34,535 bases of DNA from an uncultured Rhodospirillales bacterium (GTDB taxonomy: Bacteria > Pseudomonadota > Alphaproteobacteria > Azospirillales > Azospirillaceae): contig CAIZDL010000218.1 in NCBI GenBank assembly GCA_903931735.1, forward strand, positions 1-34,535, in the 5' to 3' direction. The number at the start of each line of letters is the position of its first letter. The first letter of the stretch is position 1. The translations under genes and the position numbers were made by a program. The notes below the pieces were generated by a model. The model had not been told where the DNA came from and ran no database searches. It saw nothing but the letters and a program-made list of their open reading frames with translations. Positions 1 to 34,535 of this stretch are shown piece by piece.

Positions 1-565
1 AATGAATCTTCGCGGTCTCGACCTCGGCGGCGATACAGAGAATATCGGCGATATCGGTAAGCTGCTGGTGAACGTCCTCGGTAATTGTGACACTATCCGA
101 GCCAACCTTACGCCGTCCAATACTGGTATCCTGCTCCAAAAATTCTGTTAATACCTTACCCGCAGCACTCCAAAAGGGCAAACCTGTCGCATAAAGGTCC
201 GTGACATTGGTGGCCTCGATGCTTTTCAGCAAGCGCTCGATGCGCTCCAACAATTTTGAGTCGACTAAATTGCGAACAATCAGCCATGCCGGGTGGATCG
301 TATGGCGCGATAGCCGGCCGATCTTGGTCCGATAGCGCTCAGGCGGATCAAACAAATCCTCCACCGGACGAAACAACAACCGCTGGGACGTAATCGGCCG
401 GGGCGGTTTTAGCTTAATCAAACGCGGGCGAATCTTGTCGAGCACCTCCCGCACTTGATCGCGATCGGGCACCTGTTCAACCAGCGCCAAGACACCAAGC
501 AGCTTATCATCGGGCAGCCCCAGACTAACCAGGGCGATTTCCCGCCATTTATCGAGCGTACTCAT
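1..565 (-). CDS. Hypothetical protein, 3' end outside the window
   Basis: This minus-strand frame opens at an ATG and stays open for 188 codons to the left edge, so the C-terminus is missing. The protein begins MSTLDKWREIALVSLGL and is mostly helical-looking and charged, with no signal peptide, membrane segment or catalytic motif that I recognise. Its ATG overlaps the stop codon of the upstream gene in an ATGA arrangement, so the two are almost certainly co-transcribed and translationally coupled. A GGGCGG stretch just upstream could serve as ribosome binding site. Base composition is less G+C-rich than the housekeeping genes further right, which is compatible with an accessory pair. The reading frame is convincing but I cannot assign a function. 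Confidence 0.7.
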   Translation of the reverse strand, partial: MSTLDKWREIALVSLGLPDDKLLGVLALVEQVPDRDQVREVLDKIRPRLIKLKPPRPITSQRLLFRPVEDLFDPPERYRTKIGRLSRHTIHPAWLIVRNLVDSKLLERIERLLKSIEATNVTDLYATGLPFWSAAGKVLTEFLEQDTSIGRRKVGSDSVTITEDVHQQLTDIADILCIAAEVETAKIH

Positions 566-1698
566 CTCATCGCCGCCCGACGAGCTTCAAGCCGCTGAAC
601 CTGATCATAGTCCAGCACGCCCGTCCGCCAATCTTCATTACCCCGAACCCAACGCCTCTGAATAACACCAAGCGCGCTGGCCTTCTTATCATCGATCACC
701 TCCAGTTGCTCGCGGGGTATCTGGGGCAACATCGGGAAGATATCGGCAAGCATCGCCTGCCGATCTTTATCGGATTTATCAGAAACCTCATGAAATAGCG
801 TAATAACGTAATCCCAGCCATCGAGCAGCCACGAGAGCTGGCGAACTTCGGCGGTAATCGCGGTAAACCGCTTCTCCCACGCGCGAAGCATTGCCGCCAG
901 CGCCTCGGTCTCGTTATCGACATGGACGACGGATTTGTTCGCGAGTTGGTTGGTAACATCGGCAACGCGGGCCTCGAACTCGCCAATCTGCGCAATCTCT
1001 TCCGGCATCACCGTAAACCAGTTGCGCACGGTGTCGCGGAACACCACCAGATCTTCGGTCAACGCCCGCAAGCGGCCGGGCTCCGGGGCTTGAGGCAAGC
1101 CGATCGGTGAAATCAGCGAACTCAGGGTTTCTATCCGCAAATATAGATCGTCGTGGGGGATTTTCAACCGCTCGGCCACCCCCATTAACGCCCCGCGCAT
1201 CCGCTTTTGCGAATTTTCGCTGGCAAGCCCCTCCGCGATTAAGTCCTTCGACGAGACATTGACCAACTTTAAAAGTTGCAACACCAGCAGGAATGTGGTT
1301 AAAACTTGATACTGCTTTTCGTTATCAAGGATTTCCTGCGCCTTACGCGCGGCACGCGGGCCAGAGAGTCCTTTGGCCGCAACCTCTAAGGTCACATGAC
1401 GCATCTTAATCGGATCATCGACATCGTATTGCTGCATCAAATCGAACAGCACCCGGTCGTGCAACGTTGTGGTCATCGAGCCGAGGATCGACTTCCACGG
1501 CATCACATAACAACCTTTACCACCGGAAAGGCTCGGCAAGACAAATTCGCGGCGCTTTGAGCCATCATCGCGGCGCATCCGGGCTTGCGCCAATGCGGGC
1601 GTGGTAAAGGGCACGGCAATACCGCGCTCGGCCCATGTGTTTGCCACCAACCCTGTTAATACATCGTTGTTTGACATGATATCATTGATCAACTTCAA
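562..1698 (-). CDS. Hypothetical protein, 378 aa
   Basis: This is a complete minus-strand frame of unrecognised family. I take the TTG start because GGGGAC lies about 8 nt upstream. An ATG seven codons further in (1677) is the alternative but has no clear ribosome binding site. The protein looks soluble and largely alpha-helical. A glycine-containing stretch, SLSGGKGCYVMPW, lies near residues 55-67, and a leucine-rich helix (TFLLVLQLLKLVNV) lies around 135-148. The latter is more likely a buried helix than a membrane anchor because charged sequence surrounds it. It is the first gene of a two-gene or longer unit with the partial gene that follows, sharing 4 bp with it. A candidate promoter lies about 110 bp upstream. 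No mobile-element gene is visible beside it. Confidence 0.75.
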   Translation of the reverse strand: MKLINDIMSNNDVLTGLVANTWAERGIAVPFTTPALAQARMRRDDGSKRREFVLPSLSGGKGCYVMPWKSILGSMTTTLHDRVLFDLMQQYDVDDPIKMRHVTLEVAAKGLSGPRAARKAQEILDNEKQYQVLTTFLLVLQLLKLVNVSSKDLIAEGLASENSQKRMRGALMGVAERLKIPHDDLYLRIETLSSLISPIGLPQAPEPGRLRALTEDLVVFRDTVRNWFTVMPEEIAQIGEFEARVADVTNQLANKSVVHVDNETEALAAMLRAWEKRFTAITAEVRQLSWLLDGWDYVITLFHEVSDKSDKDRQAMLADIFPMLPQIPREQLEVIDDKKASALGVIQRRWVRGNEDWRTGVLDYDQVQRLEARRAAMR

Positions 1699-1806
1699 GG
1701 TGCGTCCCCGAATCGCTGCAACACCGCCCAGCCACCCATAGACCTGAGGCGATCATACACACCGGAACCGCGCCATATCGAGCGTCCCGGACGCCCGCCC
1801 GTTATC

Positions 1807-1836
1807 TACATAGCAACTGTTGCAAATACCCTGCAA
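1807..1836 (-). promoter_or_regulatory. Candidate sigma-70 promoter of the unknown gene pair
   Basis: On the minus strand a TTGCAG hexamer (1836-1831) and a TATGTA hexamer (1812-1807) are separated by 18 bp. The spacer contains the perfect palindrome GCAACTGTTGC (1813-1823), which could be an operator. The match is moderate and the leader to the TTG start would be about 100 nt. Confidence 0.35.
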
Positions 1837-1875
1837 ATCGTTAACCCGGAAACAGCAACCAAAGCAACGCCCCCC

Positions 1876-1956
1876 TAGAGCGGGTCGCGAAGGGGTGGGC
1901 TTACCCCGCCGCGTTGACCCGCTCTAAAAACAAAAAGTTAGAGCATCGTGCTCTAA
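1876..1956 (-). repeat. Dispersed intergenic repeat, copy A
   Basis: Read on the minus strand this element has three parts: a short hairpin with TTAGAGCA and TGCTCTAA arms (1938-1956), a T-rich linker, and a G+C-rich segment. The linker and G+C-rich segment close as a second hairpin with arms at 1876-1886 and 1916-1926 (TAGAGCGGGTC and its complement). The same order, with closely similar sequence (GCTCTAAC, T-run, G, T-run, GAGCGG-TCAACGC, then ACCCC-T-GCG-CCCGC), recurs in the opposite orientation at 8811-8910. It sits between the lpxL-like gene and the unknown pair. The first hairpin overlaps the lpxL stop codon. Confidence 0.75.
1926..1956 (-). terminator. Rho-independent terminator of the lpxL-like gene
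   Basis: On the minus strand an 8-bp perfect stem with a 3-nt loop (TTAGAGCA-CGA-TGCTCTAA) is followed by CTTTTTGTTTTT. The stem includes the TAG stop codon of the waaA-lpxK-lpxL operon, so termination would occur right at the end of translation. It is part of dispersed repeat copy A. Confidence 0.65.
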
Positions 1957-2864
1957 TCCGGCCAGCGATTATGCAGCCAAAGCCACTGCTCAGGCCGTTC
2001 ACGAATCCAGGATTCAAGCCGCGCGTTGATCCTCGTCATATAGGCAAGAATATCCGCCGTCCGATCACCGGTATCAGGCACCAACTCCGGCGGAGTAACC
2101 GTAACCCGGAAGCGAGCGCCGCCCAAACGCTCGGTTCGGCCAACCAGCACCGGACAGCGATATTTCAACCCCAATTGGGCCAGCGACGGCGCGGTCATGG
2201 CGGGCAGGCCGAAAAACGGCACGGCGATCCCGTCGTTAAGCTTTTGATCGACCAGCATTCCAATCGCACGACCCTGCACCAGCGTCTCGACCATCGCCCG
2301 CGCCGCCTCGCGGCCCTTTGGCAAAAAACGGCCAGCCCCCATCCTTCGACGCCCGGTCATCAGGTAATCAATCAGGCGATTGTTGGGCTGGCGGTAAATC
2401 AAAGTCATGGTCAGACCATGGCGGGCACAAATCGAGGGGCACAACTCCCAGTTTCCAATATGAGCGCCAACAATCAGACTCGGGTGCCGCTCGCTCGCTG
2501 CCAGCGCCCGCAGATGTTCGCCACCAATGATCTCAATCCGCCCGGCCTTGGTATCATCCCACAAATGATCGATATGGGGATGCTCGGCAAGGGTTCGGCC
2601 CAGATTATCCCACATCCCCCACACGATGGCCCGGTGTCGCTCAGGCGAAAGCTCGGGCAGCGCGCGCCGAAGATTGGCCAGCGCCCGACGGGTGAGTTTG
2701 GGCGCAAGCAACCCAACCAGCCGCCCGAGCCAGCCGCCCAGCATCGACGCAACCCCAACCGGCAGCACCGCAAACGTATAATAAATTGGGTAGACCACCG
2801 CCGCCACCAGCGGGTCGAGCACCAAACGACGCAGGCGGGTCGCGGCTTCGCTATGATCGGCCAT
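1953..2864 (-). CDS. Lipid A biosynthesis (LpxL/HtrB-family) acyltransferase
   Basis: This 303-aa inner-membrane acyltransferase of the LpxL/HtrB family would add a secondary acyl chain to the Kdo-lipid A precursor, using acyl-ACP. The HxxxxE catalytic motif is visible in GAHIGNWE. It is followed by the family-typical IYRQPNN and MLVDQK segments and by a C-terminal WLWLHNRWPD that matches the conserved tryptophan-rich tail. A hydrophobic N-terminal stretch (DPLVAAVVYPIYYTFAVLPV) can anchor it. I chose the ATG that gives MADHSEAATRL, because the longer frame runs deep into lpxK and encodes unlikely arginine-rich sequence. The chosen start overlaps the lpxK stop by 14 bp. Which acyl chain and position it uses cannot be read from sequence. 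Confidence 0.88.
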   Translation of the reverse strand: MADHSEAATRLRRLVLDPLVAAVVYPIYYTFAVLPVGVASMLGGWLGRLVGLLAPKLTRRALANLRRALPELSPERHRAIVWGMWDNLGRTLAEHPHIDHLWDDTKAGRIEIIGGEHLRALAASERHPSLIVGAHIGNWELCPSICARHGLTMTLIYRQPNNRLIDYLMTGRRRMGAGRFLPKGREAARAMVETLVQGRAIGMLVDQKLNDGIAVPFFGLPAMTAPSLAQLGLKYRCPVLVGRTERLGGARFRVTVTPPELVPDTGDRTADILAYMTRINARLESWIRERPEQWLWLHNRWPD

Positions 2865-3900
2865 GGTGATCGCCCTCAACAGACGAGGGCGGCACCGCCT
2901 CGTGATGGTCCACCGCCGTCGCGAGCAAGCGATTAAAAGCGCCGCCATTGCGCCACGCAACGCGAACCGGCAACACCCGAACCTTAGACCGCACCTGCTC
3001 GGGTAAACGAACCGCGTCCTTGGCAGTGGTCACAAGCTCGGCGCGCTGGCGGTGAGCGCTCTCAATCAGACGCAAAATTTGCCGGGCATCGTAAGGTTGA
3101 TGATCGGCGAACGCGATCCGCTCCACCACATGGGCGCCCAGCCGATCCAGCGTTTCAAAGAACTTGCCGGGGCGACCAATGCCGGCAAAAGCCACCACCC
3201 GCGCCGCGCGCAGGCTCTCGGCCACCGCAAGATCCGGCTCCAACCGGGCATGGAACACCGGCAGCCGGCAGCCGGCGGCAACGGCAAACTCCATCACTTC
3301 GCTCCCGATGCCGTTTTGGTCTTCGCCCATGATCACCAGCGCCGACGCCCGCGCCAACCCCCGCGCAATACTTTCCCGCAGCGGGCCGGCCGGCATCACC
3401 CGGCGGTTGCCAAAGCCGGTGACCCCATCGACCACCAGCACCGACATGCGATAAACCAGCGAGAAATTCTGAAAGCCATCATCCAGCACCAGCGAGCGCG
3501 CGCCGTCGTTGACCGCCGCCAGCGCTCCTGCAACGCGGTCGCGGGCAACCCAGGTCGGCGCGATTTCCCCCAGCAACAGCGCCTCGTCGCCAACATCGGA
3601 GGCATCGTGAAGGTGCGGGGCCACCCGCACCGGCCCAGCCAGCCGGCCCCGATAGCCACGGGTGAGAAACTGAGGCGCCAGCCCCCAGCCGGCCAGAATA
3701 TCGGCGATCGCCATGGCGGTTGGTGTTTTGCCCGCGCCCCCGGCAACCAGATTGCCAACACAAATCACCGGAATCCCCACCAAGCACGGCTCGGCTCGGC
3801 GCTGACGAATTTGGGCAACACTGTCAAAAATACGACCGAACGGCTCCAGAAGCGCGGCGGTGACGCCCGCAGGCCGATACCAAAAGGCTGGCGCTTTCAT
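2851..3900 (-). CDS. lpxK: Tetraacyldisaccharide 4'-kinase LpxK
   Basis: LpxK phosphorylates the 4' position of the lipid A disaccharide on the cytoplasmic face of the inner membrane. The P-loop is visible as GNLVAGGAGKTPT (about residues 49-61), followed by TRGY and by VLDDGFQN with its conserved aspartates. The end of the protein carries VTTAKDAVRL, typical of the family. I chose the ATG at 3900 (MKAPAFWYRP), preceded by AAAGGGG, rather than an ATG 14 codons upstream. This gives 349 aa, a usual length. It lies 50 bp after waaA and overlaps the lpxL-like gene, forming one lipid A/Kdo operon. Confidence 0.95.
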   Translation of the reverse strand: MKAPAFWYRPAGVTAALLEPFGRIFDSVAQIRQRRAEPCLVGIPVICVGNLVAGGAGKTPTAMAIADILAGWGLAPQFLTRGYRGRLAGPVRVAPHLHDASDVGDEALLLGEIAPTWVARDRVAGALAAVNDGARSLVLDDGFQNFSLVYRMSVLVVDGVTGFGNRRVMPAGPLRESIARGLARASALVIMGEDQNGIGSEVMEFAVAAGCRLPVFHARLEPDLAVAESLRAARVVAFAGIGRPGKFFETLDRLGAHVVERIAFADHQPYDARQILRLIESAHRQRAELVTTAKDAVRLPEQVRSKVRVLPVRVAWRNGGAFNRLLATAVDHHEAVPPSSVEGDHHGRS

Positions 3901-3950
3901 GGATACCCGTCCCCTTTCCCGCCAAGTGGTGCTCAACACCACGGGCCTTT

Positions 3951-5255
3951 TTAAGTCGTGGCGCCCGACGCCCCAGGCGGCACGATACCAACTCCGATCA
4001 GCAATGGCCGCAACACCGCCACCGCCTCTTCAGCCACTTTCTGGCGATGACGCTCCAGCACCCCGGCCCCCGCCACGGCCAAGCGTGCGCGGGCGGCGCC
4101 ATCGGCGAGCAACCCGCCCACCGCCTCGACCAGCCGGGCCGGATCGCCCACCTCCCGCGCGCCACCGGAAGCGAGCAGCTCGGCGGTGATCTCGGCGAAA
4201 TTGGTCATGCGCGTTCCAAACAGCACCGCCGCGCCCAACTGCACCGGCTCAATGGGGTTTTGACCGCCGTGAGGCACAAACGAGCCGCCAACGCACACCA
4301 CGGGGGCCAAACGGTACAGCACCCCCATTTCGCCCATGGTATCGGCAAGATAAATCACATCCCGCGCCGCCGGCAGCGCCCCCTGGGACCGCCGCGCCAC
4401 AGCCAGCCCGCGCGACCGCGCCATAGCCTCGATAGCGCCGCCGCGCGCGGTGTGGCGCGGCGCGATCATGGTCAGCAAACCAGGAAACCGGGGCGCCAGC
4501 GCCTCGTGGACCCCGGCCGCGATCTCATCCTCTCCCGGATGGCTGCTGGCAAACAGCCACACCGGCCGCCCGGCAATGGCCTCGCGCAACGCCGCCAGCT
4601 TGGTGGCATCGGCGGGCGGCGGCTGGGCGGCGAATTTGAGATTACCGATGCTGCGCACCTCGGTTGCCCCCAACCGTCGCAGGCGCTCGGCGTCGGCAAC
4701 GGTTTGCGCCAACAGCACCCGAAACGTGCCCAGCAGCGAACGGATAAAGCCGGGCAGCCATTGCCAGCGGCGGAACGAGCGCTCGGACATCCGGGCATTG
4801 ATCAACACGGCAGTCACCCCGCGCCGCCGGATTTCCCACAGCATATTGGGCCAAATCTCCGACTCGACCCACAGCGCCAAGTCGGGGTGCCAATGATCGA
4901 GAAAACGCTCGACATAACTCGGACGATCCATCGGCAAAAACTGGTGGAACGCCCGCGCCGGCAACCGCTCGGCCATCAACGCCGCCGAAGTCAGGGTTCC
5001 GGTCGTAACCAGCACTCCCAAACGGGGATCGGCCGCGACCAAACGCTCGATCAGAGTCAGAATCGATAGCGACTCGCCCACACTGGCGGCGTGAAACCAC
5101 ACCAGCGGCCCCTCGGGCCGGGCACACGAAGGCAGGCCGCGCCGCTCACCTTGGCGCGCCGGATCTTCCTTGCCCGCAAGCCGGCGGCGGTGAAGATAAA
5201 AGCGAAGCGCCGGCCCGCCGATCCGGGTCAGCCCACGATATAGCGTTTGCAGCAT
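3951..5255 (-). CDS. waaA: 3-deoxy-D-manno-octulosonic acid (Kdo) transferase WaaA/KdtA
   Basis: This glycosyltransferase (GT30) transfers Kdo from CMP-Kdo to the lipid A precursor at the inner membrane. It has the N-terminal membrane-associated segment LYRGLTRIGGPALRFYLHRR and then WFHAASVGES, the glycine/serine-containing N-lobe motif with the conserved glutamate. Further on come WVESEIWPNM and, in the C-lobe, VCVGGSFVPHGGQNPIEP, the signature nucleotide-binding loop. I chose the ATG giving MLQTLYRGLTR (434 aa), which matches the usual beginning of the family. An in-frame upstream ATG at 5306 would add 17 residues. It is the first gene of the waaA-lpxK-lpxL-like unit. Confidence 0.94.
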   Translation of the reverse strand: MLQTLYRGLTRIGGPALRFYLHRRRLAGKEDPARQGERRGLPSCARPEGPLVWFHAASVGESLSILTLIERLVAADPRLGVLVTTGTLTSAALMAERLPARAFHQFLPMDRPSYVERFLDHWHPDLALWVESEIWPNMLWEIRRRGVTAVLINARMSERSFRRWQWLPGFIRSLLGTFRVLLAQTVADAERLRRLGATEVRSIGNLKFAAQPPPADATKLAALREAIAGRPVWLFASSHPGEDEIAAGVHEALAPRFPGLLTMIAPRHTARGGAIEAMARSRGLAVARRSQGALPAARDVIYLADTMGEMGVLYRLAPVVCVGGSFVPHGGQNPIEPVQLGAAVLFGTRMTNFAEITAELLASGGAREVGDPARLVEAVGGLLADGAARARLAVAGAGVLERHRQKVAEEAVAVLRPLLIGVGIVPPGASGATT

Positions 5256-5379
5256 ACCACTGGACACAAGAAAAACGTTCTCCCGTATGTACCACGCCGC
5301 CACCATCGCTTACCAATTGTTTCGGCAACGGTTGAGCGCGGTTGAACGCGAGGGCTCAGCCGCCCAGCCAACCGAAGCC

Positions 5380-5408
5380 TTGTCAAATCGCCTAAAAATA
5401 TGCTAAAT
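5380..5408 (+). promoter_or_regulatory. Candidate sigma-70 promoter for the SleB-like gene
   Basis: TTGTCA (5380-5385) and CTAAAT (5403-5408) are separated by 17 bp in an A+T-rich stretch that stands out from its surroundings. The predicted leader is about 120 nt long and contains an 8-bp hairpin. This promoter would drive the SleB-like hydrolase. Confidence 0.5.
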
Positions 5409-5442
5409 AGCTTTGTAATAAATTGGAGGTCGGTCGGGAACC

Positions 5443-5466
5443 GATGGTAATACTTTCTTTACCATC
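5443..5466. promoter_or_regulatory. Inverted repeat in the leader of the SleB-like gene
   Basis: Two perfect 8-nt arms, GATGGTAA (5443-5450) and TTACCATC (5459-5466), are separated by 8 nt. The repeat lies 70 nt before the start codon, inside the predicted transcript. It could be an operator or an RNA hairpin. No T-run follows, so it is not a standard terminator. Confidence 0.4.
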
Positions 5467-5535
5467 TTTAATGCGATCGCCCAGAGAATATCCAGCAAAG
5501 AAACAAAAACGAGACGGAAAGAGAAAGGAGGAACG

Positions 5536-6165
5536 ATGATCCGGAAAATGCTTGCCGTTGCCGTTATCGTCAGCATTCCCCTCCCCTTTCAAGGGGCCAA
5601 AGCCGAAACCCTGAAGCAATCCGTCAAGTGCCTAGCCGACAATATTTACTTTGAGGCGCGGGATGACGGGCCAGCGGGTTGGTCGGCGGTGGGGCATGTG
5701 ACGCTTAACCGCTGGCGCCATCTGCGCCTAACCCGGCCGAACATCGGCATCTGCACCATTGTTTATGCCGGCGTTCATCGGGGCCGTCATTCTTGCCAAT
5801 TCAGTTGGGCCTGCGACGGCCGCCCGAAAAAGAAGACGGAAAAAGACGTGGCGGAGGATATCACCCGCCTCGCCTACAAAATGCTGGAAGAAAAGCAACG
5901 GGCCGTGGACCCGACCCGGGGCGCCATGTATTTCCACGAAAAACGGGTCCGGCCCCGCTGGGCTCATGACGGCTCGACCAAGCGGACGGTGGCGATTGGC
6001 CGCCACTATTACTACAAACCAACCAAGCCGGCCGAGATGGCCCAGGCATCACTTCCCGACCCAACACCCTCGGCCCCGGCGGCACCGTGCGGCGGCGCCT
6101 TCGACCGGTTATTGTTCAACAATTTCGGTGTCACCCTCCCGGGCACGGCAACATCCTGCGAATAA
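5536..6165 (+). CDS. Secreted SleB-family cell wall hydrolase
   Basis: This 209-aa protein has a Sec signal peptide (hydrophobic core LAVAVIVSIPLPF, probable cleavage after AKA at residue 23) followed by a SleB/CwlJ-type hydrolase_2 domain. The catalytic glutamate lies in NIYFEAR (about residue 40), and the family signature CQFSWACDG follows at about residues 87-95. The domain ends with GAMYFHEKRVRPRW, related to the AxxYH motif. After about residue 170 there is a Pro/Ala-rich linker and a short tail containing two cysteines. Such alphaproteobacterial proteins are presumed periplasmic lytic transglycosylases or amidase-like peptidoglycan hydrolases. The ATG has a strong ribosome binding site, AAGGAGG. 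It converges with purS. The substrate bond cut is not known from sequence. Confidence 0.88.
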   Translation: MIRKMLAVAVIVSIPLPFQGAKAETLKQSVKCLADNIYFEARDDGPAGWSAVGHVTLNRWRHLRLTRPNIGICTIVYAGVHRGRHSCQFSWACDGRPKKKTEKDVAEDITRLAYKMLEEKQRAVDPTRGAMYFHEKRVRPRWAHDGSTKRTVAIGRHYYYKPTKPAEMAQASLPDPTPSAPAAPCGGAFDRLLFNNFGVTLPGTATSCE

Positions 6166-6197
6166 CAACAGCCGGGAGGGCATGGGAAAGCCCCGCC

Positions 6198-6458
6198 TCA
6201 GCTCGTCACTTCGATCCGGTAATCCTCGATCACGGTATTGGCGAGAAGTTTCTGGCACATGGCCTCAAGACGAGCAGGGGCCTCAAGACGAGTGGACAGC
6301 GGATCGGCAGGGGCATCGGCGATTTCAAGCTCGATCACCTTGCCTTGGCGCGCGTCCACCACCTCGGCAAACCCAAGAGAATTGAGAGCGTGGGCAATGG
6401 CCTTGCCTTGGGGGTCAAGCACCCCCCGCTTCAGGGTGACAAAGATTTTGGCTTTCAT
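6198..6458 (-). CDS. purS: Phosphoribosylformylglycinamidine synthase subunit PurS
   Basis: PurS is the small subunit that bridges PurL and PurQ in the three-protein FGAM synthase of purine synthesis. The 86-aa protein begins MKAKIFVTLKRGVLDPQG and continues through HALNSLGF and KVIELEI, a typical PurS fold with family-normal length. It follows purC by 35 bp in the same direction. purQ and purL, which often follow purS in alphaproteobacteria, are absent. The next gene downstream is convergent, so they must lie elsewhere in the genome. Confidence 0.93.
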   Translation of the reverse strand: MKAKIFVTLKRGVLDPQGKAIAHALNSLGFAEVVDARQGKVIELEIADAPADPLSTRLEAPARLEAMCQKLLANTVIEDYRIEVTS

Positions 6459-6493
6459 ACCAGGGGCATCCTCACTCTAAACTCTTCATGTCA

Positions 6494-7255
6494 CTAAACT
6501 GCCTTAGGGCCTTTGACCTCGCCGGGGCCACCTTCGGGGAAGATCCCAAGACGACGGGCGACCTCCTGATAGGCCTCCTCGACCCGCCCCAAATCCTCGC
6601 GAAACCGGTCCTTATCGAGCTTGTCGTTGGTCTTGATATCCCAGAGGCGGCAATTATCGGGGCTGATCTCGTCGGCCAGCACGATCCGCATTTCCTCGTT
6701 TTCCCACAGACGCCCGTATTCCAGCTTAAAATCCACCAGCCTGAGGCCCACGCCAAGAAAAAGCCCGGTGAGATAGTCGTTGATACGGAGCGATAAGGCC
6801 ATCATATCGTCGAGATCCTGGGGCGCCGCCCAGCCAAACGCGGTGATGTGCTCCTCAGAAACGATGGGATCGCCCAACTCCTCGGACTTATAGTAGTATT
6901 CGATGATTGAGCGCGGCAGCGGCGTTCCCTCGGGAATGCCAAAACGCTTGGACAACGACCCGGCGGCAACGTTCCGGACCTTCACCGAAATCGGGATAAT
7001 CTCGACCTCGCGCACCAACTGCTCGCGCATGTTCAGCCGGCGGACAAAATGTGTCGGCACGCCGATTTCGCCGAGCCGGCTCATCAGGTATTCCGAGATC
7101 CGGTTATTGAGAACGCCCTTACCGGTGATCACCCCCCGCTTCTGATTATTGAAAGCGGAGGCATCATCCTTAAAGTACTGAACGAGGGTTCCCGGCTCTG
7201 GTCCTTCGTAAAGAACCTTAGCTTTCCCTTCGTATATACGTCGGCGTCTTGACAT
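6494..7255 (-). CDS. purC: SAICAR synthase PurC
   Basis: PurC joins aspartate to CAIR with ATP in purine biosynthesis. Conserved segments are [15 protein letters not shown] at the N-terminus, [17 protein letters not shown], the substrate loop [13 protein letters not shown] and [15 protein letters not shown] chose the ATG giving [10 protein letters not shown] (253 aa), the normal length. A longer frame adds 38 residues that do not resemble the family. It probably forms a two-gene unit with purS. The 5' neighbour on the same strand is the NRDE gene, 140 bp upstream. Confidence 0.95.
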
Positions 7256-7396
7256 GGCTTTGTGTCCGCTGTGGCGCCCCAACGAGGTTGGAGCGATCTT
7301 GCGCCGCCGATCGGCAAGTTTGCTAAGGGTCATATAGCAAGTTCGCCGCGCCGACACAATGAAACGCAATCACCACCGCAGGAGAGGCGAACGGGG

Positions 7397-8161
7397 TCAG
7401 CCCAGGTCCACCGGCCGCCATTCCGCTTGGTCCGGCGGACCATCGGCAAACAGCCAGACCACATTGCGCCTGCTCGCCACGCTGCGACTCGGTAACGCGA
7501 TCAACGCCGACGACATGGTGCCAAATCCCGATGGAGTCGAAAAACACAGCGCGGACGGCGCATCGGCCGAGCAATTTGGCTCCCGGCTCGCCAACACCTC
7601 CTGCCACGCCGCCCAATCCCCAAGGTCCGGTTCCGGCACGGCCGCCGCCAGGAATCGAGGCCGCCCGCCCCTGATTCGCGGGTCCGCCACATCGTCGCGG
7701 TCGAACGCGGTGATCATCGACAAGCCCTCGGGCACCGGCGTCACCACCACCGGCTCCCGCCCGAGGCGACACCGATGATACAGGCAAAAGGCGTCGCGAT
7801 CGTCCACGATCACCAGATTAAACGGGCGGTACGCCATGGGGTTGATATCGGCCAGCGCCTCGGCGGCGGTCGCGGCGTCGGCATGATCCAGCGCCTCCAA
7901 CACCAATTCCCCGCGCGTGCGCTTGCCTACAGCCGGCCCCAGCGTGCCCTCGCGGTTGAGCACCAACGCCGCAACGCCGTGATCGTTGACGCCGAGCCAA
8001 CTGCCCCCGCTCACCTCATCCAACCCGCCCACCGCCTCGGCCCGGTCCGGCCAGTGACGCGCGGGCGGGCGCCAAGGCCGGCCAGCCATCTCGTCGCGGT
8101 TAGCCGCGAGCAAAATCGGCCAGCTATGCCCCTTACGCCGCAACACAATGACCGTACACAT
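7397..8161 (-). CDS. NRDE (TANGO2-like) family protein
   Basis: This 254-aa cytosolic protein of the NRDE/TANGO2 family begins MCTVIVL. The conserved Cys2 and the family motif AANRDE (about residues 19-24) are present, as are GGSWLGVNDHGVAALVLNR and FNLVIVDD. The family has an Ntn-hydrolase-like fold, and eukaryotic members have been linked to haem or acyl-CoA handling. The bacterial role is unsettled. It lies between purC on its own strand and the divergently transcribed zeta gene, two genes that are often close together in alphaproteobacteria, so it may be an insertion into that neighbourhood. Confidence 0.85.
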   Translation of the reverse strand: MCTVIVLRRKGHSWPILLAANRDEMAGRPWRPPARHWPDRAEAVGGLDEVSGGSWLGVNDHGVAALVLNREGTLGPAVGKRTRGELVLEALDHADAATAAEALADINPMAYRPFNLVIVDDRDAFCLYHRCRLGREPVVVTPVPEGLSMITAFDRDDVADPRIRGGRPRFLAAAVPEPDLGDWAAWQEVLASREPNCSADAPSALCFSTPSGFGTMSSALIALPSRSVASRRNVVWLFADGPPDQAEWRPVDLG

Positions 8162-8320
8162 GGTTCCCCCCGAGCCCCTCAGGGTGTATGGTTATTTTAG
8201 GCTTGGCCGCCGGGCACCCCACTGACAGGGCGCCCAAGGGCAACTATATGATAGATAACGGGATTACAATCGATTATAGAGCCCGGCCAGACCCGCCATG
8301 TTTGAGGGAGACCAAGTGCC

Positions 8321-8650
8321 ATGAGCAGTTTCGAGGATCGCGAGCAAGCCTTTGAGAACAAGTTCAAGTATGACCAGGATATCCTGTTCAAGATCAACAG
8401 CCGGCGTGCCCGGTTGGTTGGTCTGTGGGCGGCGGAGCGCCTGGGCATAGCGGGCGACAAGGCGGAAGCCTATGCCCACGAAGTGGTCTCGGCCGATCTC
8501 GACGAACCGGGTCACGCCGATATCATCCGTAAGCTCCAGGCCGATTTCAAGGCCAAGGGCGTGGAAATCAGCGACCACCGCATCACCAAAGAGCTTGATC
8601 GACATTGGGAAATCGCCCGCCAACAGGTCGCGCCTCCCTCAGCCCACTGA
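8321..8650 (+). CDS. F1-ATPase inhibitor zeta subunit (DUF1476 family)
   Basis: This 109-aa soluble helical protein begins MSSFEDREQAFENKFKYDQD and continues with RRARLVGLWAAERLG, EAYAHEVV and a C-terminal helix. These are hallmarks of the DUF1476 family, shown in Paracoccus denitrificans to be the zeta subunit. There the N-terminal segment inserts into the F1-ATPase and blocks ATP hydrolysis while permitting synthesis. The family is essentially restricted to alphaproteobacteria, which supports the taxonomic reading of this window. GGGAGA lies about 12 nt before the ATG. Downstream there is a strong hairpin with T-runs within a dispersed repeat. The atp genes themselves are not in the window. 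Confidence 0.9.
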   Translation: MSSFEDREQAFENKFKYDQDILFKINSRRARLVGLWAAERLGIAGDKAEAYAHEVVSADLDEPGHADIIRKLQADFKAKGVEISDHRITKELDRHWEIARQQVAPPSAH

Positions 8651-8767
8651 GAGAGGTTCCGATCACCGCCCCCGTTGGGCAAAACAGCCTCGAACCACAC
8701 TGGGGGAACGCCGAGTCTCGAGCTGGAGCCGGAAAAAAACTAAATATCCCCCCGAAGTCCTCCGTCA

Positions 8768-8785
8768 CCCCCGCGCAAGCGGGGG
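8768..8785. repeat. Short C/G palindrome, possible small dispersed repeat
   Basis: CCCCCGC and GCGGGGG arms flank a GCAA tetraloop. The wider sequence (CGTCACCCCCGCGCAAGCGGGGG) resembles the small 'CCCGCG-AA-GCGGG' repeats scattered between genes in many proteobacteria. That comparison is from memory and only one copy is seen in this window. Confidence 0.4.
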
Positions 8786-8810
8786 GTCGGGTCTGCTTAA
8801 GCTGAGATGG

Positions 8811-8866
8811 TTAGAGCATGATGCGATCAAGCGGCACCGCATCATGCTCTAACTTTTTTGTTTTTT
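8811..8866 (+). terminator. Rho-independent terminator of the zeta gene
   Basis: A perfect 15-bp stem with a 12-nt loop is followed by CTTTTTTGTTTTTT. It lies about 160 bp after the zeta stop codon and is part of repeat copy B. Confidence 0.65.
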
Positions 8867-8910
8867 GAGCGGATCAACGCTACGGGACGAGTCCACCCCG
8901 TAGCGGCCCG
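8811..8910 (+). repeat. Dispersed intergenic repeat, copy B
   Basis: Read on the plus strand this copy has a perfect 15-bp stem (TTAGAGCATGATGCG at 8811-8825 paired with 8838-8852). Two T-runs of six follow, then GAGCGGATCAACGC, then a second hairpin (GCTACGGG at 8879-8886 with CCCGTAGC at 8897-8904). It matches copy A in order and much of the sequence, inverted relative to the window. Here it lies between the convergent zeta and gshA genes. Confidence 0.75.
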
Positions 8911-8913
8911 CGT

Positions 8914-10278
8914 CTAATAGGCAACTTCCTGAAATGCGGGATCGACACTCTCCCCCCAGGCGCCATAATACCGCTTGAGCAGCGATGCGGCCGGAGTCTC
9001 TCCCGAGGTGGCGATCGCGAACAGAGTTTGAAGAAACCCGCTTTCATCGCCGCCGCAATCGCTCCGCCGCGCCCGACGGCTTAGCCCGGCCGACGAGATC
9101 GCCAACACCTCCAGCGCGATCTCCCGCACCGTACGCCCACGGAACGGCGTCGCCAGCGCCAAGCGCGGCACGTCGCGCCGCAGCGCCGCACGCTCCTCGG
9201 CGGTCCAGTCCTTCACCAGATCCCAGGCCGAGTCGAGCGCCTCCTGATCGTACAGCAAGCCAACCCACAAGGCCGGCAAAGCGCACAAACGCTCCCAAGG
9301 GCCACCATCGGCGCCGCGCATCTCAAGGAACTTCTTGAGCCGCACCTCGGGGAAGAGCGTGGTCAGATGGTCCGACCAATCGGTGAGTAATGGCGTCTCG
9401 CCCGGCAAGGCCGGCAGCCGCCCCTTGAGGAAATCGCGGAACGACTGCCCCGAAGCATCGATATAACGGCCCTCGCGATAAACAAAATACATCGGCACAT
9501 CGAGCGCGTATTCAACATAGCGCTCGAACCCAAAGCCTTGCTCAAACACAAACGGCAGATCGCCGCAACGGTCGGAGTCGGTATCGGTCCAGATTTGGCT
9601 CCGAAAACTATGAAACCCGTTGGGCTTGCCTTCGGTGAAGGGCGAATTGGCGAAGAGTGCGGTAGCAATCGGCTGAAGCGCAAGACTAACCCGAAACTTA
9701 TGCACCATGTCCGCTTCACTCGAAAAATCGAGATTAACCTGAACGGTGCAGGTCCTGGTCATCATATCAATTCCGAGCGAGCCGCGCTTGGGCATATACT
9801 CGCCCATGATTTTATAACGGCCCTTGGGCATCCAGGGAATATCCTCCCGACGCCACTTTGGGTTGAAGCCGAGCCCGGCCATTCCGGTTCCAAGCTCGTC
9901 ATCGATAATCTTAATCTGCCGTAAATGCTCATGAACCTCGGCGCAGGTCTCATGAATCGTGCCGACCGGCGCGCCTGACAGCTCCACTTGCCCGCCCGGT
10001 TCCAGGCTAACGCTGGCAAGGCCCTTGGTGAGCGCAATCACCCGGCCGTTTTCCTCCACCGGCGCCCAGCCGAAGCGGGTCAGCCCGGTTAACAGGGCGC
10101 CAATGCCATCGGGGCCGTCGTAGGGGAGTGGCCGCAGATCTGCGAGCCGGAAGGCGAACTTCTCGTGCTCGGTGCCGATTCGCCAATCGCAGGCCGGCTT
10201 GCACCCAGACGAGAACCACGCCGTGAGTTGGCGTTGATCGGTGATCGGTGCCCCGGAAGAGGGCGGAGGTGCGGACAT
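8914..10278 (-). CDS. gshA: Glutamate-cysteine ligase GshA (alphaproteobacterial/plant type)
   Basis: GshA makes gamma-glutamylcysteine, the first step of glutathione synthesis, in the cytosol. The 454-aa length and sequence match the GCS2-like class shared by alphaproteobacteria and plants. Visible segments are [12 protein letters not shown] with the ATP/metal-binding glutamates, [47 protein letters not shown] and [15 protein letters not shown]. It begins with ATG at 10278 and lies 70 bp after rsmE in the same orientation, so they probably form one operon. Copy B of the dispersed repeat ends just beyond its stop codon. Confidence 0.95.
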
Positions 10279-10348
10279 GGCGACTCACAATTCTGAAACT
10301 TAAGGTGGGGCTGAAATTAAGGGAGAAGATACACAAAACCGACGATAT

Positions 10349-11158
10349 TCACAGCCACGACCGGAATGGCGGCCGGACATCGCCGCCGCCGCCATCCGCC
10401 CAATCGCCCCGCAAAGCTTGCCAGCACGCGAGGGCGGCCACCCCTGCGGTCTCGGCTCGCAACACCCGCGGCCCCAGCCCGACCTGAGCAACGAACGGCT
10501 GCCGGGCCAACTCATCAAGCTCGGATGCGGCGAACCCGCCCTCCGGCCCGACCAAAAAGGCCACCGGACCGGGCGGCACCCCCGCCACCACCAAAGCCAA
10601 CGGCTGCGCCCCGCCCGATTCGGCGCAAACCAGCAAGGGCATCCCCGGCCAATCCGACAATACCTGGAAAAAGGGCTTAGGATGCGAAATTTCCGGGACC
10701 GACAACCGTTCACATTGCTCCGCCGCCTCCCGGGCGATCGCCGCCAGCCGCTCAAGATTGACCAGGCCGATATCGGTGTGCCTTGTCACCATGGGAACGA
10801 GCCGCGTGACCCCCAGCTCGGTTGCCTTTTCGATCATCACTTCGAGTCGGCCGCGTTTTACCGGCGCGAACACCAACCACACTTCGGGACCCGGCGTCTC
10901 GGCAGCCCGGCGCAAGCGCTCGACCACCAACCGGCAGCGATCCTTGGAAAAGCCATCGACCACCGCCCGCCATTCACCATCACGGGCATTGAAAAGCGCA
11001 ACCGGCGCGCCCCGCTGCAACCTCAACACATGGCGCAAATAATGCCCCTGATCCGGGCCAAGCTCGACACCGACGCCCGCCGACAACGGCGCCTCCGTGT
11101 AAAGCCGCGTACGGCCATCTTTCCGGGCCGCCCCTTCGTCGTCATCGTCCCCGTGCAC
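10349..11158 (-). CDS. rsmE: 16S rRNA m3U1498 methyltransferase RsmE
   Basis: This SPOUT-class methyltransferase methylates U1498 of 16S rRNA. The N-terminal PUA-like part contains RLYTEAPL and GHYLRHVLRLQRG. The SPOUT part contains KRGRLEVMIEKATELGV, AAEQCERLSVPEI, the knot motif FLVGPEGGFAASELD and VGLGPRVLRAETA. The start is a GTG with a GGGAGG-like ribosome binding site. The first 15 residues are acidic (HGDDDDEG) and unusual, so a later start is possible. A triplicated 20-bp repeat lies directly upstream. It is followed by gshA. Confidence 0.93.
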   Translation of the reverse strand: MHGDDDDEGAARKDGRTRLYTEAPLSAGVGVELGPDQGHYLRHVLRLQRGAPVALFNARDGEWRAVVDGFSKDRCRLVVERLRRAAETPGPEVWLVFAPVKRGRLEVMIEKATELGVTRLVPMVTRHTDIGLVNLERLAAIAREAAEQCERLSVPEISHPKPFFQVLSDWPGMPLLVCAESGGAQPLALVVAGVPPGPVAFLVGPEGGFAASELDELARQPFVAQVGLGPRVLRAETAGVAALACWQALRGDWADGGGGDVRPPFRSWL

Positions 11159-11180
11159 CCTTGCCTCCCCCGCCGCCCCG

Positions 11181-11236
11181 GTTAAACTGCCAATGCCCCG
11201 CTTAAACTGCCAACGCCCCCCTTAAACTGCCAATGA
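11181..11236. repeat. 20-bp tandem triplicate upstream of rsmE
   Basis: The 20-bp unit TTAAACTGCCAA-GCCCC occurs three times head to tail (11181-11200, 11201-11220, 11221-11236, the last truncated), with only single-base differences. It occupies the divergent intergenic space about 20 bp before the rsmE start. Exact 20-bp periodicity, close to two helical turns, would suit a repeated protein-binding site. Simple slippage is equally possible. Confidence 0.7.
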
Positions 11237-11316
11237 ATGGCACCGGGAGCAAGGACGGGCGCCGCCGCAATTTCGGCCACGCAAACACCCCGGCAGCCAA
11301 ACTCCGCCAAACAAGC

Positions 11317-11346
11317 TTGCCCCGCCCCCGCGACCTAGCCTATACT
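11317..11346 (+). promoter_or_regulatory. Candidate sigma-70 promoter for the dsbA-like/smc unit
   Basis: TTGCCC (11317-11322) and TATACT (11341-11346) are separated by 18 bp. The predicted transcript starts about 25 nt before the ATG at 11377, leaving room for the GAGAGGAC ribosome binding site. Confidence 0.5.
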
Positions 11347-11376
11347 CCCCAAGATATAGTGAGAGAGGACGATGCT

Positions 11377-11496
11377 ATGCGCCAGGGATTGCGCGGTGCT
11401 ATGCACCAGAAATTAGAGGGTGCGGTGCGCCAAGGATTAAATGGTGCGGTGCACCAGGGATTAAACAGCGCGGTGCGCGGGGGATTTTGCCGTGGG
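11377..11496 (+). repeat. 24-bp tandem repeat at the 5' end of the dsbA-like gene
   Basis: Five consecutive 24-bp units (from 11377, 11401, 11425, 11449 and 11473) share the pattern (A/G)TGC-CCA-GGATTA-A-GGTGCG. They encode octapeptides of the form (M/V)(R/H)QGLNGA. The first two units begin with ATG and the next three with GTG, all in frame, so each could initiate translation. The last unit is the most diverged and runs into the signal peptide. Confidence 0.85.
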
Positions 11497-12105
11497 ATAA
11501 GGCTGGTGGCGATTCTCGCCGGGTTTTGGCTGAGCCTCGGGGCCGCCGCCGCATTGGCGGATTTACCGTCGACAGAGGCGGCCTTGGCCGACCGGGTGTT
11601 GGGCGACGCCAACGCGCCGGTGACGATGTTCGACTTTTCATCGATGACCTGCCCGCACTGCGCGGACTTTCACACCAAAACCTTGCCCGAGCTGAAGACC
11701 CGCTACATCGACACCGGCAAGCTCAAATTGGTGTTCCGCGACTTCCCGCTCGACCGCAGCGCGCTACACGCAGCGATGCTCGCCCGGTGCGCCCCAGCCG
11801 CGCGCTATTACGGCTTCCTTGATGTCCTCTTCAAGAGCCAGGCCACTTGGGGTCGGGCGCCCGACCCCAAAAAGGCGCTGGCCCAGATCGGCGCGCTCGG
11901 CGGTGTCCCCGCGGCCGATTTTGAAACATGCCTCGCCACCAAGGCGCTGGAAGACGGCCTGATTCAGCGGACCTATGAAGCGCAAAAGCAGTTTAATATT
12001 AAATCCACCCCGACCTTTATTTTTAACAATGGAGCGGAGAGGATCGAAGGCGGCCAAAGTCTCGAAAAATTTCAGGAAGTCATCGACCGCCTGCTAAAGC
12101 CGTAA
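11377..12105 (+). CDS. DsbA-family thioredoxin-fold protein, exported
   Basis: This 242-aa periplasmic protein of the DsbA/DSBA-like thioredoxin family has its CPHC redox motif at about residues 92-95 (FSSMTCPHCADF) and the cis-proline loop STPTFIF near the C-terminus. It resembles the alphaproteobacterial DsbA/ScsC-like proteins with an embedded helical domain. It would oxidise or isomerise disulfides of exported proteins. The signal-peptide core LVAILAGFWLSLGAAAALA starts only at about residue 43. Before it come five octapeptide repeats. The ATG at 11377 has a good ribosome binding site, but in-frame ATG/GTG codons at each repeat could give shorter, more normal precursors, for example from 11473. 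smc follows 18 bp downstream. Confidence 0.88.
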   Translation: MRQGLRGAMHQKLEGAVRQGLNGAVHQGLNSAVRGGFCRGIRLVAILAGFWLSLGAAAALADLPSTEAALADRVLGDANAPVTMFDFSSMTCPHCADFHTKTLPELKTRYIDTGKLKLVFRDFPLDRSALHAAMLARCAPAARYYGFLDVLFKSQATWGRAPDPKKALAQIGALGGVPAADFETCLATKALEDGLIQRTYEAQKQFNIKSTPTFIFNNGAERIEGGQSLEKFQEVIDRLLKP

Positions 12106-12123
12106 GACCGGGAGCTCGTTCCC

Positions 12124-15100
12124 TTGGATTTTATCAAGCTCCGCCTTTCCGGCTTCAAGTCCTTTGTTGAGTCGACGGAATTACTGGTCGAGCCCGGCGT
12201 CACAGGCGTCGTCGGGCCGAACGGCTGCGGTAAATCCAATCTGGTTGAAGCATTACGCTGGGCAATGGGAGAAACCTCTGCCCGCAAGATGCGCGGCGAA
12301 GAAATGGACGATGTGATTTTCGGCGGCACCTCGCGGCGGCCAGCACGAAACTTGGCTGAGGTGACGCTTTACCTCGACAATTCTTCGCGCACCGCCCCCG
12401 CCGGCTTCAACGACGCCACCGACCTTGAAATCACCCGCCGGATCGAGCGCGGCTCCGGCTCGGATTACCGAATCAACGGCAAGTCGGTGCGGGCGCGCGA
12501 TGTTCAACTCTTATTTGCCGACAACGCCAGCGGCGCCAACTCGCCGGCGCTGGTCAGCCAAGGCCAGATCGGCGCGCTGATTCGCGCCAAGCCGCAAGAT
12601 CGCCGGCAATTGCTGGAAGAAGCCGCCGGCATCACCGGCCTTCATTCCCGCCGCCATGAAGCAGAGCTGCGCCTTAAAGCGGCCGAAACGAACCTCACCC
12701 GGCTCGACGACGTGATCGGCGCCATGGACGGCCAGCTTCAAGGCCTAAAAAAGCAGGCGCGCCAAGCCAACCGCTACCGCAACCTCTCAGACCTCATTCG
12801 CCGCGCCGAGGCGGTGCTTTGGCATTTGCGCTGGCAAGCCGCCGAGGCCGGCACCCAAACCGCCCGCAGCCAGTTTGCCACCGCCGAGCAACAGGTGCGC
12901 GATCTGATGGGTGCAGTGGCCAGCCTCACCACCCGCCGAACCAACGACGCCGCCGACCTGCCCCAAATGCGGCAAACCGAAGCCGCCGCCGCCGCCGGGT
13001 TGCAACGGCTGGTGCTGGCCCGGGAGCAGCTCGACGCCGAGGAACGGCGAGTCATCGAGCAGCAAACCGTCAATCGCCGCCGGATCGAGCAGGTGCGAGG
13101 CGATCTTGGCCGCGAAGGCTCTCTTGCCGCCGACGCCGATAACGCGGTGCTCCGCCTCGCCGAGGAACAGGAAACCCTGGTCCTGGCCCAAGAAGACGAG
13201 GCCATGCTGGCCGAAGATGCCACCGACCGTCTTGCCGAAGCCATCGAGGCGGTGGAGGAGCTGGACCGCCAACTCACTCTCCTCACCGAACACGTTGCAC
13301 GAGACGAAGCCAAGCGCGGCGCGCTGATGGGCCAGGTTCGCGACCAGGAACAGCGCCAAGCCAGCGCCGAACAACGGGCCGCCGCCCAGCGCCAGCAACG
13401 AGACGCGCTGGAGCGCGAGCAGGCCTCCCGCCCCGATGTGGAAGAAGCGGCCCTCCTCGCCGCCGCCGCCGAAGACCGCCTGGACGTTGCACGAGACGCG
13501 GTGGAGGAAGCGGAGCAAGCCCGGCAAGCCGCCGACACCCGCCAGAGCCGCGCGCGAGAAGCGCTCCAAGGCGTTGAAAGCATTCGCGCCAAGCTCAAGG
13601 CCGAGACCTCGGCGCTGGCCGAATTGCTCCACGGACGCTCGGGCTCGGGGGACCTGTTTCCGCCGCTGGTCGATGCCGTCACCGTCGCGCGCGGCTTTGA
13701 GGCCGCCCTCGCCGCCGGTTTTGGCGACGACCTCACCGCCCCGCTCAACGATGCTGCCATCGTCCACTGGCGCGCTCTGCCCCCCTATGCCGAAGTGCCG
13801 CCGCTGCCCGAGGGCGCCGAGCCTCTGGCCGCCAAGGTCTCCGGCCCCGCCGTGCTCGATCGCCGGCTACCGCGCATCGGCATTGTGGATAATGGCGCCA
13901 CCGCCGCCCGACTAGCGCCCCACCTGCTGCCGGGGCAAGCCCTGGTCACCCGCGAGGGCGCGACGTGGCGGTGGGATGGCTTGACCGTTGCCGCCGGCGC
14001 CCCGTCGGCTGCCGCGATTCGCCTGAGGCAACGCAACCGGCTGGAAGAGCTGCGCCTTGAGCTGGCCGCCGCCGAAGACCGGGTTTGCGAGGCCCGAGCC
14101 GCAGTGGACGACGCCCGCCGGCTCGCCGAACAGGCCACCCTCACGGAAAAACGGTGCCGGGACACGGTGCGCGATGGCTTCACCGCCGTCAACACCGCCC
14201 GCGATCACCACGCCAAGCTGGTGCGCGAAGACGCCGCCGCCGCCTCCCGCCTGATTGCGGTGGTTGAGCAACTGGAGCGGCTCGATGCCGACCTCGCCGA
14301 GTTCCAAACCCGCCTGACCGAAAGCAGAGCCGCCCTCGCAGCGCTGCCCCAACCCGGCCCGGCCCGGGAACGGGTGGCCGAACTCCGCGCCCGCCTTGCC
14401 GAACAGCGGGCGATCCAGGCCGAGCGTCAAAGCCAGCGCGACCGCCAAACCCGCGAAGCCCAGGCCCGGCGCCAGCGCATTGCCGCCATCGATGCCGAAC
14501 AGCGCTCGTGGCAGTCCCGGCAACAGGGGGCGGGCAGCCGACTCGCCGAACTCACCGAGCGCGCCGCCACCGCCGAGGCCGAGTTGGAACGCCTCGCGTG
14601 CCGCCCGGCGGAAATCGAAGCCGACCGCCAAGGACTGCTCACCCAAATCGCCGACCGCGAACGCACCCGCAAACGCGCCGCCGACGCCCTCGCCGACGCC
14701 GAAACCCAACTCGCCGAAACCGAAAAGCACCTCAAGCGCGCCGAAGCCGGGCTTGCCGATGCCCGGGAGGCCCGCGCCCGTGCCGAAGCCGCCGTTGCCA
14801 CCACCCAGGCCCACGCCGCCGACCTCGCCGAGCGAATCCTGGAACGGCTGGAGTGCCAACCGGCCGAGACGCTGGCCCTTGCCGGCCTCACGCCAACCGA
14901 TGCCCTGCCCGAACCAGGCGCCGTGGAAAGCCGGCTCGACCGCCTGACCCGGGAACGGGAAACCATGGGGCCGGTCAATCTTCGCGCCGAAATGGAGGCC
15001 GAGGAACTGGAAACCCAGATCAACAGCCTGACCACCGAGCGCGCCGATCTCATTGCCGCGATCAGCCGGTTGCGCCACGGCATTTCCAGCCTCAACAAAG

Positions 15101-15591
15101 AAGCACGGGAACGGTTACTAACCTCGTTCCAGACCGTCAATACCAATTTCCAGGAATTATTCGTCAAGATGTTCGGCGGTGGGCGCGCCCACCTGGAACT
15201 AACCGACGCCGAAGACCCGCTTAACGCCGGCCTTGAAATCTTTGCCAGCCCGCCGGGAAAACGCCTACAAATTCTCACTCTGCTTTCGGGTGGCGAGCAA
15301 GCCCTTACCGCGCTGTCACTGTTATTTGCCGTGTTCTTGTGCAATCCGGCGCCGATTTGCGTCCTCGACGAGGTCGACGCGCCGCTCGACGAGGCCAATG
15401 TCGGCCGTTTTTGCGACATGGTTCACGAAATGGCGCGCTCGGGTCGCACCCGATTCCTGATCATCACCCACCACCGGTTGACAATGGCCCGAACCGACCG
15501 CCTGTTTGGCGTCACCATGGCCGAACAAGGCATCTCGCAACTGGTCTCGGTCGACCTCCGCGCGGCCGAAGCCTTGCGCGCCGTGGGCTGA
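12124..15591 (+). CDS. smc: Chromosome segregation protein SMC
   Basis: SMC is the ATPase of the Smc-ScpAB condensin that compacts and separates chromosomes. The 1155-aa protein has Walker A GPNGCGKSN at residues 31-39 and two long coiled-coil arms rich in Ala, Glu, Arg and Gln. A hinge lies at roughly residues 500-630, with VDAVTVARGFEAALAAGFGDDL at its start. The C-terminal ATPase half has the ABC signature LSGGEQAL (about 1054) and Walker B ICVLDEVDAPLD (about 1078-1089). The start is TTG with GGGAGC upstream, giving MDFIKLRLSGFKSFVE, the canonical SMC beginning. It lies 18 bp after the DsbA-like gene. scpA and scpB are not in the window. Confidence 0.97.
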   Translation: MDFIKLRLSGFKSFVESTELLVEPGVTGVVGPNGCGKSNLVEALRWAMGETSARKMRGEEMDDVIFGGTSRRPARNLAEVTLYLDNSSRTAPAGFNDATDLEITRRIERGSGSDYRINGKSVRARDVQLLFADNASGANSPALVSQGQIGALIRAKPQDRRQLLEEAAGITGLHSRRHEAELRLKAAETNLTRLDDVIGAMDGQLQGLKKQARQANRYRNLSDLIRRAEAVLWHLRWQAAEAGTQTARSQFATAEQQVRDLMGAVASLTTRRTNDAADLPQMRQTEAAAAAGLQRLVLAREQLDAEERRVIEQQTVNRRRIEQVRGDLGREGSLAADADNAVLRLAEEQETLVLAQEDEAMLAEDATDRLAEAIEAVEELDRQLTLLTEHVARDEAKRGALMGQVRDQEQRQASAEQRAAAQRQQRDALEREQASRPDVEEAALLAAAAEDRLDVARDAVEEAEQARQAADTRQSRAREALQGVESIRAKLKAETSALAELLHGRSGSGDLFPPLVDAVTVARGFEAALAAGFGDDLTAPLNDAAIVHWRALPPYAEVPPLPEGAEPLAAKVSGPAVLDRRLPRIGIVDNGATAARLAPHLLPGQALVTREGATWRWDGLTVAAGAPSAAAIRLRQRNRLEELRLELAAAEDRVCEARAAVDDARRLAEQATLTEKRCRDTVRDGFTAVNTARDHHAKLVREDAAAASRLIAVVEQLERLDADLAEFQTRLTESRAALAALPQPGPARERVAELRARLAEQRAIQAERQSQRDRQTREAQARRQRIAAIDAEQRSWQSRQQGAGSRLAELTERAATAEAELERLACRPAEIEADRQGLLTQIADRERTRKRAADALADAETQLAETEKHLKRAEAGLADAREARARAEAAVATTQAHAADLAERILERLECQPAETLALAGLTPTDALPEPGAVESRLDRLTRERETMGPVNLRAEMEAEELETQINSLTTERADLIAAISRLRHGISSLNKEARERLLTSFQTVNTNFQELFVKMFGGGRAHLELTDAEDPLNAGLEIFASPPGKRLQILTLLSGGEQALTALSLLFAVFLCNPAPICVLDEVDAPLDEANVGRFCDMVHEMARSGRTRFLIITHHRLTMARTDRLFGVTMAEQGISQLVSVDLRAAEALRAVG

Positions 15592-15593
15592 TA

Positions 15594-15628
15594 CCAAATC
15601 CCACTGAGGATAACCGATCGGGATTTGG
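15594..15628. terminator. Hairpin between convergent smc and phosphatase-like genes
   Basis: Perfect 9-nt arms CCAAATCCC (15594-15602) and GGGATTTGG (15620-15628) fill the 39-bp gap between the two convergent stop codons. There is no T-run, so it may act as a rho-assisted bidirectional terminator or a transcript-end stabiliser. Confidence 0.4.
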
Positions 15629-15630
15629 GA

Positions 15631-16461
15631 TTATGCCTCCAGAGACTCCAGTAATTCCCCCGACGGCGACACGCACGCGCACACCAGTGGCCCCCCGAAG
15701 CCGCAACCGGCATCGACCGTCAGGGTGTATTTGGTCATCACGAAGCCGCCCCGCGCCGGGTCGTGGCCGCGCACGATGCGGCTAAGCCCGCCATAGTGAC
15801 GGTCAATCCGCGCAAATTGGGCCGAACCCCACCAAAACGCATCGCCCTGGGCTTCAAAATCGCGCTCACTATCAAACCCGGCGCTCACGAACAACACGCC
15901 ACCGCCCTCGCGCCGCTCCGCCGTAGCCTCGGGAGACCCGCAAAAAGCGGAGCGGCGCAGCGCGCTGAAAAGCGCCTCATGCCCCGGGCTTTTGCGCATC
16001 ACCTCGCGCAACCCCCCAGTAAAGCGCGCAATATTACGGGCAGTATCGCGCGCCACCACGCTCGCCTGTTCCGCGTTACTGCCATAAGCCTCAAGCGTTG
16101 CCCCAACGCCTTGGCTGAGCATCCAAGTCATGATCTCGCGGGGATTAGGCGCCAACTGCAACTGCAATAGTTTTTGCCACATCTCCTCCTGCCCACCGCG
16201 TAAGTAAACAATATCCGTTTCAAACATCCCGGATACTGCCAGCAACGCCCGCCGGAACATCAATAATTCTTCAATGGTCTCCTGAACATGAGGGCCACGA
16301 CCAATGAAATTACCGAGATAGACGAGGCGATCCCCCGGCCGAAACCGCCCGCCCAGATCGTCGTGAAGCCTAGCCAGCCGATCGACCGCAGCATGAACCG
16401 CAGCCACCGCCCAAATACGGCGAGGCCGACCCAGATCGACAAAGCGCTGACTATCAACCAT
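15631..16461 (-). CDS. Metallophosphoesterase-fold protein with degenerate active site
   Basis: The 276-aa protein follows the layout of PPP-type serine/threonine phosphatases, but most metal ligands are replaced. The usual GDxHG is AAVHA (about residues 20-24), so the aspartate is lost. GDxxDRG is GNFIGRG, with both aspartates lost. GNHE is GGQE, with Asn and His lost. The HAG motif is SAG (FVSAGFD). The late GH motif (VRGHDP) and the end VDAGCGFGGPL are retained. Hydrophobic framework positions around these motifs are kept, so it is a folded protein rather than random decay. It probably acts as a binding or regulatory pseudophosphatase, though a changed chemistry cannot be excluded. The frame is intact and converges on smc. 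Confidence 0.75.
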   Translation of the reverse strand: MVDSQRFVDLGRPRRIWAVAAVHAAVDRLARLHDDLGGRFRPGDRLVYLGNFIGRGPHVQETIEELLMFRRALLAVSGMFETDIVYLRGGQEEMWQKLLQLQLAPNPREIMTWMLSQGVGATLEAYGSNAEQASVVARDTARNIARFTGGLREVMRKSPGHEALFSALRRSAFCGSPEATAERREGGGVLFVSAGFDSERDFEAQGDAFWWGSAQFARIDRHYGGLSRIVRGHDPARGGFVMTKYTLTVDAGCGFGGPLVCACVSPSGELLESLEA

Positions 16462-16557
16462 GTGCGATCAACCATGCCTGCGAAACCAGCCCCCACTTCG
16501 GCCCACATCCAGAAGTGCGAACGGAGTTTATGCGGTCCGCAGCCGTGGCGAAAGACT

Positions 16558-16588
16558 AAAAAAAAGCCGGAGGCCCAAAGCCTCCGGC
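16558..16588 (-). terminator. Rho-independent terminator of carD
   Basis: On the minus strand a 9-bp perfect stem (GCCGGAGGC, 5-nt loop, GCCTCCGGC) is followed by eight T residues. It lies about 65 bp after the carD stop codon and is the best terminator in the window. Confidence 0.85.
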
Positions 16589-16651
16589 ATCACAACAACG
16601 ACGAGATGCGCAAAGCATCTTTATTAAAAGAACGCGCCTTCAGCAAAAAAG

Positions 16652-17152
16652 CTAAGCCGCCTTCAAGAGCACCTGCTCCAACCGTTCGGTCGCTTTAATT
16701 TCGTCGATCTTTTCCACCGCAGCCAGTTCGCGGGCCAATCGCTCCAGCGCCGCCTGATAAATCTGGCGCTCGCTATAGGATTGATCACACTGATCACCAC
16801 CGCGATAAAGATCGCGCACCACCTCGGCAATAGAAACCGGATCGCCTGAGTTAATTTTTGCTTCGTATTCTTGAGCCCGACGGCTCCACATAGTCCGACG
16901 GACGCGAGACCTGCCTTGAAGCGTCTCCAGCGCCACCTTGATTCGGTCTTTTGTGCTGAGTCGACGCAGCCCCGAATTTTTGGCTTTTGCCACCGGCACC
17001 TTGAGCGTCATCCGCTCTTTTTCAAAGGTGATGGCGTAAAGTGTCACCTCTTGCCCGGCAATTTGATGCGTCTCCACACCCTCGACACGACCAACGCCAT
17101 GGGCCGGGTAAACAACAAAGTCTCCGGCCAGAAACTCTAGCTTGTGCGACAT
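16652..17152 (-). CDS. carD: CarD-family transcriptional regulator
   Basis: CarD/CdnL proteins bind the RNA polymerase beta subunit and stabilise open promoter complexes, especially at rRNA promoters. The 166-aa protein has the N-terminal Tudor-like RNA-polymerase-interaction domain (FLAGDFVVYPAHGVGRVEGVE, LYAITFEKERMTLKVPV). A helical DNA-binding part follows with TMWSRRAQEYEAKINSGD and VRDLYR. An ATG start gives MSHKLEFLAGDF. It lies downstream of fdxA on the same strand, a common alphaproteobacterial arrangement, but separated by an unusually long 349-bp spacer. A strong terminator follows it. Confidence 0.93.
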   Translation of the reverse strand: MSHKLEFLAGDFVVYPAHGVGRVEGVETHQIAGQEVTLYAITFEKERMTLKVPVAKAKNSGLRRLSTKDRIKVALETLQGRSRVRRTMWSRRAQEYEAKINSGDPVSIAEVVRDLYRGGDQCDQSYSERQIYQAALERLARELAAVEKIDEIKATERLEQVLLKAA

Positions 17153-17501
17153 TCTGATTGGCTCTCACTGTGTGCGATTAGCACCGCGGTTGACCAAGTT
17201 CCCAAACGCCCCATCCGGAGCACCGGCGTGGGGTCTTCGGCCTATCGGCTTTCCTCCGGCTCCCGCCGGGCTACGCTTTACGCAGCGCCACATGCACGCT
17301 CACCGCCCTCGCTTTCGGGGCATGAGCCACACGCCTGGGTCACCGCTTTCGAGGTCCTGTATAGCCTATATGTCGCTAAAGTTACATAGTAATGATGCCA
17401 CAGCCCTCCCCCCCGGGCGAACAACCCGGCGATGGCTGACGTGCGCTAATCGCATGGCACAGCCATCACTGGGCGGCGCGCGTTTATTATTCCGAGACTG
17501 A
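17153..17501. other. 349-bp spacer between fdxA and carD with nested hairpins
   Basis: No convincing gene is seen. The longest frame (plus strand, 119 codons) has no ribosome binding site or recognisable protein. The segment holds a hairpin with arms GATGGCTG (17431-17438) and CAGCCATC (17461-17468), with an inner TGCG/CGCA stem. A CCGGG/CCCGG hairpin lies beside it at about 17413-17430. A distant 10-bp inverted pair, TGCGATTAGC (17173-17182) and GCTAATCGCA (17445-17454), brackets most of the spacer. On the minus strand these would follow fdxA and precede carD, so they may end the fdxA transcript or form a carD leader. Confidence 0.5.
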
Positions 17502-17834
17502 TTAGCTGCCCGGCTTTTCGCTGAAGAACTTCTCAAACTTTCCAGCAACACCCTTAAAGCTATCCGCGTCCGCAGGCGCGTCCTTCTTTTTTGTGATGTT
17601 GGGCCACTCGGACGAATACTTGCGATTTACATCAGCAAATTTCGCAGCGGCGCTATCAGTGTCAGGAGAAATCGCTTCTGCCGGGCATTCAGGCTCACAA
17701 ACACCGCAATCAATGCACTCATCTGGATTGATGACGAGCATGTTCTCGCCCTCATAGAAGCAATCGACCGGGCAGACTTCAACGCAATCAGTGTACTTGC
17801 ACTTGATGCATTGTTCCCCAACGACGTAGGCCAT
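17502..17834 (-). CDS. fdxA: Seven-iron ferredoxin FdxA (3Fe-4S/4Fe-4S)
   Basis: This 110-aa low-potential ferredoxin has cysteines at residues 9, 12, 17, 21, 25, 40, 43, 46 and 50. The spacing matches the Azotobacter FdI type, offset by one residue. Cys 9, 17 and 50 would hold the 3Fe-4S cluster and Cys 21, 40, 43 and 46 the 4Fe-4S cluster. The start [17 protein letters not shown] is preceded by GGAGAAC. A longer in-frame extension is not family-like. The C-terminal tail after residue 60 is the usual extension of this class. ubiA lies 147 bp upstream and carD downstream, all on the minus strand. Confidence 0.95.
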
Positions 17835-17981
17835 TACAGTTCTCCGATGCTTTTGCCTAGCGACAATCCGCTTCGCATTCGTTGTTACACTAAAGCGCCC
17901 GGACGGACAGAGGGCCTCACACGGACTTGCTTTTTCATTCCCTAGCACGCCGGCAACGCCTTCGGCAACCCCCGGCCAGGG

Positions 17982-18920
17982 TCAACCAGACAGCGGCAAA
18001 TTCCCCGCAACCAACCCTGCCAAAATAAACCAACCGAACCAACGATTAGATTTAAACCTAAGCAGGCAATCGGCAGGGTCGTCGAGATCCCACGACCACA
18101 ATTGCCACGCCAACTGCCCAGCCCCAAGCCCGAGCCCAACCAAAAACAGGGCATTAAGCCCGGCCAGCCAGCCGGCCATGCCAATCCCCACCACCGTCGC
18201 TGCATAAAACCCGGCGATCCACGGCCGGCTCTGACAGCCCAGCCGCCGCGCGGAAGACTTAACCCCAATCCGGGCGTCGTCCTCTTTATCCTGGTGGGCA
18301 TAGATGGTGTCATAGCCGAGGGTCCAGGCAATTCCGGCGCCATAAAGCACCAAGGCGGGCAGCGCCAGCCCATCACGGACCGCCGCCCATCCCATCAGCG
18401 CGCCCCAATTAAAGGCCAGCCCAAGAAACGCCTGGGGCCACCATGTAATGCGCTTCATCAATGGGTAGGTGAACACCAAAACCAGCGAGGCAACGCCAAG
18501 ACCAATCGCCATTGGCACGAGTTGGAGCAAGACCAAAAGCCCGAGCCCCATTTGAAGCGCCATAAAAAACAACGCCTGCCGCACCGTAACCTGCCCGCTG
18601 GGAATGGGCCGCCCCCGTGTCCGCTCGACCTGGGCATCAAGATCGCGGTCAAGGATATCGTTGACGGTACACCCAGCCCCGCGCATCACCACGGCGCCAA
18701 CGCCAAACAACAGCGCCAGCCAAAGCCAACGCCGGTCCGGCCAGCCAGGAAAGGCCAGCGCCAAGCTCCACCAACAGGGAAACAGTAGCAGCCACGTCCC
18801 AATCGGCCGATCAAGCCGGGCCAGCCGAAAATAAGGCCGAAACGGCACCGGCAGACAGCGCTCCAGCCAGGAGCCATAGCAAATGTCGGTGTGGCCGCCT
18901 AACCCGTCGAAATTCCCCAT
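17982..18920 (-). CDS. ubiA: 4-hydroxybenzoate polyprenyltransferase UbiA
   Basis: UbiA attaches the polyprenyl chain to 4-hydroxybenzoate in ubiquinone synthesis, within the inner membrane. Both Mg-prenyl diphosphate motifs are present: NDILDRDLD (about residues 87-95) and the second one in YAHQDKEDD (about 208-215). The protein has the expected eight to nine hydrophobic helices, for example TWLLLFPCWWSLALAF, ALFFMALQMGLGLLVLL and IAGFYAATVVGIGMAGWLAG. I chose the ATG giving MGNFDGLGGHTD (312 aa). An upstream in-frame TTG at 19007 would add 29 residues without family resemblance. It is the first of three minus-strand genes ubiA, fdxA and carD, but wide spacers suggest separate promoters. Confidence 0.93.
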   Translation of the reverse strand: MGNFDGLGGHTDICYGSWLERCLPVPFRPYFRLARLDRPIGTWLLLFPCWWSLALAFPGWPDRRWLWLALLFGVGAVVMRGAGCTVNDILDRDLDAQVERTRGRPIPSGQVTVRQALFFMALQMGLGLLVLLQLVPMAIGLGVASLVLVFTYPLMKRITWWPQAFLGLAFNWGALMGWAAVRDGLALPALVLYGAGIAWTLGYDTIYAHQDKEDDARIGVKSSARRLGCQSRPWIAGFYAATVVGIGMAGWLAGLNALFLVGLGLGAGQLAWQLWSWDLDDPADCLLRFKSNRWFGWFILAGLVAGNLPLSG

Positions 18921-19020
18921 GATGTCCGAATTCCGATCGGGGTGATTCGCGCCCCCGGCCAAGACAACCAGCGCGGCGGAGCTGCCCCGGCCGCGCTTCC
19001 CCAACAAACAGAAAGAAGGA

Positions 19021-19245
19021 TCAGCGCTTCAGGCCGAAGCTTCCGAACCGCTTGTTGAACTTGGCGATCTGGCCGCCGGTGTCCAAAAGCCTCTGCACGC
19101 CGGTCCAGGCCGGATGCGACTTGGGGTCGACGTCCAGCCGCAACGTATCGCCGGCTTTGCCATAGGTGCTGCGCGTCTTAAACGTCGAGCCATCGGTCAT
19201 CACGATATTGATCTCGTGATAATCGGGGTGAATGTCAGCCTTCAT
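19021..19245 (-). CDS. rpmE: 50S ribosomal protein bL31
   Basis: The 74-aa protein starts [19 protein letters not shown] and ends with [13 protein letters not shown], the bL31 pattern. It has no cysteines, so it is the zinc-independent (C-minus) form, with the central insertion common in alphaproteobacteria. I chose the ATG at 19245 because the upstream extension does not fit bL31. A good promoter lies 29 bp upstream. The gene stands alone, between ubiA and the repeat-rich gene. Confidence 0.95.
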
Positions 19246-19273
19246 GTCGAATATCCCCAGAAAACGGTTGCGC

Positions 19274-19302
19274 GTTATACCCAACGACACGGGCGGACGC
19301 AA
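19274..19302 (-). promoter_or_regulatory. Sigma-70 promoter of rpmE
   Basis: On the minus strand TTGCGT (19302-19297) and TATAAC (19279-19274) are separated by exactly 17 bp and lie 29 bp before the rpmE ATG. Confidence 0.6.
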
Positions 19303-19352
19303 CAGCTTCCGTATCGGACAGTGCCACTTATGCCAGCCCTTTTCGAAAAAGG

Positions 19353-20561
19353 CTAGCCCACCGGCCGGCGGTTGAGAATCTTGGGCGCCGTGGGCGGGCC
19401 GAGCGGCTTGACCACCGACGGCTTGGCCGGCGCCGGAGGCGGCGCCTGCTTCTGCGCCGCGGCGGTTGACCGTTGCTGAGCCGACCCCAGCCGTTGACTG
19501 ATCGCGGAAGGCTGGCGCGGCGCCTGCTGGGGCTCATCGCCAAACAACCAACGCTTGGCGCTCTGAAGGCTGCTGTCGAGCGCTGCCGCCACCGGCGAGG
19601 CCAATTGCTGGCGCGCAGCCGACACGGTTGCCACCAACCGCTCACACTCGGCCTTATGATGCTCATGCAAACGCTGACGCTCGGCGCCATGATGCTCGAT
19701 CAGCCGAGAAACCTCGGCGCGCGACGCCTCCAACTGAGCGCGCAAGTCGCCAACCCGATTGCGCAGCTCATCAACCGTCGCATCGGCGGCAACCAAATTC
19801 CCCGCCGTCTGTTCCTGCTCCCGGGCCGCAACGGCGCGTTCTTGCAGCCGCTCCTGCTCAACACGGAGCAGGCTGGCCCGCAATTGCTCGTTCAGCCGGT
19901 CTTTTTCCGCGATCAGCCGGTCTTTTTCAGCCAAAGACGCCAACAACCCATCAACCACCGGCTGATGCACCGACTGAACGGGGGGAACGGGGGCCGAAAC
20001 GACCGGAGGCAAGCTTTCCGACACGGCCTTGACCACGGCCGGCTCTACCGGAGACTCGACGACCGCCACCGCCTCGCAAGCCGGACTCTCCGCCACCGCC
20101 TCAAGCACAGCCGCCGGGACCTCAGGCGCAGCCACAGACGCCGCTTCAAACACCGGCTCTAACGCGGGCACCGGCTCTAACGCGGGCACCGGCTCTAACG
20201 CGGGCACCGGCTCTAACGCGGGCACGGACTCCGGCGGGGCCACAGGAGCCACGGCCACAGCATCAAGCGCGGGCGGCACCTCAGCCACAGGCACGCAAGC
20301 CTCGGCCACAGGCGCCGGGGCGACAACCACAGGCGCAGGAACGTCGGCCACACCGGCCGGAGTCGGCTGCGCCGCCACCACCTCGACGACAGGCACAAGC
20401 ACAGGTGCCGCCACCGGAACAACCACGGGAACCGGCGGAATCCCTGGCTGATCCTCGTGACCGTGGCGACCATGAATCAAAGCCGGGACCGCTTCGCCCT
20501 TGGTTGCAAGGCGCGATTTACGCACCACCGACTCGGGACCCAGAGAAGGCCGCTTGCTCAT
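19353..20561 (-). CDS. Repeat-rich coiled-coil protein coupled to ParA-like ATPase
   Basis: I do not recognise the 402-aa protein as a known family. The first 28 residues are basic ([21 protein letters not shown]). Residues 40-200 are a low-complexity Pro/Ala/Val/Glu region, probably disordered, with four exact VPALEP repeats (113-136). Residues 205-322 form a strong coiled coil with [12 protein letters not shown] and many Leu/Glu/Arg heptads. A short ordered-looking KRWLFGDEP (336-344) is followed by a basic Pro/Ala/Gln tail. Its ATG overlaps the ParA-like stop codon (ATGA), so the two are translationally coupled. A basic N-terminus plus coiled coil beside an orphan ParA ATPase suggests a partner or adaptor that stimulates the ATPase and binds a cargo. 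That role is inference. Confidence 0.78.
20151..20222. repeat. Four perfect 18-bp tandem repeats
   Basis: The unit CACCGGCTCTAACGCGGG is repeated four times without a mismatch and encodes VPALEP on the minus strand. Perfect identity at synonymous positions indicates recent slippage or homogenisation. Because the unit is a multiple of three, copy number can change without breaking the frame. Confidence 0.92.
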
Positions 20562-21193
20562 TGCCTCGGCTCCCCTTTATTCATTCGCTTGCTGATGACC
20601 TGCCAAAGTTCGGAGATTTCCGCTGCGGCCTTCCCTTTCGGGTCGATTTCGCCCGCCGTCCGCCCGTCGATCATGGCGGTGGGGAAGTCGACGCGATCAT
20701 AAATCGTGGCAGCCACCCGGCCATGCTGGGCCAGGGCGGTCAAGGTCTGCTGGACCAGCCGCGCCTTGGGCTTGGCCGAATTGATCACAAAAAAGAACGG
20801 CTTGGCGCCAGCATGATCGATCAGATCGAGGGTCGCGCCAATCGATGCCAGATCAATCGGCGAAGGCCGGGTCGGCACCACCACCATATCGGCCAGATCA
20901 AGCACCGATGAAATCGTAGCCGTGATGGCGGGCGGCGTATCGATCACCACCAGCTTAAAGCCATCGGCTTCCAGATCGGCCAGCGTTGCTGCCAACTCCG
21001 CGATTGTCGTACTCGCCATCGCCGGCTGCTCGGCCTTGCGCAAATTCCACGCGCCGGCCAGGGACCCTTGCGGATCGACGTCGACCATCACCACCGGCCC
21101 GGCGCCCGCCTCCTGAGCGGCGACGGCGAGGTGGAGAGCAAGCGTTGTCTTGCCGACCCCGCCCTTTTGAGATGCCAGCACCAGTTTCCGCAT
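20558..21193 (-). CDS. Small ParA/MinD-type ATPase (orphan)
   Basis: This 211-aa deviant Walker ATPase has KGGVGKTT at residues 10-17, with the signature lysine at 10. The switch region is DVDPQGS (38-44) and the Walker B-like segment LVVIDTPP spans 81-88. It lacks an N-terminal helix-turn-helix, like the short chromosomal ParA homologues that position chemotaxis clusters, carboxysomes and other cargos on the nucleoid. No parB, parS-like repeat or replication gene is nearby, so plasmid partition is unlikely. The next gene, a coiled-coil protein, overlaps its stop codon by 4 bp and is the probable partner. A promoter is predicted about 30 bp upstream of the ATG. Confidence 0.9.
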   Translation of the reverse strand: MRKLVLASQKGGVGKTTLALHLAVAAQEAGAGPVVMVDVDPQGSLAGAWNLRKAEQPAMASTTIAELAATLADLEADGFKLVVIDTPPAITATISSVLDLADMVVVPTRPSPIDLASIGATLDLIDHAGAKPFFFVINSAKPKARLVQQTLTALAQHGRVAATIYDRVDFPTAMIDGRTAGEIDPKGKAAAEISELWQVISKRMNKGEPRQ

Positions 21194-21225
21194 GGTGTGT
21201 CTTCGCCTTTCGGGTGGCCCTAGGT

Positions 21226-21254
21226 AGAGTAGCGCGGCTGCGCGTCAGCCGCAA
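21226..21254 (-). promoter_or_regulatory. Candidate promoter of the ParA-like/coiled-coil pair
   Basis: On the minus strand TTGCGG (21254-21249) and TACTCT (21231-21226) are separated by 17 bp. The spacer contains a hairpin with arms GCGGCTG and CAGCCGC (21234-21252). It lies in the 130-bp gap after the methyltransferase gene, so the pair can be transcribed independently. Confidence 0.42.
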
Positions 21255-22915
21255 CCGGAACCTTAGCACCCACACCAGAATGCACCCCCGCGCAAAACGA
21301 CGCGGCCGACAGGAAAAGCACAATCAGGCCGAACAACAAGGGGACGCCGCCAGCACTCCCTTCAACGGCAAGCGTTTAAGTTCGCCCGGCTCCAACTTAT
21401 GGAGCCCGCCGCCATAGACGCGCCCGGCCGCAATCAACCCCGCCGCCCCCATACTATTCAGGCCGCGCCACAGCCGATCGATTAGCGCCGGGTCTGCCGC
21501 AAGGTCCGCTTTTGGATAGAGCAGCAGATAAACATTGGGCGCAATTGCCCGCGAATAATTGCGTAAAAAGCGAAACGGTGCTGCACCACGCCCCATATAA
21601 GTGCAGAGCAAGGGTGGCGGCGCCCGACGGTCTTGGGCATACCACGGCGTCCGGTGCCGGCAGAGATAGCGCTCCGAAACGGCCGGCACCCCGCTGTCAA
21701 GGTAACGCCCCAACGCCGGGTAACGCTCGGCAAGATCGGGCATCGGCAACCGGCAATCCAGCAAATAGAGGCGGTTATCGAGTTGCGGCAGCCCCTCGGC
21801 ATCGGCACGGATCTCCAACACCTCCGGCCCCAGGCCGCGCGGACCCGGCAAAATCGGCTGAAAGCACTCAAACGGCAGCCCAAGCTGGGCGATTTTGGCC
21901 TCGTTCAAAATAAAGAAGCGATTATCGCCGGTGGCCACGCCGCGCTTGATCTCAAACAAATCGCCCAACGTCGCCCCAGACTCCGACTCTGTCCCCGACT
22001 CGGCCTCCGCCTCAGGCGAAAACGCCCCGCACCTCCATTTTGGCGCAAGACGCAACCGCTCGGCCGGAACGCGCTCGCTCAGGCGCGGTGCCGCAATCGA
22101 CCCGCCCGAAGTAAAGCGCACACAATGACCGGCAGGCGGCGGAGCGTGACGCCACCACAACACCGCCGACGTTACCAGGGCATCGCCAAATTGCACATCA
22201 ACAGGGTGAAACCGATGCAATCGCAAAATGGTCACCCGTTCCGCCAGATACCGGCGAAGGCCCGCACCATAATTAACGTCCATGAACTCCGCTGGCACCA
22301 ACCAAGCGGCGATCGCCCCCGGTGCAGCCCAGCCATGAGCCAGGAGCATGAAGTAGGCATAAAGCCCCGCCAGTCCAGAAAGGCGCACCCCCGCCACCCG
22401 CTCCCCCAACGCCTGAAGGCGCCGCTTATCGGCGGGCTCCAAATGGTGGTGACGAACATAAGGCGGGTTGCAAATGATGAGATTGGGTTGGACCGGAAGA
22501 TTGGGCTGGGTCGAAAAATTGGGCGGGCCGGGGCAAGGCACTTCGGCCCGGGTAAAATCACCAAGGGTCAGATCCAGCCGGCTCCCCCGCCACAACTCCC
22601 GCGCCGGCTCGCCATAGTGAGCGTCAATCTCGAACCCCGCCAGCCCGGCGACCTGACCTGCCGGCACCAACCCCAGCAACGCCGACAAAAAAGCGCCGGT
22701 GCCGAAGGCCGGATCGAGGAACCGAATCGTTTCACCCGCCGGCAACAATGCCAGCGCCCCCGCAACCACCTCCCGCGCTAAAGCCGGAGGCGTCGCGAAC
22801 TGGCCCCGCCGATTGCGATCGAAAAGCGGCCTTCCGGCATCGAGGCAGCCCTGCAAAGCAAGACGGCGCGCTTCACGAACGTCGGCGGGGACCGGGACCG
22901 TTGGAGCAGCCAAAA

Positions 22916-24448
<1,533 letters not shown>

Positions 24449-24555
24449 CGCCGCTCCTCGAGATAACGTAAAACTTCACAGGGGGTTTTATAATGCCGTG
24501 GACATAGCACCAACCGCAGTGCAACGCCAGACCGCGCAACACCACAAAGGCCCTC
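24449..24555. promoter_or_regulatory. Divergent promoter region between pccB and cutA
   Basis: The 107-bp gap has a short A+T-rich core. On the plus strand a perfect TATAAT (24489-24494) could be the cutA -10 element, though no good -35 is seen 17 bp upstream. On the minus strand TTGGTG and TATAAA with a 15-bp spacer is a weak candidate for pccB. The cores overlap, so transcription in the two directions may compete. Confidence 0.35.
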
Positions 24556-24879
24556 GTGATGCCCATGATTTTTGTCTATATCACCACCGCCACCCCCGAC
24601 GAAGCGCGCGCAATCGGGCGGACTCTGATCGATGAAAGGCTGGCCGCCTGCGTCAACATCATCGGCGCGATGACCTCGATTTACCGTTGGGAGGGCGCCA
24701 TCACCGAGGATCAAGAGACCATAATGATCGTCAAAACCCGCGCTGAGCTTTTCAACGATCTCGCCAGCCGGGTTCGAGAGATACATTCTTACCGCGTGCC
24801 CTGTATCGTCGAGATACCACTCGGGCGGATCGAGGGCGGATATCTTGGCTGGCTAACCGCCGAAACAGCACGGACATAA
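24556..24879 (+). CDS. cutA: Divalent-cation tolerance protein CutA
   Basis: This 107-aa protein would form the very stable CutA1 trimer of the cytosol. Its exact function is uncertain, with a reported link to copper tolerance. It carries the family segments VYITTATPDEARAIGRTLIDERLAAC, the signature IYRWEGAITEDQETIMIVKT and YRVPCIVEIP. The frame opens with GTG directly followed by an ATG at 24559, and another ATG is at 24565. AAAGG lies about 10 nt upstream, so initiation at 24556 or 24559 is most likely. Confidence 0.93.
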   Translation: MMPMIFVYITTATPDEARAIGRTLIDERLAACVNIIGAMTSIYRWEGAITEDQETIMIVKTRAELFNDLASRVREIHSYRVPCIVEIPLGRIEGGYLGWLTAETART

Positions 24880-24988
24880 CAGCCCCGCCCCGGGACACAG
24901 GGGGTTACCACTGGCCAAATGCGACCAACCGTCGCATCCTCAACCCGTCGTCGAAATCCCGGCCCGGGGCCGTTCGAAAGGCAAGCGC

Positions 24989-26206
24989 GTGACCGATATC
25001 TCAACCCGGCTTTCAATCGGCTTTTCGTACGTCGGCCATACCTTCATGCATGTGCTGACCGCGCTTTACCTCACGGTGGTTTTGGCGCTGGTGCCGGCCT
25101 GGAACCTTGGCTACGACGAGTTGATCCGGGTCTGGACGCTGGGCTCGCTGATGATCGGCCTGGGGGCGCCGCTGGCCGGTTGGCTTGGCGACCGCTGGAG
25201 CTGCTCACGCATGATGGTGGTGTTCTTTTTGCTCACCGGCGGCGGCTCGATTGCGGCGGGCCTGGCCAGCGAACCTGTTTCCTTAATGGTGGCGCTGGCG
25301 GCGCTCGGGCTCGGCGGCTCGATCTATCATCCGGTCGGCATGTCGTGGCTGGTCAAAAATGCCTCGGATCAGGGCACGGCGCTTGGCTATCAGGGGGTAT
25401 TCGGCAGTATTGGCGTCGCATCGGCGGCACTGGTCGCGGGGACCCTCACGGATTTGTTCTCCTGGCGCTCGGCCTTCCTCATCCCTGGGGTGCTGTGCGT
25501 GACCACCGGGGTTGGGCTCGCGGCCTGCATCGCGCTGGGGCTGGTTTGCGACCGCAAGGCCGATGCCAAGCCTCTGCCAAAAACCAGTCGCAGCGACGCC
25601 GTACGGGCCTTCGTGGTGCTCTCGATGACCATGACTGCGGGCGGGCTGATGTGGAATTCGGTAACAATCTCAATGCCAAAATGGTTCAACGACGGGCTGG
25701 GGCCGGTGATTGGGGGCAGCACGGTCAGCACTGGCGGCCTGGTCACCCTCATCTATTTGGCTGGCGCCCTGCCCCAGCTTTGGGGCGGTCGACTCGCGGA
25801 TCGGTTTCAAGCCCGCACTCTCTATTCATTCTGCCTGCTGGCCCAGGTGCCGCTGGCATTCCTGGCCTCGTTCACCCTAGGCGCGCCGATGCTCGCGCTG
25901 GCGTTAATGCTGGTCAGTTGCCAAAACCTCCAGATTCCCATCGAAAACCTGCTGCTCGCCCGCTTTACCCCCGGCAAATATCGCGGGTTGGCCTATGGCG
26001 CCAAATTCATCCTTACCTTTGGTGTTGGCGCGCTGGCGGTGCAACTGGCTGCGGCCTCATATCGCTGGACCGGAACCTTCGAGGGGCTCTACCTCACCGT
26101 AACCGGCCTTGCCGCCACCGCCTTCCTGGCCTCGCTGCTGCTCCCGGCCGAGCAACGCGCCCTCGCACCACAGCTCGTGTCGGAGCCCGCAGCGGCCTCC
26201 GATTGA
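24989..26206 (+). CDS. Major facilitator superfamily transporter
   Basis: This 405-aa inner-membrane protein has about 12 hydrophobic helices. The MFS loop motif between helices 2 and 3 is present as GWLGDRWSCSRM, and an equivalent GGRLADRF appears in the second half. The segment GGSIYHPVGMSWLV resembles the fosmidomycin-resistance (Fsr) branch, so it may be a drug or small-molecule exporter, but the substrate is unknown. A GTG start is preceded by AAAGGC. The long arginine-rich frame overlapping it on the same strand is a shadow. It lies between cutA and the rpmH cluster. Confidence 0.88.
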   Translation: MTDISTRLSIGFSYVGHTFMHVLTALYLTVVLALVPAWNLGYDELIRVWTLGSLMIGLGAPLAGWLGDRWSCSRMMVVFFLLTGGGSIAAGLASEPVSLMVALAALGLGGSIYHPVGMSWLVKNASDQGTALGYQGVFGSIGVASAALVAGTLTDLFSWRSAFLIPGVLCVTTGVGLAACIALGLVCDRKADAKPLPKTSRSDAVRAFVVLSMTMTAGGLMWNSVTISMPKWFNDGLGPVIGGSTVSTGGLVTLIYLAGALPQLWGGRLADRFQARTLYSFCLLAQVPLAFLASFTLGAPMLALALMLVSCQNLQIPIENLLLARFTPGKYRGLAYGAKFILTFGVGALAVQLAAASYRWTGTFEGLYLTVTGLAATAFLASLLLPAEQRALAPQLVSEPAAASD

Positions 26207-26225
26207 GGTTTATCGGGCAGCTCCA

Positions 26226-26254
26226 TTGACTCGGGCGGCCCGAGCCACTATAGA
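26226..26254 (+). promoter_or_regulatory. Sigma-70 promoter of the rpmH cluster
   Basis: TTGACT (26226-26231) and TATAGA (26249-26254) are separated by exactly 17 bp and lie about 50 bp before rpmH. The perfect palindrome CTCGGGC-G-GCCCGAG (26230-26244) overlaps the end of the -35 and fills the spacer, so a repressor could bind there. It might instead terminate the upstream MFS transcript. Confidence 0.65.
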
Positions 26255-26301
26255 CCATTGGCTTAACCTTTTTGCTTCAGTATTTTGGACGGAGTCTGGT
26301 T

Positions 26302-26436
26302 GTGAAACGTACTTTTCAACCGAGTAAAATCGTACGCAAGCGGCGTCACGGGTTTCGCGCGCGCATGGCCACCGTGGGTGGGCGGCGCATCCTCTCCAAC
26401 CGCCGGGCTCAGGGCCGCAAGCGGCTGTCGGCCTGA
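26302..26436 (+). CDS. rpmH: 50S ribosomal protein bL34
   Basis: This is a 44-aa gene starting with GTG and preceded by GGACGGAG. Translation gives [20 protein letters not shown] and ends with GRKRLSA, the full and highly conserved bL34 sequence. It is followed 24 bp later by rnpA, the near-universal bacterial pairing. It is too short for a typical ORF cut-off. Confidence 0.97.
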
Positions 26437-26460
26437 GGACTGTCTCCAGCGGGGCGGCTC

Positions 26461-26931
26461 ATGACGAATCGTGCCCCCACGCGGACGGGGCCCCCCACGC
26501 AGGAAAGCCCCGCTCCACAAGAGGGGCGGTTTGCGATTTCGGGGGTCGGACGGGCGGGAATCGGGCGGCTGAAACGCCGCCCGGAGTTTTTGGCCGTGGC
26601 CGGGGCTCGCCGTAAATGGGTGGCACCCGGACTGATTCTTCAAGCCCGGCGCCACGATAGCCGTCAACACCCGCCCGAGCCCGGGCCGGTGGTTCGCTTT
26701 GGGCTGACCGCGAGCAAGAAAGTCGGTAACGCTGTTGCGCGGAACCGGGCAAGGCGCCGGCTTCGGGCGGCCGCGATGGAGCTTCTGGCCGCCCACGGCG
26801 CGCCGGGCTACGATCTGGTGCTGATTGCCCGCAGCGAAACCCTGGTTCGGGGCTATGCCGACCTCAAAGCCGACATCACCCTTGGGTTGAAACGGCTGGG
26901 GGCTTGGCGCGATGGAGGACAGCCGTCGTGA
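26461..26931 (+). CDS. rnpA: Ribonuclease P protein component RnpA
   Basis: RnpA is the protein subunit that assists the RNase P RNA in maturing tRNA 5' ends. The 156-aa protein contains the RNR-box region [20 protein letters not shown] followed by RRLR, preceded by [10 protein letters not shown]. The first 35 residues (Pro/Thr-rich) form an extension before the usual start of the fold. The ATG has GGGGCGG upstream. Its stop codon overlaps the GTG of yidD. Confidence 0.95.
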
Positions 26932-27230
26932 GCCCGGCAGCCTATCTGCTGCGGGGGGGGGTGCTGGCCTATCGCTGGCTGATTTCCCCGGTTTTGGGGC
27001 CGCGCTGCCGATATTTGCCCACCTGCTCCGAATACGCGCTGACCGCATTGGCTCGCCACGGCGCGATCGCGGGGGGATGGTTGACCCTTAAGCGCTTGGC
27101 CCGCTGTCATCCGTGGGGCGGTTCCGGCTATGATCCGGTGCCGCCGCTTTGCGTTTGCATCCGCCATAATTTCGCCCCTTCCGGGGCTGTAACTCTTCCT
27201 ACCGTGCCAGGCACTCCCGAGGAGCCATGA
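26928..27230 (+). CDS. yidD: Membrane protein insertion efficiency factor YidD
   Basis: This 100-aa membrane-associated protein is thought to assist YidC. The conserved core reads [24 protein letters not shown] and continues with [30 protein letters not shown], with the family's three cysteines. I chose GTG at 26928 because GGAGG lies 9 nt upstream and GTGA overlaps the rnpA stop. The TTG at 26904 is the longer alternative. The stop overlaps the yidC ATG (ATGA), so rnpA, yidD and yidC are chained by 4-bp overlaps. Confidence 0.94.
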
Positions 27231-28972
27231 ACGAACAGAACAATCTGGTGATCGCCATCGCCCTGTCGGTCGCGATCCTAATCGGCTTCCAGTTGATTTA
27301 TGAGGTTCCGCGCCAACACGAAGCAGCGCAGCAGGCCGCCGCACTCAAGAGCAGCGCCGAGGGCGACCTTGCCACACTGCCTCCGGTAGCGGCGCCAAGC
27401 GTGACCACGGCACCAATCGCCGGAGCGGCGCCCAAGCCGCGCGACCGCACCGAGTTGGTCGCCGAACAGGCCACGTCCCGCCTGCGCCTCAAAATCACCA
27501 GCCCCCGGATCAATGGCACGATCAACCTCACCGGCGGCCGACTCGACGACATTTCACTGGTGGATTATCACGAGACGCCGGACCCCAAGAGCCCGGAAAT
27601 CGTCGTTCTCTCTCCCGCTGGCAGCGAACACCCCTACTACGCCGAGTTTGGCTGGGTTCCCGCTGAGATCCGGGTTCCGGTTCCCGATGCCAACACCGTC
27701 TGGACCGCCTCTGCGACCACGCTGACCCCGGAAAAGCCGCTCACCCTCTCCTGGGACAACGGCCAGGGGCTAATTTTTGAGCGCGAGATCTCGATCGACC
27801 TCAACTATATGTTTCGGGTAACCGACCGGGTGCGCAACACTGGCGATCAACCGGTGACGCTGCTGCCCTATGGTTTGGTTACACGCCTTGGCACCCCCCA
27901 GACCGCCGGCTACTACATCATGCACGAAGGCCCGATCGGCGTGCTTGATGGGGCGCTCAGCGAAGTAAAATACAAAGACATTTCCGAGAAAAAGCTGATC
28001 GAAAAATCAACGACCGGCGGCTGGATCGGCATCACCGACAAATACTGGCTGGTAACATTGGTCCCCGACCAACAAAAGTCGGTGACAGCGCGCTTTCTTT
28101 ACACGAAATCCAAAGGAGATGACCGGTATCAGGTCGATATCCTGGGTGAGCCCCAGGTCGCCAAGCCGGGCGATACCATCGAGACCAAACGTCGCCTATT
28201 TGCCGGTGCCAAGGAGGTGAAACTCCTGGACTCTTACGCCGACAACCTGGAGATTAAAAAGTTTGATCTCGCGGTCGACTTTGGTTGGTTCTACTTCCTG
28301 ACGAAGCCATTTTTCTATTGCCTGGATCTATTGCACAGCTTGCTGGGTAACTTTGGCGTCGCGATCCTGGTCTTCACCGTGATCGTCAAGGCAGTGGTCT
28401 ATCCGCTGGCCAACCAATCCTACCGCTCGATGAGCAAGATGAAGCAGCTTCAGCCGCAGATCGCAGCCCTTCGCGAGCGCTGCGGTGAAGACAAAGAGCG
28501 CATGAATAAGGAGATGATGGAGCTTTACAAAAAGGAGAAAGCGAACCCACTTGCTGGGTGTCTGCCGATCCTGGTGCAAATCCCCGTCTTCTTTGCGCTT
28601 TACAAAGTTCTGTTTGTGACGATTGAAATGCGTCACGCGCCGTTCTTTGGCTGGATTCATGACCTCTCCGCGCCGGACCCGACATCGATCTTCAACCTTT
28701 TCGGGCTGATCCCCTTCACACCGCCCCAGGTGATGATGATCGGGGTCTGGCCGCTGGTCATGGGCTTTACCATGTGGTTCCAGCAAAAGCTGAACCCGGC
28801 CCCGCCCGACCCGATGCAACAAAAAGTCTTCGCGGTCCTGCCGTTTCTCTTCACCTATATGCTGGCCTCATTCCCGGCTGGTTTGGTGATTTACTGGGCA
28901 TGGAACAACCTGCTCTCGATTGCCCAGCAGTGGTTAATCATGCGTGGTATGGGCGTAAAGGTGAACACTTGA
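27227..28972 (+). CDS. yidC: Membrane protein insertase YidC
   Basis: YidC inserts and folds inner-membrane proteins, alone or with SecYEG. The 581-aa Gram-negative form has an N-terminal membrane helix ([20 protein letters not shown], residues 5-24) and a large periplasmic beta-domain to about residue 345. The conserved insertase core follows, beginning [19 protein letters not shown]. The hydrophilic-groove position carries lysine in [21 protein letters not shown], where E. coli has arginine. Further helices contain [19 protein letters not shown], and the end is [21 protein letters not shown]. It overlaps yidD at its start and engB at its end. Confidence 0.97.
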
Positions 28973-29640
28973 GCTATGAAGACGGCGTGAACCCGGAGTT
29001 TGTCGGCGGCGAACTCCTGGTCCCCAAGGACCTCGACCCCGGCCGTCTGCTGTTCGCAGCCGAGTGCGGGTTTGTTTGGGGCGCCGCCAGCCTCGACCAG
29101 TTGCCCGAGGCGTCGCTGCCGGAAATCGCCTTCACCGGCCGCTCCAACGTGGGAAAGTCCAGTCTGGTCAACGCGTTGACTGGACGGACCACCCTCGCTC
29201 GGATTTCCAGCACCCCCGGCCGCACCCAGCAACTCAACTTTTTCAATCTGGGTGACCGGTTGATGCTGGTGGACATGCCGGGTTACGGCTATGCCCAGGA
29301 ATCGAAAGCAAAAATTGAAGCCTGGAGCGATCTGGTCCGCCGCTATCTCAAGGGGCGGGTGCCGCTGCGCCGGGTCTGCCTGCTGATCGACAGCCGCCAT
29401 GGCCCCAAACCGCCCGATCTTTCGATGATGACCTTGCTCGATGGCGCCGCCGTACCCTTTCAGGTTGTCCTGACCAAGGCCGACAAAATGAAGCCGGTAG
29501 CGCTTGAAGCCATCGTCCGGGCCTGCATCAACGCGGTCAAACGCCACCCCGCCGCCTTTCCCCACCCCCACATCACCAGCGCCGAAAGCGGCGCCGGCAT
29601 TCCAGAACTACGGGCAAGCCTGACCGAACTTGCGGTGTAA
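28969..29640 (+). CDS. engB: Ribosome biogenesis GTP-binding protein EngB (YsxC/YihA)
   Basis: EngB is a small GTPase needed for 50S subunit assembly. G1 is GRSNVGKSSLVN, the switch segment STPGRTQQLNFF follows, G3 is DMPGYG, G4 is TKAD and G5 lies in ITSAESG. I chose the TTG at 28969, which overlaps the yidC stop (TTGA) and has AAAGGTG 5 nt upstream, giving 223 aa. The longer frame into yidC encodes unrelated sequence. A GTG at 28984 is another option. Its position after yidC is common in alphaproteobacteria. Confidence 0.95.
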   Translation: MSYEDGVNPEFVGGELLVPKDLDPGRLLFAAECGFVWGAASLDQLPEASLPEIAFTGRSNVGKSSLVNALTGRTTLARISSTPGRTQQLNFFNLGDRLMLVDMPGYGYAQESKAKIEAWSDLVRRYLKGRVPLRRVCLLIDSRHGPKPPDLSMMTLLDGAAVPFQVVLTKADKMKPVALEAIVRACINAVKRHPAAFPHPHITSAESGAGIPELRASLTELAV

Positions 29641-29684
29641 ACATCGCCCTTCCCCACCGCCCCGGATTTCGCTAAAAAGGGGGC

Positions 29685-30608
29685 ATGATCCAGACCAAGA
29701 ACACATCGCCGGAGCCGACCTCGCGCGACGAGTGGTTGGCCAAGGCCCGCACCCTCTCCGAAGCTTTGCCCTACATGCGCAAGTATGCCGGGCGCACCTT
29801 CGTGATCAAATATGGCGGCCACGCCATGGAGAACGAAGAGCTTGGCCATATGTTTGCCAAGGATATCGTGCTTCTGAAGCAAGTGGGCATCAACCCGGTG
29901 GTCGTTCACGGCGGCGGCCCGCAAATTGGCGCGATGCTCAAACGCCTGGCGATCAAAAGCGAATTCATCGATGGCTTGCGCGTTACCGACAAAGAGACCG
30001 TCGAAATTGTCGAGATGGTGCTGGCAGGCTCGATCAACAAGCAAATCGTTACCATGATTAACGCTGCCGGTGGAAAAGCGATTGGTATTTCCGGCAAAGA
30101 TGCCAACCTGATCCAGGCGCGCAAACTTCGCCGCTCGCAGCGGGATGAAGACAGCAACATTGAAAAGATTCTCGATCTTGGGTTTGTTGGCGAGCCTCAC
30201 CATATCAACCCCGATATACTCAAAACCCTCGAACAGTCCGATATTATCCCGGTCGTGGCGCCGATTGGTGTTGGCAAAAATGGCGAGACCTTTAACGTCA
30301 ACGCCGACACCGCCGCCGGCGCCATCGCGGGGACTCTCAACGCCTGCCGCTTTTTCTTGCTCACCGATGTCGCAGGCGTGCTCGACAAGAAGAAAGCGCT
30401 GATCCCCGAGATGAGCGTAGAACAAGCGCGGGGCCTGATCGCCGATGGCACCGCTTCCGGCGGCATGATTCCCAAAATCGAAACCTGCGTCGCGGCCATT
30501 GAACAAGGCGTTGAAGCCGCCGTCATTCTCGATGGTCGGGTCCCCCACGCTTTGTTGCTCGAAATCTTCACCGAAGGCGGCGCTGGCACCTTGATTCGCC
30601 ACGAATAG
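29685..30608 (+). CDS. argB: Acetylglutamate kinase ArgB
   Basis: ArgB phosphorylates N-acetylglutamate in arginine biosynthesis. The 307-aa amino-acid kinase has the phosphate-binding [10 protein letters not shown], then [52 protein letters not shown] and the end [22 protein letters not shown]. The N-terminal helical extension before residue 30 is typical of the arginine-inhibited hexameric class, so feedback inhibition is likely. AAAGGGGG precedes the ATG. It follows engB by 44 bp. Confidence 0.97.
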
Positions 30609-30647
30609 CCCGCCACATCTCGCCTCAGTCGGCCAACCAAGGCACCC

Positions 30648-30938
30648 ATGCCCATGAAGCACGACCCGCGCAAGACGCTGCTTCAACAAATTTCGGAGTT
30701 GCGCAAGGGGATCGACCCCAAGGTGCTCGACCGGGCGCGCCTCGCCACCGAGGGCAAGGAGCCTTACGACAAGGAAGCCGCGCGCGCTGCGGTTCGCGGC
30801 TTCCTTGATGCCAAAACCGCGTCGGACGGGGGGCTCTTCAAACGCAAGCTCTTGGACGCGCTGAAAAAACTCGATGCAGAGCCGGCCCCCACCGCGCCCA
30901 CCCCTAGCGCCCCGAAGCGGCGAGTTCCGCCACGATAG
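30648..30938 (+). CDS. Small basic hypothetical protein, 96 aa
   Basis: The frame begins with ATG, with another ATG two codons later, 39 bp after argB. It encodes a charged helical protein: KTLLQQISELRKGIDPKVLDRARLA, then AARAAVRGFLDA and FKRKLLDALKKLD. It ends in a Pro/Thr/Ala-rich basic tail. I recognise no family. Amphipathic regularity and codon bias like that of argB support a real gene. Its last 35 bp overlap the 3' end of the convergent cyclase-like gene. Confidence 0.65.
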   Translation: MPMKHDPRKTLLQQISELRKGIDPKVLDRARLATEGKEPYDKEAARAAVRGFLDAKTASDGGLFKRKLLDALKKLDAEPAPTAPTPSAPKRRVPPR

Positions 30939-32040
30939 ACTCGGCGGTGGTCTGACCGGCCCCGCTTTGCTTTTCGCCGGACAAGCCGATCAAAAGCGGC
31001 ACCTGACCGCCCCGATAGAGTCGCGCCACCGCATTATAAGCCGCGTGATTGAGCCCGTGCTTGTCGCCGATCACCAGCTTTTCCAAACTCTTATCCCGCC
31101 ACGTGGTCAGGCTGAGGCCAAGATCGGTTATCGACACCCCGTTAAACTCCCGACCGACCAACTTCCGGAAATACCGATCAGTCTGAGAAACAAAAGCAGG
31201 CGTGTCGATCATGTCAACGCCGCCCTCTGTCTTCGGACGGACGAAATCACCAATCAAGAGTTGTCCGGTCTCGGTCTTTTGGATCAAGCGCGCCAAGGTG
31301 ATCGTCACATCGCCAACAATATAGTCATAACCGCGCGGCGAGAGCCCTTCGATCTGATAATAAGCGTAATGACGACCAACCGAAAAGCAGGCCCGCAACA
31401 AGGGCACCAAACCATGGCGCTCCTGGGTTCGCTCCAGCTCATTCTCCCCCAGCACCATCACCAACAGAATCAACAGCGACACTTCTGCCACCAAACCAAC
31501 CGAGCGATTCCAAACATAAAATCCATCGCCCGTGGTCGACCGCGCCAAATCAACCTTAACGCCCCAGCCCATTAAGCGACGATGCGCAACATTGATACAA
31601 TATTCAAGTGAGTTAAGCTGGCCGATCTGGTGTAATGGGTCGAGCTTTGAATATCCGACAATATCGAATAGCATTACAGCGCGATGCGGCGTCTCGGTGA
31701 TCGAATAACGCTTGATAATACCCTCAATATTTTGCCACGGTACGTAGCCTTCTTTTGGACCAATACGGAGGGAGGTTACGATATCGATTGGCTCCAAGCG
31801 AGCCGACCGACAAAGATCACCAAACCGAGCCTCTTCCAAATAGCGCGGCCCCTGGAGCAAATCCGGCTGGCTGCCCAACAATTGGAGAAGTTGTCGCACC
31901 GGGATCACAGCAACCCGGAGGCCCGTGCGCCCTGCGGTCCAGGCCAGGATCGCATTTCGACCCAATTGCCAAACCGGGTTGAGGTGAACATCAAGCTGCT
32001 TAAGCGCAAGAGCGTCTTCGGCGCTAATCTTAGTGGCCAT
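30904..32040 (-). CDS. Divergent class III nucleotide-cyclase-like protein
   Basis: The 378-aa protein has an unassigned N-terminal part of about 115 residues, then a segment resembling the class III adenylate/guanylate cyclase catalytic domain. The first metal aspartate fits in AVMLFDIVGYSKL and the second in STTGDGFYVWN. The later YDYIVGDVTITLARLIQ aligns with the usual GDxVNxAxR helix, but the transition-state Asn appears replaced while the Arg is kept. A hydrophobic stretch (VSLLILLVMVL) lies between. It may be an inactive or altered cyclase, or a sensor related to that fold. I chose the ATG at 32040 over a TTG at 32046. It is transcribed divergently from the CheB-CheR gene, so both may belong to one signalling locus. 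Confidence 0.65.
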   Translation of the reverse strand: MATKISAEDALALKQLDVHLNPVWQLGRNAILAWTAGRTGLRVAVIPVRQLLQLLGSQPDLLQGPRYLEEARFGDLCRSARLEPIDIVTSLRIGPKEGYVPWQNIEGIIKRYSITETPHRAVMLFDIVGYSKLDPLHQIGQLNSLEYCINVAHRRLMGWGVKVDLARSTTGDGFYVWNRSVGLVAEVSLLILLVMVLGENELERTQERHGLVPLLRACFSVGRHYAYYQIEGLSPRGYDYIVGDVTITLARLIQKTETGQLLIGDFVRPKTEGGVDMIDTPAFVSQTDRYFRKLVGREFNGVSITDLGLSLTTWRDKSLEKLVIGDKHGLNHAAYNAVARLYRGGQVPLLIGLSGEKQSGAGQTTAESIVAELAASGR

Positions 32041-32292
32041 ACTCAACTACCAATTTAAAGACAATAACCACCCAGGGATAGGAGGATATATCATCATCCT
32101 ACCGCTCTGCACAAAAAGTAAAGCATTTTTAGGCTGGCCTCCGCAGCGCAGCAGCAAGATTACAGCAGGGGAAGATTCCCGATACAAACCCTATTTACCA
32201 TAGCGCTCGCCGATGAACTCTGGCAGACTCGACAGCGCTAACTTAACGCGCGGGCGGCGGCCAAAGCCCCTTGCCCGGAAGAGAGGGCCTCC

Positions 32293-33645
32293 ATGGCGCG
32301 GTCAACCTTTCCGATTATTGCGATCGGCGCGTCGGCCGGCGGGATCGAAGCGCTTAGCGCGCTCTTTAAACGTCTGCCGCCCCATCTCAACGCCGCCATC
32401 GTGATTATCACCCATTTGGCGCCCAACCGGGACAGTATGCTTCCAGAAATCATTCGCCGCCTGACCAAGATCCCGGTCAACGTCGCGTGCCAAGACCAAA
32501 TGATCGCTCCTGGACATATCTCGATACTCCCACCCGACACAATTCTTACCGTCCGCGACGGTAAGCTTGAGTTAACGCCACGTGGAAACGAATATAACCC
32601 CATCGATATTTTTCTGACCTCGCTTGCCAAAGACATGGGGGGCCGAGGCATTGCGGTTATTCTCTCCGGAACCGGCAACGATGGCAGCGTCGGAACCAGG
32701 GCAGTGCGCGAGGCCGGCGGCCTGACCTTGGCGCAAACCGGCGATTCGGCCCATACGTTGCACCATCCCGACATGCCCGAGGCAGCCATTGCAACCGGCT
32801 TCGTTGATTGCATCCTGCCAATCGACGAGCTTGCCGACCACCTGACCCGTTACGTTGAAGTCTTTCCCGACCGCCCTCTCGCCCTCAGCTCGGGCCTGCG
32901 GGGGGCCAGCACTGCGGAAATCGAGGCTGCGAAAGCAACTCTTTACGCCGCGCTCCAGTTCCGGGTTGGTCATGATTTCAGCCGTTACAAGGACAAAACA
33001 TTTTTGCGTCGGGTTGAGCGGCGAATGCAAGTGCTCCAAATGACATCGCTGGACAACTATTTGGAGTTGATCAAACAAGAACCGGCGGAAGTGTCCGCAC
33101 TCTTTCGCGATTTACTCATTGGTGTGACAGACTTCTTTCGCGACGAAGAAACCTTCGCGGGCCTCACTCGGCTGGTAATCCCCCAACTGCTTGCCGCAAA
33201 AGGGGCCGCCGATTGCGTGCGGGTGTGGGTCCCTGGGTGTGCAACCGGTGAGGAAGCCTATTCCATCGCCATGTTGCTCTGCGCGGCGACATCGGGGGGG
33301 CAAACCCGCCCGCGCATCCAGATCTTTGCCACCGACGTCGATGAACGGGCGCTCGCCATCGCCCGCGCCGGCCGTTACCCCGAACGCTTACTCGACTCGG
33401 TGCCGCCCGAGCAGGCGCGCCGGTTTTTTGTCCGGGAAGGGGCCAATTTCGTGGTCTCCAAGGAGATCCGCGAGCTGTGCCTATTTTCACTTCACAGCCT
33501 GATCCGGGACCCGCCATTTTCGCAAATCGACCTGATTTCATGCCGCAACTTATTGATTTATATGAATACAGAGTTGCAAAATCAGGTTATCCCGATCTTC
33601 CATTATGCCTTACGGCAGGGCGGCTATCTTTTTCTCGGCGCGTAG
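32293..33645 (+). CDS. CheB methylesterase-CheR methyltransferase fusion, ended by in-frame amber codon
   Basis: The 450-aa frame carries a CheB methylesterase domain (residues 1-190) and a CheR methyltransferase domain (about 205-450). The CheB catalytic serine is in IGASAGG (about residue 14), the histidine in ITHLAPNRDSM and the aspartate in GTGNDGSVG. The CheR part has GVTDFFRD, the SAM site VWVPGCATGEEAYSIAM and LISCRNLLIYM. Fusions of this kind normally continue into a coiled coil and PAS domains. Here TAG replaces what should be a serine codon in the LGxSENV segment, and the same frame stays open for 286 codons afterwards. The truncated product could still hold both domains but loses its sensory part. 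GAGAGGG precedes the ATG. Confidence 0.85.
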   Translation: MARSTFPIIAIGASAGGIEALSALFKRLPPHLNAAIVIITHLAPNRDSMLPEIIRRLTKIPVNVACQDQMIAPGHISILPPDTILTVRDGKLELTPRGNEYNPIDIFLTSLAKDMGGRGIAVILSGTGNDGSVGTRAVREAGGLTLAQTGDSAHTLHHPDMPEAAIATGFVDCILPIDELADHLTRYVEVFPDRPLALSSGLRGASTAEIEAAKATLYAALQFRVGHDFSRYKDKTFLRRVERRMQVLQMTSLDNYLELIKQEPAEVSALFRDLLIGVTDFFRDEETFAGLTRLVIPQLLAAKGAADCVRVWVPGCATGEEAYSIAMLLCAATSGGQTRPRIQIFATDVDERALAIARAGRYPERLLDSVPPEQARRFFVREGANFVVSKEIRELCLFSLHSLIRDPPFSQIDLISCRNLLIYMNTELQNQVIPIFHYALRQGGYLFLGA

Positions 33646-33651
33646 GAGAAC

Positions 33652-34512
33652 GTGACCCAACACGCTGAACTGTTTATCCCCCTCGACAAAAAATTACGCA
33701 TTTTCCAGCGCACCAACCGGCCGGGGCGGCCGGGTTTGCTCCCCTTCCTCAACCCTGGCATGGTGGCCCAGCGCCTCGCCGTCAACGATCCCGGGGCCGC
33801 CACCACCAAGGGCCAGAACGCCGTGCGCCGACTCGAAACACGGGTGCTGGAGCGCTATGCCCCGCCCCACGTCATTGTCAACCGGGACTGGGATATTGTG
33901 CATTATTCGGCGCGTACCGGGAAATATCTGGAGCCGCCAATGGGGGCGCCAAACCGAAACCTGATTGCCACCGCGCGCAAAGGGTTGCAGCTCACGCTTC
34001 GGTCGGCCCTGCATGAAACTTTGGAAACCGGTCGCCCGACCCTGCGCGAGCGCGTCCGGTTTGAGGTCGACGGCAACCAACAGCTCCTCAACCTTGCCGT
34101 GGAGCCAATGCCCGAACGGGGGCAAGACGCCTTATGGCTCGTCGTCTTCATCGACCAACCGACCCTCACCGCCCTCGAGGATAGTGGTTGCTCCGGCGAA
34201 CGACCGATTGAGCGGGATGACACGATCCGCCAGTTGGAGCGGGAACTGGATGAAACCCAGGAGCGCGTGCAAAACGCAATTGAAGAATACGAAACCTCGG
34301 TTGAGGAACTAAAGTCTTCCAACGAAGAGCTATTATCGGTCAACGAGGAATTACAGTCGTCAAACGAAGAAATGGAAACCTCTAAAGAGGAGCTTCAATC
34401 CTTGCCTATCCGGTTAACGCAGACACCCACTACATGTTGGGTGCGCCCAATCGCCGGAGTAGAGTTCAGCGTAGGTCGGCGCCTCAGCCCCGCCCGCGAT
34501 CCCCAGCAATGA
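33652..34512 (+). pseudogene. Downstream part of the CheB-CheR-PAS fusion, disrupted
   Basis: This frame is exactly in phase with the CheB-CheR gene and separated from it by the amber codon and two sense codons. It reads HAELFIPLDKKLRIFQR, the normal continuation of CheR in these fusions, then a PAS-like part (PHVIVNRDWDIVHYSARTGKYLEPP). A long Glu/Ser coiled coil follows (SVEELKSSNEELLSVNEELQ). After KEELQSL at about 34401 the frame stops resembling the family. Matching pieces (VNA at 34413, NDLK at 34508) appear in other frames, the last ending in another TAG at 34532. So the gene seems broken by one nonsense and at least one frameshift, and would continue beyond the window. A GTG at 33652 could in principle start a separate protein. 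Confidence 0.7.
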
Positions 34513-34535
34513 TCTGAAGGCATTGAACGGGTAGA

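Follow-up and report, generated by a model that had tools for sequence, protein, structure and literature searches.

A chromosomal ParA-type ATPase and its coiled-coil partner: a candidate positioning pair related to plasmid partition modules

Within the 34,535-nucleotide stretch of DNA analysed here (the window), a contig from an uncultured Rhodospirillales bacterium, two overlapping genes encode a small ParA-type ATPase and a coiled-coil protein. On balance, we consider that this chromosomal pair probably descends from a plasmid-type ParA/RHH module and was repurposed to position a cargo other than DNA. This reading is favored because the partner keeps the N-terminal motif of its RHH-containing relatives, does not have their DNA-binding domain and fits the plan of known partner proteins. 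In those proteins, a basic N-terminal peptide contacts the ParA-type ATPase and the remainder binds cargo (PMC10241942, PMC12204374, PMC7993993). The basic N-terminal peptide of PomX is sufficient for activation (PMC7993993), that of McdB is both necessary and sufficient for binding (PMC12204374), and a modular design has been proposed for partners of ParA/MinD ATPases, in which such a peptide may be joined to any interaction domain (PMC7993993). The features of the pair are as follows.

20558..21193 (-), small ParA/MinD-type ATPase, 211 aa, with the deviant Walker A motif QKGGVGKTT and without an HTH
20558..20561 (-), ATGA stop/start overlap of 4 bp between the ParA and partner genes; translational coupling
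21194..21323 (-), gap upstream of parA, lacking the repeats that precede plasmid relatives
19353..20561 (-), partner protein of 402 aa, a putative ATPase activator and cargo adaptor
20478..20561 (-), partner residues 1–28, basic N-terminal tip and putative ParA-contact peptide, near-identical in five species
20484..20501 (-), partner residues 21–26, K-G-E-A-V-P, the sole element in common with the RHH and SPOR partners of related ParAs
19965..20477 (-), partner residues 29–199, Pro/Ala/Val-rich disordered linker of variable length
20151..20225 (no strand), 18-bp tandem repeat of 4.2 copies (VPALEP repeats) inside the partner gene
19608..19964 (-), partner residues 200–318, long coiled-coil helix showing a heptad pattern, from AlphaFold2, the heptad test and a conserved block
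19542..19592 (-), partner residues 324–340, short helix (AlphaFold2) and start of the conserved RWLFG
19356..19415 (-), partner residues 383–402, conserved basic tail, candidate cargo- or DNA-contact site

The ATPase carries both the KGGxxK[ST] motif and the CbiA/AAA_31 signature of ParA/MinD proteins with a deviant Walker A motif (Pfam E-values of 1.7e-16 for CbiA and 2.1e-15 for AAA_31), and its size of ~200 aa, Walker A motif at residue 10 and lack of an N-terminal HTH place it among the small (type Ib-like) ParAs. Its best NCBIfam model is NF041546 (ParA family partition ATPase), at 157.5 bits against a curated cut-off of 180, and McdA is only a remote match among PDB sequences. Scanning the contigs of the genome with this ParA returned distant ParAs only. 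A genome-wide search for ParB_N gave a single match, on contig C261 and 210 bp from a different ParA, and no ParB lies beside the ParA of the window. Because the only ParB_N match adjoins another ParA, we conclude that the ATPase in the window is not the chromosomal one. The preliminary description of this locus had proposed an ATPase without an HTH that overlaps a 402-aa protein by 4 bp, with no parB in the window; the open reading frames, the ATGA at 20558–20561 and the location of the ParB_N match bear this out.

The domain plan given there for the partner (basic N-terminus, disordered Pro/Ala/Val region, coiled coil and basic tail) likewise agrees with its charge, composition, predicted structure and heptad pattern. 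Residues 1–30 have a net charge of +4, residues 31–199 consist of 22% P, 21% A and 26% V, and the last 61 residues have a net charge of +7. AlphaFold2 leaves residues 1–199 unstructured and predicts one helix from 200 to 318, with pLDDT >90 for most of its length, followed by the short helix at 324–340 and an unstructured tail. The best 35-residue stretch (253–287) exceeded all 1000 shuffles in a local heptad test, whereas hydrophobic periodicity over the whole helix was not above shuffles. The basic tail may be a DNA-binding element in its own right. The partner has no Pfam match above cut-off, no relative among NCBIfam, PHROG, PDB-sequence or plasmid entries and none in a Foldseek search with its AlphaFold2 model, in keeping with the earlier view that it lies outside described families. 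Profile searching of the class beyond this genus yielded weak coiled-coil matches only; the one examined in full is HflK-like, and two more are as long as the SMC protein of the window.

The relationship to partition modules emerges from the relatives of the ATPase. Using a threshold of E <= 1e-42, relatives occur in 53 of 385 genomes, a partial sample of the class, and the downstream gene was read in 69 loci. An ORF bearing KG.A lies directly downstream of ParA in 57 of these 69 loci, a count that is not independent, the KG.A pattern having been used in selecting partners; some of the remaining loci are cut by contig ends. Unlike that count, the C-terminal domain classes of the partners are independent of the selection pattern. 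Assigned by HMM, they comprise RHH (46 loci), SPOR (9), coiled coil (5, this genus) and other or none (7). Pfam alone finds RHH families in many partners and SPOR in 9, and all 9 members of the SPOR class combine a TM segment with the SPOR domain. One RHH partner was modeled with AlphaFold2, and its model aligned with ParG, CopG, Arc, PutA and MatP at weak Foldseek E-values. The preliminary description did not foresee that the usual partner of this ATPase family, on small plasmids as elsewhere, is a DNA-binding protein of the RHH type.

An alignment of 62 partners is near-invariant at K21, G22, A24 and P26 and at one proline of the linker, P132, which falls where the alignment is gapped. The element common to related partners is K-G-x-A-x-P, beyond which the C-termini differ. 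In motif models trained without the genus, the tip of the window partner has E = 0.12 among 14,741 ORFs, improving to 0.033 when plasmid partners are added, and it ranks directly behind the training members, its genus siblings (E of 0.005–0.02 in the first model) and one weak locus. A model built from plasmid partners alone was too narrow and did not find the tip. Taken as one pre-chosen protein, the motif match would arise about 1 in 100,000 times or less; this is a short motif, matched only modestly in the window. The genus partners either exceed E of 1 or have no match to the RHH model (5/5), whereas the value is <0.01 in 46 relatives, and HMM searches found neither RHH nor SPOR in these partners. 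The window partner has the N-terminal segment of a ParF/ParG-type system, in that K-G-x-A-x-P is common to its relatives and a ParA contact is predicted. This comparison supports the ATPase-contact-like N-terminus previously suggested for it. The open-access literature yielded no description of the K-G-x-A-x-P motif or of ParA/SPOR pairing.

At the nine TM/SPOR loci (L182, L183, L197, L202, L204, L205, L209, L210 and L213), the partner is an FtsN-like protein with the same K-G-x-A N-terminal motif, and several genomes with such a locus also hold a separate ParA/RHH pair. Genome G413 has two close ParA paralogues (L177 and L179), one with an RHH partner and the other with a 178-aa partner that bears the same motif and no recognizable RHH; the latter is possibly another domain swap.

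Relatives of the ATPase are also present in 97 plasmid records. ParAs ~56% identical to that of the window sit on plasmids of 10–60 kb, and several of these closest relatives are accompanied by an RHH partner of ~85 aa that starts GLVATKGxAAPV, and on some plasmids a replication gene (repA) adjoins the ParA/RHH pair. We compared repeated 8-mers 5' of parA with 200 shuffles, counting a locus as exceeding them when at most 7/200 reached the observed count. By this measure, upstream repeats exceed shuffles in 10 of 14 plasmid loci versus none of the five genus loci. The plasmid repeats are often GCGTGCTTT, are seen in this form upstream of parA in L252, L253, L255, L256 and L263 and are probable plasmid centromeres; GCGTGCTTT is absent from the window. 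The centromere-like repeats of ParF/ParG-type systems were thus not found in the genus over the region upstream of parA. Their absence is suggestive only, because many chromosomal RHH relatives also have no upstream repeats.

In a phylogenetic tree of ParAs, those of the genus form one clade (support 100/99), and a split supported at 95/92 sets 54 chromosomal ParAs, in which loci with SPOR partners fall among those with RHH partners, apart from a group made up of the genus, plasmid-type ParAs and three RHH loci. The tree is midpoint-rooted, several nodes are weak or open and the plasmid branches are long. For these reasons, a swap from plasmid to chromosome and from RHH to coiled coil is offered as the simplest reading of the tree only.

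Each of the five sampled genomes of the genus has the pair, always with an identical 4-bp overlap; in one of them (G003) the partner gene is split across two contig ends. As had been anticipated for a dedicated pair, the genes were not found to be regularly separated. The ParA is 79–91% identical to those of four sister species, and the full-length partner is confined to the genus in searches of the class, by profile, and of plasmids. Residues 1–28 of the partner, the final part of the coil, RWLFG and the C-terminal 20 residues are conserved as blocks; linker and coil-repeat number differ among the species. In one species, the coiled-coil part of the partner gene contains a 153-bp (51-aa) unit repeated 3.4 times (L156:7235–7748), a recent in-frame expansion. 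Between sister species, ParA is under purifying selection (dN 0.06, dS 0.88), as are the N-terminus, coil and last 20 residues of the partner, with relaxation in the disordered region. In all five genomes bL31, UbiA, FdxA and CarD lie downstream of the pair. These and a phosphatase-like gene were considered as clues to the cargo and rejected, since they look like ordinary housekeeping genes, and no gene neighbor hinting at a cargo is conserved across families. Searches of the genus genomes for a second motif-bearing adaptor gave nothing above background, and those for a displaced RHH partner gave marginal matches only, one of them beside a different ParA.

Among known systems, the plasmid ParA/RHH pair is the closest by descent and PomX the closest by layout. 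ParF/ParG of TP228 (the type example) and the Xanthomonas pAG1-type loci (the nearest found) have a small ParA without an HTH, as in the window, and the window shares with plasmid ParA/RHH systems a partner gene directly downstream and a putative N-terminal ATPase-contact segment. Unlike theirs, its partner has no RHH and is 402 aa long rather than ~85, and upstream repeats are missing. In the PomZ/PomX system of Myxococcus xanthus, the 404-aa PomX has an N-terminal peptide (1–22), an Ala/Pro-rich segment (27–182) and a coiled coil (222–401) (PMC7993993). The charged peptide, Ala/Pro-rich linker, C-terminal coiled coil and length of ~400 aa recur in the window partner, which differs in having a conserved basic tail after the coil; the likeness is one of layout only. 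McdA/McdB, which positions carboxysomes, likewise joins a ParA to a diverse partner, and the first ~20 residues of McdB contact the ATPase (PMC12204374); the window genes examined include no carboxysome genes. PpfA/TlpT and ParC/ParP, which act on chemotaxis clusters, resemble the window in having a chromosomal ParA without ParB or parS, but the window pair lies outside any chemotaxis operon and its partner has no receptor-type domain. The kinship to PpfA and McdA drawn in the preliminary description is therefore better replaced by a repurposed plasmid-type partition pair, because the usual partner in this family is an RHH protein whose N-terminal motif the window partner keeps.

In our model, a captured plasmid-type ParA/RHH partition module would be the starting point. 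The ParA probably dimerizes with ATP and binds the nucleoid non-specifically, and the partner probably touches this dimer via its K-G-x-A-x-P tip, which probably stimulates ATP hydrolysis and release as do the N-termini of ParG, PomX and McdB. The ancestral RHH DNA-binding domain would have been replaced by a disordered tether, a coiled coil able to self-associate and the conserved basic tail, and the C-terminal part would connect to some cargo that is not a parS-like DNA site. We infer ATPase stimulation, nucleoid ratcheting, a protein cargo and the direction of the domain swap. The earlier proposal of a cargo-positioning pair accordingly stands as regards a dedicated pair and, by comparison, a contact-like tip; positioning itself is something we infer.

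Four alternatives were weighed against this model. The pair might still segregate DNA, the coiled-coil protein having taken over from RHH, binding a centromere or the nucleoid through its basic tail and moving a chromosomal locus or an integrated element. The plasmid partition pairs among its relatives and a tail that is both charged (+7) and conserved over its last 20 residues are consistent with this, but the partner has no RHH, HTH or ParB domain, repeats upstream of parA are absent from all five genus loci and the genome has a separate parAB; we regard it as unlikely. Positioning of the division site in the manner of PomX, with the ParA and a coiled-coil scaffold acting on FtsZ placement, would suit the layout and size of the partner (402 versus 404 aa) and the nine relatives in which this ParA type is joined to an FtsN-like TM/SPOR protein. 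We think this rather unlikely, as the likeness to PomX is one of layout and may be convergence and no division gene was seen beside the pair.

A relic, or a ParI-like interference factor without its own cargo, could account for a genus-restricted partner with variable repeats beside a plasmid-type ATPase, but purifying selection on ParA and both partner ends, and a gene overlap kept across the genus, make this improbable. Positioning of chemotaxis clusters, of the PpfA or ParC type, appears very improbable: short chromosomal ParAs do this elsewhere and the window contains a CheB-CheR fusion at a distance of 11 kb, but that gene is not adjacent to the pair and the partner has neither a chemoreceptor nor a CheW-like domain by Pfam and NCBIfam.

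The family forms a natural series for testing partner modularity, in which related ATPases and a single recognizable N-terminal motif are combined with three or more C-terminal modules. It is a tentative but serious possibility that evolution has fixed one N-terminal tag to DNA-binding, SPOR (membrane/peptidoglycan-binding) and coiled-coil modules, and that in this genus the result is a machine positioning an undescribed cytoplasmic assembly. The family would allow one to ask how a DNA-partition machine becomes a positioner of other cargo, provides a short candidate tag and points to an unstudied group in which this ParA type is joined to an FtsN-like SPOR protein.

Three further genes in the window may be mentioned. 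A 436-aa ORF at 24919–26229 (+) has no Pfam or NCBIfam match. Directly upstream of the pair, at 21324–22991 (-), is an Eco57I-type methylase-like gene with no relative in the loci examined in sister species. The CheB-CheR fusion protein is encoded at 32293–33645 (+), near the contig end.
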